Shown here: positions 1-64,000 of the stretch, piece after piece
Numbering within the stretch: position 1 is the first letter of the stretch
Layout: the number at the start of each line of letters is the position of its first letter
NCBI RefSeq assembly: GCF_025602895.1
Contig: NW_026516241.1
Span: 124,001-188,000 of the forward strand
From: Polychytrium aggregatum
Taxonomy: Eukaryota; Chytridiomycota; Chytridiomycetes; Polychytriales
DNA: 64,000 nucleotides
Reading direction: 5' to 3'
Made by a program: the position numbers and the translations under genes
The notes under the pieces: model-generated
The model's input: only the letters and a program-made list of their open reading frames with translations
The model's database searches: none
What the model was told of the DNA's origin: nothing

Positions 1-819
1 CCTTTCCTGTGATTGGCACAATGACGATCTGCCCACAAAGGTCCTTTCTGGAAGGGATTGCCCCACGCTCCCCATCAATCTTGGGGTTAGCATATTGTGT
101 CTTGCTGACAACGACAAAGGCCATTGCGACTGCATCGCCGCTGTCCCAATACTGGCAACATGCAGCCGAGTCCAAGGTCAAACTGTTCGAGAGGGCGAGT
201 GCGGATGAGGGATCTGAGGCAGAGTGGAGCACATTCGCGAATACGGACAGGACGCTGAGTGGAGTGCTGAAGTTGCGAGCGAGATGGAAGCAGCCCAGAT
301 AATGGCGTGTTGCCTTGACCAGAGGCAAGTCGCTGCCGCTGATCCTCGATGGCCATGGCCATTGTCGATGCTCCGGGAATGACCAGGTCTCCCCTATCTC
401 CTGGCGTTCAATGGAAGCGGTCGGTGCAAGTCGGCACAATGTGCAATGACCATTATGCATGCCCATCCACGACGATTTCCAGAAAACCTCCTGAATGACA
501 ATGAGTCGGGCAGATCAAGGGGGAGCAGCCGTTGAGGAAGGATGTCCACCTGCATTCAGACAGCGATCAGCCAAAGAATGCAATACCGGACAAGCAGAGC
601 GGCAGGGTGCGAGATAGGGCTCAGCCAGACCACCTTTCATAATGAGATTGGCCCGATTGTCGCCAAGGTAGACCATGTTCAGCCTTTGATTCAGGGGGAA
701 GCCGCTTCTTTCGAGGCCTTGGGGTGATAATGGAGAGGACGGGGTGATTGGCGGCTGGACATGCCAGCGCTCTGCTCCAACGCCGGCTGGCCACAGCCGT
801 TGGACTGCCATCTCCTTTG
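1..819. other. No gene recognised
   Basis: Only short overlapping open frames without family resemblance are seen on either strand. The right part is presumably the promoter side of the secreted-protein gene that begins at 964. Confidence 0.5.
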
Positions 820-829
820 CATAAAAAGG
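820..829 (+). promoter_or_regulatory. TATA-like box of the secreted-protein gene
   Basis: The sequence cataaaaagg lies about 140 bp upstream of the ATG at 964 and is followed by a pyrimidine-rich leader. No other TATA-like element is as close, so it is the likely core promoter. Confidence 0.4.
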
Positions 830-963
830 CCACCCGGAGCCCACTCCAAGCAGACCTCATCCAGGCAGCATCGTCTTCCGCCTTCGACCTCAGCAACACC
901 TGCTTCCAGTCCCACGCAGCAAGTCGCCCCACACCTCTCTGCCTGCTTCAACCCGTTCCAGCC

Positions 964-2036
964 ATGAAGTTCATTTCTGCCCTCAGTGCCCTGGCTTTCC
1001 TGGCCGCCCTTCCCGCCCAGCTTTCGGATGCAACCCCCGTGAAGCGAACCTCAACTCTTGCCGTCCAGTACAACCTCTTTGGTTGGGGTCGCAACGGCGA
1101 TACCTTCCGTATTCCCGCCACAGCCACCAGTGGCGGTCCCAGCCAGGATCCTCGCTACCTGTGGTTCTCTGTCAGCACCAACTTTGCCGATACCGATGCC
1201 GCCACGGGCCAGCCCAACACCTTTGCGTAAGTATCACAGCTGTATGTGTTTCTCCAGAGTACTGTGTTGCGTGAGACTCGCATACACAGCGAGATGCCAA
1301 TCATCCGAGGCGCTCGTTCTGTTGGCAAATGTCGGTCATTGTGTACTGTGGTCGTTGGCCAGTAAAACCCACAGGCTTACAGTTCGCAGCAATTCATGTT
1401 TTGTGGGAGTCAATGCTCACCGAATCATATATGCTTTGAATCCCTAATCTTCCTCCTCCCTCAATGCACAGCATCTCGCTCCTGCGCACCTCCCAGGACG
1501 GCCTTGGCAACCCCCAGATCCAGGTCTTCCCGACCACCCAAACCAACGCCAACCTCCGAGCCAACTACGTCGGCTACTACTTTGCTTATGGAAGTATTCC
1601 CGGTCTCTATGTGATCCAGGTCAAAGGTCCCTATGTCAATGGTGTCTCCAACCCCTCCACATTCTCGGTTGCCAACAGCACTGCCCTGCACGCTGCTCTC
1701 TATCGCCCGCAGTGTGAATCGCCCAACTTCAGCATCCCCACCGACGACTTTGGCAACCCCATCAAGACCACTCGTGGCCAGGTCCTGTGCAACTACAACA
1801 CCAACTTGGCCGATATCCAGTCGACAGCCAACTACAATGAGATTGTCGGCTTGCTGTCCTCGTGTCTCTCGGACGCGACTCCCGCCGGCTGGATCGCCAC
1901 TGATGCCACAACCAGCTCGTGGAGCGGCACATCCAGCTACTACGTCCAGGTCAACCGAGCTACCAGCACTGGCCAGACCTTGACCGCCACCTCGGCCAGC
2001 GCCACCTACGCCGCTGTCTGTGTCCGTGGCTCGTAA
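964..2036 (+). CDS. Predicted secreted protein of unknown function
   Basis: Two exons, 964-1226 and 1472-2036, are joined by an intron with GTAAGT donor and CAG acceptor; phase is kept and the product is 275 aa. The N-terminus has a Lys at position 3, a hydrophobic Ala/Leu-rich stretch to about residue 20 and then a Lys-Arg pair, which reads as a signal peptide with a possible dibasic processing site. The mature part is rich in Ser, Thr, Asn and Gly and has few Cys. An AATAAA signal lies about 175 bp after the stop. I do not recognise a family. An extracellular or cell-wall role is inferred only from the signal peptide and composition. Confidence 0.7.
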
Positions 2037-2210
2037 GCTTCCCTATTCCCACAACAGCGATCCCACGCAGCAGTCGCGGGATTGCTCTGCCGGCATAGTC
2101 TCAATGTCGCTGCTGAAACGCTTGTCTCTGATCCTTCCGATTGCATCTAATGTCTGCGACCTAATGAATCCCTAATCTAATATGCTGTGGCCTGCTCTGG
2201 AACGTATATA

Positions 2211-2216
2211 AATAAA
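2211..2216 (+). terminator. Polyadenylation signal
   Basis: AATAAA, about 175 bp after the stop of the secreted-protein gene and about 160 bp before the 3' end of the convergent helicase gene. Confidence 0.45.
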
Positions 2217-2376
2217 AGTACCAATCACCATTTGACTGTCGAGCAGACCGAGTCGCGAGTCGTTGTCCTACCACCGCCCTCTGAGAGCTTCCCAACTCGG
2301 TTTGTCACAGGCTAATGGGGATACAGCGATCTACTCGTGGTCGCATCTTTTAATTCAATTTCTGAATCCCTGTGCT

Positions 2377-5301
2377 TCAAAAAGCCCTGCCGCGACCGCC
2401 TCGTGCGGCCCCGCGGCCCCGAGAGCCACCAAATGAGCCCCCGCGGGACGAGCCGTTATATCCGGCGCCATTGGTATATGGCCGTCCGTAGCCTCCTCGT
2501 GCGCCGCCAGTACTAGCGCCGCCTCGGCCTCCGCGGCCGTAACTGCTTGATCCCATCTTGTCCTCGAGCTCGGGTAGTTCCTTAAGAATCTCCAGGGTGA
2601 CTCCACGGCCATCGCGCCATTCAATGCCCGTGATGAGAATGCGGGCGGTGTCGTCTTCGTTCTTGAGGAGCTCGATCTTGTCGGAGACAATATCGACAAC
2701 GACGCCGCAGTAGTCCTTGGTGATGCGCCAGCCACCCGTGTCTTCGTACGTCAGGGCCGGGAACTGCCGCTGGACGATAGCCCGGACATACCCGGCGTTC
2801 TGGATGGGGTTCGCGGTGCGGAAGAGCAGCGTCATGAACCCTTCGTTGGCCGTCAGGAGCGAGCGAGCCGGGAGCGGCTTGGTTGTGTTGCAGTAGAGAG
2901 CAAGGGCAGCACACAGAGCCTTCTCGCCGTCGCCCTTGTAGTGGTTGAGGAAATGCTTGGCTGTGTCCTTGAAGTAGTCCAAAACACTTGGATGGATGTC
3001 CGGCAACTGGTCGAGTGTATCGGCGGCACGGGCACTGATGATTTCGGAGGGTTGGGGTGCACCGACGGTGGTGAACTTGACGCCGGCCCGGCGAGAAATG
3101 TTCTGCAGCAGATACTCCTGTTGAGGCTTATAGAAGGTGATGCAGGTCCCCGACTTGCCAGCACGGCCCGTTCGGCCGGAGCGGTGGATGTATGTTTCGA
3201 CATCGCCTGGAGGCTCACAGTCTGTGTTGGCCCAGGACAAGCATCAGCCTGATTAGCGATTAGCGGCTTCAACCCGTTGTGCACTTGGTCTGAGGGCCGA
3301 GAAGGGTGCTCAGGCTGAATGGACACGAGCGCCATACTTACTGATGACCAAGTCGACTTCGGGGATATCGACACCGCGTGCACAGACGTTGGTCGCGACC
3401 AAGACCCGGAACTTGCCCTCTCGGAAGCCCTGCATCGCAACCTCACGCTGCTTCTGCTGGACGTCTCCGTGGATGACCTGTGTGCCCATATTGGCGAGCT
3501 TTTCGTTCAGTCCCAACTCGCTAGCCTCGCCCTTGGTTTCGACAAAGATCATGGTTCGGCCGGACCCGCCTCGTCCATAAACGGCAACGATGTCGCCCAG
3601 AATTGAGGTGCGGTTCTGCCACCGGGAGGGGACGCACAGGTGGCCAATGTTGGAGTTTGTCTTGAGTTTGTCGTTGCCGATCAGGTCGATGGTAACCTTG
3701 TCGGGCTTCATGTACTTTTTGACGGCCTGGGTAATCCACACTGGCAGGGTGGCCGAGAACAGCAGGGTCTGGTGCACGGCAGCGGAGGCTCCCGCGCCCT
3801 GTTTCTGCTCGTCGACTTGCTGCAGGATCTTGTCCATGGCATCTGCGAACCCGATATCAAGCATCTGGTCGGCCTCATCCAGACAGATGAACCTAAACGA
3901 GAGAGGGGAAGGAAGAATGTCAGCCGAATGGTTGCCATCGGTTGGTCCACAAGGAGGTGTCCGTCAGCAAGCGCCACCGAGGAAGGATTAACGCAGGCTC
4001 TCGGCTTCCACCGGCCAGCTCGGAGCTGACACACGGTGACTCACTGGAGCTGTGCGAGTTTGAGGTTGCCTCGTTCGACATGATCGATCAGCCGGCCTGG
4101 CGTGCCAATGACAACGTCGACACCATCGCGCATAGCGTAGTCTAAGATGTCCGTCGTGATCATGATAGGGACGGCATTAATTCGAGCGGCGATATCAGTC
4201 GTCAGCAGAGAGACGAGAGCGAGCGAAGTGAAATAGGCGCACAGCTTTTGCGGAATGGTGCTCTTGATTGAGCACTGGCCAAAACGCAACATGAGGGTTG
4301 CTACGAGAATGCTTACATTGCGTGTCGTATGGCACGCCGCCATAGACGCAGGTGTGCCTGATCTCTCCGGTGCCGACGCATTCAAAATCTCGGGCAATCT
4401 GGAGGGCCAGTTCGCGGGTCGGGGTCATGATGAGCGCTCGAGGGGCTCGGCCACGACGATCAAATGCAGATCGGTCCTTGTTGCGCTCGGCCTTGAGCCG
4501 CTCCACAATCGGGAGGGCAAAGGCGAGAGTCTTGCCCGTGCCGGTGCGAGCACGGCCGAGGACGTCTTTGCCGTTGTAGACATGCGAGTAGGAGGCAGCT
4601 TGGATCGGGAAGAGGGCTTTGATGCCTCTTGCTTGGAGAGCATCCAGGGTGGATTGGCTGAACTTGTAGTTGGAGAGAAGGAGCTCGGGAGGCGTGCTTT
4701 GATCGGCGTCGCTGTCGGCGGCAGCCTCCTCGACCTTGATGAGCAGTGCTCCATCGGGCTCGGCAGAAGACTCGTCGGCAGACGGCTGGGTATCCTTGGC
4801 AGAGGCTTTTTGCTTCTTGGTCTTCTTCTCGGGCTTTTCGGACTCCTCCACGGTCTCGGTCTTGGCCTTTTTGGTCTTGGTCTTGGATTTCTTTTCGGAT
4901 CCTGAGCCAGTGACGTTTTCCTTGTCGGAGTTGTCCGCACTGGCGGCGGTGTCGTCGCCAGATCGCTTGCGCTTCTTCTTGGAGCCGTCCTCGCTCTCAA
5001 CCGCTGGTTCGGACTTGAGGGTCTTTGTCTTCTTCACCTTGGCTGACTCTTGTTCTTTGGGCTCGTCGGGTTTGGAGTCGGCCGTGCGCTTCTTGCTCTT
5101 CTTGTCCTTCTCGGGCTTGTCGAACTTGTCGGACTTTGATTTTTTGGGCTTTGCTTCAGTCTCGTCTGTCTCGGACTTGGGCTTTTTCGACTTTTTCGGC
5201 GATTTGTCGCTGCTGGTCTGTGCGTCGTCTACCTTTTTCTTGGGCGACTTTGCCGACTTGGGCTCAGCCGGCTTGTCTTTGCTTCGGGTGAGAGCAACCA
5301 T
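2377..5301 (-). CDS. DEAD-box RNA helicase, nucleolar Gu/DDX21 type
   Basis: Four exons on the minus strand (4317-5301, 4045-4141, 3342-3892, 2377-3221) join in phase to 825 aa. The first ~215 residues are a Lys/Ser/Glu-rich charged tail of nucleolar type. The helicase core follows, with ARTGTGKT (motif I), PTRELA, GTPGR, DEAD, SAT and HRSGRTGR (motif VI). Between the core and the end is a region resembling the GUCT domain of DDX21/DDX50. The C-terminus is RGG/GGR-rich and likely binds RNA. By family it should act in rRNA transcription or processing in the nucleolus. I chose the ATG at 5301 because the longer upstream frame to 5469 is Pro/His-rich with no similarity. The nucleotide-binding and unwinding motifs all look intact. 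Confidence 0.9.
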
Positions 5302-5704
5302 GGCGGTGATGTGGTCTCGGCCGAGATGGCAAAGAATGCGGGACTGCGGTGGAGAATGAGTGCTGGGATGGTGCGAGACTCGAGAGGCAGCCAACAGGAC
5401 AGCAGCGAACCACGGCGCTGGGGGTGGGAGAAGGTTCTCTGGAACTGCAGGGCTGATCGCACAACACACCCAAAAAAAAAAAAAAGCGCAGCACTTCTGA
5501 TCCTGGCGATGCTGCGCTCATGAACACGATCGGCGCCATGGAGCGGTGTGTTCTGCAGCGGGCTCGAGACACTCTGCCCCTCGGAAAGGCTGTCCTCTCT
5601 CTCGGAATGACTGTCGAGCACATCAAGTCAGGGCTCCGAGCCAAGGGGTGGCGGGGTGTGGTGCCGGCATGCAGCTTGCGGGCTGCTCTGTATTGGGACA
5701 GCGC
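5302..5704. other. Intergenic, no gene seen
   Basis: Upstream region of the helicase gene and 3' side of the next minus-strand gene. It contains a run of 13 A at about 5473. No further feature is supported. Confidence 0.4.
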
Positions 5705-6433
5705 TCAGGTGCTTGGATGTGCTGGCTTGCGCTGTCGACGCTTGCTGGTGTCAGAGGAAGCATCTGAACGAAAGACGGCAGCATCGGGATGCAGATCCTT
5801 GACCCGCATCAATCCAGGCGGCGGTTGCCTCTGGCGATCCGAGGGGTCTCCGCGAAGGGCTAGATATTTGGACTGGCGGCTCGCATGGACAAGCATGACG
5901 ACCGAGAGCGAGCCGACGAGACCGATGCAGAGTTTGACAAAGATCGGCTTCCATGGAGAAAGAACAGTCGGATCGGCAAAGGCGCGAGACCTGTCCGACG
6001 CCGTGGCAACGGCATAGCCTCGCAGAAGAGCATCGGCAAGATCCAGAGGGATGTATGCCAGGGGCAGGAGGTTGATGAGCTTGAACCATTCGAGCGGTCC
6101 TGCTTCCTGGAGGACAATACCCTCGTGGAAGACGTTGCAGACCAGCGAGACGAGGAGCGAGATCGAGGCAACGCAAACGGGCACGGTGCCGAGGCCGATC
6201 CCGAAGCGATCGAGGGCGAGCTCGGCTGCGGCGGTAAGAATAGACGGATGCGCGGCAGAGGGGCCGTCTGGGTTTCCAGCCTTGCGGATGTCCTCGAGCC
6301 ATGAGAGCAACAGAAGCGAGGCCGAATGGAAGCCAGTTGCGCCGAGGAAGACCCAGAGATCGGTTGATCTGGTTGCAAGGACAGTCGACAGATGGGCGAG
6401 GCTGGGCGGGGGTGCAGGGACGAGCCGATCCAT
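5705..6433 (-). CDS. Small multi-pass membrane protein, function unknown
   Basis: A single open frame of 242 aa. About four hydrophobic segments can be seen: one near residues 25-45, one near 75-100, one near 115-140 and one near 165-185. The C-terminal ~50 residues are polar and basic, rich in Arg, Lys, Ser and Pro, and likely cytosolic. I do not recognise a family. Codon phase is uninterrupted and hydrophobic stretches are regularly spaced, which favours a real gene over a chance frame. A further exon downstream of the stop cannot be excluded. Confidence 0.5.
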   Translation of the reverse strand: MDRLVPAPPPSLAHLSTVLATRSTDLWVFLGATGFHSASLLLLSWLEDIRKAGNPDGPSAAHPSILTAAAELALDRFGIGLGTVPVCVASISLLVSLVCNVFHEGIVLQEAGPLEWFKLINLLPLAYIPLDLADALLRGYAVATASDRSRAFADPTVLSPWKPIFVKLCIGLVGSLSVVMLVHASRQSKYLALRGDPSDRQRQPPPGLMRVKDLHPDAAVFRSDASSDTSKRRQRKPAHPST

Positions 6434-7334
6434 GGCAGGAAATGAAAGTGTCGGGGAGAGATGGGATGGCGATGCCCAGGCGATCGATATCGGATGACCG
6501 CGATCGATCTGGTGACAGCGATCGATCTGATGACAGCGACCTTTTTTTGGAACGGGACGCCCTCACACAAGTGGCCTGCGTGGCTTGCGCGGCTTGTGTG
6601 AATCAGACTTTGGCACCAAACTCCATGAAATCCGCTCGCCGAGGTCCACAGCGATATTGCTCTTTGCCCAGCGTCTTCCTCTCTCATCCCTGGTATATCT
6701 CCGTGCTCTGACCCGCAGTGACCGCATCTGCAGCTCGCCGGTCCCCGTCGTGCCCACTCACTCCATGCCAAAAACGGCAACCGCGAGCCGACACGCCGTC
6801 GCACAAGTCGCCGCCCACACAGACAGCGGCACACGTGATGCCGGCTGCAGCCATTCGAACCGCTCGCCGCCTCGGCGCCGTCCGTCCTTTGCGGCGGTTG
6901 TTCGCATCGGTCCTTCGGATCATCCTTCGCATCCATCTTGCTCAGCGCCCTGCTCCTCGGCTCGCCGCCGGCCCGCCTGCCTGCCTGCACCTCCGTCTGC
7001 CTGCCTCCTCAGGCGGCCTCCCGTCGGTCCCTCTGCCGCCCCGCCCTGGCTGCCGAAGCCTCGTGAAGCCTCTGCGAAGCCTCGTGGAGCACCGTGAAGC
7101 CGTATCTCTTTGGTGCCTCGTTTCAACGCCAACCGCAAATCCCAGGTGCTCTGCCCGATCGCCGAGCCGAGCCATTGCCACCTCTCCCTTTGATCGTTGC
7201 AGTCGCAACCGCAGACCACAAGCCCACGCCCACAGATTCTCCTCGAGCCCCTCTTTCCAGAGTCTCGGCCATTCAGCGGTCCCCCGTTCTGCTGAAGTGA
7301 TTCGGACCTTCGTGCTGCTACCGCCGGCCCTACC
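6434..7334. other. Divergent intergenic region
   Basis: This 0.9-kb stretch separates the minus-strand membrane-protein gene from the plus-strand Asp-rich gene and should hold both promoters. A tandem of cgatcgatct-like words lies at about 6480-6535. No gene is seen. Confidence 0.4.
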
Positions 7335-8102
7335 ATGACGTCCACGAACCCAACCTACATCCTCTCCATCACCTCCAGCAAACTGCAAAGGCTTCTGGAG
7401 GCCAAGGAGTCAACCGACACGCCTCCCAAGGTTACCTCGCCGCGAAAGAGCCTGCCTTCGCTTCCTTCCTCGGCGGATGCCGAGCCGCCGTCGCCCACAT
7501 CCCGCCGCCTGTCGCATGGGTCGCTGCCAAAAGCCTCGCCGTATGCCTCCAAATCGAATCACTCCGCCCCATGCCTGTCCTCAAGCTCGCCCCACAGCAA
7601 CAAGGTCCTGGTGCACTCACCGCTGCGGCCGGGGCAGCAAGACAAGCCCCAGCGTCCCATCCGCTACTCGTTCTTCTCGCTGCAGGCGTCCGCACCTCCG
7701 TCCAAATCCAAGCGCGCCGACATCATCCTCAAACTTGTTCTGATTCAAAACTTCATGACCACTGTTCGCTCGAAAATCGCAAAGGCCCCCAAACCAGCCC
7801 CTATCCAGTACTGGGCCTCAAATACCAGCCGACCTCCATCGCCTGCTCCAAGTTCCATTTCACTTGCGCCATCCGTCAAGGTCATCAACCCGCGCATGCC
7901 CTCCTGGTGGAATGCAATTGACGACGATGACGATGATGACTATGATATCCCAGACCGCTTCAGCGACGATGACGATGACGATGGCGATGATCGGGTTGTG
8001 GATGGCGATGACGACGACGACGACAGCGGCCACTATCGCCCCCGGCGGGCCTCGAACCCTGGCGGCGATGACGACGACTACGAGGACTCGGGATGGCGGT
8101 AA
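7335..8102 (+). CDS. Ser/Pro-rich protein with acidic Asp-rich tail, function unknown
   Basis: A single exon of 255 aa. The first half is rich in Ser, Pro and Lys, with several S/T-P sites. A short hydrophobic stretch lies near residues 130-140. The last ~65 residues hold several runs of five to seven Asp. Such tails occur in histone- or RNA-associated chaperones, but there is no recognisable domain here, so I assign no function. The frame is closed by a TAA right after the acidic tail. It could be a fast-evolving lineage-specific gene. Confidence 0.45.
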   Translation: MTSTNPTYILSITSSKLQRLLEAKESTDTPPKVTSPRKSLPSLPSSADAEPPSPTSRRLSHGSLPKASPYASKSNHSAPCLSSSSPHSNKVLVHSPLRPGQQDKPQRPIRYSFFSLQASAPPSKSKRADIILKLVLIQNFMTTVRSKIAKAPKPAPIQYWASNTSRPPSPAPSSISLAPSVKVINPRMPSWWNAIDDDDDDDYDIPDRFSDDDDDDGDDRVVDGDDDDDDSGHYRPRRASNPGGDDDDYEDSGWR

Positions 8103-8911
8103 TATCGACCCAGGTCCACCTGCCTCTGGGCGACTACTGGCGTGTCCGTTTTGCCTCTGGACGGGCTGTCGGTGCGCCGACTAGCCATTGCCCATCCAGA
8201 CAGATAACCCAGGTGCTTGCACCCGCTTCGCATCTGGCTTTGTACATCAATCCACATCTATCGTCAAGGTTTACTCGACTGGGCTCAGTCTGGATAGCTC
8301 CTCCCGTTCCTCCCGTCCTTTTCTCTCTCGCGTGCTCTCCCTCCTTCCCCCCTGTGTCTGGACCGGATATACTTCAACGCGGTCTCTTGTCGCTCTCCGC
8401 CACTCTCTTGTCGCCGCCCTGTAAAATAGAATTTCCTGGACATTGCAATTGGTGTACAAATGGGATGCTGCGGCTATCGCTGATGCTCTCGTGGTCACTG
8501 CTTCCCCAGCATCACGATCGATCGCACGTCGGGCGACCCGACAGAACATCTCGTCTGCTGATCCCGCTTTTACGCTGTCAGCTTGACGGCAAGCGGCTTT
8601 CATCTCCTTCCTTTGCCTCCTGTCACGTTGTCAGTCTTGGACTTGCTGTCTGCGTCTCTCGCGCCGCTCGCTCGTTCGGCCCCAGTCCATTCCCCAGCGC
8701 CACTCCATGCAGCGGCGACCCCATGCTACTCCCATTCAATGCCATTTGCACTCACTTCCATGATCCTGTCCCGATTCTGCAATTGCGTTATCATCTCGCC
8801 AGCACATCATACGCTGACGGCTCCACACCATTTATATGCCTGCTTATTGAATACACGCACATGGGCTGGACCAAATCCGCTCCAATTGCCAGGACGCACA
8901 GTTGACGGAGC
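8103..8911. other. Intergenic between convergent genes
   Basis: Pyrimidine-rich sequence between the Asp-rich gene and the 3' end of the ASH2-like gene. Open frames here lack similarity and overlap on both strands. No gene called. Confidence 0.4.
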
Positions 8912-11900
8912 CTACTGCGTGCCCGGCTGTCCCTCGGAGCTTGCATCTCCTGCGGGCTGCGCCATCTCTCGCTGGAGCTCTAGCATTGTCTTCTCGTTGG
9001 CTACTTTGCTGAATGGCTGGGCGCCCTCGGGAAGCGGGTACTTGAAGTCGGGGCCAAAGTTGACTGTGACAGAGCCCTGCATATAGCACGAGAAAGCAGG
9101 ATGGTACTTGCCTGAAGCCAGATGATCGAATGCCAGGTCAGTGCCAGTGCCAGTGCCAGTGCCAGTGCCAGTGCCAGTGCCAGTGCCAGTGTTGGTATGG
9201 GCAGCGGTGGCGAGATGGTGTGGTAACTTGTAGCGATCGATCTACAAGTCAGCTGCCGGCTCTAAGCATCAAGGTCCTTCGCATACCAACGTAGAGCCCC
9301 TTGAATGCCACACCCAGGTCGGCTCCGTTCTTGTAGTACCGAATCTCGGCCCCTTCGGCCACATCCATGGGCTTGCTCGGAAATGTAGAATACGCCCGCA
9401 GCTCCAACGACCGATTCTCCCACAGACGGCTGAGCAGATCGTCCATCGTTCTTGGCTTTGGGAGCTTGATCGACATCCCAATCACGTCGCCGGGTCCTGC
9501 ACCAACAAGTAGTTCAAACAGGTCATGGGAATGCAAACCGAACCAAGATCTGCTTGGAGGTATGGTTGAGGTGCTTCATGGGATATCGGCTGTGTAGCTC
9601 GCCTTTCAGTAACCTCTGAATCGCATGCTTCTGTCTGCTGCTTACCATATCCGGATGCATATCCTTCCGGACCCGGACATGCTTTGCTCTTGTGGAAAAG
9701 CGTGCCGGGATTGTCGCGGAAGCTGTAGCTGAACTGGTCGAACCCACACGGAGCCTGCAGGTCGCCGCTGATCTGGGACCATCCGATCCTGGAGCCGAAA
9801 AAGTCCGTCGTCAACCCGATGCAGTGGCATCGGCTCCGCAACTCTTCGGCCGCGCCGAAAGCAGCAACAAAGGGCCGCCTTCGCGCATTCGCTTGCCGTT
9901 AACAGCCTCTCCTGCGAGCCCAAACAGGAGTGCCCGGACAGAAGTGCCCGAACAGAAGTGCCCGGACAGGAGTGCCCACCTGGTGTGGCCTGGATGGCTG
10001 TTGATAAGCACTTCCAAATACCAGTAACCTTCCCACACGCCGTGCGAGGCCTTGGCCATGCGGTAGCCCTTCTCATTCATCACTGCCGTTCCGTTGTCGG
10101 TGATTTTCATCTGCGGCGCCGAGTGTGTGGGCATCTCGTGTAGTCGCACGGGGAACTTTGGATTGTCAATGTCCGGATACAGCTCTGAGTACAGCGATGG
10201 CAGCGAAAACGGGGAATGGAATTGCCCAAGAGTGTTACGAGCAGTCGACCTTCGCTATCGCATATGGCATTGTCATCAGGCACTCAGCAAACAATGGCCA
10301 TTCACAAGCGCATCAATAGGCAGATGCAGTTCTCGAACAGCGGTAGCACCGAGGCGGCTGAGCCACTGCAGATATCATACTAATTGCTGTCGCTGGGTCG
10401 ATATCCAGATCGGAAGGCTTGTTCTTCTTGGACTTTGGAGGGCGTCTTGGTGCCGGCTTGCGCTTCGCAGCCTCGGCTTCGTCCGGGCCAATCGAATTGG
10501 CTCGGGAGCTCGAGCCTTTCTTCTTCTGGGGTCGCTGGAGGTTGAAATCACCACAGTAGTGAGCCCCTGGCTGCCGAATAGCTTGTTATCTGAGTACCGA
10601 TGCGAGGCAGACAGGGCACGAGTCCGAAACATCCGGAGCGCTATCGCCATGCCCCCCCCCGCTGCTGGCCAGAGAGTGGGGCCGACATACCGTCGAGCTT
10701 GCCTGGGACTCATTGTCCGAGTCGCTGTTGTCGAGCCTGTGTCGCCGAATCGCTTTCGGAATCTCCACTTCCAGGAGCGAGCCGTTCTCAGCAATGTCGT
10801 ATCCAACGTTCTTGGATTTCTTGGTCTCGCCCGCAGACGGGAAGTTCATAGAGTGCAATCCCCACCAGCCTGACGACAAGGGTCGGCCGGAAACACATCA
10901 GCGAGACGATGACGCAGATTTTCGGCTCTGTGTGTCCGCTATCTTTGTGCCATTGACTCATCCCATCCCTCACAACGCAGTTGACTCGTCATTCAAGAAA
11001 AATGCCCAGAGACCGACCTTGCTCCCTATGGGTATCGATGCCAGATGCAAATCGGCTTCCGGCAGAGAGACATCCAGAGACGCTGCTCTTCCATGTGTTG
11101 CCGCGCGTCCGGGTCCAGAATCGGTGCCAATGCGCCTCCACAAACTGGCATATGTGCGGATTGATTTGGAAGTACTTGGCATGGGTGGGAGAGGCGATGG
11201 TCAGATTGAACAGTGTGATGTGCACCACCTCCATCCTGTTGAGGAAAGAGTCAGCCGAATCAGAGAAGAATCCCGGAACGCTGGCTCGGGGGCGACAGCA
11301 CCAGCACCGACTACGATGCTGCTGGCTTGCGCCTGATGTCGCCGGCCCTGATCGATCTGTCGCCGACAAAGCGCAGAACATCGATCGACTCAGGACCACC
11401 GCTGCATCGTACGCTGTGGCCCACAGCGACACCACACCAAGGATTTGGCGAGACAGACTCTCGATTACCATGACAGCAGCAGCCGTTTGATCGTTTCGGG
11501 CCCGTTGGTGCAGTTCTTGCACCGGAAGAGGTAATAATCGTCTCCAGGTAGCGGCGGCTCGGCCCAGGCTTTGATGACATCGATGCATTCTTGAAGTGGC
11601 AAGATCGGGCCGTGTCGGGGAGTGATCATCATTCATCAGCTGCGATACCGAAAAAAGCAAGAGGCGCCTGTTGCGAACTGGATCGTGCTCGATGTCCAAT
11701 GTGCTCTTTGACCAACCAACTCCGTACCTTGGTGGAAATAGCTGAGACACGAAGCACACTGAAAGTCCGGATGGTAGCTCCTGCAGATTCACCGGACCGG
11801 TTGGAGGTGTCAGCCGCAATACTGAGCAGGCTCCAGATCGAGACAGACCCGGATCATCCTGTCGAATACCGACCCGGATCATCCTGTTGAATGCCGACCG

Positions 11901-12240
11901 GGTATCCCTCCCAAGGGCTTGGGCCATCGGATCCGAGGCCGATGTGGAGGACGGCCGCGGGACAGAGACCGCGATGCTATAGCCAGGCAGAAGAAAAGCA
12001 ACGAGCTACCTACGGCTCTTTGATCCGACCACAGTAGCACGAGCCCGAGGTGCTCGGACGGTCGATTTGCATCGAGCTGGGCTCTTTTGAGGCTTCTGAT
12101 TTCGGGTGGGGATCGGAGGCGCTGACCTCGGACCGCCGCTCTTTGGGAGCTGCAGACGGCCGGATGAGATCGGCTAGTGTTCGCTGAACGGCCCGATCGT
12201 CATTGCCCATCCCGCTCCGCGGGGACTGGAGTCTGCTCAT
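8912..12240 (-). CDS. ASH2L/Bre2-like COMPASS subunit
   Basis: Ten minus-strand exons (12014-12240, 11728-11780, 11469-11589, 11018-11235, 10691-10869, 10381-10534, 9980-10184, 9646-9788, 9287-9496, 8912-9111) join with every phase matching, giving 569 aa. The N-terminal part carries an atypical zinc-finger set (CYCG, CASC, a His, a further Cys and CKNC) like the ASH2L PHD. A winged-helix-like segment follows at about residues 133-205. A basic linker comes next, then an Ash2-type SPRY domain with recognisable GYRM, SHGV, IGWSQ, GDLQAP, SGYGPGDVIG and VNFGPDFKYP motifs. The family is a core subunit of the Set1/MLL histone H3K4 methyltransferase complex in the nucleus. Keeping both PHD/winged-helix and SPRY resembles the animal ASH2L layout more than budding-yeast Bre2. 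Confidence 0.88.
9140..9192. repeat. Hexanucleotide microsatellite in ASH2-like intron
   Basis: About nine tandem copies of agtgcc inside the last intron (9112-9286) of the ASH2-like gene. Being intronic, it does not affect the product. Confidence 0.9.
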
Positions 12241-13106
12241 GGATCAGGGGTTGTCGGCAAGCAGATCGAGGAAGATGGGTGTTCGCGGCCTGGCCCCAGC
12301 AAGGCCGAATCACACCAAGCCAGAGGACGGCTGGCCACAGCGTGGTTGGACACAGGGTGGCTGTGCGACATGCTCTGGATGATGTCTAGGAGAGCCCAGT
12401 TGCACTCTCTGGTGTCGATGTTGGCAATGGTATCGGCGTCGGTGCAGGAGCGGATGCTGCCGCTTGAGTTTCATAGTCTCCGCTGTACCCGGTGGGCAGG
12501 CCATGGTGTATTCAGTGCTCCAGAAACAGCGACAGCCCTGGCTCACAACAGAGGCTCCCATTTCGTTCTAGGATCGGCGTTCAGTCGACGGGACTGCGTC
12601 GTGAGACTTCTATGGCATCACTGATAACTATTGAACAACGACAGACAGCGCAGAGGAGAGCCTGTACCACAGCGAGTGTCGAGCGTCCAGATCGGGGCCG
12701 AGCCACTCTCCCGGCCCGACCAGCAATGTAGTCCATGGTCAGCGCACAGGCAGATTGCGTGCTGAGCTTGGTACTGCAGAGGAGTCGATGGTCGAGACCG
12801 GATACGGATGTGGGAAGCGGATCCGTTGTTGCAGCAGAGCGAAAAATGAAGCAATGTAGTGTGATTCGGCGGGCGACCTTCCGCCGCAGTTCTTGTCGCA
12901 GGGCATTTTCGGGCGGATCGACAGGATACTTGCATTGCCTTCTCCCCCCCCCACCGATAGCGTTCGAGTCTGTTGATCTTCAAAGAAAAGAAAAAAAAAC
13001 GGTCGATCCGGACCACGCCAGACGGAATGCAGTCCAAGTGGCTCACAGCGAACCATGAGACCTCCACCGTCAAGCTCACGGGCCGCACAGCAGCCCAGGA
13101 CTGCTG
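12241..13106. other. Intergenic, no gene recognised
   Basis: Upstream region of the ASH2-like gene and 3' side of the coiled-coil gene. Several overlapping open frames exist but none resembles a known family. Confidence 0.4.
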
Positions 13107-13904
13107 TTAGGCGCTGTCGGTATCATCGAGGGGCGGCTTGCGGTCAACGCCTCCGTCTTCGGAAGCAAGCTCCTCTGGCACCCCGGGGATGGGAAGCAGG
13201 AGCTGCGGATGATCCAGTGACGGTGCTTCTGTCGTGGGGACATCGGCGCTCACTTCGATCGCGCCGAGCGACTCGAGCGTCGTCGGCGTTGCCCTTGAGA
13301 CAAGCGTGCTGGAAAGCTCGGCCATCCGCTCCGTCAGTCGCTCCGTCAGGGCCTTGACGAGTTGCCGCAGCTTGACGTTTTCGTCTTTGAGATAGCTGTT
13401 CTCGTCTTTGTTGATGAGGAGCTCGGCTCGCAGCTTGAGCTCCTGGCTCTGTAGCCGATTAATTTCTTCCTTTTGGATAGCAGCGACATCCTGCAGCTGC
13501 TTTTTATCTTTGATCAGTTGGCTGGTCCCGGGAAGCGGCCGGAATGAGCACAGCGGGCGGTATGCAGGCGGGAGGGGGGAGGCGTAAACATCAGCGGCGA
13601 GCAAGTGGGTGAAAAGTGTGCAGGAACCCCCAAGTTTGGCCGAGCGCAAACGACTCGCCAGCGGGGCGAGCCAAGAGTCGAGCACTACAGGGCTGAGCCG
13701 ACCCAGAGGGACACGATGCAGTAGCAGCGGTGCACACTGCCGTCGCATCGAGCCGTTGGTGTGGTTCGATGCCGGCGGATGAGGAGAGTGGAACTGCAGC
13801 ACCCACATCAACAGCCCGGCTTCGAGTTTCTTGGGGTCGTAATGCGGCGAGGACGTCACCCCAGTGGATGGCAGCGTGCGCTTGAGCTTCTGCAGTGGAT
13901 CCAT
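13107..13904 (-). CDS. Short coiled-coil protein, function unknown
   Basis: Two exons (13807-13904 and 13107-13521) join in phase to 170 aa; the intron has GTGGGT donor and CAG acceptor. Residues ~30-115 show a continuous heptad-like pattern rich in Leu, Lys, Glu and Gln, typical of a parallel coiled coil. The C-terminal third is Pro/Glu/Asp-rich and probably disordered. An alternative reading without splicing gives a longer product, but it inserts a Pro/His/Cys-rich block that breaks the coil. I do not recognise the family. The gene starts about 260 bp from the divergent TRAPPC2L gene, so the two may share a promoter. Confidence 0.55.
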   Translation of the reverse strand: MDPLQKLKRTLPSTGVTSSPHYDPKKLEAGLLMWVLQFHSPHPPASNHTNGSMRRQCAPLLLHRVPLGRLSPVVLDSWLAPLASRLRSAKLGGSCTLFTHLLAADVYASPLPPAYRPLCSFRPLPGTSQLIKDKKQLQDVAAIQKEEINRLQSQELKLRAELLINKDENSYLKDENVKLRQLVKALTERLTERMAELSSTLVSRATPTTLESLGAIEVSADVPTTEAPSLDHPQLLLPIPGVPEELASEDGGVDRKPPLDDTDSA

Positions 13905-14163
13905 CACAGGCAGAGGAGGGAGGGAAGAAGGACTGTCGATGGCCGGACAGGGCAGGGCAGTGCAGGGCAACAGAGCAGGAACAGCCAGAGCGTTGGTCGG
14001 GTTGATCGGCGAAGAAAGCGCCAAAGGCCAGCCCGGCACCTGATTCCAGACTTGGTCTGCGTCTGATCTCCCCGTCCCTCCCTGCTCCCTTGGCAGTATC
14101 GGCCCCCCCCCGGCTCAACCCAAACCAACAACCTCCTCTCCAGACGGCGGCAGCGCCTCAAGC

Positions 14164-14925
14164 ATGTCCGGCACCACCATCAATGCCATCGCCGTGATCG
14201 GCAAGCAAAACAACCCCATCTACATCCAGTCCTTCCAGGGCAGCCATTCCGACATCAAATACCATTTCCTGAGCCACACCGCCTGTGACATTATCGAGGA
14301 GCGGCTGACTTCAGCCGCGTTCACCAAGAGCTCGGACCTCTATCTGGGGCTGCTGCATTCGATGGAGGACCTCGCTGTGTAAGAGCCCTTCCTAGCTGGC
14401 ATAGAGCAGCCGGATGCGGGGCGGGACTCCCAAGCTGCATCGACCGGGCGGCCTGTCGATACAGCCATCCACACCCGCAAAGCGTGCGTTCCCCACTCAT
14501 CGTCAATTCTTTGGCTCAAATGGCATCCGTCTGTGGGCAGCTATGGGTATATGACCAACACACGCATCAAGATCGTTGTCATCATCACGCTGACCGACAC
14601 CGCCGTCAAGGACGCCGAGATGAAGAACGTAAGTCCCTTGCAGGCGGCTGCACACATGCGGCCCGCGAGTACGGTGCGATGCGGCAAGCCGGAGCGGGCC
14701 AGCAGATCCGCACCATGGCATGACGACAGGCTCCAAACACGGGCTGACGACACTCATCGTGCATCGTGGCGGATTCGGGTCTGAGAACAGGTTCTCCGCA
14801 AGATTCACACGGCCTATGTCAATCTGGTATCGAACCCGTTCTACGACCCCGAGGGTCCAAACGGCATCTGCTCCAAATCCTTCAACACTGCCATCAACGA
14901 GATTGCCGGCATCGCCGCCGTCTGA
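14164..14925 (+). CDS. TRAPP complex subunit, TRAPPC2L family
   Basis: Three exons (14164-14378, 14541-14628, 14791-14925) join in phase to 145 aa, the usual size for this family. The fold is that of a longin-like sedlin protein. It opens with a short hydrophobic strand ending in IAVIGKQNNPIYI, has a YLGLL motif at the end of exon 1 and a YGYMTNT strand at the start of exon 2. It ends with a conserved NPFYDP motif. TRAPPC2L belongs to the TRAPP tethering complexes that activate Rab GTPases in ER-Golgi and autophagy traffic. It is divergently transcribed from the coiled-coil gene. Confidence 0.88.
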
Positions 14926-15473
14926 GATTTCCCCCTCCCTCAAGCGCACCAGTTCTGGATCTCGAATACACACGTTTTTGCCCTGGAGCCAAGAACGCCG
15001 ACATCCATCGACTCCATGTGCGGTACCTCCACCAGATGCAGCTGGCACATAGTCCACTCGAATGCCCCAGTGCCTCGTATTTTTGTGGAGGGGCTGTATT
15101 GACATGAGCCGACCGTGGGCTCTGGCTGGATACAAAGCTGGCCAGGAGCTAGCTAGAGCCAGTGCGAGCTGAGACGGAACGCCAGCAGTGCTATGGCTCG
15201 GAGATCAAGTGTCTTGGTACAGTGTCACTCAGGTCTGGGTCAATCCAAATCAACAGGCCGCCGTTACGATTGCAAACAAAAGTTGAGCCGACACAGCCCG
15301 ATGCGGTGGTGGGAGTGGCAAGAGCAGGTTGAGAGTAGAAGCAGAAACTGGATGATATGGCCCCCATCCAAGCGAGGCAAAGCCGCTACGCCGCAACGGT
15401 CGCATTTGGTCGTCCAGAATCGCTGTGACCACAGCGGTCACAACGGTCACAGCGCAGTGCCTGAGGAGCTCGT
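14926..15473. other. Intergenic between convergent genes
   Basis: About 550 bp between the 3' ends of TRAPPC2L and RLP24. No gene or notable element is seen. Confidence 0.4.
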
Positions 15474-16583
15474 TCAGGCCAGCTCCATGTCCTCTCTCGA
15501 CTGATCCTCGAGGATCTTGTGCTCGACAATCTTCTTGCGCAGCTCGGGGGCCGCAACCAGCTCGATGTTCTTCTGGATCTCGCGGACGTTTTGCATCTTC
15601 TCCTTGGACTTGTTGGCGAGGAAGCGCTTCTTGGTGAACACTCTCTCGCGCTTGGCCTTGATCTCGGCGATCCGCTTCATGGCCTTGAGGGTGGTGCTCA
15701 TCAGATCGCGGTCGTAGCGGACGGGGACATTGCGACGCTTCTCAAACTCAAGAGTCGAGTCCTGGGGAGCCATAAGTAAGACCATGGGCCGCAGCCAAGT
15801 TAGACACTGGTATGCCGCTGCTAGACTTGCATCCGCTAATCGATCGTGTTGCATTCGAGGCTGTCGCAGGCAGACTCTATTCAGCCAGCGACCGTGGTGG
15901 TCTGGGCGGTGCGGGGGTGACTTACGATTGTCATTTCCTTGCCGGCCGCCCGACGGAAGGCCTTGGTCCATCGGACCTTTCTGGGGTTGCGCTTCATCTT
16001 GAAGTTCTTGTGGCACTGAGGTTGGAAGGGTGCAGGAGGAAGGCGGAATCATGGGGTTAGTGCTGGAAGCTCGTGAACAAAACGCAATTGGCCGGCCACG
16101 AAGGAGGCCAGGCGTGCCAGGTGCGTTTTGGAAAACCAAGTGCGCTATGAGAAGCCAAGTAAGCTATGAGAAGCCCGGTAAGCTATGAGACGAGAACGAT
16201 CGAATACCTTCGAGCGGCAGAAGCGGAAGATCTGGCGGTTGTCGATAGAGCCGGTAGGGCGGCATGTTGGCAGGATGGTATGAGGTCAGGATCGCATGTC
16301 AGGCGGAGACAGTACAGATTGGAGGGAGATTCCGCTCCAGGAGACAGTTGGGATGGAGGGAGCTGGAATGCTCTCTGCTTGCCAAAGGCGCAAGTCGCAC
16401 CGCAAGCTCTCTCCCATCAGCGGCGCTATCGGGTCGCTCTCAGAACAATCACGGCACAAGCCCAAGCTCGATCCGATTCGATCGGATGCTTGGGAGACTT
16501 GCCTTGGAGTCATTCCGCACAAACATGGTGCCGTGACCAGGGTATATGGTACTCGAGCAAAAGTAGCACTTTTCCAGACGCAT
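15474..16583 (-). CDS. Ribosome biogenesis protein RLP24 (RSL24D1 family)
   Basis: Four exons (16503-16583, 16208-16231, 15926-16015, 15474-15761) join in phase to 160 aa. The N-terminus has the eL24-type zinc ribbon: KCYFC at residues 5-9, the YPGHG motif, then FCRSKCHK supplying the second Cys pair. A basic [16 protein letters not shown] stretch and a long charged helix follow. In yeast this protein is a placeholder for eL24 on pre-60S particles. Exon 2 encodes only eight residues. The first intron starts with GC instead of GT (AAG|GCAAGT), the typical GC-AG minor variant, which is why exon 1 is easily missed. The product is shorter than yeast RLP24 and close to the human protein. Confidence 0.9.
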
Positions 16584-18555
16584 CGTGAAGGACTATGACT
16601 CTTGCTGCGGAGGCTCTATGAGAGGGAGGAGAGGGGCGAAGGAGGATGCGGGCTCGCTGCTCTGTCGGATAGGTGCGTCGTCCAGCAACAGAGTCGGTGT
16701 CGTTGGAGGGCCGAGAGAGCGCAGCGAAGGTGCCTGGCAGGATGTGCAAAATCGTTGGCAAGAAAAAAAAAAAAAGTTCGTATGCCACGTGCGCATCAGC
16801 TGAGACAACTCCGACGGCATGCGGGGACGGATTGCGCAGCAGCTGTCGGGCGGTTCCCACGCTTGGCTGAGAAGGCAGTGAGACACACCGTCGCATTCGG
16901 GCACAAGCGCACCGAACTGGAATCGCCCTCCCTATCGTACCGTCAATCCAGAAAGAAACGGAACAGTCACTCTCTGGCGCCAGCGACACAAGTCCGCTGA
17001 TCCGTAGGCTCCAGTGGGTAAGCCATGCGGTTGTTTCCCGTCCTGGTTGGCAATCTCTCTGTGAAGTGCATCCACTCCACTCTCTGGACAGCTCCATGGT
17101 GTATCGATATCAAGATGCTCGGCCTTATCGAGTCGCTTGGCTTCCCGGCACTGTGAGCACACCTGGAGATCGAGTCGCTTGCGTGTATCCATCTGAGCGA
17201 GAGAGCGTCCTTGATTCAGATCCAGAAACACATCACAGAATGGTCATGGCCAGCGCGCGATGTTTTGAGTGATAACATTCACCAATGATCGAAACCTGGA
17301 GTGTCCCGCATTTTATTGGATCGGATGTATCGTGCTCTCAGCCGAGAAGCCCAAGTGGGTCAAGTCGTTTCCCTGGGTGTCTGTCCCATGGCATCTCATC
17401 GACCGAATCCATCACGGCACTGCGAGCGCCGATCGGCGTCATTGAGTCTGGTGACCGATCAACACATATACTGCGCCCCGTTTCAAAAATGGGCGGACAT
17501 TATCTGTCGACCTCAATCAGCGACTGTCTGCCCTCTTCACTTCCAAGCCTCCCCTCACCCGTGCTTCAAGAGCGGCACAGTCCCTCCACAGTCTGCGATA
17601 TCGGTCGCCTGCGCACACTCGAGCAACGGAGAACAGTCGGCAGGGCTCGGTTGTGTGGACATATCCCTCTATTAAGAATCGCACAATCCAGAGATCCCGA
17701 TTCATCTGCTGCTTGCCTTGAATCCCTCTCTCTCTGTGTGTGCTTGTTATCCGTTATAGGCTCGGGGCAACGTCCTGATTGCACACTATCCCTGCGCTTT
17801 GCTGCTGTTTCTGTTGCTGCTGTCGCTGTTGTTTTTGTTGTTTTTTGTTGCTGTTGCTGTTGCTTCTGCTGCTTGCCGCATTCTTTTGTTCGAAGCCGCT
17901 TGGCTTTGCTTTCGACCGACGCTCCAACACCACCCTGCTCTCGTTCGTGGCTCTTCTCGCCCCTCCTCATCAATATCAAACCGCGAGATTTTCTTTCGCG
18001 GTATATTTCATTTATGACGTGTGGAAAGTAGAGAGCAATTCGGTCATCTCCAAAAAAAAAAAAAAAACAGCCTTCGAAAAAATACGAAAAGATAAAGCAA
18101 AGGAAGACACAAGGTTGCTGTCACCGGCTCCAGAAGCTATCCCTTTCTCCTCTGCATCCCACACCCTCCCCATCCGGCCATTGCTCAACATTCGTCCGAG
18201 TACCACGCGGCCGCTCTGAAATATCTCGGCATCGCACCGCAGACCCGAACTGTACGTTTCTTCGCGACACAGAGCCGAATTTACTCTGGGGGAGTGGTGT
18301 CCGAGGCCATCAACGTTTCAAACTCCCACGCTTCTTCTGCAATCGATCATAGTATCCAGGTGCTCTGCATACCAGGGAGCATTTTTTCTTTTCTATCACC
18401 GTTCACTCCCATCGCTTCCACCGCTCCCATTACTCGCTTCGTCGCTGCCCTCGTTTCCAGCACTGAATCAATTCGCCGACGCTGCAAAATAACACGGCTT
18501 TGTTGTTGACGACTCTAGAATACACTCGGTCCCATCGCCAACGCAAATCCACACA
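16584..18555. other. Long intergenic region with pyrimidine-rich leader
   Basis: About 2 kb between the divergent RLP24 and WD40 genes. It holds a GTTGCTGTT-type trinucleotide-rich tract (about 17800-17880), A-runs at 16770 and 18050, and CT-rich sequence near the WD40 start. No coding gene is supported. Confidence 0.4.
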
Positions 18556-21346
18556 ATGAGCCGGCGCAACTCTGTGACGAGCACAGAACGGGAGGCCCCG
18601 GTCATTCTGGAGCTTCTACAGCAAGTCCACCAAACCGACCGATCTGAGCTCGAGCAAAAAAAGATCCGGCTCGGGGGTCAAAAGCAACATCCGCTCACGG
18701 ACGAGGAGCTGGCGGGCATTTTCCAGTTCTCGGATCAGTACTGCGAGGAGCTGGCGACCCTCTTGACCGAGGAGGCAAAGGATATCGAGGAAATCCAAAC
18801 GACGAACGGTAATGGCTTCTAATCCCTCGAGCCGGCTTTTGCTGTTTGATGAGCTATCCATAAGCTGGGGCTTGGCAGTGTACTTTTCTTCGCCTGAGGA
18901 AGTGAGCGCAGGGTCTCGCCGCTTCTTTCTCAGACGAGTCGATCCCGACTCGGCGATGTTCTCCAATCCCATAGTGCTATTCGAGCGGCAGTGGAGAGCA
19001 TAGTCGGCCAATGTCACCCCAGCTTCAAGCACCAGCGTGCAAATTCCCGTCGTGACAGGGGCAGATGGCTTGCCCTGGTGTCGATGGCCAGCCATTGATA
19101 GCGGTCTAACTGTGATTCTACCGGTATCTCTCATGTGCGCGACCGCAATGATTTGGGTTGCCTGTCACAAGGCATCATGGAGAAGCAGCTGACGGAAACA
19201 TACCAGTTTGTAAGGAAAGACCCCAAAGTCAAGGAGTTTGTCGAAGAAGTGAATGACGAAACGGTGGACTGTTTTGCGCTGATGCGAACGGACCAGTCTC
19301 CGTTGCTGGAAAGCGAGCCCTGGGCACAGCTCAACAAGATTTGGTATCGCATCTACATGCGGCGGTGGAGCAACAAGTGGATTCCGCAAAAGTTCTCGGT
19401 CTACCAGATCCAGGACAGCACCACCGGCCGCACCAAACTCAACCAAATCGTCAACTGCACCCCAAGCGAAAAGAACCGGGAGCTCTTCATCTCGCCCATG
19501 TCCCGAAACTGGGAGTATCTGGTGGGCCAGCGCCTTGCGCTGCAGTACAACTGGATCCACGGAAAATACGTCAAGACATCGCTTTACGGCCACAGCGACT
19601 CGGTCTACTATGTGCAATTCGACAGTAATACGCTCATCTCGGGATCCCGAGACACGTCCATCCGATTCTGGGATCTTGATCGCATGAAGAAGACAAAGTC
19701 GCTGCGCGGACACAAGGGCTCGGTCCTGTGCGTGCGATACAACTCGGTCTACATGGTCTCGGGCTCGTCCGACATGACGATGATTGTCTGGGACTTCAAG
19801 TCGGGCCGATCGCTCTACACGATCAACGAGACGGCGCCGGTGCTGGACCTCCGAATCATCGGCAAGAAGATTGTGAGCTGCTCCAAAACCAACGTCTTGA
19901 AGGTCTGGAACATCGAAACGGGCAAGCTGATCCGGACGCTGGAGGGACACACGGGCACCATCAACTGCATCAGCAGCTGCGGAAACATGGTGGCAACCGC
20001 CTCGAAGGACTCGCTGATCAAGCTGTGGAATATTGAAACGGGCGAGCACGTCCGGGACCTGGAGGGCCACAAGAAGGGCGTCGCCGCCGTCCAGTACGAT
20101 GGCGACTATGTGGTCTCGGGCGGACCCGACCGCACGGTGCGGATCTGGGATGCCCATGCCGGATCGCTGAAGAGAACCATCAAGGGACACGACGACCTGG
20201 TGCGATCGGTGTGCTTCAACCGCGAGCGCATCGTCAGCGGCAGCTATGACATGACCGTGCGCGTCTGGAACTTTGAAACAGGCGAGCAAATGTTTTGCTT
20301 CCGCGATGCCCACACCGCTTGGGTCTACTATGTGCAGATGAACAATACCAAGATCATTAGCTGCGGGCAGGTACGTTGACGAGGGCGGGATATGTGTGGT
20401 GTGATGTGTGTGATGTGTGTGATGTGTGTGATGCGGGATGGATGAAACGGGATGCAATGGGTGAAGTGGGATGCAATGGATGAAGAGGATGACGTGGAAA
20501 ATATGGATGAAATGGATGACATCGGACCAGGCGCTTGATTCACTTGCTGTCCATCTAATCCATCGACACCCATCGACATCCATCGACATCCATCGACACC
20601 CATCGACATCCATCGACATCCATCGACACCCATCGACATCCCTTTGCTCTCAGGACTCCAAAATTGTCATCTGGGACTTTTACACCGAGGATGCCGGGGA
20701 CTTGCGTGACTTGGACGAAGTGGCCCGGGAAGAGCGAGGCACCCAGCCCGAGTGCGGGTTCCCCGATGTTTCCGAGCTCTCGCTTGCCGACAAGACGAGC
20801 GCGACTGCCGGGGTGCATTCCGAAGGCGACGAAAGCGGGCCCAAGGAGCGGCCCGACACAGCAGCGATCAAGCAAGGATCGATCAACTCGATCGAACCCG
20901 AGGGCTCGCTTGCCAACACCCATTCACTCACAGCCGACACTCCCGAGCCTCGATACTCGACGGACAGCCTGCATGCCCACCGGCCGACCCGGCAGGCCAC
21001 CCGCGGCACGACAACCAACCGGCTGGTGGAGGACTATGACTGCTCGCTGGGATCGGTCTCGTCCGTGATTGCCTCCAAGGCGGTGGAGAACCTGATGAGT
21101 ATGCAGACGCACTCGTCGCATTTTGCCCTGGGCGGGCTGCTCAGGCGACAGAGCACCGACGCAGACAGGGGGACGGTGGATATGGGCTCGACCGAATCGG
21201 CATACAAGCCGTCGATCTTGTCCTCGAGCCTCGAATGTCTGGAGCGGTCCCGAAGAGAGAGCAACCCCGAATACCGCAAATCCAACCTGGGCGGGGCCAC
21301 ACCAGCCTCGAAGTTGGGGATGTCCATGACCCCCGATCGCATCTGA
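18556..21346 (+). CDS. WD40-repeat protein, F-box/WD-like
   Basis: Three exons (18556-18808, 19172-20370, 20654-21346) join in phase to 714 aa. From about residue 222 to 490 there are seven to eight WD40 repeats with the usual GH...SGS...WD pattern, for example GHSDSVYYVQF and GHTGTINCI. Just before them is a W..Y..Q..NWI-G segment like the linker between F-box and propeller in Cdc4/Met30-type proteins. No convincing F-box (LP.E....I) is visible in the N-terminal 200 residues. The C-terminal ~220 residues are Ser/Glu-rich and likely disordered. It could be an SCF substrate adaptor with a diverged F-box or another scaffold. Substrates cannot be inferred. Confidence 0.8.
20561..20640. repeat. 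10-bp minisatellite in WD40-gene intron
   Basis: Eight tandem copies of catcgacatc/catcgacacc inside intron 2, ending 13 bp before the acceptor. A GATGTGTGT-type repeat lies at the 5' end of the same intron. Confidence 0.9.
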
Positions 21347-21887
21347 GGGAGGGCAGCCGCCCAGAAGGACATGAAGGGTTCAGAAGACTGAGGCGCCGGT
21401 GGCGGCGAGGACATGGATGGCATGACGCTGGTCAACCAGGATAGAGACGACGACGACGACGACGCCGCCGCCGACCAACGGCCCCGGCAGCCCGCCGCTG
21501 GCAAGACGGCTTCTGCTTCATGCTCTGTCTCGATACGATACCCTTTCCTTTTCCTCCACTGCGCTGTTCGGGAGCATCGGCCCATCGGCATCGTCGCAAT
21601 ACAGTGCGCGTTCAGCCAACGACGGGGATTGGGGGGACTTCCCGAGTGGGTGGGAGCGTCGCCGATGCAGCCACTTATCATATCATCCATTGCTCCTCCG
21701 AGGAAAGGAAGGGAAAGGACAGCGGGTTGAAGAAAAAAACGGGACACACTGTCTCATTCGGACACATGGCGTGGTCGGATCATATCACACACCCATCAAG
21801 ACGAGCGAATCTCTCTGGTGCACTGGCGACAGTTGGACGGACTCTGTGTTGCCAGCACAGAGGATGTGTCAGCGCAAATTCCAAGCC

Positions 21888-21898
21888 TGCTTGCTCGC

Positions 21899-21938
<40 letters not shown>
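21888..21938. repeat. (CTTG)n microsatellite
   Basis: About ten tandem copies of cttg, with imperfect copies on the left side. Confidence 0.9.
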
Positions 21939-22898
21939 CCCCCTTGGTGGCTCGCGCTTGGCTGGATGGTGGAGTTGGGCGAATGCGCGGCTGGGTTGGC
22001 AGACCATAGCTGGCGAGAGGGTTGTCCGGCCGAGACAGCCAGATGCAGTGGTGTCTTGGGGAGGCGAGCAAGCGAGAGGAAGCAGGATATTGGCAAGATT
22101 GGAGCAGGCGGGTGATACCGGGGCGAGACGGATGGAAGACTCAAGCGGCGGATGGAAGGGGAGATCTCGAGCGACGGTGGGGAGACAGCGGTTGCGGGAT
22201 GGCCGCAGGCCGGTGGCGGAAGAGCGGCCGATACGAGGACAGACCAGTGTGAATGACGATGATGGTGATATTGCGGGATATATCGACAAAGCGATGACGA
22301 TGATCGGTGTCGACCGATGCTCCAACAGCACATCATATCACACAGCACAACATATCATACAGCACATCACACCGCAACGCATCACACCGCAACGCAACAC
22401 ACCGCCGTCACCACTGCCCTGCGGGCATGTGAGACTGTGCCGCACCGCCACGGCGCCACCCAGCGGCCGCAACGCGCCACGCGTCACGTTTCGGTCTGCG
22501 GGCAGCCAATGGGCGGGCGACCCGGCCGCAGCGCAGCCCCACCGGAGACAGCAAGGGCCATGGACAAGGATGCGGCGCGAGGGATCACGGTCGGACAAGC
22601 AGCTGACGCGCCGGCGGCCGCCCTGTCCCACCGCGCACAGCCGGCGGGCAAGCGGCACTGCGACAGTGTGGCGCCTTGCCGCCGGGGGGGAGACAAGGGG
22701 GAGGCAGCGGCCGGATGCGGCGCGCTGTTCTCGTGTGGGTGCGCGCGGAGCACGGGGATTGGTGCTGGAACTGCTTCCTGGACAAGGACAGACAGTGCCC
22801 TGGCGCGCAGCCCTTGTCCCAGGAGGGGGGCCAGACAGTGGGCGTTTGGGGTTTGTCGACTCCTGCGGGACTGCAAATATCTATCGAGATACGATCAA

Positions 22899-23055
22899 CA
22901 ACACCAGACGAACAACACCAGACGAACAACACCAGACGAACAACACCAGACGAACAACACCAGACGAACAACACAGCGAACACCACCAGACGAACAACAC
23001 CAGACGAACACAGCGAACACCACCAGACAGACACCACCAGACGAACACCACGCAA
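22899..23055. repeat. 14-bp minisatellite
   Basis: About eleven copies of acaacaccagacga, the later ones shortened or with acc for aac. The unit length is not a multiple of three, so the array gives three different peptide repeats in the three frames. It is a tandem array without spacers. Confidence 0.9.
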
Positions 23056-24943
23056 GACATATATATCACCCCCGGCGCTCGTCCACCCTGCTGCCCATGC
23101 CTCCCCACCATATCCCGCCTGGGCCGCAGCCTCGCCCGGCACAGCCCCAGCACGCACCTGTCCTGTGCGCCCACTGGCACACGCACAGCCCCGTGGCATT
23201 GGCTGCTCGCCACCGGCCGTTTGCACGTTCGGCCAGGCCCACAAAGGATCAGCCGGCTCGGCGGGTGCATCGGCCTGTCGGCTTGCGCAAGCGGCTTGTG
23301 CAAGCGGCTTGGCTGTCTCGGTCTGGTTCAGCTGCATGCAGTCCGTCGGTTCACTCCAGGCGAGCAGCTTGTCGGCGCTGCTGGGGTGTCCATTGATTTG
23401 CATTCGTCCTCTGGCGGAAGGAGCTGTGGCCAAGGTCCCGCACTTGCTCCCCAGCAGATCGCGGACCTCAAAGCAATAGCACCCCCCCCCTGGTCAGCCG
23501 CCTCTGGTCCGGTGCATCTGTCTTCCGGCATGTCCTTTGGCTGCCGCATCCGATGCCAGCGCCATTGCCTGTGCTGCTTGCACCAAGACGTGCGCCATTT
23601 TTGCATTTTTGTAATACACCCGACCATTCCGGCTTTGACATCGCTCCAACACACCAATACATCCACAGCATCAACTTCATACTACATCCATTCCAATTAC
23701 ATCCATTTCATACTACATCCACTTCAACTACATCCACATCCGCTCCATCCACTCCTTCACACCGCCGCGGCCGTCGCACTCTCGCCGCTGCGAACCCCCC
23801 CCCCTGCCGCATCGCTTCTGGCCGGCCGCGGCTTCGTCCGTGAGTCCCGCGCCGGCCCGAGCTCGCCCTGTGCGCCCTTGGCCGCTTGCCTTCCCGTTCT
23901 GCCGTCCACAAGGCCGCCTGCCCACCGCGCAACGCCGTCCAGACCCGGGTTGTGCACGCACCTATATATCTTTCGCCTTCGTCCTGGCCACCCTTCCTCC
24001 CTGCCCTTCTCACACGGACTTGCTCTCCAACAGACCCGCTCGAGCCCGCGGTGCCTTGCTCCTCATCCATTCTTCTGGCCACCGCATCTCGCTTCGCCAG
24101 CATCTCCCGCGCTGTTCCTGTGTCCTCTTCTCCTTTGCCACACCTCGAACTGCGACTTGGCCTCATTCCGCTGGCCCTTTTGCTCCTCAGACGTTGATTC
24201 CCTCAGACTTTGGCCCCTCAGACCTTGATCCTCAGACCAACCAGCTCTCGTCGCTCGCCTCAGTCGACCACTGCCGTCGTCTCCCAGACTTGCTCTTGCC
24301 TCTTGCTCGCAAAAGTATCCCCCTCCGTCGCCTCGCTTCTCGCTTCTGCGACAGAGTCCCCCCTTGCTTGTTTGTTTCTCCCTCTGTCTCCGATCCATCG
24401 GTGCGATACATTCCGCTCAATCCTTCAGGGCCTCTCGCTGCCGCTGCCCTGTCCCCTCGCCTCTGTCGCCGCACGTTGTCGGAATCCTGAGCACAGCGGC
24501 CTCGCTCTACTATTGCTTGACCCTTCAAGTGCACCCTTGCTTGCCTCCAGGCCCGTTCTTCCTCTTTGCACACAGACCCTCTCTCCCACAGGGTCTTTCT
24601 GCCTTTCTGCGTCGCTCCAGCCGCTGAGCTTTTTGAATCCGAACCCCCTTCCCCAAGCACACAAGTCTGCTGCCAACAACAGACCCTTGCTTGCTCTGTC
24701 CAGATCGTCTCCTCCGATCTCGCTTGTGCCTTCCATCGAACTCCGAAGCCCTCTTCGTCTCCACCGGTCCACGCGACGGCGCTGTCCCTCACCAACCTTT
24801 TCCAAGCGGACCTACTGCCTCAACCACAAGCGTCTCCTGCTCGCTCGCTCCTCCGCCTTTGCCGCCTTCCTTTTTGCCACTTGATAAACCCGCCTCAACT
24901 CCTTCCCCCCCTTCCCTCGCTCTCGCTTCTCTTCGCTGCATCC

Positions 24944-26201
24944 ATGGCTGCTTCCGTGCTTCTCTCCCTCCCCAGCAACATGAACATCGACTCGACCCCG
25001 CCTTCTGCCCATCTCGATCGTCCCATCTCATCCTTCTCGCGCGTCGCAAAATCCAAGCTGAGGATCAAGCCCTCGCTTGCCATTGAGACCACCGCTTCCT
25101 CTCCAATCCAGCGGCCGGCCGTGCGACGCAAGCTCTCGATCGCCCCGCTTTCCGCCGCCTGTCTGTCCATCAACCCGACTTTCTCGGAATCCTTCCCCAC
25201 CGATGCTCCACTCTCTGCCCGCGAGGATGCCCTGAGCCATCCCGATCGCTGCCCATACCAGGGCGGCCCGATCTCGATTCTGCCCAATCTCTATCTCGGC
25301 TCGGAATTCAACGCCTCCAACCCCGAGGTCCTGGCCCGGTACGACATCAAGTACATCATCAACGTCGCCGCCGAGGTCCGCAACCACCTGTATGAGCCCC
25401 GGTCAAAGCTCTCCTCGGGATCCAGCACGCCTTCGGACAGGTGTGTAGATGCATTTGCCGATCCTTTGCCGATGCAGTGTCTGCCGCACTGCTCGATCTG
25501 GTGCGACAATCACCCCATCCCAGCGGCTGCCACACTGCTCGATCTGGTGCCATGATGGCGATCGACGCCACCCATGCTGCGCCGGTCGTTTCTGGCTCGG
25601 AGTTTGTGCTGCGAACACTGCCGATCCCGCCCAGCTCGCTCTTCTTCTGCAGCGGCGATCTTCGATGCCGATCGTGCGCTGTCCCCCTTCCAGACACTAA
25701 TGCCTCTCTCCCTTATCTCTCCGCAGCAGCCCCGCCACGTCGTCCTGCTCGTCGTCCACCTGCACGCCTGGCTCCTCGCCCCTGGCCTTCTCCTTCACTA
25801 GCTCGGTCACCGACTCGATCCTCACCCTGTCTATGGAGGACCGCCAAGCCTCGCAGACCAGCTCCAGCCCAAAGTCGCCTGCGACTCCCTCGGTCAAATA
25901 TTCAAAGCTCACCTGGGGCCACAATGCCGACAACATTGCCAACGACTTTGAGCGGGCCTTTGGCATCATCAACGAGGCGCGATCCTCCAACTGCGCCATC
26001 CTGGTCAACTGCCAGCAGGGCATCTCGCGCTCGGCAACCCTCATCATCGCCTATGTGATGCACACCCTGAGACTCAGCTGGTGCGATGCCCACAAGTTCG
26101 TCAAGGACCGCTCGCCGTACATCTGCCCCAACATCAGCCTGCTCTCGCAGCTCGCCGAGTACGAAAAAACCCTGGACATTGTGCGCGGCTCCAACCTGTA
26201 G
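24944..26201 (+). CDS. Dual-specificity (MAP kinase) phosphatase-like protein
   Basis: Two exons (24944-25440 and 25727-26201) join in phase to 323 aa. The N-terminal ~85 residues are Ser/Pro-rich and may hold a kinase-docking site with a basic KSKLRIK cluster. The catalytic domain begins near ISILPNLYLGSE, and an insertion rich in Ser and Thr sits at the exon junction. The signature loop is NCQQGISRS at 260-268 with nucleophile C261 and R267. The His that usually precedes the Cys is Asn (N260). The domain ends with a YICPNISLLSQL helix. The family dephosphorylates Thr and Tyr of MAP kinases in cytosol or nucleus. The specific substrate is inferred only from similarity to Msg5/Pmp1-type fungal enzymes. 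Confidence 0.85.
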
Positions 26202-27575
26202 CCGGTCCACTTTGATCCTGCATCCTCATTCTTCTCCCTCCCCTCCTCCTCCTTCACACTCCGGGTGCCTCCTCCCCCCCCCTCCTTTCCACTTAATCTG
26301 CCACATTCAGGTCGGCCTAATTTCTCCATCATGCCGTCATGTTCCGCCCAAGGTCCTCTGACCACTCATCGATTCGCATCCCGGATCCTCCTCCCCCCTC
26401 TTCCCATCCAGATCCTACATTTCCGCCGTCTGCCTTTGCCTTTCGTTTCTCCCTTTTTTTGGATCGTTTGCTGTTGGACTTTTGTTTCTTGTTGCTGATA
26501 CGGCGCGGCGCCCACCTATCTCCCTGCCTGAGCACCAATCTGTTGTTTACTTCTCATCCATATGACCTCACTGCATTTTTCAATCTGCTTCTTCCTCCCG
26601 CCCTTCGCATCCAGCCAACGTTGCGACCGATCTCCTGTGCCCTCCTCCCCACATGATACGGAGGGACATTTATTTGCCGATCATCCGTCTCTGTCGTTCC
26701 CTCCACTCCCACCGACGGACGGCACTCGTTATCCATCAAAACGGTCGATCTTCTCCCGCTGTGTAATTTTTCATCCTTGGAAAAGGCTCTATAGATAGAG
26801 AGGGCTTGGCTGCAGTCGGCTGTCCCCACAGAGCACGCAAAGGTGTGATCCATGTTTCCGAGTCTGTTCATATCCACTCAACCCACAAAAAACCAACCCG
26901 ACCCCCGCGCCCTTCCATTCCCACACCCCTCTGCTTCGTGCTGCTGCTGCTGCTTCCTGCTGCTCCTGCTCCCTCTGCTATCGCCGGTAGGGCTTCTTGT
27001 GTTTGTCTGGAATAGCGAATACAAAAATCGTATATCAAGCTGAAAGTGACTGGCATATCTGCCCTTCCCTGAGAATGGAATGCAATTGGGCGAGGCCGGC
27101 ACGGTGTGGTATGGTCGTCACCACCCAAGACACCACAAACCCAATTCGCTTGGCCTCTCGCCACCCAGTATGCCCGACCGGCTCTGCTGAGCAGCCCCAT
27201 CTGCCTCCCTGCCATGACCCCCCGCCTCCCGCATTGGCTCTTTGCCCTCCCCCCAACGCTCTGCTCCCTTGGCGGGCTTTCCCTCGTCTGCCTCCATCTC
27301 GTCCAGGGCTTGTTTCCGCAAGGTGCGCATCTGTTTGCGCCATGGATCGCTTGGCCCTGCGTCCATGAGATTTGCATCCGTTTACGACCAGGCCAGACCG
27401 GTCATGCTTCGGCGGCTGTCCCCATGCGTCTCCCTCCACATCCGGAGACACGACGCAGCCGCAGCTCTCGTTTCCCACAGACCGCCGGTGGTTTCTTAAC
27501 ATCTTCACTTCTCCTCTCCCCAATAAGTCCATTAGCTTCTCCTCCAAAAGAAGAAAGGCCACCTTCCAGATATCC
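26202..27575. other. Intergenic, pyrimidine-rich
   Basis: 3' flank of the phosphatase gene and leader of the GTP cyclohydrolase gene. It is CT-rich with C-runs. Open frames here have low complexity and no similarity. Confidence 0.4.
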
Positions 27576-28708
27576 ATGTCATCCGATTCGCCTCTCGATG
27601 CCGAGCCCAAGGACTCCGAAAAGAGAGCCAGTGTCGTCATGCCGCTCTTCCCCGAGACCCCGCGCCGGTCTTCTGTCGAGCACGGCCAGATCGAGCAAGT
27701 CTCCGCAGCCACCCGCACGATCCTCAGGGCCATCGGCGAAAACCCCGAGCGAGAGGGCCTGATCAAGACCCCCGAGCGCTACGCCAAGGCCCTTGCCTTC
27801 TTCACCAAGGGCTACGAGGAGGACGTGGGCGAGCTGCTCAACGATGCCATCTTCGAGGAGGAGCACGAGGAGATGGTGATCGTCAAGGACATTGACATTT
27901 TTTCGTTGTGCGAGCACCACATGGTCCCGTTCTTTGGCAAGGTAAAGGGCGGCCATTTTGTCTCGGTGTCGCCTTGGCTTCGGCATTGCACCACCACTCG
28001 CCCATGTTCGCTGTTTAACAATTGCTTTTGTTTGCTTCTCCTGGTTGTGCCTCTTCTGCCTCTTCTGCCTCTTCTGCCTCTTCTGCCAGGTCCACATTGG
28101 ATACATTCCCAACCGCCGCGTCGTTGGGCTCAGCAAACTTGCCCGCATCTCCGAGATGTTTGCCCGGCGTCTGCAGGTGCAGGAGCGCCTCACCAAGCAG
28201 ATCGCAAACACCCTGATGGATGCCCTCCAGCCTCAGGGCGTCGCCGTCATTGTCGAGTGCAGGTCAGCATGCCATCCATTAGAAGCATAACGGTGATGAG
28301 GCGGGAAAGGGGGGGGGTGGGCTATCCCGAGTCACGCTTCCAAGTTCACATCCTGATCGACTTTACCCTCCCCCCCCCTCCATCTCATGTTTTGCATGAC
28401 GGTCGGAACCAATCTCATTCAAATGCCGTTGGTCCTAGCCACATGTGCATGGCCATGCGCGGAGTCCAGAAGCCCGGGGCCAAAACAATCACAAGCTGCA
28501 TGCTCGGTGTGTTCCTGAAGGATCCCAAGACACGCGAAGAGTTCTTGAAGGTGCGGTATTGCGTCCTTTCTCCTCGTCCTTTGCATGTCTGCGACCGCTG
28601 CGAGATCATCATTGCCTTGGGGGCCCTGAGCTAACAAAGCGATCCACCCGGTGTCATCGCATTCGTTGGACACATCGAATACCATTCCCACAGCTGGCCC
28701 GGGAGTAG
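27576..28708 (+). CDS. GTP cyclohydrolase I (EC 3.5.4.16)
   Basis: Four exons (27576-27941, 28090-28262, 28439-28550, 28694-28708) join in phase to 221 aa. The last exon codes only four residues and the stop. It catalyses GTP to 7,8-dihydroneopterin triphosphate, the first step of folate and tetrahydrobiopterin synthesis, as a cytosolic homodecamer. Visible are the zinc and active-site motifs [10 protein letters not shown] (C112, H114, H115) and C183 in SHMCMAMRG. The [17 protein letters not shown] and [13 protein letters not shown] blocks are also present. The N-terminal ~45 residues are variable, as usual in fungi. I chose the ATG at 27576; the frame is open further upstream but the sequence there is leader-like. 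Confidence 0.93.
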
Positions 28709-29159
28709 GGCCGCCTCCAAGCTGTAGTTAGGGGCCACCCGCTCTCTCGCTCCGATCCTCCGATCCTCCGATCCTCCGATCCTCCGATCCTCCGATCCTC
28801 AACTCCAGTTCTCGATTCATCGGCGCAGGTACAGGGCAAGCGAGCAGTGTGTTCATGCAGAGCCGTCGAGTACCACAAGCAGAGCTGTGCGTGCTGGATC
28901 ATATACGAATTCATATTCATGTCCACGTTCGTGCTCATGTCCACGTTCATGTTCATGTTATGTTCATGTGAGCTCCTAAATACTTCAAATCAAAGCGGTT
29001 GGAAGGCGCAACAGGCACCTGATTCACTCGAGCCAGGCTCTCATGGTGCCCCTTGGGACCGTGGGAGATCCACCTCAACCAGAGCGTGAGAGAAAGAGAC
29101 CGAGAGAGGGATAGGAGAGGAGGCCGGGACTTGCTGTCCCTCCCCCCCCCCATGATTCA
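28709..29159. other. Short intergenic region with tandem repeats
   Basis: Between the convergent GTP cyclohydrolase and NDUFAF3-like genes. It contains a GATCCTCC array and an imperfect repeat of ttcatgtccacg at about 28910-28970. No gene seen. Confidence 0.4.
28751..28800. repeat. 8-bp tandem repeat
   Basis: About six perfect copies of gatcctcc, downstream of the GTP cyclohydrolase stop. Confidence 0.9.
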
Positions 29160-30404
29160 TCATGGCTTTTGGGCAGGTTCCTGTTGGATATCGACCACGG
29201 GACGGCCACTGCGAGCCGACGTGGGAATCATCGGCAAAAGTGCAGCAGCAACAACTCGTCCGTCGCCGAGAAGCAGGCTGTAGGTCGACGCAGCATGTCT
29301 CTGAGAACAGAACAGAACCCCCCGATGGTTCGAGAGTCAAATGCCAGCGATGCGGCAGGAGGGAATAAGAGCAGCGGGCGATGAGCAATAATCAGCGATC
29401 GGCAAGGAGCGAGTTGTGGAGCATCAGTGTTCAACCTGAGCCCTGATTGCCTGTCACAGTTTCCCCCTTTTTTTCTCCGTCTTTGTTTCGCTGCTGCTTA
29501 CCGTTGGAAGGATCTCGATCTGGATTCCAAGAGAGTGTAGGTACTTGCGGAGGTTTTCTGGCAGCGGGTGTGAGCGCACGCCGGTGCCGATGACCAGAAT
29601 CTCTGCAGGGGTCGAGGGAGGTGGTGGATGCACCCAGAGTTATGGGCTGTTAGTGCCCGCGATACCGTCTGTGCTATGAGACTCGCTCGCTCGGGAGTCG
29701 GTGCTCGTTGCCAGGATCTTCTCTGCTGCGGCTTGAGGTCTTGCTCGGCCGATGCTCCACGGCATCCAATGGCGTCCTCATGCCGATTGAGTGGCAACGA
29801 ACCATCCTCACATTCTAGCCCGGCACGAAGACGAGCACGGGGGGCAACAACAACACCAACGGGGCAGCAACAACACACGGGGCAACGGCAATATCATCAA
29901 GTTACCTGGCGTCGGATGTAGCACTTCAAAGATCTTGAAGACTTCTGCTGTCCAGCCGTAAAAGACCGAGCCCGGGTCGGTCTCGAGTCCTTCCTCGACC
30001 GCCGACTGGACCCGCTCATCCAGGCCCTCGACAACAACGTCGCTTCCGACGCCGAACTGAGGCACGTCCCACATCAGGACCGTCCCGCCGCTGACGATCA
30101 AGGCCGGGCCTTGGATCGAGATGTCGCCGATGGTGAAGCCAAAGTTCGTGACGGCCTTGGGAACTCGGGCGCCTGGAGGGAGCGCGGCGGCAAGGATGTC
30201 GTGCCGGGATAGACTCTGTGAACCGGACGATGCAGATGGAGCCGATGGAGCCGAGGCAGACGACGGGCCGCTGTTGTTGCGAGAGCTTGGGCTCGTCGAA
30301 AGCAGCCGAGCTGGAATGCCATTGTGGCGGCCCTGTCGCGCTGCGGTCGCTGCTGCCGAGGAGATGCCTCTCAGGGTTTGAGCTGCTGCTGATCGAGCCC
30401 ACAT
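29160..30404 (-). CDS. NDUFAF3-like mitochondrial complex I assembly factor
   Basis: Three exons (29906-30404, 29503-29603, 29160-29300) join in phase to 246 aa. The first ~60 residues are rich in Ala, Arg, Ser and Gln with almost no acids, typical of a mitochondrial presequence. The rest is an Mth938/DUF498-type domain: FTIGDISIQGPALIV, a VLMWDVP strand, EILVIGTGVR and RHAASTYSLLLGDGRVVAAALLP at the end (given in parts: RHAASTYSLLL then GDGRVVAAALLP). The family assists assembly of respiratory complex I together with NDUFAF4. Its presence fits an organism with complex I, as in most fungi outside budding yeasts. Confidence 0.85.
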
Positions 30405-31040
30405 TCTTGGATATGCGCCGGAGCGAGGGAGGGGTGGGAGAATGCTTGTCGCGCTCGGCGATGATGGTTGTGTGCTCGGTAATGACGGTCGCAAACGCAG
30501 CGACAGGCGATCCTGCTGGACTGCGGCTGGAAGGTGATTTCGCAGGCTGGAGATCGCGGCGCACGTGGCTGGCCTGTTGCTGGCTCGCCGTTCTTCCCAC
30601 CACCCCCATCGCACTCCACACAGAGCCGACCCGCTTGAGCTGCCGACGGGCTGGTGATTTGGTTTGCTTCTTTCAATTTGGTTTACGGGGGAAGCCGGAG
30701 ATGATATTACAGCGTGTCCGCGTTGTGCAAGAAAAGTACAAACATGATGAGGGCAGCCAATCGAGTCGTCAAACTGCAATGCATTCCCTTCACATCCGAG
30801 TCGGCACGGGCCAGTGGACAATCCGTGAACGCAGCAAAGTGCAATAGTACAAGCAAGCAAAACAAATGAATGAAAATCAACAGAGTGAACCTGGTATGCA
30901 GTCGTGTCGACGGGTGTCAGCGCGTGAGAGTAACGGCAAACACACATGCGGAGCTGCGGGAGGAGGAGGGTGGTGTCCATGCCAAGCCAAAGCATTCAAA
31001 GCGGATGAGGAATGAGGAATTCGCCACGGTGTCTTCGCTC
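30405..31040. other. Intergenic, no gene seen
   Basis: Upstream of the NDUFAF3-like gene and 3' of the MFS gene, both on the minus strand. Nothing distinctive. Confidence 0.4.
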
Positions 31041-33245
31041 TCAGTTGGACTCGGGGACCTTGGTGGCCTTGGGGTTCTTGCGAGCATCCCAGTTCAGCGG
31101 CTTCAGTAGAAGCGTAAAGAGGAAGCCAAAGCCGACGATGCAGCAGCAAACAAGCCAGACCATGCGGAAGGCGTCGACAAAAGACTGGACGACGGGGGTG
31201 CGGATGTTGGGAGGCAGAGCCCAGATGGTCGTGGGGTCGAACTGGCGGAGGCAACAAGAGCAAAGGTCAGAAGCAGGGCACTTACCGTCTCGGCAACGGA
31301 AGAAAGCTGGGCCGAGATGTACAACACCGATTCAAAGGGCATCGCCGGCACCATAGCTGTCTGCATGCAGAAAGGAAGAGTGCAGGCGCTTACCGATCCG
31401 GTGCCGGCCAGGGAGACGTTGGGGCCCAGTCGACTGGCAAGCGCCGACTGGAATCGGCTGGTCATGATAGTCTGGAAGAGAGTGACGCCAAAGACACCGC
31501 CGAGGGTACGGAAGAAGGTGTTGACGGCCGTGGCAGATGCAAGGCGACGGACAGGAACCGAGCCCTGGACAAACAGGGTGATGGTCTGCATGGTGGGGCC
31601 CATGGCAAGGCCCACCAAAGCATGAAGGAGGTACTCGATGGTGATGCTGGAGTTCTCGTCGAGGATGATGAGAAGGCCGATGGAGATGGTGAGGAGGGCC
31701 ATGCCGCCGATCGAGAAGGGCCGGGTGAGACCAAACCGGGAGATGGTCAGGCCAGAGATGATGGATGAGAATGACAGGGCCAGCACAATGGGCAGCAGCG
31801 AGAGACCGGCCTGGGTGGCGTTGTAGTTGTGGATGATTTGATAGTACAGTGGAATGAAGTAGATGAAGCCATAGAGCTGGAAACCGACCGTAAATGCAAT
31901 GATGCTGCTGGCGTTGAAGTTGAAGACGGTGAACAGGTCCATGGGCATCATGGGCTCGCGAGATACCTTGGCTTCGACCAGGACAAAGACGATGAGCATC
32001 AGGAAGCCAAAGATGAGCAGGCACAGGACCGTGGCCGAGGTCCAGGGATAGGTGCTTCCGCCCCAAGTCAGACCGAGGAGCATCAGCACCACGCCGCTGG
32101 ACACCGTCAGGATGCCCCAGCCATCGAGACGATGGATCTTGTCGCGGAAGGTGCCGGGACTGGACGGAATCTTCATCAAGAAGAAGACGCAGACCAGGGC
32201 GATGAAGGTGAAGGGTGCGACGATGAAGAAGCACCAGCGCCAGCCGGCCGAGCTGTCGGTAAAGTATCCGCCGATGATGGGGCCGAGGACGGTGGCGACA
32301 GAGAAGACGGCGCTGTTCATGCCTTGGTAGGGGCCACGCTTCTTGGGAGCGACAATGTCGCCGACGACGATGTAGACCATGGAGGTGATGATGCCGCCGC
32401 CCAGACCCTGGACGGCACGGGCGACGATGAGCATGATCATGGACTGGCTGAAGCCGGAGACGATGGTCGAGACGAGGAAGATGAAAGCGGCGAGTATGAC
32501 GACGGCCTGGCGGGACGAGCATTGGGAGCGTGTGAGTGAGTGGCATCCGGTGGCATCCGTGGTGGGTTCGGTGTGAAATCTGAAGCGACATTGCCAGCGA
32601 CAGTGGGTGCAGATGCATGCGATCGATGCAGGGACGAGGAGACAGCAACCGCGGCAGTATACAACAGGGCAGCGCGGTTGTCGTGGCGGCAGAATCCAAG
32701 CCCTGAAGCCCTGAAGCTCTGCGCCAGGAATCCCGAGCAACCCAAGGCAGCGTGACCTTACCTTGCGACCGAAAATGTCACTGAGGACGCCGCTGACGGG
32801 CTGGATGGCCGTCGAGGTGAGCAGGAAGGCCGTGGCAACCCAAGAATAGTCGTTCATGTCGTTGAGCTGGTTGGCGATCGAGGGCAGGGCCGTGGCGATG
32901 ATGGTGCCGAGTAGCGATGCCGAGAAAAAGAGCATCATCAGGGCAAAGAGGATGCCGATAAACTGTGGGTGGAGGGCGATATGGCATGGGCGGCAAGAGA
33001 AGCGGTTAGGACCGACATGCAGTGTTGGGGACGGCCTCAGGCTGCTGCTTGGACAGTGTGCATCCATGCATCCATGCATCCAAGCAAGCAGGCCTGCCAG
33101 AGGACTCGGCCAGGACACCGACCTCGACACGGGTGACGACCACCCGGGGTTTGTCCGGGTCGGGCGGGGCCATGGCATCGGCCCTGACATCGACAGACTC
33201 GACAGTCTTGTCGGCATCGGCGATTTCGATGTTGGTAGAGGACAT
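31041..33245 (-). CDS. MFS transporter, DHA2-type (14-TM) drug:H+ antiporter
   Basis: Five exons (33123-33245, 32762-32962, 31394-32506, 31286-31360, 31041-31241) join in phase to 570 aa. A 41-residue acidic cytosolic tail precedes the first membrane helix. Motifs include TIIATALPSIANQL (helix 1), SDIFGRK (motif A), ARAVQGLGGGI and GPIIGGYFTD (motif C-like), spread over about 14 hydrophobic segments. The C-terminus is short and Lys-rich. The family exports toxic compounds across plasma or vacuolar membrane; substrate is unknown. The Fanzor element sits only 154 bp upstream of the start codon, about 30 bp beyond the TATA-like box, so the gene's promoter has been altered by the insertion. Confidence 0.88.
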
Positions 33246-33360
33246 GGCAGATGGAAGGCAGCGCGGGTGGGGCCGAGCGGGAGAGGGGAGAGTCGCTAAG
33301 AGGCAGGCGAGGACGCTTTTCTGTTTCGAAGAATCAAACAATGGAGACGGGGAAGACCTC

Positions 33361-33370
33361 CTATTTATGC
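33361..33370 (-). promoter_or_regulatory. TATA-like box of the MFS gene
   Basis: gcataaatag on the minus strand, about 115 bp before the MFS start codon and 30 bp from the left end of the transposon. Confidence 0.4.
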
Positions 33371-33399
33371 TGGAGCCCGGCAAAGGACCGATGGGTTTA

Positions 33400-33425
33400 C
33401 AGGCAATCCAATAAAAAACGGGACA
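33400..33425 (+). repeat. Left terminal inverted repeat
   Basis: 26 bp starting CAGGCAATCC and ending AACGGGACA. It pairs imperfectly with the right end; the inner 13 bp match perfectly apart from A-run length. Confidence 0.8.
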
Positions 33426-33483
33426 CCCGGGTTTTTGACCATTCATCGAATATTTTGTTACCCAATGTTATCGCGCGCTGGCC

Positions 33484-34134
33484 ATGACCATTCGCCACAC
33501 ATCCGACTTTCGCACCGCCGCATTGCGATGCTACGCCCTCATCCATAGCCTGCGTAAGGTTGCCTCCATATTCAGTGTATCCAAGAGCACCATCCATCGA
33601 TGGCACCGAGGATGCAAGCTGGATGACCCATCCCGGGTCCCAGCTCGCAGATCCACTTTCTTCGAGCAGGCATGTCCAGTCATTCGCACCCTGATTGAAC
33701 AGGACCCGTTCCAGACTGGTCCTGTGTTGCGATGCAAGCTCGAGTCCATCCTCCAGAGGAAAGTATCACTCTCACTCTGCCACACTGCCATCCACCGAGC
33801 AGGTCTCTCACACAAGAGGGCAACACACCTCTACAAGTCCAAGCGACTGGATGAGCGAGTGGCACAGTTCAGGGACCAGGTCCGCTCCATCGACCCACGA
33901 CGATTCGTTTTTGTCGATGAGACAGGGATCAGGAGATCCATTTTCCCTCTCTACGGATACTCACCGAAGGGTGCTCCGCTTCGCCAGCGCAATCACATGA
34001 AACACAAGTCTGTCTCGGCTGCATTTGCCATCAACCACTCTGGTGTGCTGCATCGAGCGCCGAGGATGGTCAGTGATCTTCACCCCACCTGCCTCGCCCG
34101 ACTTCAATCCCATCGAGAACTTCTTTGGGGTTGA
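33484..34134 (+). pseudogene. Broken IS630/Tc1-mariner (DDE_3) transposase
   Basis: A 216-aa frame. Residues ~1-50 form a helix-turn-helix (ASIFSVSKSTIHRW). A linker leads to the first catalytic Asp in FVDETGI, followed by GYSPKGAPL. After the strand SAAFAINHSGVL the sequence jumps. From about 34061 a different frame encodes GWSVIFTPPASPDFNPIENFFG, here split as GWSVIFTPPA and SPDFNPIENFFG, which is the block with the last catalytic acid. The stretch that should carry the second Asp (normally a DNA..H motif, about 40-50 residues) is missing. An internal deletion with frameshift therefore inactivated the enzyme. The sequence is otherwise well preserved, so the lesion looks recent. Confidence 0.85.
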
Positions 34135-34290
34135 GTCCCCACCGATTTGGGGTTGAGCTCCTCCAATTTGGAGTTGAGCTCCCCAATCACGCCGCCATTT
34201 TGACGCTCAAATCCCTGGCTTGAACCTCTCGGCGATTTTTGAACAGGTCGTTTCCCCAACCAGCCCGCGCAGACGGGTTCCTGCTCTCGG

Positions 34291-34298
34291 GTATAAAT
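34291..34298 (+). promoter_or_regulatory. TATA box of the Fanzor gene
   Basis: gtataaatg about 130 bp upstream of the Fanzor ATG, inside the element. Before it lie three imperfect gggttgagct/ggagttgagct repeats (34128-34185). Confidence 0.5.
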
Positions 34299-34426
34299 GC
34301 CACACCTTCGTCCTGCTGCTTTCATCCCTCATCTCGCCTTGATCTGATCATCGCGCTATTGTACGATAAAAAAAAGTCTCTGTTCTGACCAGTACCACTG
34401 GCAGGCATCCAGCATCATCTGCCCCC

Positions 34427-36799
34427 ATGCCTCCGAAGCGTAAGGGTACCGGTGATGGCCAGCCTCGGCCACCCAGGCCCAAGAAAGCCAAGTCACAGTC
34501 GGAGCCTGTCTCTGGTTCGTCTTCTGATCCCACGCATGCTTGTTTCTCTGTTGCTCCGTCGCTCACCACCACTGCTTCTGCAGATCCAATGGATGTCGAT
34601 CCCACCGAGCCTGGTCCATCTACTTCCTCGAGTACCGGCAAGCGATGTCGCCAGTGCGATGGCACCGATCACGAACGTTGCAACACCAACAAGTGTCCCA
34701 AATACCGGCCCCTCAAGAGTTCTGTCGTCCCTCTCGTGGATGGAAGGTCATCCGCCCCTCAGTTCAGCTGCTTCAAGCAGACGATGGATGGCTGTTGTCT
34801 CAATCCCGCTCTCCGCGACAAGATCCAGGCCACCGTCGAGGCCATGACCCAGATCCAGTTCGAGGCATCCAGGCTGCTCAACCTGCACATCCTCCGGTGC
34901 ATCGAGCAGGATCTTCCCGTCCCCGTCATCTCCAAGGCCACCCCTGCTTTCGTTCGCCAATGCTTCACGATTGTCGAGGCCGGTGCCCTCTCCCCGACCG
35001 GGGACAATGAGAAATACAACGAGCATCTGGTCGCTTCCTTTCGCGGCTACCAGACCTCTCGGCACGCAGACCTGCCTCCGGCCCCTCGTCTGCCTGATGG
35101 TGCTCACAGTCAGCTTCTCACACTGGCTGTCAATGCCTATGCCACCAACTGCACCACCCACCTCGACCTGGCCTACTGGCGACTCCTTCGTCGCTTCTGC
35201 GCTACCGTCTTCCCAGCCAACAAGCACAAGCACGAAGCCATCGAGGCCTGTCTCGAGCTCTTCGAGAAACCAGGGCAGACTCCACCCAAGGCCGATCTCG
35301 AGTTCCTCTATCCAGACTTTGGCCACGTCCTGGACGAGTTTCGGTACAGCAACGACCAGGACCGCTTCCGGGCCCTCCATCGCCTCTCACACCATGTGAG
35401 AATCCTCGCCCGAGACAAGATGGTCGACAATGTCCACAAGTGGATCGACTGTGACATGCCCGCCCTCCGAGTCACCGAGCTGCAGCGCCAGGCCAAGCTG
35501 GACAAGCTCACTACCCAAGGCATTCCCTCCGACGACAAGAGGTTCACCACGGCCAAGTCTGAGCTCGGCACCACCAAGTCCAAGATCAACAAGCTGGCCG
35601 CCAGGATCAACTGGGCACTCAAGCAGCTCGCCGTCGACACTCCTCCGGCCGTGTGCACGATGGTCCCTCTGTGCACTGCCACGGCCAAGTATGTCAAGAT
35701 CGACACCGTCACTCTCTGGCAACTCCTTGACACCGAACATCGTCTTGGACTCACCAGGGACATGCTCAAGGAAGAAGGTGAGGACGGTATCAACAACCAG
35801 GATCGTCTCTGGCGCAGTTGCTTCAAGCTGCGTAGTTCCCTCTTCCGTGACCGGGATATCAATCACAAACTGTTCAACTACGAGATCAGTACCGATGGAA
35901 TTGGATGCACCATCGGTCTCGTCAAGTTTCTGCCTCGAACCGATCACACCGAGACCATCGAGCCTCCTCCGACTGCCGAGCAGCGTATCCAGGCCCACAT
36001 CGGCGACCCAGACCCCGATCGCACCACTTGGATTGGCATCGATCCTGGAGTCGGCTCCATCTTCACGGCGATCATCCAAGCACCGGGCCACCAAGACGAG
36101 GTGGTCTCATTCTCCAATGGCCACTACCAGCACATGTGTGGCCATACGTCCAACACCAAGTGGCACAACACCATGAAGTATCGACTCAGCATCGAGACCT
36201 GGATATCGACCACTCCCTCGCCCAAGGTGTCGTCCTCGGAGGCCTTCAAAGTCCATCTCACCCATGTCCTGCGACCGGAGCTTCGAGTGCAGCTCGACTT
36301 CCACCTTGGCAAGAAGGCCCGTCACCATCGCTTCACGGGCCACAGGAGACGCCAAGTGGCCGTCGACAGGATGTGCAAGGCCGTCCTGAAGCACGCCCCG
36401 ATACGGACCGATGTGGTGATCGCCTTTGGCAATGCGTCATGGCGACAGGGCAAGGGCTATGCATCCAGCCCTCGGAGGCAGCGATTTGCTCGGTACTTTG
36501 AGCAGTTCGAGCACCACCGACGCCGTCCCAATCACCATCATGGAAGCGTCAGGGTGGCCTCGACGAACGAGTTCAACACCTCACAGGTGTGCACCAAGTG
36601 CCTGGAGCCAGTTCGGTTGGAAGGACTCGATGCGCCCAGTGTTGCGAATTCCCACTTTGTCAGGAGCTGCAAGAATCCCAGCTGCCGGACAGTGTGGAAT
36701 CGCGACGTCAATGCGGCGCGCAACATGATCGCAGTGTGCAGGTCGATTGTGGAGATCGAAGAGCGACCGGCGGTCTTCACTCGGAGGCTGCCAAAGTGA
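34427..36799 (+). CDS. Fanzor RNA-guided endonuclease (TnpB-like)
   Basis: An uninterrupted 790-aa frame without introns. The first ~30 residues hold two basic clusters (PPKRK and PRPKKAK) that look like nuclear localisation signals. A zinc-knuckle-like set follows (C74, C77, H82, C85, C90). The C-terminal half is a RuvC nuclease: D539 in GIDPGVGS and D760 in NRDVNAARN. The usual RuvC-II Glu position reads AFGN (666-669), while E715 sits in TNEFNTSQVC just before the zinc ribbon C722-C725-C748-C753. That relocated Glu is the hallmark described for Fanzors. Known Fanzors cut DNA guided by an RNA encoded at the 3' end of the gene. The protein is longer than most characterised examples. All catalytic residues are present, so activity is plausible. 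Confidence 0.92.
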   Translation: MPPKRKGTGDGQPRPPRPKKAKSQSEPVSGSSSDPTHACFSVAPSLTTTASADPMDVDPTEPGPSTSSSTGKRCRQCDGTDHERCNTNKCPKYRPLKSSVVPLVDGRSSAPQFSCFKQTMDGCCLNPALRDKIQATVEAMTQIQFEASRLLNLHILRCIEQDLPVPVISKATPAFVRQCFTIVEAGALSPTGDNEKYNEHLVASFRGYQTSRHADLPPAPRLPDGAHSQLLTLAVNAYATNCTTHLDLAYWRLLRRFCATVFPANKHKHEAIEACLELFEKPGQTPPKADLEFLYPDFGHVLDEFRYSNDQDRFRALHRLSHHVRILARDKMVDNVHKWIDCDMPALRVTELQRQAKLDKLTTQGIPSDDKRFTTAKSELGTTKSKINKLAARINWALKQLAVDTPPAVCTMVPLCTATAKYVKIDTVTLWQLLDTEHRLGLTRDMLKEEGEDGINNQDRLWRSCFKLRSSLFRDRDINHKLFNYEISTDGIGCTIGLVKFLPRTDHTETIEPPPTAEQRIQAHIGDPDPDRTTWIGIDPGVGSIFTAIIQAPGHQDEVVSFSNGHYQHMCGHTSNTKWHNTMKYRLSIETWISTTPSPKVSSSEAFKVHLTHVLRPELRVQLDFHLGKKARHHRFTGHRRRQVAVDRMCKAVLKHAPIRTDVVIAFGNASWRQGKGYASSPRRQRFARYFEQFEHHRRRPNHHHGSVRVASTNEFNTSQVCTKCLEPVRLEGLDAPSVANSHFVRSCKNPSCRTVWNRDVNAARNMIAVCRSIVEIEERPAVFTRRLPK

Positions 36800-36898
36800 T
36801 CTGTTTTATTTCTTGTGGCTTTGCTTGACGCAAGCACAGCACATACTACATGTTCATGGAAACGGCTATATTGTCCCGTTTTTTTTCTGAATAAAGTG
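36688..36898 (+). ncRNA. Putative guide-RNA (omega RNA) scaffold region at the right end
   Basis: In TnpB and Fanzor systems the scaffold RNA comes from the 3' end of the nuclease gene and the transposon end, with the guide read from the adjacent flank. Here the last 211 bp (ORF 3' end, stop and 99 bp to the right end) are also what the 308-bp copy retained at about 98% identity. A perfect 6-bp hairpin with an ACG loop lies at 36822-36836. The guide of this copy would be the flank starting TAGCCAGAAC. Boundaries and structure are inferred; no transcript evidence is available. Confidence 0.5.
36872..36898 (-). repeat. Right terminal inverted repeat
   Basis: 27 bp, read inward as CACTTTATTC then an A-run and CGGGACA. 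An AATAAA (36890-36895) lies within it and could serve as polyadenylation signal for the Fanzor transcript. Confidence 0.8.
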
Positions 36899-37700
36899 TA
36901 GCCAGAACGTGCGCGGATCTGTCTGGTCCGTTTCTTCCATCGATGGAAGAATCGCAGTCCGTCCCACGGCGACAATGGCCTGGCAGGGCGGTCTCGCTGC
37001 TGCCGAAGCAGTTCTTGTGTGGCCGTGGTGCTGCTGCTGGTGGGCTTGCCGGCGACGGGCCTGCGCTCTGCAAGGCTGACGGTGCTGGTGCCCGAATGCC
37101 ATCCCGAAGGCCAGCCTGAATGTCACCCCGAATGCCAGCTTGAATGCCAGCTTGAATCGCCGCCTCGGGCTGCTGAGGAATCGCCTGATGGCCTGGCGGG
37201 CTGCTGGCCCATGCCTCCCCGATCAGGCAATGGGCTGGAAGCCAGCAAGCGAATGGGTGGTATACAACAGGCCGCTGGACGGAAGGTTTTGGCTGAGCGT
37301 GTCCGCAGCCTTGCCTGCGCGGCATCCTTCGAGAACGATGGGCCAGCAAGGGTTCCTTCCAGGCCGCGATTCCACGCAAAGGCCCGGCCAGATGGTGGCT
37401 GGCTGCAGCACATCGCTGTCTTGTGTCACACGACAGCCCTCTGGGATCGATGTGATCTCGGATGTACCTCAGATTGTCCTGCTCCGGCCTGCTCCGGCCT
37501 GCTCGACTCTCCGCGAGGAGCGGAGGGGACAGAGATGCGCCCTCAAACCAAGGCACTGCTGGCTGGCGGCGGCTGCTTTTACTCTGCATTTACTCTGCAT
37601 TTACTGCATGCACAAGGCTATCCTTTTTCAGGGTGAGTGCGCCCCGTCGCTGTCGATGGGTGCCGTTCGCCATATATTCTCTCGAGGATGCTGTGGAATC
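36899..37700. other. Intergenic with short imperfect repeats
   Basis: Right flank of the Fanzor element. An imperfect 12-bp repeat of the type gaatgccagctt lies at about 37096-37160. No gene is recognised. Confidence 0.4.
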
Positions 37701-40700
37701 TCAGTTTCGTATGGTCCTTGCCCCAGAGACACCACGGGCAGGTGGTTTCTGCTGACCACTCATGATGGCCGCCACGACAAGCCGACGCCGCCATTCAAAG
37801 AAAATGGCGACAATTCCGGGCAGCAGCAGCAGAATGACGGTGACGGCAGAGAGGTTCCAGCCTGGATTGACCGTTACCAGATAGTCTATGAACGTGATGG
37901 TAAGCAAAGTAACGAGTGCGAGGTGGCGCAGAATGTTGGCGTGGGGTCGCTTCAGGGTATCGACGCTGGAGTGGACCGTGCCACTCATCGCCAGCACGAT
38001 GATCATAGACTTGGCCGGGACCTCGGCACTAAAGCCGCTGTATCGCACTGAGAAGACGGTGATTGCTGTGATCGACAAGTGCTCGAGAGGAAACGATCTT
38101 TGGAGAAGCGACAGAGGTCTGTCAGCAGGAGCACATGACACCGCTCCAAGCCATTCTGATCACACGACATACTTACATCAATGGCTTCTTCCAGTCGTGG
38201 TTCTCCAAAGTTACAGATACCAGCACCGATTTCATCCGAAAAGTCCTGCTCTGACTCGCCTTTCGAAGCACAGTCCATGTCCAGACAGGATACAGAACGC
38301 CGAGCCCCAGGATGATAAAGCAGGACACTGCCGCCATCGGGATATGTTGTGCCGAGCCACATTGTATCGAGGGGTAGTACATAAGCGAGTATTCAGATAT
38401 GATGCTTTGGCAATTGACGAGCTGCAAGGCCAGGGTCAGAAGAGGAACATAGAATGCCCTGCAGAACACGATGGCTCCTGGGGAAGGGATGTATTCCCGC
38501 CAAGAACGCCAACGTTGGCGAGTTATTTTGAGTCAGCTTCGCTCGTTGCCAAGGCTCGATCCTGGTGCTGTATATACCACCGATGGACCACCTATGGCCG
38601 CAGACACGAAATTTACCTCGGGTAATGTGGTATCGGGCGCTTTGGGTGCACCGAAGCCATGCCGGTAGATTGTGCACTTGACTCTTGACAAAATGGCGAA
38701 TTGCAATCATCGAAAGCAGCGTCGCGGTGTATTCAAACCCTAGTGAAGTCAGCAAAGCGGATGGAATTGTATGAATTAGTCGGGCTATTGGGTTGGAGAA
38801 AGAGAGGGAGAGGGAGAGAGAGGGAGAGACCCAGATGCTGCAACGCAACCACTCACAGATAACAAACATCCATCCAATCTTGACGTATATCGATTCGAGA
38901 GCGTTCGCTTGGAACGGACACGGCAGTTCAGCATCGAAATCGTAAAATCCCCCAATGTCGAACTGAAAAGCCGCTCTGAACAGCCCCTGGACTGTGGCCG
39001 GGCTCGCCATTAACGCTGCGAGCTGCAAGACAGAGAGTTACAGCAAGTGGCATTTGTATGATTGTGTTTGCGGAGGACATCCGGATGCGCTGCACTCAAT
39101 GCTTGCATGTCACACCGCTCGACAAGATTGGTGCCTCTGACCTGATAAAACCACAGCTAGATTGATAGATGCGAGGAGAAGGGCCGCTGTCGTTAGCTCA
39201 CCGCGCGCCCATGCGTGACAGCCAAGGAACGACATCCCTGGCGGCTGACTCGAGCGTCGTGCCGATACTCTGTCATCGCACGTTGCTTTGCTGTGTTGCC
39301 TACCATCGATAGGAGGCTCTTGAAATACTTTGGTGGGCACACAAGTATCAACACTGAAACAAGTTCGCCAAAACACAAAAATAGAATCACCATGGCAGGG
39401 TTGCTTGAGGAGCACGGGATGCATCGCATACCCCACTGATAGGACAGCAAACGGTGTGTGTGAGACGCGAGAATTGATTCGGTGTCCATGATACAACCAT
39501 CACCGTTTTACTGTGGGTGCCGAAGCAGCGATCGCACAGCACCAACACAAAATACGAACGGAGATCATGCCGTACCATCGCATATCCTGGGCGACATTCC
39601 CGACATAGCAGTCCAGTTGTGGAGTTGCTGCAGGGATTGGTGGTGTTGCATCGGCCACTCTGAAATACATCACACGACTCAGTAACTCGCACTGATGCTT
39701 CCATTTTCAACAGCCGCAGGCCTGTAGCTGATTCGAAAAATAGAGTGTTGAACTCACCGGACAGCAGTCATAGTCGATCGGACATTGAATCATCTCTGGC
39801 AGAGCTAGGCTCGTGTTGTCATATCGCCAGTACCCTTGCTTTGTCCAGATACTTGATCTGCCGTCGCACTCGAGCCCCGGGATGCATGGCAGACAAGCGC
39901 TGTTGCCATTGATGTTGAAGGTACCCGGGGCACACACAACACAAATCATCAATCCGAGGCTATTGATACTTATTCCGCTTCCGGGAGAGCATGTGATGTC
40001 TGTGTCATTCAGAGCGAAATTATTGGTCACTGCAGCTTGTTGTGGTCTGCTTACCAGCAAGACCCGCCATGGGCTCGTGTTTGCCATGGTTCAAATCATG
40101 AGCAAGCGGCGCACCATTCCGCACTTGACACATCTGTATCGATGTCAGAGTGCTAAGCGGTTTGATGGCTAAGCCCCCAACAAACGGCATTTTAAGATGC
40201 TGATACATACTGCTCAAATAGTCATTGGGCGGGTACGGACTGGATCCAGGCCAGATCAAGCTATTATTGACGACCGTAAAGTTCCTTTCTGACGATGAAA
40301 ACGTCACGATGGGCACATAGACCCCGTTTTGAACATTGTAAAAAGTGAATGTTCCCATGGCATCACCATCATCTGGAGGGGAGAGTAAAACACAATAGTA
40401 AACACGGATCCAGCGTGAGTCTTTGGCGGTTCAATGCTCGTGACAGTCGCTGCGACGTTCACAAACCGTCGAAAGTAATGCGGCCCGTCTCAGTGTTCAT
40501 GTTTGGGAATGAAAACGTTTCTGGAATCTGGTAATATGGCGTAAGCTGATTTTGGATCAGGCTGGCCAGTGTCCAGTTGCTGTTTGATTTCAAGAGCTGC
40601 AGAGGGCATCAGTAAAGTGTGGCTCCTAGCGTCATCGATGGGTGGTCTGCAACACCAAGCACAACACCAAGCACAAGCACAAGCACTCACCCGATCAAAT

Positions 40701-42884
40701 CCATAGACGAGGAACTCGAGACAGTTCAGGGCCTCCCTGGCGGGTTCAAAGTGTGTTGTTTAGCTCGATGTTGACTGCAGAGCTGGAAGCGGCAGTCAGG
40801 AGGCATCTCACTCGAAAGTCAAATACCAGCCACCCTGGGTGCTATGGAATAGGGCAAATCTCCGACCTACATGGAGATGGTCAGCGCATAGTCCCCCAAG
40901 GCCGCGGTCGGATATCTGCTTCCGTATTCCAGGAGACATCGATAATGAGATATTGATGGCAGATCGCGGGATGGTGTCAGTGGATCGGGCTCAAGGTTCG
41001 GGAGGCAGGGAAGGGAGCAAAATCTGCATTCTTGCTTCCAAGGATGATCCAGCAGCAATCCATCGGCCTACTCTGTGGTGTTTGCATCTAGCCATTCGGA
41101 TCTGAAGAGCCGGTACTGAGCATACTGGGTGCGATTGTCGCCAAAGTAGTAATACTGAGCCGAGTACGGACGATTAGGATGAAGTCCGGGTGATGATATT
41201 TGGGTTCCAATCCAAATGAGATGTAAGGGAAGGTGATACATGCAGCCGCTCGGAGTGGCCATGGACAGATGCGGGTGCAAGCAATTATCATCGAGTCACA
41301 CTTTGGACATTTCTCACCATGAAGCCATCAAAGATCTTTGCAGCGGATGGCGCTATCGAGTTAAACTGCAGCGCAGCACCATCAGATCCGACCCAAGCAT
41401 AGTCGACCCCGAATATTCCGCTGTCGCTGAGACAAGCAGGTTTGTTGGCTGTCAGTATGGCGCCAGCTGTGAAGCGCTTCTGAATGGGAGGCAAAGCAGC
41501 CATGCTCACCGGATAGCAGGAACGAGGGTCAGCCAGTCCTCAAAGTATCCACCAAAGAAGAATATGGTTGCCCCAGAGTCTTTCAGCACCTGGGCGATGT
41601 TGCTGGCGGTGCTCGGAAGAGTGGTTGTGGCGTATGTCAGCTGCACAACAATATCGATGTTGGCAGCCGCACACTCTGTGGTCATGCTGCTTTGTACTTC
41701 CAGAGCACCATGTGTTTGCCGAGCCGCAGGCGAGCCATTGACCAAGCGCCGTGATTTGTGCATCGGGTCGCCGAGCCGGGTCGCCGAGTCAACATGCAAG
41801 GACGAAGGCATCGAAATGATTCGCATCAGTTCGCCATGATCTACATCGATCCTTGTGCGCCTAGAAGGCATACGAAAGGCGGCGAGTCATCGAAACGGCT
41901 CATCGAAACGGCTCATCCAAACGGCTCATCCGAGCGACCGGTCAGGAGAACGTTGGTGTGCCCGCACAAAGATACAACTGTAGAGCAAGACCACATCGCA
42001 TCTTTAACTGTCGATACCAACACGAGCTGCCATAGTCGTCATTTACGGTCTTGATGATCAAGATTTTCAATGTGGGTGAGTGGACACAATTAGTACTTGG
42101 GCCGGGTGGCAAGAGGGACACCGCTGGTATCGGTAGCATCACCCAGGCTGCAAGGCGCGCATTGCATCAAATCTCACCAGGGTTGCGATCCGTCTCCAGC
42201 CCTGGAGCTGGAAGAAAGCAATGGCGGCGCGCACGCCGTACATGTCCGGGGAAACGGTTCTGAAAAAGTTTGGATAGACTTGCTTGTCGCTCAGGACATT
42301 ACTAGTCGCACAACAGGAGCACATCGGCAGCTGGAACCCAGAGTCGGCCACGGCAGCCACAGTGGCAAGGTAACTGAAATCCGGGCCGATGAAAGCATTG
42401 GCTGAGTTTGTGGCGCCATAGTGCATCACCGGCACGATTGATCCCTGCGCTTCAGCTGATATGTTTTCGTAGTGGATGTTGAATAGCGCGCCTGGCAAGA
42501 GCGTCGGGTCGATATCGTTGTTCCACTGGTCGGCCTTGAACTTGAGGACTTCATACATGGACTCGCACCTGGTGTCGGACGCGACCAGAGAGGGCTGGCT
42601 CGGTTATGGCGAAAGCGACATGGACGAAACGCGGCCCACGCATCCAATGCCTCCAGATCCGACTGGCAATTGCTCTGGAAGAGGACGGCGGGGATTGGTA
42701 GTTCAGCCCGCGGTCCGCGGTGGGCTGCATGCCCTCCAACCTACCATATTTCCGCGTCGGCACTGGAGCATAGGAATATCAGATTGAGCAGCGCCGTTCG
42801 GGATGGGACGGCGGCACGAGCGACGGCGACGGCTGAGATGCTTCCGGCGATTGCCGCGAGGGACTGAATTATGGAGAGCCTCAT
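37701..42884 (-). CDS. Receptor-like membrane protein: ANF-type ectodomain, Cys-rich region, multi-TM domain
   Basis: A multi-exon minus-strand gene; exon limits are only partly resolved. The start is taken at 42884, where a hydrophobic Ala/Ile-rich signal peptide begins. Clear ectodomain blocks follow at 42139-42558 (GPDFSYLATVAAVADSG, FFRTVSPDMYGVRAAI), 41515-41700, 41300-41450, 41068-41230 and 40020-40600 (TGRITFDG). Together they resemble a type I periplasmic-binding/ANF receptor fold as in class C GPCRs. A Cys-rich segment lies at 39700-39990 and 39560-39690 (LLCRECRPGY). From ~39480 to 37701 there are at least seven hydrophobic segments, then a basic cytosolic end. It likely senses a small extracellular ligand. 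Whether it is a GPCR or another multi-TM receptor cannot be decided. Confidence 0.6.
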
Positions 42885-43082
42885 TTGTTCGTGTGGAGCA
42901 GCGCGATGATGGCGGCCTCAGACACGTTGTGGGATGGTTGTCGGAATGAGCGAGAGGGGCAAAGGAATGGACAACGACACCAAGGGGCATTGTAGATGCA
43001 AACCCGCGCCAATCATCTGGCTGAGCCAGGCCGGGCTCATGGGGCGGCCCAGAGGAACCTCGTGGCAGTGCTGTGGCACGGT

Positions 43083-43116
43083 GCCCCAGCCCCAGCCCCA
43101 GCCCCAGCCCCAGCCC
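43083..43116. repeat. (CCCCAG)n microsatellite
   Basis: Between five and six tandem copies of ccccag, immediately before the telomere-like array. Confidence 0.9.
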
Positions 43117-43124
43117 TAGCGTGA

Positions 43125-43166
43125 CCTAACCTAACCTGCCTAACCTAACCTAACCTAACCTAACCC
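43125..43166. repeat. Telomere-like (CCTAA)n array
   Basis: Seven CCTAA units (TTAGG on the other strand), interrupted once by CCTG, about 230 bp upstream of the start codon of the first TRF-like gene. It is too short and internal to be a telomere end. It may be a binding site for telobox proteins. Confidence 0.85.
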
Positions 43167-43395
43167 ATCCCGCCTCCCTGCTCTGCCAACTCTGCCCTGG
43201 TTTGTCCTCCCCAGATCAGCGCTCGCCGTCGCTCGCGACCTTTTGTCCTTTGAGCCAGCTGCCCCACCGTCATCCGGTGGTCCTCCTCTGCTCCAGCACC
43301 TGTCCTCCTGCTCTTTCGCCGCACCTCTCGCAAAGACACCCAGGTCGCTCTGCCACTGAGCATCCCGCCCCGCTTCTGTCACCTCCCTCTGCTTG

Positions 43396-46300
43396 ATGAT
43401 GGGCAGCCGCAGCAAGCAGCCTCGAGTCCTCGGGCCTGACGACGCCCTGCCCAACCTTTCCTCCGAAGCTTCCTCCCAACCTCATCCAGAGCACCCGCTC
43501 GCCAAGAGCCCTGCCTTCTCATCGCAAGGCACCCCCGCTGCCTCGCACCCACAGCCTGCGCCTGTGTTTTCCGTGCCTTCTGCCACCCCGGTCCGACCCC
43601 GGAACCCCCTCGTGGACCAGCGTCTGGTTTCGTCCGTGCCTGTAAAGCCATATCGACCCCCGTCGCCGGCCGGGCATCGCCAGAGGAGCCAGTCCCTGAC
43701 CAGCGCCAGGCTCCAGCATCATATTGCCGAGCATGAAGGCCCCATCCCACCCCCGTTCGCCCCCTCGGTTGCCAGCTCCTCGACTCAGTCCAAGCGCCGA
43801 GCCTTGATGGCAAAATCGCGACACCTCAGCTCCGCCGTCACCTATTCCTTTGGGGAGGTGGACAACTCCCAGCTCCAAACCCTCTATGAAGGCGTGATCC
43901 GCGACGATCTGGATGCGAGATCGTCTCTGATTCTGCGCTGCTGCCTCACTCCGGCCGATGTTCCCTTGCCTGGGCACGACATTGAAACGCTGCCGACCCT
44001 GCTCCAGGATTTTATGAATGGTATGTCGTTGCCCCACCCAGGATAGCAGTTGCTTCCCCCCACCAAAGATTGTCTGTGGAGGTGCTACTGTGACTGTAGA
44101 GTGTCGACGATATTTTCTCCATATCTGGTTCGAGATCGGGCTCGTCGCCTGCCAGTCGCTGTTTGATCCGATGCCAAAGCTCACGGCCCATCCGCCCCAG
44201 CACCCCAGCACCCCAGCACCCCAGCCGCCAATGCTGCTGTATCCTTCTAACCCAACTTCTCGCCTTCTTTTTGTTTTTTTCCGGTTTCGCCGTGTCTCCA
44301 AAGACAAGAATGTCCATGCCTACTTTCGCGGCAGGAGTCCTCTGACCAAGGACAGCGTCTTTGTCCAACAGATCCTGCTCGCGTCTCTGATTTCATACAT
44401 CTTTGACCCTTCCGATTTCTATCCCGAAGAGCATCGCTTTCCGCCCGCTGAGGAAGATCTTGTCAAGAAGACCAAGTATATGGAGATCGGTCTGCGAATT
44501 GTCGGCGAGCGCTTTGCTCCTAACGGCTTGCCGCTCGATGCCGCGTGGCTGGTCTTTTATCGCGATCTGAAGATCCAGGTGCGTGCAGTGGGGATGTTCT
44601 CTCACCTGGAACGGCTAGCGGCGACCGTCATCGCTGATCGAACAAGGATTCGCGAGCTGACCTTCTGGACGCGATGCTCCGTCCCGCAATCGCTTAGATC
44701 TTTGTCCACAAGCTGCTCTACGAGTACCGCGACGACGCAACTTTGGCAGAGCGAGGCGTGATGACCCTGTTCAACCACCGCCTCGAACCCGTCAATCTGG
44801 ACTCGGAAGACCTGGAACCCGAGCTCCGCGACACCCTGCGGCTTTACAACAAGACCTTCCAGAACGAGGTAGCCTTGCATGCGATTGGCTCAACGGAGCA
44901 CCAATGGTGCCGCCTGGGACTGCAGCATCGCTCGCCCAGCTCGGCGGATGCCCAAGCCTCTGCCGGCTGCTTTGCTTTTTGCTGCCGCTCTGCCTTGAAG
45001 ATCGGTGTCTGTTTGAGACGCCCACCGCCGCGGACGAGTCCTGTTTACCCACACCCTCCTTCCCACCACAGGTGCTCAATCCCAGCGCCCGATCATTCAT
45101 CGCCGATAACCACTCTTATCGCGAGTTTGTTCGAAAAGGCATTGACTACCTCAAGAACGTGTATCGTCACATTATTGCCTCGCGAGCATCGCACCCCGCC
45201 TCTGCGAGCCAGAGCCACAGTGCAAAGCATGCCCTCGCGTTCACGTCTCACACAAGCACCACCGACTCGGGCGCCGCTCCCCGACTCCACGCTGCCGACG
45301 GTGCCAACCCTTTCATGCCGTTGTTTGACGATGTGGCGTATTCTCACCGCCAGAACGGCTCCAAGTCTGCATCTCGATCTGTGCCGCTGGATGAACAGAT
45401 CGGAGAAGATCGCTCTCACGACGGACGGCTGAAAGAGCGGCTGAATCGAGCTGCCGAGCACCGTGATCGAAACGATAAACTGATGATGGATCTCAGGGCC
45501 GCTCAGAAGGCGTCCGAGTATGTGTCGATCTGCATAGAGTGCGCACTGTGCTTCATTCCGCCATGTTGAGGGTGCATGCTCGGCTGAGTCTACGCATTTG
45601 GATACTCAAACGAACTGTTCTTGACTCTTCATTGCTGCGGCAGCGACAATGTCGACGACCCTCTGCCGCGACACATGGACATCCTGGAGCGAGCCTTCCC
45701 CAAGCAGATGTCGATCTCGACCAAGTCGCCAAAGGATACGGTATCGAACTCTGCAAAGAGGCCGCTCGAGGAGAAGCCTGTGGTGCGTTTTCAAGAGGCC
45801 ATAACCGGGGCAGAGGACGATGCCGACGACGACTACGATGACTATGCCGACGATTACGACGACGGCGACGAATATGCCGACGAAAACAGAGGAGATGTGG
45901 GTAACAACGGCAGCGCCTCCGCTTCAGCTGGCCTATGCGTCCGACGCCTGCCTCCTTCATTCGTGAAGCCTGCTGATGGATCGTCTACCCATTCCCAGTT
46001 TGGCCAGACGACTTACGCTCTCAAACGCAAGGGCCACGAAGATGACGCCGACGAGTATCGCGAGTTTGTCTCCTTCAAGCGTCCCCGCGGCGAGACATTC
46101 CCGGGAGGCGCCGGAGTGCGCCGGCGGCTCAGGCCGCGCATTCCGTGGTCGATTGAGGAGACGCAATGTCTGGAGCAGGCACTTCACGAATATGGCGGCT
46201 CTTGGGTGCAGATCCTCCGAGCGTACGGCGAGAACGGATACACCAGCAACGCCTTGTCGCGACGATCCAACATCAATCTGAAGGACCGGGTCCGGGCCGT

Positions 46301-46415
46301 GACCCAGCGACTGCTCCGGGAGGGCAAGGACCCTGGTATCTGGGGCGTGTACTGCTGCGCGATCAACCCCCCGGACCTGGGCGTTGTCGGCTCATCCGTC
46401 AAGAGGGAGCCTTGA
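43396..46415 (+). CDS. TRF-like telobox-Myb protein, copy 1
   Basis: Five exons (43396-44020, 44304-44578, 44698-44868, 45072-45517, 45644-46415) join in phase to 762 aa. The first ~180 residues are Ser/Pro-rich. Residues ~185-400 form an all-helical region resembling a TRF-homology dimerisation domain. An acidic Asp-rich linker follows. The Myb/telobox domain lies at ~670-735: W674 in PWSIEE and the NLKDRVR motif, a variant of the telobox VDLKDKWRN. Proteins of this layout (TRF1/2, Taz1, Tbf1) bind double-stranded TTAGGG-type repeats at telomeres or promoters. It is followed at once by a paralogue with matching intron positions. Confidence 0.8.
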
Positions 46416-47122
46416 TGCCAGCCCGCTCCCAGCGCATGTCCTGGCCTTCCGCCCTGGCCGCCGCGCCCTCCACTCCACTCCACTCCACTCCCCACTCCAC
46501 TCCATCGAGCCCTTTTGTCCACCACACCGGCTCGCCCGGCTTTTGTTTCTGTGTTGCCCTCGCCCTCGCCCTCGCCCTCGCCCTCGCCCTCGCTCTCGCC
46601 TCGCTCTCGCCGCGACAGCCAATGGCTGCGCGAGACCGCTTATGTAATAAACGTGCGCAGTTTGCTTTTCCGCCCAGTTTTCTCCAGACCGCCGTCGGTG
46701 CGCTGCCTCTCCTCTGTCGCTCATCGGTCGCAGCCTCCTCCAACCCTTACCCCTCCCCTATAGCGCTGTTCCTTCACAGGACCAAAGGTGAGCCGGTCAT
46801 TGTCCCAGGGCAGAGTCCACACCAGCACAGACGCAGACGCAAGCGCAAGCGCAGATGCAGATACACATGCAGGCACAGATGTAGATATACATGCAGGCGC
46901 AGACGCAGATGCAGATGCAGACCCATTGCCTTGCGGTGTGCTGGCGGGGGCGGCGGCGGCGATTGACGAGTTGAGCGACGGCGGCGACCGAAGCAACTCG
47001 GCAAATCCAGCTTTGCCAGCCCAGGCGGCCAGCGGCCGACATCAACCATCGTCAATCTTCCAAGGCGTTGATTCATGCTGTGATTCGTCTGCTCTAACGC
47101 TGCTTCATCGGCCTGTCGCGCG
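46416..47122. other. Intergenic between tandem TRF-like genes, repeat-rich
   Basis: Contains a (CCCTCG)n tract at 46556-46606 and an imperfect GCAGAC/GCAGATGCAGA hexamer array at about 46820-46922. The latter lies in an open frame coding a Asp-Ala repeat that could be an upstream exon of the next gene, but I cannot support a splice. Confidence 0.45.
46556..46606. repeat. (CCCTCG)n microsatellite
   Basis: About eight copies of ccctcg, degenerating to gctctcgcctcg at the right. Confidence 0.9.
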
Positions 47123-50100
47123 ATGGCGGTGCTCTTGCTGTCGTTGCTGTTGTCCAGGCTCGGGCGAATGGAGAGACCCAACACCATCCTGAAGATCACC
47201 CCGGCCCGCGGCACCGGCGATCGGGAGACCGTCGCCGGTGAAGAGTTTGGCATGCAAATTCCTCTCAAGAAGGAAATGACAAGCCATGGAGATAACGACG
47301 ACGACGACGATGGCAATCAAGTGGGCGAGGACGAAGACCAAGATGAAGACAACAACGACAATGACAACAACGACGACTATGACGACGACGACGAAGCTGG
47401 AAAGCGCATCGATGCTGATCAGCGTGTGATTGCGCTGCCCAAATCACCAGCCTCGGAGGATATGGCCATCAACCCGCCCGAGATGGTGGCCGTCGCCCAG
47501 GTTCCAGCACACATTCCCCTTGGCAGCCAGCTCGGCCATCCGCTGGGACACCATTGGACTGCCCAGGCTCTCGAGGCGCTGCCCCCTGCTCCAGCCCCGG
47601 CCTCACCCCAGATCCGTGACGACGACGAGACCGGCTCTATTTTCAACGGGATCCCGGCCGCCCAACAGCACGAGCTGGCCTCGCACTCAAACCCAGCCGC
47701 GGACCCAGCCGGCGTGCTCCTTTCGAATACTGGGGGCAGTGAGGTCGAAGGTGAAGGTGAAGGCGAAGGAGAAGGAGAAGGAGACACCGAGGTCGATGGC
47801 GATATCAATGGAGACACCGGAAACGATGGCCATGTTTCAAAGCAAATCGATATCACCGTCGATACCTCGATCCACCCGCCGCTACAGTCCCCGTCCCTGC
47901 GGGTCAACCCATTCCCCTCGCTACCAGTCCGCCTGAACATGGTCCACAGCCCAACATACTGCCTTCGGCCGCCCATCCCTCGTGCCGACATCGACTCTGG
48001 CTTTGCCGACAAGGCCCACGCAGCTGAGCTCAAAGCCGACCAGCTTCTGCGGGTGGTGCTCCATCCGTCGGTGTCGCCGCCACTGATGTCAGCCGTCCAG
48101 TTTGAGCGGTGCTTTGAAGAGTTTATGAACGGTAGGCGAGAGTAGGCAGGGCACTTCTGCTTGGGCTCGGTGGCAAGTGTGCTGCATTGCACACTTGGTT
48201 GCCTTGCTTCGCACTTTACGGGAGACGCGATGCGACTTGATGCATGCTTCATCGGGGCTATTGCCAATCAGCACCATCGATGCCAGCAGGATGGTATTCA
48301 ATGATCTGTTGTCACCATTTGCACGCCGGCCCCCACTCACTCACCCGTCTGTCTCGTATACTACCAACCCCACAGATCCGGCCGTTACCTTTGCGCGATT
48401 CCAGGGCGATGCGTACTACCAGCCCATCCACCAGCGCATCGAGCTTGTCTACCTGATCTATCATGTCTTTGACTACGACGACATTGTCATCAACCGCAGA
48501 TTCAGCTACGATGGCTATGATCCGTCCGTCGTCAAGCTCAAGATCGACAACATGCAGATGGGGCTCAAGGTCTTGGCCGAGCGGCTTCCCAAGAACGCGC
48601 TGGAGATCACCGAGGCTTTCGTTGGTTTCTATTTCGGCATCAAGCGGCAGGTGCGTCCGCTTTGGCGCAATCTGCGCTCAGGCACCATGCAACGCCACCC
48701 GCCGCTATAAAGAGCCATCGTCACCGCTTTGCATTTGTGCGCAGTATCTGTATGTCATCGCTGATTCACACAGTCGTGGATTCCCTGCAGATCTTCATCT
48801 TCAAATGGAAGTACCTTTTCCCTGACGACACAGAGGCTCGGGATCTGGAGCTTGAGCGCATGTTCACCCACGAGCCCGTCGAGATCCGGTACCTGGCTCA
48901 GCATCCGCAACGATCGATTCAGCTCGACGACTTGAACGAGTGCTTCAAACTTCAGGTATGCAGCTGTGCTACTGCTCTTTGCGAGCGGGGTGTCTGGGTG
49001 GGGTGTCTGAGCGGCGCATCCGTCAAAGCCGGATCCGGTCGAACGTCAGAGTCGCGTCGGCAGGAATGGATTTGCGTGCTCCGAAGGATTCATCGGGGTG
49101 CTGATGCGAGCTGCCCCCTGGATATCGACAGGTCAAAGCCATGAACAGCGATGTGCTCCTGCTGTGTCCCCGAAACTACTTTGTGCGCGCCAGTATCGAG
49201 TATATCCGTCTATTCAAGTCCACTCTAGACTCGCGCTATATCCCTCGGCTGCTGCAGCAGACTTTTGGCGAAGTCACCAACCGGCAGTACCAAGCCCAAA
49301 TGGCCGGAGAAGTTCCGAAAACGCCCGACAACCGGAGTACGCATCGAAGCAATCGATCAAAGCGGCCGAGCCGCCGATCAAAAAGCTCCGGCGCCAGTAG
49401 CCCAAAGAGTATCTCGCACTCGGACGGCGATCTGAGCCTGGCCGATGGACAAGGCACGCCGGTATCGCCGTCGTCGGGTCACGAGCCAAGCCCAAACCGC
49501 AGCGACCAGCTTCTGCTGCCGATATCATCGGCCGACGGTCTCTTTGGGCCGACGCTGTCGTACTCACCCGCCTCGGCCATCATGCCGATCGATCACAAGC
49601 GACTGTCAGAAGTCAGCGTCGACAGCTTGTCACCGTCGCCGATCGAAACCAAGCGGCAAAAGTACGAAATAACGCACGAGCGGGGTGAACGGGTGCGCCC
49701 GCGCATCAAATGGACGGATGAGGAAACCGACTGTCTCGAGAAGGCATTGCAGCGACACGGCAACAAGTGGATCGACATTCTTCGCGACCACGGGCCTAAC
49801 GGCATCATCGACAACGTCCTTGCCCGGAGGAACAACGTCAACCTCAAGGACCGCGCACGATCTATGAAGGAAAAATGCATTCGTGAAAACCGAGATCTGG
49901 GCGTCTGGGGCACGTACGGCTGCGGACGGCGTCGGTCTGTCAAGGAGCTGACTCCGCAACTGCACCCGTCCCCGTTCCCACAGCCCCTCGTTGGTGACTT
50001 TGGGCAACTTGGGCACGTCAACCAAAGCCATCTCGTGGCGGCGCATCTGGTGGAGGCCGGGCATTTGCTGGAGACGGGTGTCGTCAACCCTGGCGTGATG

Positions 50101-50241
50101 GGAAATGTCGTTGGGGGCATGGTCGAAGGCATAGCTGATGGCGGAGGGGTCGACCATGAGCTCATCGCCGAGAGCAGTATCGGAGGTTCAAACGCCGGAG
50201 AGCTCGACCACGAGATAGAGGATGCCGACGGCAGCGCGTAA
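47123..50241 (+). CDS. TRF-like telobox-Myb protein, copy 2
   Basis: Four exons (47123-48131, 48376-48650, 48791-48955, 49132-50241) join in phase to 852 aa. Start is uncertain: ATG 47123 or an internal ATG at 47168, and an upstream exon is possible. The N-terminal third is very acidic (Asp/Asn runs, then a Glu-Gly repeat). A TRF-homology-like helical region spans ~310-560. The Myb/telobox domain begins at W677 (IKWTDEE) and includes NLKDRAR. Exon 2 is 275 bp in both copies, and the three introns bounding the helical region have the same phase and place, so the pair arose by tandem duplication. It likely binds telomeric or TTAGGG-like DNA. A Val/Gly-rich tail follows the Myb domain. Confidence 0.8.
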
Positions 50242-50706
50242 AGTAAAAAGTAAGAAAGAAAAAGAGAATATTGTCACATCATCGACTTGAAGGGGGTGGG
50301 GGCTTTGATTTTTTGTCCATAGCGATAACAGCCTACTTTTGCAAAAAGTAAGAATGACTGAGAGCGCCGCAGTAAAAAAAAAAAACGTTGTACATCCTGA
50401 TCCTTCTCGAACACGCTCTTTTTGTTGTTTATGCTTGGTCGACATGGCCAAAGGGCAGTCTACAGCACTCGTGGAGGTCGTGGCCATGGCCATGATCGCG
50501 GCTCGGATGGCGCCAGCAAAGTGCCCGCCATGATTTCACCCCTCGCCCCGGGCTCCCTTTCGTCCTGATCGATTCCACGCACCCTTCCGACTCCCGTCTG
50601 TCGCAGCGACATCATCACCGCCTCTGACTGACCATCCCAAGGAAATCGGAGCCCTTATCAGCGCTGGCAGATCTCCGCCCCCCCCCCTCCACAGACAGCC
50701 ACAGCA
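50242..50706. other. Intergenic, no gene seen
   Basis: Downstream of the second TRF-like gene and upstream of the TPR gene. Two A-rich runs (50240-50275 and 50375-50385) are the only notable features. Confidence 0.4.
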
Positions 50707-51709
50707 ATGACGGACTTTACAGACTTTGAAAACTTCAGGTACATCCAGCTTTGATCCATTGGAGATCGGAGAGTCACTGGCGCATCCAGACAGGCCCACA
50801 GGCGAATCGGGCCCAGATGCTGGACCAGCGATTGATAGCTGCGACATTGAGACTGATCTTGCGGCCCTCCAGACCCAACCTTACGCGCGAGGAGGTCTTC
50901 AACTGGTTCCAGGCGCGACTCAACCGCCCGCCCGAGGCATACGATATCTACAAGGTGAATCATGGCAAGCGAACTACCCATGAAACTCTGATGCTGCCAC
51001 AGCGTCTCCCCCCCCCTCAAGCCAATACATCGCGTGGTTTGCAGAATACGCTTGGCTCCCCGAGCTCCTCGTTGTATGCGAGCCGTCCTGGTGTTAAATT
51101 CATCCTGCCGTTCTTGCCATGGGCTGATCCGGATCGATAGACTGCCAAGGAGTTCTACCAACTCGGAGCCTTCTCGCGCGCGCAGCTGTGCCTGCAGCAA
51201 TACGTGAGTGGTACTCGTTTCTAGCAAGCTTCTCGATTTCCACTACCTTGGACCTTGCATCTTGGCGATGCGGTGCTGATTCGTGGCTGTCAACTCTTGT
51301 CTGTCTGAATGCTACTGTTGGGGCGGGCGACGGCGAATGATGGCACGGCAAGGTCACGCTGCCCGGGGCCACGCTGCCTGGCCGGCATCTGCTCGGGTAC
51401 TGCTACCTCAACCTCGGCGAGTCCGAGCGTGCCCTGCGCGAGTTCAAAAAGTGCGTCAAAGGCAAGTGGCAACGACTCTTGTGCAACATTGGGCGATTCC
51501 AGGCCGGTAGCAGCAGTGGCCGAAAGTAAAACTGACCGATAGCAGCAGCGGCGACTCTCCCCCCCTCGGCTGACACCTGTTTCCTTAACGCAGAGGGCTA
51601 CCACGACGACTGGCAGTTGGTGGTCGAGCTGACGATCGAGATCGAGGCCAAGCGGCGGCTGGAGAGCGACATGACCAGCAGCAGGCTGATGACGACAGAT
51701 GCAGTGTAG
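50707..51709 (+). CDS. Small TPR-like protein
   Basis: Exons 51141-51203, 51353-51461 and 51594-51709 join in phase after an exon ending at 50954. The first exon (50707-50738) is tentative because the shortest in-frame intron after it would be only 26 bp. The product is about 169 aa. It holds two TPR-like helical pairs (EFYQLGAFSRAQLCLQQY; LLGYCYLNLGESERALREF), vaguely like the N-terminal TPRs of RanBP2-type nucleoporins. One intron (51462-51593) uses a GC donor (AAAG|GCAAGT). Function is not assigned. Confidence 0.55.
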
Positions 51710-53056
51710 GGCTCTGTCCCGGTAGATCAGCCGCGCACCAGGCACGATGCCAATACATAACGAAATCGCACCCCCCGGTCACCCCGTTTTCACAGGCAGC
51801 ACCACAAACGCGAGCACTGCCACCGACCCTGGGTGTTGGCGGCAGCCAATCGCGTCGCGCGCCGGGCATGCCCACGAGGCCGTCAGGGCCAATCGCGGTC
51901 GCTGGACCAAAGCCAAAAGCCAAAAGCCAAAAGCCAAAAGCCCTCTGCACTGAGACACTCAATCGACGTTGCTGGCCGCGTCGCAGACAGGCAGCGGGTG
52001 TTGGGTGAGTTGGGCGTTGCGGGGTGTGGGCTTTGCGGGTGTGGGTGTGTTGGGTGAGACACCGTTTCTGTGCCCTGCAGCGTGTGGAAAATCAGGGGAC
52101 ACCGTTTCTTTCGAGCAAACCATCAGTCCCAAGATTCCAGTATTGCCGCCGATATCTCATCACCCGAGTCGATCGCAACAGTGCGATCAGCGCCATTCAG
52201 CACACACAAGCCACACAAGCCGTCCGCGAGTTGGAGCGTCCCGTATTGTGGTTGTTTCTCCAGCCAATGCAGCGCCCAGCATCGACGGCCCAATCGGCTC
52301 CGAGCGCATGCGGGTTTGTTGCCGGTCGGTGCTGTGGGTGCTGCGTGGGATTGCAAGACCAGAGGCACAACAGGCGGTGTGTCGCTGAAAAGTCTCGCAG
52401 CGACCGCATCTGCACGGGTCCGGGTCCGGGGCGGCCAACCGCCATGCCGTTCTGCATCTGCTGCTCTGGCCATCGACGCCCATGACCGGAGATGCTTGCA
52501 CCTGGGCGATAGCGCAACCAGGGAGTCGCTGCTGCCTCCACGACGATGCCAGACACAAACAAGAGGCGCAAGAAAAGAGTGACGGCAGCCCCGGCCTTGT
52601 GTGGGATCCGGCGAGGATGGGGCGGAGCAGCAAGGTCCCTTGAGCAGAAGCAGGTCTCTGATTTGCTGCCTTTGCAACATCGCAGCAGCCCGTGCTCGTG
52701 CATATTCACAGAGTATAAAGCCCGGGCGCCCAGCCCCATCGGCCGGCATCCGTCGCTTCCGTCACTCGCTGCGATGTATGTGGTGGATGCAGAGCTTGGC
52801 TGGAGCGGCCGACGTAAGAGCTGGCGGCATGGCCCGGCAGACGGCTTGAGACATTGTCGCCTCGAACAGCGTCGCCGGCTGCACCGTCCGTGGTCCGGGA
52901 GACGCTGCTTGCTAACCCAGGGTTCCAAAATCCACTGCCGCCTGGCTCTGCAGTACTCCAGATATGGGCTCCCAGAGGCCTCACCCACCGCTGTCGCCAC
53001 CTGAGGAAAGATACAGCTTGCCCCATTGCAGCTCCTCTGCTCGCTCCAAATCGACC
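51710..53056. other. Intergenic with short repeats and a TATA box
   Basis: Contains an AAAAGCC array (51908-51942), a GT-rich stretch (51995-52060) and TATAAA at 52714-52719, about 340 bp upstream of the zinc-finger gene. Long open frames on both strands lack similarity. Confidence 0.45.
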
Positions 53057-53964
53057 ATGACGCTGCCCAAGATCCTCTCGGATGCACAGTTGCTAGTTGC
53101 TGTGCTTGCCTGCCAGAAGCTGCAGCAAATGCAAAACACTGTGGAGCCCCCAATGGCAGCCGACCTTGGGCTGCTCTCCAGACTGGTTGCTGCCGACGCA
53201 CACTCCAAGAAACGGCGCTCGTCCGTAGAGTCCATGACCCAGCAGTCACCACTGCCGAATGCCATTAGAGGCGCAGCCCCATATGCGGATGAGAATGAGG
53301 AAGTTTTCGTGAACGTGGTTGACGATGCGGTTGACGGTGCAGATGCCGATGTGGGTGCCAATGCAGGTGCCAATGCATCCGCTGTCGCTCGCCACGACCA
53401 CAGCGACCTCCACGTCGGGTCAGATTTGCATCATTCTCGACTTGAAGATGCGGCCAATGACTCGATACTCTATGCCGAGTCCCAGCAACCCCGTGTCCCG
53501 CCGGCAAAAAAGCTTCGTCGCTCACGAACAAAAGAAATGCAACCTGCAGCTGAATCGCAACCGTCGACCGAGTCTGCCCTGGAATGCGATAGCTGTGGAA
53601 AAAAGTACAAGGTGAGGTCTGTCGCCAATGTGAGTGCAGCATGGACAGAGGTGCAGCATGGACAGAGGTGCGGCATGGACAGAAGTGCAGCATGGACAGA
53701 GGTGCGGCATGGACAGAAGTGCCCCCTCAGGTGAGATGCTAACATGCAGTACTCTGTTGTTGTTGCTGGTGCTGGTGCTGGTGCTGGTGCTGTTGCTGTT
53801 GCTGTCAGAGTCCCAACTGCCTTGCCAAGCATCGGTGGGAGCACACCGAGTCGTGGAAGCTGTCGTCGACACTCAACCTCACCAAGCACCACCAAGTGCA
53901 AATCCTGGAGGCCGCCTCGGTGCTGGTCGAGATGAGACGCACACGGCGCTTTGAACAAGCATAG
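53057..53964 (+). CDS. Fungal-type single C2H2 zinc-finger protein
   Basis: Two exons (53057-53611 and 53809-53964) join in phase to 236 aa. The intron splits the zinc finger between CDSCGKKYK and SPNCLAKHRWEHTESW. The combined motif (C-x2-C, then KH-RWEH) matches a C2H2 class widespread in fungi. After it comes a short helical tail (ILEAASVLVEMR). The N-terminal ~170 residues are low in complexity, with an Asp/Ala/Val-rich segment and a basic KKLRRSRTK cluster that may be a nuclear signal. It is probably a DNA-binding transcription factor; targets are unknown. Confidence 0.75.
53637..53723. repeat. 17-bp minisatellite in zinc-finger-gene intron
   Basis: About five copies of gcagcatggacagaggt and variants. 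The same intron continues with GCTGGT/GTTGCT repeats (53756-53804) up to the acceptor. Confidence 0.85.
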
Positions 53965-55040
53965 CCGGCCACCTGGTCGATCCGGCCCACTGAAGCAGCA
54001 GCAGCAACCCCCCGTCTGAGCCACAGGCAGCCTTGCGACACATGTACACGGCAAGTTGCATATACCCACAATCTCCCAATCGCCCCAGTCGTCCAATGGT
54101 GGTGCAGATGTGCATGCGATGTGGTGGTGCCCGCCAGAACACCGAATCGGCACGGCTCTGGCCAAGTTCTGGGCGATATGTGAGCACACCCGCAGACGGC
54201 GCGATCCAGCACGGCGATGCACCAGCGGCTCATGGATCAGCGGGCTGTCGGTATGAATCAGACAGCAGATGGTGTGAACCAAGCGATGTGACTCACCCCT
54301 GGCTGGAGCCAGGCTGGAGCCAGGCTGCAGCCGGCCGTCGCTGCGGTGAATGTATGTGTGTGTGTGTGCAGAGCGGCGAGGCGGCAGGCGATTGGTCCGA
54401 GGACAGCTCAGCAGCCGCAGCAGGCCAGACACAGACACAGACACAGACACAGACATAGCCAGACACAGACACAGACACAGCCAGTCACGGACACAGGCAC
54501 ACTCAGTCACGGACACAGTCACGGACACAGCGACTCAGAGAAGAAAACGAGGGCCTCGCTGCGCCGACGCGTTGCCACCTGGCGAGGGCGATCTCTCTCT
54601 CTCTCTCGATCTCGCTATCGGTCTCTCTCCCGGTCTCGCCCCTGCATTTCCCGCTCCTCGCCCCTCGCCCCCCTTCTCGCCGATCGCCCTGTCCTTCGGT
54701 CTTTTTTCGGTCGATCCGGTCGCTTTTCTTTGACTTTGCCCATTCCTTCGTCTCATCTCTCTCCTCTGGTCGTCTCAAACCGCCGTCCCTTCGCCTCGCC
54801 GCCTCCCCCTTCCCTTCCGTTCTTCCCTCTCATCGCCTAACCGCCTCCTCGCTCGCCCTCCCTTCCCCTTCCCTCTCTTCTCCGTCGCCTTCCCTTCGAC
54901 ACGCCACCACCACCCTTCCCATCCTCGCCCATCGTTCCTCCTGCCATCTACTCTTCTCTCTTCCTTGGATCTACCCACCTCTTTCCTCTTGCAAGCCACC
55001 CCCCTCTTCCTTTCTTGTCTTCAAAGCCCCCTCCTTCACC
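53965..55040. other. Intergenic, CT-rich leader of KH gene
   Basis: Contains a CAGACA array and then about 450 bp of CT-rich sequence with TCTCTC runs leading to the KH-protein gene. No gene seen. Confidence 0.45.
54427..54541. repeat. (CAGACA)n microsatellite
   Basis: Tandem cagaca units with interruptions (catagc, cagtcacgga). The array sits upstream of the CT-rich leader of the KH gene. Confidence 0.85.
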
Positions 55041-56791
55041 ATGAGCACTCCCGTTGAGCCCTCCCCCTCTCCCGCTCGCCTCGACGACGCCGACCACGAT
55101 CACGCCGAAACCGACTTCCAGGATGACCACCCCACCGGCATCCACCCCGACAGCGCGCAAAACGGCGACGACGCCCACGCCATCGTCATCCGCTCTCTCG
55201 TCAGTACCAAGGATGCTGGTGTCATTATTGGTAAGGGCGGCAAGAACGTGGCCGAGATCCGCACTGTGACGGGCGTCAAGGCCGGCGTCTCCAAGGTCGT
55301 TCCGGGTGTTCCTGAGCGAATCCTGACCATCTCGGGCTCGCTCGATCATGTTGCCAAGGTACGATTGACTGCCGCACACCTCCCTCTGTCCTTGCACTGC
55401 GTCTCCTTGCTGGTCGGCAGCACACTGCCAACCTTGCGGCGCTGCGTTGCTGCCAAAGCATGCGCCATACTGGATCGGAGGATCGGAGGATCGGCCTGCC
55501 AGTCGGCCGGATCGTCAAGTCCCCCCATGCCTTGGTCGCTGACTCACCGACTGCCTTCATCGGCTGCCTGTCGTGCTCGCTTTCTCGTGCCGTCCTCGTG
55601 TGCTTCTGTGGCCGCCGCCGGTTGCGCACTGTAGGCCTACTCCATGATTGCCCGCTTCCTGCTGGACAGTCCCCAGAACGGCCAGACCCACCAGCCCGAT
55701 CAGACCACCGTCCGCATCCTGATCACCACCCAGCTCATGGGCTCCATCATCGGCAAGGGTGGATCCCGAATCAGAGACATCCAGGAGCACTCGGGTGCCA
55801 AGATCGTGGTCTCCAAGGAGATGCTCCCCCAGTCGACCGAGCGTGTTGTCGAAATCACCGGCCTCGTCGACTCGATGTAATGATCGTCCCCTGCTTGCAG
55901 CGCGACTGCGTCACAGACTGCGCCCCTCCTTCGCCATGCTTTCCATTTGCGGCGTTCTGCTCAGCTTCTCTCGGTCCGCCCGTCGGTGGGCCTGGCTGTG
56001 CCTCCGCCACCCGGACACTCGGTGGTTCTTGAAACTGCTTTTTTGTTTGTCTGTGCGGCTGGCGACCGCGGCCCGCGGCCATCGACCAGTCTGGCGGTCG
56101 TCCGGTGATGCGGCTCCGTCGTGCCGGACAATCCTGCGCGTCGGTTCTGTCGCCGTCCCTCTCCGCTCCATTTTACGCCACCCTGATCTCAGCCCCACCC
56201 CCGATCTGATTCCCACATGTATGCCTCGTCTGCTCGGGCACTCTCACACTGATTGCGTCTTCTCACGTCTGCTCTTCTGCTCTCCTTGTCCATAGCCAAA
56301 TCGCGGTCTACGAAATCGGTGAATCCATCCTGGGCGACGCCCGCAGCAAGAACACCGGCGCTGTCCCCTACAACCCTCAGTCTCAAGTTAATGGAACCTT
56401 TGCCTCTCCTTTGACCCGTGGCCCCCCCTCTGCTGTCCGCCGCGAGGGCGAGAAGCCTCGCGAGACTCCGGACCGCGCCCCCAGCGGCAGCGTTCGCCGC
56501 CAGCCCAGTCGCGGAGAGAACCGCCTCACCGAGAGCACCGGCCCCGAAACCAGCCAGACGCTCTCGATCCCCGCCGATATGGTCGGCTGTGTCATCGGAA
56601 AGGGTGGATCGTTCATCACTCAGATCCGCATCCTCTCTGGCAGCCGTCTCCGCATCGCCGACCAAGCCGAGAACTCGAACGAACGTGTCATCACGATCAC
56701 CGGCACCTTCGAGTCTAACCAGAAGGCCCTCAACCTTCTCTACACCCAGCTCGAGGCCGAGAAGAAGCGCCGCCTCGAGCAGGCCCGCTAA
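55041..56791 (+). CDS. Triple-KH RNA-binding protein (PCBP/hnRNP K-like)
   Basis: Three exons (55041-55358, 55635-55876, 56296-56791) join in phase to 351 aa. There are three KH domains, each with an intact GXXG loop: GKGGKN in the first (~residues 48-120), GKGGSR in the second (~120-200) and GKGGSF in the third (~265-345). Between KH2 and KH3 is a linker rich in Arg, Pro and Ser. The layout matches poly(C)-binding proteins and fungal Hek2/Rnc1-type factors, which control mRNA stability, localisation and translation. The protein ends in a Lys/Arg/Glu-rich helix. Confidence 0.9.
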
Positions 56792-58159
56792 AGTCTACCG
56801 CTAAAGAATCAGTCGGACCGAGACCGATGCGGGATATTCCCTATTTCTTGTACTGGTTTTTTTTGCTTTCCTGCGCTCTGTCTCGACTGCCTTTTTTTTG
56901 ATTCCGCTGATGGTCTTTGTTGCAAAACATCCGACCTGTCGCACCATGCTGTATGTAGGTCAATCTGCAATTTCCTGTGATGTCTCATTCTAACCAAGCG
57001 GCGCAATAACACTGGTTGAAGCTGTTTGGTCGCAATATCACTTCACACGGGCAGACGAGCCGGGCTGTTGCTGTCGAGACCATATTGTATCCAAGCCAAG
57101 CGGGTCGATTTTGCCGGCCGAAGGCTGCGGGGCTGTGTGCCGGGGGGCTGTGTGGACTGGGTTGCTCAGGGTGACTCGGCGGGATGAGCAGCGAGGAACA
57201 GCGGCCATGATTCCGGGCTGTTGGACCTGCATCGCAGAGCGGATGCCAGACGGAGCACAGCCCTCGATGGATCATGACAGGCCAGGCAGCCGGCACGGCG
57301 CCATCAGCGCTGTTCGTCTGATGGGCGACAGCACCCCAACAGCATCCCAGCAGCACCCCAGCAACATCCCAGCACTCCCGCCTCGTCAACTCACGTGCGG
57401 TCCTGATGTGTTCCTCCGCAACACCAGTCCCCAGCAAGATGAGATGGCAGAGTCATCGATAGCAGCGCCACAGGCCCTGGTCGAGATACTGCTGGCAGGC
57501 GCGGATGATATGCGGCTTGCATGCACCCGTCTCCCACGATCGACCAGCAAGCCTCGGTCCTCTGCCTGACCACCGAGTCGCTCGCCAGCCCCGCTGCACG
57601 AATGATCCACCGTTAATCTCGACCGCATGTCTCGGCCGCATGTCTCGGCGCAGACTTGCTGTCGAGCTTGCTGTCGAGCTCGCTGTCGAGCCCTCGTTTC
57701 TTGTGGAACTGGGCTGGAGATAGGCGGCGGCGGGCTGGTCCTGTCTGAGTTTCGCCTGCTCTTTTCTTTTTCCTCCGCGTTCTCACGATCGGGATGCTGG
57801 GAAGATAAGAGATCTGTGCGACCCACCACCGATAGCCTTCTGGTCGCCTGCCTTCATTCCGCAGGACAGGGCTCGGCGCTGGGTCCCTAATGCTTGTGTC
57901 GACTGGTCCTTGGGTGCTGACACCCCCCCATCGCCCGCTGCGCAAGGTCACAGAGGCGTGCAGTTCGGCGCAAGGCCCAGCGCAGGGGCCGAGACAAGCG
58001 GCAAGCCATTCCACCTGACAACTCGCCGCCGCCCGATGCAAGGATATAAAAGGTCCCGCAGACCACCCTCTGTCCTGGTCGAGTGGGTCTGCCCTCGTTC
58101 TCTCGCTCTCCCCCCCCCAGCTCCTTCCCCTCCCCGAGCGATCCGCTGCACCTTCAACC
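56792..58159. other. Intergenic between KH and PEPC genes
   Basis: About 1.4 kb. A short repeat of gctgtcgagct occurs at 57655-57692 and ccagcagcaccccag-type repeats at 57340-57385. The PEPC core promoter is at the right end. No gene is supported. Confidence 0.45.
58045..58053 (+). promoter_or_regulatory. TATA box of the PEPC gene
   Basis: TATAAAAGG, 107 bp upstream of the ATG at 58160, followed by a CT-rich initiator region. Confidence 0.6.
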
Positions 58160-61100
58160 ATGATTACCCCTCATGCACTGGTCCAGGAACGGCCCCAGAC
58201 CCCCGGTGGCCGTCCCCAGACACCTGGAGCCCGTCCCCAGACTCCGCTCCTCCAGACTTCGGAAATCAAGCAATATACCAAGACCCTCGTTGACGCAGCT
58301 CCGGCCCATCTTGTGAACGAGTCGGACCAGAAGCTCGAGGACGACGTCAACCTCCTGGCCAAGCTCCTGGTCGACACCATCAAAGAGCACTCGGGCATCG
58401 CCGGCGGTCATCCCGGTAAGCCAGGCTGTGTCCGGCGCTGCCAAAGCGTCGCCTTGATCGCGCAATGTGCTGCGGGCAGAGGCTGCCCAATCGGCAGGGC
58501 AACAGCTTCCCGATCGGCAGAGCGCTCTGCAAGGCTGGCTGCTGACATGATCTGGCCGCCCTCCCTTCGGCACCGCCCTGCATGTCGCTGTCGCTGACCA
58601 TGTCCTTCCCGTGGGCCTGCGCACATGTCCCCAGAGCGCCTGATCTCGATCATCGAGGGTGTGCTCGCTGCCAGCCATCTCTACTTTGACGCCCCCTCGG
58701 ACGAGTCCTTCGAGAAGCTCGTCACCCTCATCCAGCAGGTCGTCACTCCCACCGAGTACCTCGAGGTTACCCGTGTGTTCCATGAGTTCCTGACCCTGGC
58801 TGAGGTTGCCGAGCGACAGCACAGAGTCCGCCGCTGGCGCGGCTATCGCCGAGGTTTGTGCCACCACCGTCCGCGCTCGCCACCGCGGGGTCTATCTTAT
58901 CTCGCACATGGCTCTCGCCGCGCTTCTCGCTGCGTCTCGCTCACTCGTCTCGCCCTCTCTCCCTGTGTGTGTGTGCTGTGGCGCCGGGGAAAACCCTGGT
59001 GACCTTCCTGGTGACCGACCTCCTGGGCTCGCCTTGGTGGCTCGGCTCGCCGGCTGCTGATTGGCCTGTCGCTCCGTCTGCTCGTGCGCCCATGTCCTTC
59101 GCGTCGTCTCCGGCCACAGGCGAAAACGATCTGCACTTCCGCCAGACCTTCAAGGATGCATTCAAGTTCCTCCTCGACAAGGGTGCGTATCAGCTTCCGA
59201 TTGAGCAGAACGGCCGTGGTCGTGTGTGTGCCAAGATATGTCTGGGAAACGATGAGTCGGGACAACGGCTGTCGCCCGATACCCTGCTTCCTGGCCTCGA
59301 TAGTCACGCCATCAAAACTCTTGGCTGGGCACTTCGTGCTACTCCGGTCTCCTGCCTGAACGAGCGATTCACATCTCTTCGCTTTGCCAATCTCGTCCCA
59401 ACCAGGCTTCACTGGCGAGCAGATCCGCGAGGAGCTGACCAAGCAGCACATCGAGCTTGTCCTCACGGCCCACCCAACTCAGGCTGCCCGCCGCACCCTC
59501 CTCACCAAGTACTTCAACATTGCCCAGCAGCTCGAGACCCGTGACCGCACTGTTCTCACACCCGCCGAGCATGCCGACATGATGGATGCCATTCGCCGCG
59601 AGATTGTCGGCGCCTGGAGAACCAACACTGTCCGCCGCATTCGTGTAAGTGCTGGTGTCTGCTCGGCACGGGCATCCCGTCGCTGTTTGCATATGGCTCT
59701 TGCCTCTCCATCGAGGCGGCTTGCTCAGGTTGCCACAAATGCCTCGCTGCAGATTCCGCTGACAATGTTCATCGACTGTACACCGTCCAGCCCACTCCCG
59801 AAGACGAGGCCCGTGGCGCCCTCTCGGTCCTCGAGAACAGCATCTGGAAGGCTCTGCCCAAGTTTATGCGCACCCTCGATGCCACCCTCGCCGAGTACGA
59901 CATTGAGCCCATTCCTGTCGACAAGTCCATCATCAGCTTCGGAAGCTGGATCGGCGGCGATCGCGATGGCAACCCGTTCGTCACTCACGAGGTCACCACC
60001 GAGGTCCTCAAGCTCTGCCGCTGGCGCGCCTCGGAGCTGATCTACAAGGAGATTGATCTGCTGCTCTTCGAGCTCAGCATGACCCGCGGCTCCGAGGAGC
60101 TCATCGAGGTGGTCTCCAAGATCCAGCACGAGCATCTCGTCGGCAGCAGCCGTGCCACCAACCTCAACTTCCCTCGCGGCAACATTCCCCGCGACGAGCC
60201 CTACCGTGTGCTGCTTGCGCCCCTGCGTGACAGCTGCAAGGTGACCGAGGAGGTAAGCAAACTCGCTATCCCGTGCGTTTCTATCCTCGAGGCTGTGGTA
60301 CTGACTTCTGCTCATCTTCTTGTGTGGCAGTATCTTTGCCGGGCTATCGGTGTCTCCATCCCTCCAGAGCGCCCTGCCAACTTCATTGGCAGCCCCGAGC
60401 AGTTGCTGGATCCCCTCAAGCTCTGCTACCGCAGTCTCGTTGCGTGCGGTGACCAGGTCATTGCCGACGGCCGTCTCAAGGATCTGATCCGCCGCATCTC
60501 GGCCTTTGGTCTCTCCCTCCTCAAGCTTGGTGAGTCGTCGTGTGCTGCCAAACCCTGCCGGGCTGGCAACCACTCCAAGCGTAGCCTGCCCCCCCTCCCT
60601 CAGGAAAGCAGATATGGATTGCAAACCCCGCTCTACCGCGCTCTAACTCCCCACTCGATTCGTATTTGCATTATCCGCCCCAACTCTGCAGACATCCGCC
60701 AGGAGTCCGACCGCCACAGCGAGGTCTTTGACTACGTCACCGAGTGGCTCGGCCTGGGCACTTTCTCCGAGTGGGAAGAGCAGAAGAAGCAAGAGTGGAT
60801 GGTGGCTGGTACGGTGTTGCTCGCTCGTTGCACTTGCAGTGTGCAGGCTCCGACCGCGATTTCGATCCATCTCCGCTACTCTACTCGGGTATTCCTCTCA
60901 ATCGACTCACCGTGTCGATCACACCTGCGATTCGCACCGACATGTTCTGACCGTTCTCCCCTCTGCAACCATGCCTTCAGAGCTGAACAACAAGCGGCCC
61001 CTTATCCCCGACAACTGGCCCGACATTCCTGGCGCTGGTATGGCTCCAGGACACGCTTTTGCAGCTCTCTTTGCATCCCATCTGCATCTGTCTGTGTCTA

Positions 61101-63168
61101 GTCTTCTCACTTGTTATGCAATTCTCTGTTTGCCCACACAGAAAACGTTCCCGACACTGTCCGCGAGGTCATGCGCACCTTCCGAACCCTCACCCGAGTC
61201 GGCACCGACGCCCTCGGCGGCTACGTCATTTCGATGGCCCGATTCGTATGTGCATCCGCTGCCGGTCGCTTTGCAGACACTTACAATGTCGATCCAACCC
61301 CAAGCACGCACCTCTGACCCCGCTTTTGCATCCTACACCTCCACACCCATGCCCTCGGATGTGGATTTCGATGCCGTCATCATCGATTACTTCCCTCAGC
61401 CCTCCGACATCTTGGCTGTGGCACTCCTCCAAAAGACCGTCGGTATGGTCAATCCCCTCCGCGTGGTCCCGCTCTTTGAGACCAAGGCTGACTTGGAGCG
61501 ATCGTCCTCGACCATGGAGAGGCTCTTCTCGGTCGAGTACTACCTCAAGAGCATCAACGGCAAGCAGGAGGTCATGCTTGGTTACTCTGACAGTGCCAAG
61601 GATGCCGGCCGCTTGACCTCGGTTTGGTCCCTGTGGGAGACCCAGTCCAGCCTCGCTGCTACCTGCGACAAGTTTGGCGTCCATCTCACGCTCTTCCACG
61701 GACGTGGAGGCAGTGTCGGTCGTGGTGGAGGGTACGTTGGGTGAACAGGATGTGGGGCGGTGACTTGGACACGGCCCTCCGGGCCCAGCCGCAGCATCCA
61801 CCGGCGGACCTGAGCTGCAATCGTCTCTGCAACGTGTGCATGCTGCTTCCGATCGATGCTGCTCTTGCTAACGCCGAATCGCATCTGCACCACAGTCCCC
61901 AGCATCTCGCCGTTCTTTCGCAGCCCAGCGGTACCGTCAAGGGCACGTAAGTAGCATTTCTTTCTTTCTCTGAGTCTGCGACTGGTTCGGTCAGGACCTG
62001 CGTCCGCTGGCTGGCCTCGCCTATTCCACTGCACTCTCCGACTCACGACGCCTTGTATTTGCCTCAGTATGCGAGTCACCATCCAGGGCGAGATCATCGA
62101 TAACCACTTTGGACATCCCGGCACGGCCGAGCAGACTCTCGAGCGTTACGCCACCGCCACGCTGATTGCCACCATGGCTCCTCCTGAGGCCCCGAAGAAG
62201 GAATGGCTCGAGACGATGGCCCGCATGTCCGAGGTTCGTTGAGTGTGGCAAGATGGATGCATTCGTGGTGTGTCTGATGGCTCGTCCTTCATCATCGACA
62301 AGCGAGAGTCTGTGACGACGAGCCATGACTGCATGCATGCACGCACAACTGACCGGCTCGGCTGCTTGGCGGCGGCGTTGCTGTAGATCTCTTGCAGCCA
62401 CTACCGAAGCGTTGTCACCGGCGACCAGGACTTCATCCCATACTTCCACGACGCCACCCCGCTCCGTGAGATCGGCATCATGAACATTGGCTCGCGACCG
62501 GCCCGCAGAAAGGTTGGCGGCGGCATCGAGACCCTCCGCGCCATTCCTTGGATCTTTGCCTTTACCCAGACCCGTGTCCATCTCCCTGTCTGGCTCGGCA
62601 TCGATGCTGCCATCCAGCAGATGAAGGACGAGGGCAAGATGGATGTCCTCAGGGACATGTACTACAACTGGCCCTTCTTCCACAGCACCCTCGATCTCGT
62701 CCAGATGACTCTGTCCAAGGCCGACCCCAGAATCGCCGGTGAGTTGAAAGGCAGGCGGCTTCTCAAGCTGACCGTCTCTCCCTCCAGCACTACCAACCAT
62801 CCTGACCACACAACTCACGATGTTTCGGTTTTATGTCTCCGCCAGCCTACTACGACCAGTGCCTGGTTCCGCCCGAATACCACTCCATGGGTGTCAAGCT
62901 CCGCGGCCACCTCCAGAACTGTATTGACCTCGTGCTGGAGGTTGCCGAGCAAGACCATCTCCTGGCTTCGGACCCCGTCGTCGCCCGTGCCATCCACTCC
63001 CGCCTTCCCTTCACGGATCCCTTGAACCTCATCCAAGCCGAGATTATCCGCCGGATTCGCGTGGAGCCGACCGAGGACGGATCTGTCGACGAGCCGCACA
63101 AGGATCTGATGGACGCCATGATTGTCACCATCCAGGGCATCGCCGCCGGCATGGGCAACACCGGCTAA
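58160..63168 (+). CDS. Phosphoenolpyruvate carboxylase (EC 4.1.1.31)
   Basis: Fourteen exons (58160-58415, 58635-58853, 59120-59182, 59406-59644, 59791-60252, 60331-60529, 60692-60808, 60981-61037, 61142-61245, 61400-61731, 61896-61946, 62068-62233, 62387-62738, 62846-63168) join with all phases matching, giving 979 aa, within the usual PEPC range. It carboxylates PEP with bicarbonate to oxaloacetate. Visible are the catalytic LTAHPTQ (H202), GGDRDGNPFVT, GYSDSAKDAGR, FHGRGGSVGRGGG (671-683), GTAEQTLERY and the invariant C-terminal NTG. The N-terminus has three RPQTPG-type repeats with possible proline-directed phosphorylation sites instead of the plant phosphoserine motif. Spliceosomal introns show it is a genuine nuclear gene. 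The enzyme is unusual for a fungus. Confidence 0.93.
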
Positions 63169-63495
63169 GGCTCCCATGGAGGGAGAGGGTCTGAAAATTT
63201 GCTGGAGCGGTTGTGTTGTGCGGAGGTTCCTTGGGGCATCCAGCATTATCACATTTGCTCTTTTTTCTCTCTCTCTCACTTTCCATGGAGGTAGATCGAC
63301 ATTGGGGAAGGGGACTCCACATGTTTATTGACCCTCTGCTCTTTCGATATCGCTTTTTCAATCGCCCTTTCTCTCTTTTCCTCTCTTCATAGTCAAAGGA
63401 CTTTCTGTGCCCGGTGAGGCGAGGTGGCAACATTGTCGCTGGAACTGGAGCCGACAGATCGCCACACACACACAAGCCAATATAGCATATCATTA
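63169..63495. other. 3' flank of PEPC
   Basis: T-rich region with CTCTCT runs; the 308-bp element is inserted 327 bp after the PEPC stop. No gene seen. Confidence 0.4.
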
Positions 63496-63803
63496 CAGGC
63501 AATCCAATAAAAAACGGGACACCCGGGTTTTTGACCATTCATCGAATATTTTGTTACCCAATGTTATCGCGCGCTGGCCATGACCATTCGCCAGACGGTG
63601 TGGAATCGCGACGTCAATGCGGCGCGCAACATGATCACAGTGTGCAGGTCGATTGTGGAGATCGGAGAGCGACCGGCGGTCTTCACTCGGAGGCTGCCAA
63701 AGTGATCTGTTTTATTTCTTGTGGCTTTGCTTGACGCAAGCACAGCACATACTACATGTTCATGGAAACGGCTATATTGTCCCGTTTTTTTCTGAATAAA
63801 GTG
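63496..63803 (+). mobile_element. 308-bp internally deleted derivative of the Fanzor element
   Basis: Flanked by TA on both sides. Bases 63496-63593 are identical to 33400-33497 (98 of 98). Bases 63594-63803 match 36688-36898 with three substitutions and one fewer T in the T-run. Everything between, about 3.19 kb including most of the transposase and the Fanzor nuclease, is missing. The junction shows short similarity (cca/gac) between the two breakpoints. It keeps both terminal repeats, the first 14 bp of the transposase ORF and the last 37 codons of Fanzor, including the hairpin. It is MITE-like and could be mobilised by a related transposase. Confidence 0.92.
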
Positions 63804-64000
63804 TACAAACGGTTGCGGAGCCTTGATCGGCCCAGCCCCAGAGTGTTCCCGAAGGGTGTTCTCGGATCAGCCGGCGGTCGGATGACTCGCGGGTTGTTCG
63901 GCGAGTCGTCAACAAGCTCCTCACTTGGCTTTTGCTGGCTTTGCCTGCGATGCAGCATCCGGATTCTTCCAACCGCTGTGCCCAACTTCTCACAGATCCC
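63804..64000. other. Right flank of the short element
   Basis: Unrelated to the right flank of the long element, which confirms the element boundary. No gene recognised. Confidence 0.4.

Follow-up and report, generated by a model that had tools for sequence, protein, structure and literature searches.

A gene-less Fanzor-element copy in Polychytrium aggregatum and the left-edge scars of its family as possible traces of Fanzor-guided homing

The closest described systems include the ghost elements of Spizellomyces punctatus, where ghost Spu-1 is found at 134 loci versus 42 loci with a full or partial Fanzor (Saito et al. 2023, PMC10432273). In the available part of that work, the gene-less ghost guide RNAs are reported to function with SpuFz1 in human cells, and a supply of guides in trans is proposed for the Spu-1 ghosts. 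There, CA stands to the left of Fanzor and ghost elements alike, the measured TAM is CATA, SpuFz1 cuts after 16-17 and 20-21, and the biological role of the RNA-guided cleavage is stated to be unknown (PMC10432273). For the Tc/mariner group of PGv-1, PUl-1 and PUl-4, Fanzor-only versions with the same terminal inverted repeats (TIRs) have been described (Bao and Jurka 2013, PMC3627910). With TnpB on plasmids, either the element was copied back or the empty plasmids were lost (PMC11870625), while the small RNA of the SfAV Fanzor1 reaches approximately 15 nt beyond the target-site duplication (TSD; PMC10711439).

The window analyzed here is a 64,000-nucleotide stretch of the P. aggregatum genome, and it holds a 308-bp copy of the ghost kind. 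Ghost copies and the idea of guides in trans were already published for Spizellomyces (PMC10432273). Upstream of the copy, an exon of phosphoenolpyruvate carboxylase lies at 59866-61101 (PEPcase, E=1.8e-44). This enzyme is unusual for most fungi. The features of the short copy are as follows.

63494..63805, plus strand: 308-bp short copy (class M1) with a TA target-site duplication on each side; its junction occurs in 51 genome places
63492..63495, plus strand: ATTA directly left of the element, predicted TAM (family motif WTTA) from left-junction counts, with its role by analogy to CATA of SpuFz1 (PMC10432273)
63496..63521, plus strand: left terminal inverted repeat CAGGCAATCCAATAAAAAACGGGACA, an imperfect match to the right end
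63590..63597, plus strand: deletion junction with GCC microhomology; the combination of A 63593 and G 63597 occurs in 0 of 27 long copies
63593..63705, plus strand: remnant of the 3' end of the Fanzor ORF, approximately 36 codons (tblastn, residues 755-790) with the stop TGA at 63703-63705
63706..63805, plus strand: 3' noncoding right end, predicted guide-RNA scaffold including the TA of the TSD; RNA folds are weak support when taken alone
63778..63803, plus strand: right terminal inverted repeat with AATAAA at 63795-63800; 63790-63805 (16 nt with the TA) is invariant in 27 of 27 distinct M1 loci
63806..63820, plus strand: right flank CAAACGGTTGCGGAG, predicted guide and target, from the small-RNA extension of approximately 15 nt past the TSD (PMC10711439)

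The first-pass annotation of this DNA had read 63496-63803 as the two ends of a Fanzor element between TAs, and the alignment to the 3503-bp copy in the same window bears this out: both ends belong to a Tc1/mariner-type Fanzor element and are bounded by TA at 63494-63495 and at 63804-63805. The short copy matches the long one over the first approximately 98 bp (TA included) and the last approximately 214 bp, the GCC microhomology lying at 63590-63592 of the internal junction. One of the differences listed at that time stands, as the T-run of the short copy is one T shorter; instead of three substitutions, however, four were counted against the long copy of the window, at 63593, 63597, 63637 and 63665, the first of which sits at the junction itself. 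The long copy has three features.

33398..36900, plus strand: long family copy, 3503 bp with both TAs, from sequence comparison
33484..34134, plus strand: transposase ORF, truncated to 216 aa; other copies have 310 aa, with DDE_3 at E=7.5e-24 in copy L077
34427..36799, plus strand: Fanzor ORF, 790 aa, with the Fanzor1 motif and a Pfam Cas12f1-like_TNB match (E=4.5e-8)

This copy had been called intact, which is correct for the Fanzor ORF, open over 790 aa, but not for the transposase ORF, which has 216 aa here versus 310 aa in copies L067, L070, L077 and L078. The Fanzor1 motif, tested in the form given by Bao and Jurka, D-X(125,275)-[TS][TS]XX-C4 zinc finger-X(5,50)-RD, is complete and ordered in the window ORF: D539 is followed after 178 residues by T718-S719, then by CTKC/CKNPSC and by R759-D760. 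In one further Fanzor copy, L062, RSKC replaces CTKC. The match of the SpuFz1 chain to the window protein is weak (E=0.44), and a search of a large protein set for relatives found none at E<=0.001. Across nine open Fanzor copies, one of them with 736 aa, the mean dN/dS of 0.35 indicates that the copies are under purifying selection. DDE_3 in L077, a DD34E spacing judged by eye, the TIRs and the TA TSD are the marks of Tc1/mariner elements, and TA stands on both sides of 39 of the 43 insertions listed. Judged by these domains and ends, the transposon is of Tc1/mariner type and encodes a predicted DDE transposase together with a Fanzor1-like RuvC nuclease.

The family was followed through the genome (64.7 Mb, 418 contigs). 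A left-end 33-mer with up to three mismatches matched 331 places and the exact right 16-mer 309 places, with no matches for the reversed-pattern control of either search, so that family ends total about 310 to 330. Near-complete copies, taken as the 40 best-scored of 1163 candidates, have an identity of 94-99%. The junction of the 308-bp form (up to three mismatches) was found in 51 genome places, second copies of the same locus included, with 0 matches for the reversed control, and 27 distinct M1 loci were read. Two other deletion classes occur: M2 has its right breakpoint at reference position 3577 and lengths of 283, 316, 350 and 385 bp, while M3 is a 1114-bp form with breakpoints at reference positions 664 and 3300. 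By their breakpoints, both are deletions separate from M1. A repeated independent origin of the 308-bp form was ruled out by the single GCC-microhomology junction and the shared derived bases; 51 short copies with one junction point to one founder deletion and not to repeated selection for the guide end. The 308-bp unit belongs to a single ghost- and MITE-like deletion derivative, of which it is one copy, and the earlier view of it as a non-autonomous unit holds, since it is a deletion derivative present in many copies. As in ghost elements, both ends and the guide-RNA region are kept, the Fanzor gene is absent, and the copies are many; as in MITEs, the unit is short and non-coding and has TIRs and TSD in common with the autonomous element.

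Several fragments and older relatives were seen as well. At L046 and L050 (1501-1704 in both), fragments of the left end only stop at approximately reference position 203 and give way to other DNA, the one at L050 adjoining a Glyco_transf_15 gene, a member of a fungal gene family. Within the window, a decayed relative lies on the minus strand at 16850-17450, with a left end of approximately 75% similarity at 17238-17329 and a right-end-like TTCTGGATTGACGGTA approximately 385 bp from it, near the length of the M2 copy L100. At L017, an older right end (1167-1279, minus strand, 85% similar) is located directly left of an M1 copy; it has the terminus CTCTGGATACAGTGTA and lacks AATAAA.

At least the last 163 bp, comprising the final 20 codons of Fanzor and the 3' noncoding sequence in full, were kept in all 40 right ends sampled, whether long or short. 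The sample was drawn through exact matches to the right 16-mer: 39 follow one another among the first 100 matches listed, and one was chosen. The first-pass annotation had named as counter-evidence short copies that keep the TIRs but lack the guide end; none is among the 40 right ends anchored in this way. The retention of the guide end over three or four independent deletions lends weak support to selection. Among the 27 distinct M1 copies, diversity is 0.010 in the inner left part, 0.023 in the ORF remnant and 0.022 in the 3' noncoding part. Purifying selection on the entire guide-RNA region of short copies was not seen, as conservation of the 3' noncoding part does not exceed that of the other parts and only the last 16 bp stand out. 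By segregating sites, the exactness of the last 16 nt with the TA across the 27 loci is modest (P about 0.03).

These counts bear on one alternative, namely an ordinary MITE, a deletion derivative moved in trans by the transposase of the family, whose guide end would have been kept by chance in one founder and in whose fate Fanzor would have no part. The single junction in 51 places, the many copies with intact TIRs and TA TSDs, the presence of 310-aa transposase ORFs and the lack of extra conservation in the 3' noncoding region all fit this account, and a MITE-like ghost is a modest reading that is sufficient for the 308-bp unit itself. We consider the ordinary-MITE account unlikely, because it leaves unexplained the one-sided WT before the left TA, the left scars derived from the right flank, and the alternation of ghost and long versions at one site, all of which are described below.

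The predicted fold of the right end pairs TACATGTTCA (63753-63762) with TGAAT-AAA-GTGTA (63793-63805), the TSD included. The fold scores are weak (z -1.43 and z -1.97), the 5' side of the pairing has mismatched variants, such as TACCTG in several copies, and covariation among the 43 distinct right ends, which are too alike, gave no support for a scaffold. The pairing with the TSD nevertheless suggests a resemblance to the Fanzor1 RNAs for which a scaffold containing the TSD is reported (PMC10711439). If the TSD is part of the scaffold here as well, with which the fold agrees, the guide of the short copy would begin CAAACGGTTGCGGAG and not TACAAACGGT, as had been proposed earlier. It might be, and this is a guess, that the AATAAA, which ends three bases before the right TA, sets the 3' end of the RNA within the flank.

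For each of 30 insertions, 45 bp from either side were joined and used as a query; the right flank of L079 was cut. Both flanks were found twice for 13 loci, L079 was found twice by its left flank only, and the remaining 16 insertions occur once in the assembly. Five further two-copy loci were recognized by identical right flanks among the fetched copies. The two copies differ in length at 10 of these 18 loci, and an empty allele was found at none of the 18. With second-copy lengths taken from the flank spacing, a 308-bp copy is opposed by a version of 3.6-3.7 kb at L002, L003, L018 and L022, by one of 1.1 kb at L026, and by one of 283 bp at L005/L051; at L080, 1.1 kb is opposed by 3.6 kb, and L074, L076 and L078 hold two long versions of unequal length. 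The second copies of six loci were fetched, the ends of five and the 1.1-kb one whole.

At several of these loci, private variants of the element ends are common to both versions. The left end TAGTGG is present in the 308-bp and the 3.6-kb version of L003, TAGAGGT in the 1.1-kb and the 3.6-kb version of L080, and a G with a run of six T near the right end in both versions of L018, while the elements of L005 (1499-1810) and L051 (1501-1783) are identical except for an internal patch (M1 versus M2-like), with small differences in the flanks. For the pairs at L002, L022 and L026, no such markers were found in the fetched second copies. It follows that at least L003, L018, L080 and L005 each go back to one insertion, the content of which was changed in place. 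Site content of 308 bp, 283 bp, 1.1 kb and 3.6-3.7 kb has therefore been exchanged in place between locus copies. The M1 marker AGACG, present at L003 and L022 among others, occurs in 0 of 27 long copies, so either the content was supplied by a different M1 copy, or M1 was replaced by a long copy. Between the two copies of five loci whose versions are of equal class, 0-3 substitutions and at most 34 gap positions were counted in 3.3 kb. Old, fixed insertions would likewise leave no empty alleles, and older transposition is compatible as well.

It is very improbable that assembly artefacts or segmental duplications account for the two copies of a locus and misassemblies for the size differences. 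The genome is repeat-rich and in 418 contigs, and most long versions were sized by flank spacing with only their ends read; against this, the same private terminal variants and flanks stand in short and long versions, both kinds recur at several loci, and at the L026 site the 1.1-kb version was sequence-read from end to end. A segmental duplication, moreover, would leave intact the argument that one insertion changed its content.

In 14 aligned long copies, reference positions 36-98 and 3300-3640, the parts in common with short copies, are far less diverse than most of the interior. Diversity is 0.007-0.02 in these shared end segments and up to 0.1 inside, and it looks as if the ends had been homogenized by conversion. 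Ectopic gene conversion among the approximately 300 dispersed copies, by itself and without any link to a nuclease, is a real though less than even possibility as the source of the allelic differences in content. Besides this pattern of concerted evolution, it would account for AGACG at sites whose other version is long, although no long copy of the 27 carries it, and for the elements of L005 and L051 that differ by the internal patch alone. Nothing contradicts the exchange as such, but conversion leaves the scars and the motif unaccounted for, and a difference at 10 of 18 two-copy loci suggests a process driven by breaks.

These exchanges also qualify the proposal of the first-pass annotation that the short copy supplies a guide in trans and so links one nuclease to many dispersed loci. 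The supply in trans is plausible here, because ghost guide RNAs work with SpuFz1 (PMC10432273). New targets are not simply what results, however: of the 13 short-copy loci present twice, 6 have a longer or different version as their second copy (7 do not differ), and the guide of the ghost at those 6 is already borne by that version. At L072 (C4), the right flank directly outside the right TA begins cagtcgataagaaagaaacgggac, which resembles the left end of a related element. The predicted guide of this copy would thus match a transposon end and could possibly act against other copies.

The left side of the insertions carries a motif beyond the TA. Of 48 intact left junctions, 47 have a T directly before the TA (16 of 17 within the M1 set), and 39 have A or T at -2. 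The right side shows no such bias, A occupying the +1 position behind the TA in 9 of 67 right flanks. A one-sided WT before TA is not expected from a transposase that treats TA symmetrically. By analogy with CA and CATA in S. punctatus (PMC10432273), WTTA would be the TAM of this family. With 0 empty sites among the two-copy loci, the T at -1 may or may not predate the insertion.

The left terminus itself is other than TACAGG in 15 of the 47 distinct insertions for which both flanks were read (46 plus L066). In 11 of these 15, or about a quarter of the 47, the altered bases are the start of the element's own right flank, with left-edge and right-flank pairs such as GTGG/GTGGC, TGGT/TGGTC, TCCCG/TCCCGC and CAGCGTGCCAA/CAGCGTGCCAA, among others; the altered left ends of L029, L061, L073 and L088 do not match their own right flanks. 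The summed common prefix is 52, compared with 6.2 expected in 200,000 shuffles of the right flanks (p<5e-6, with the register of L068 picked to fit), and when the comparison is confined to the 11 altered ends in register, those that mismatch being counted too, it is 29 compared with 4.6 (p=1e-5). Random decay of the altered left ends was dropped as an explanation once the altered letters turned up in their own right flanks. The scar joints end in short microhomologies with CAGGC, and the tails are 1-11 nt long. Left ends without the initial C were found in 47 places by pattern search, with the letters read for 15. A blind prediction held for the one new left end checked, GTGG (C24:628948-628968), which pairs by spacing with the right flank GTGGCAAA of L099; GTGG starts 2 of 67 distinct right flanks.

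Since the set of 47 insertions was gathered by the exact right 14-mer and is blind to right-edge scars, the one-sidedness rests on the 40 top BLAST hits for the 308-bp unit and on the end counts of the junction places. Among the former, trimmed ends number 9 on the left and 0 on the right, or 7 of 38 and 0 without two second copies, with a 41st fragment (85%) left out. Among the 51 junction places, the exact right 14-mer is present in 42 and the left 6-mer in 31, and the left/right difference amounts to 14/42 versus 3/31 (P=0.025); the 9 places without the exact right 14-mer lie outside the right ends read.

The order left flank-TTA-r1..rn exists only in an empty site, so that a scar means a broken empty site that was later filled, unless r1..rn was copied from the right junction. 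Such copying is what a templated insertion would do, in which transposase cleavage begins at the left end and the flank ending in TTA then anneals to the TA of the right junction within the same synaptic complex, copies r1..rn and is rejoined to the element, with Fanzor unneeded. The scars do lie at the expected transposase cleavage site TA/CAGG, are short and end in microhomology. The scheme would, however, require that the left end is always cut first, as mirror scars at the right end are absent from the 40 best BLAST hits, and it does not by itself account for the WTTA motif; we regard it as a doubtful explanation. A cut to the right of the TAM, on the other hand, should leave the left edge with a tail and the right edge clean, which is the pattern observed, and tails of 1-11 nt fall inside a cut at about 15-20 nt and agree with it.

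We therefore lean, if only slightly, towards Fanzor-guided homing into empty WTTA sites, with the ghost persisting as a site occupier through protein supplied in trans. In this scheme, the right end would be transcribed into the scaffold with approximately 15 nt of the right flank as guide, and Fanzor protein from any intact copy would cut the unoccupied allele (WTTA plus right flank) approximately 15-20 bp right of the TAM. The element would then be copied into the cut site as the break is repaired from a template that carries it. The right side would be copied through and stay perfect, while the left broken end would have a heterologous tail r1..rn, usually trimmed and sometimes kept via the CAGGC microhomology as a scar. 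Full-length content would be swapped for ghost content by ectopic conversion or by a switch of template in the course of such repair, and the ghost would last as a site occupier whose own guide protects the site. Both versions of L003 are scarred, so the scars do not show homing by the ghost itself. That the left scars are natural footprints of RNA-guided Fanzor homing in a eukaryotic genome, where sites stay occupied and coding and ghost content is interchangeable, has in our estimate just short of an even chance. In the literature listed, outside whose coverage many subscription papers lie, no paper was found on Fanzor homing scars or on ghost and long versions replacing each other at the same site.

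If homing is true, Fanzor would act natively as a drive that keeps its sites, with ghosts parasitizing or sharing it. The scar pattern predicts from sequence the TAM, the cut side, the retained tail and the template, and could be applied to genomes with many Fanzor insertions. With element positions stable and their content fluid, the counting and dating of ghost or MITE copies of nuclease-bearing transposons would have to be altered.

In comparison with known systems, ghost Spu-1 resembles the present family in that inverted repeats and the guide-RNA end are kept without the Fanzor gene, and in two conserved bases left of the element, CA there (TAM CATA) and WT before TA here (PMC10432273). 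As far as the available part of that work describes it, Spu-1 differs by a conserved region of approximately 550 nt, inverted repeats that differ at seven positions, and no transposase found between them, whereas the ghost described here is a direct deletion of an element with transposase and Fanzor, alternates at one site with the long version, and comes from a family with left-edge scars. PGv-1, PUl-1 and PUl-4 likewise combine a mariner-type transposase, a Fanzor1 and a TA TSD, while gene-less copies with the guide end, allelic exchange and scars are absent from the available part of their description (PMC3627910). For the SfAV Fanzor1, TIR and TSD are within the predicted scaffold, as the fold suggests here (PMC10711439); that element, however, is from a virus, has two copies and a measured RNA, whereas the present family was read from sequence alone. 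The homing, retention and plasmid gene drive of TnpB share with our proposal a guide that records the insertion site and an empty site that is cut beside the TAM (PMC11870625). Those are prokaryotic IS200/IS605 elements with a peel-and-paste TnpA, while the family in P. aggregatum is a eukaryotic DDE element, for which the process would be known from its natural scars alone.
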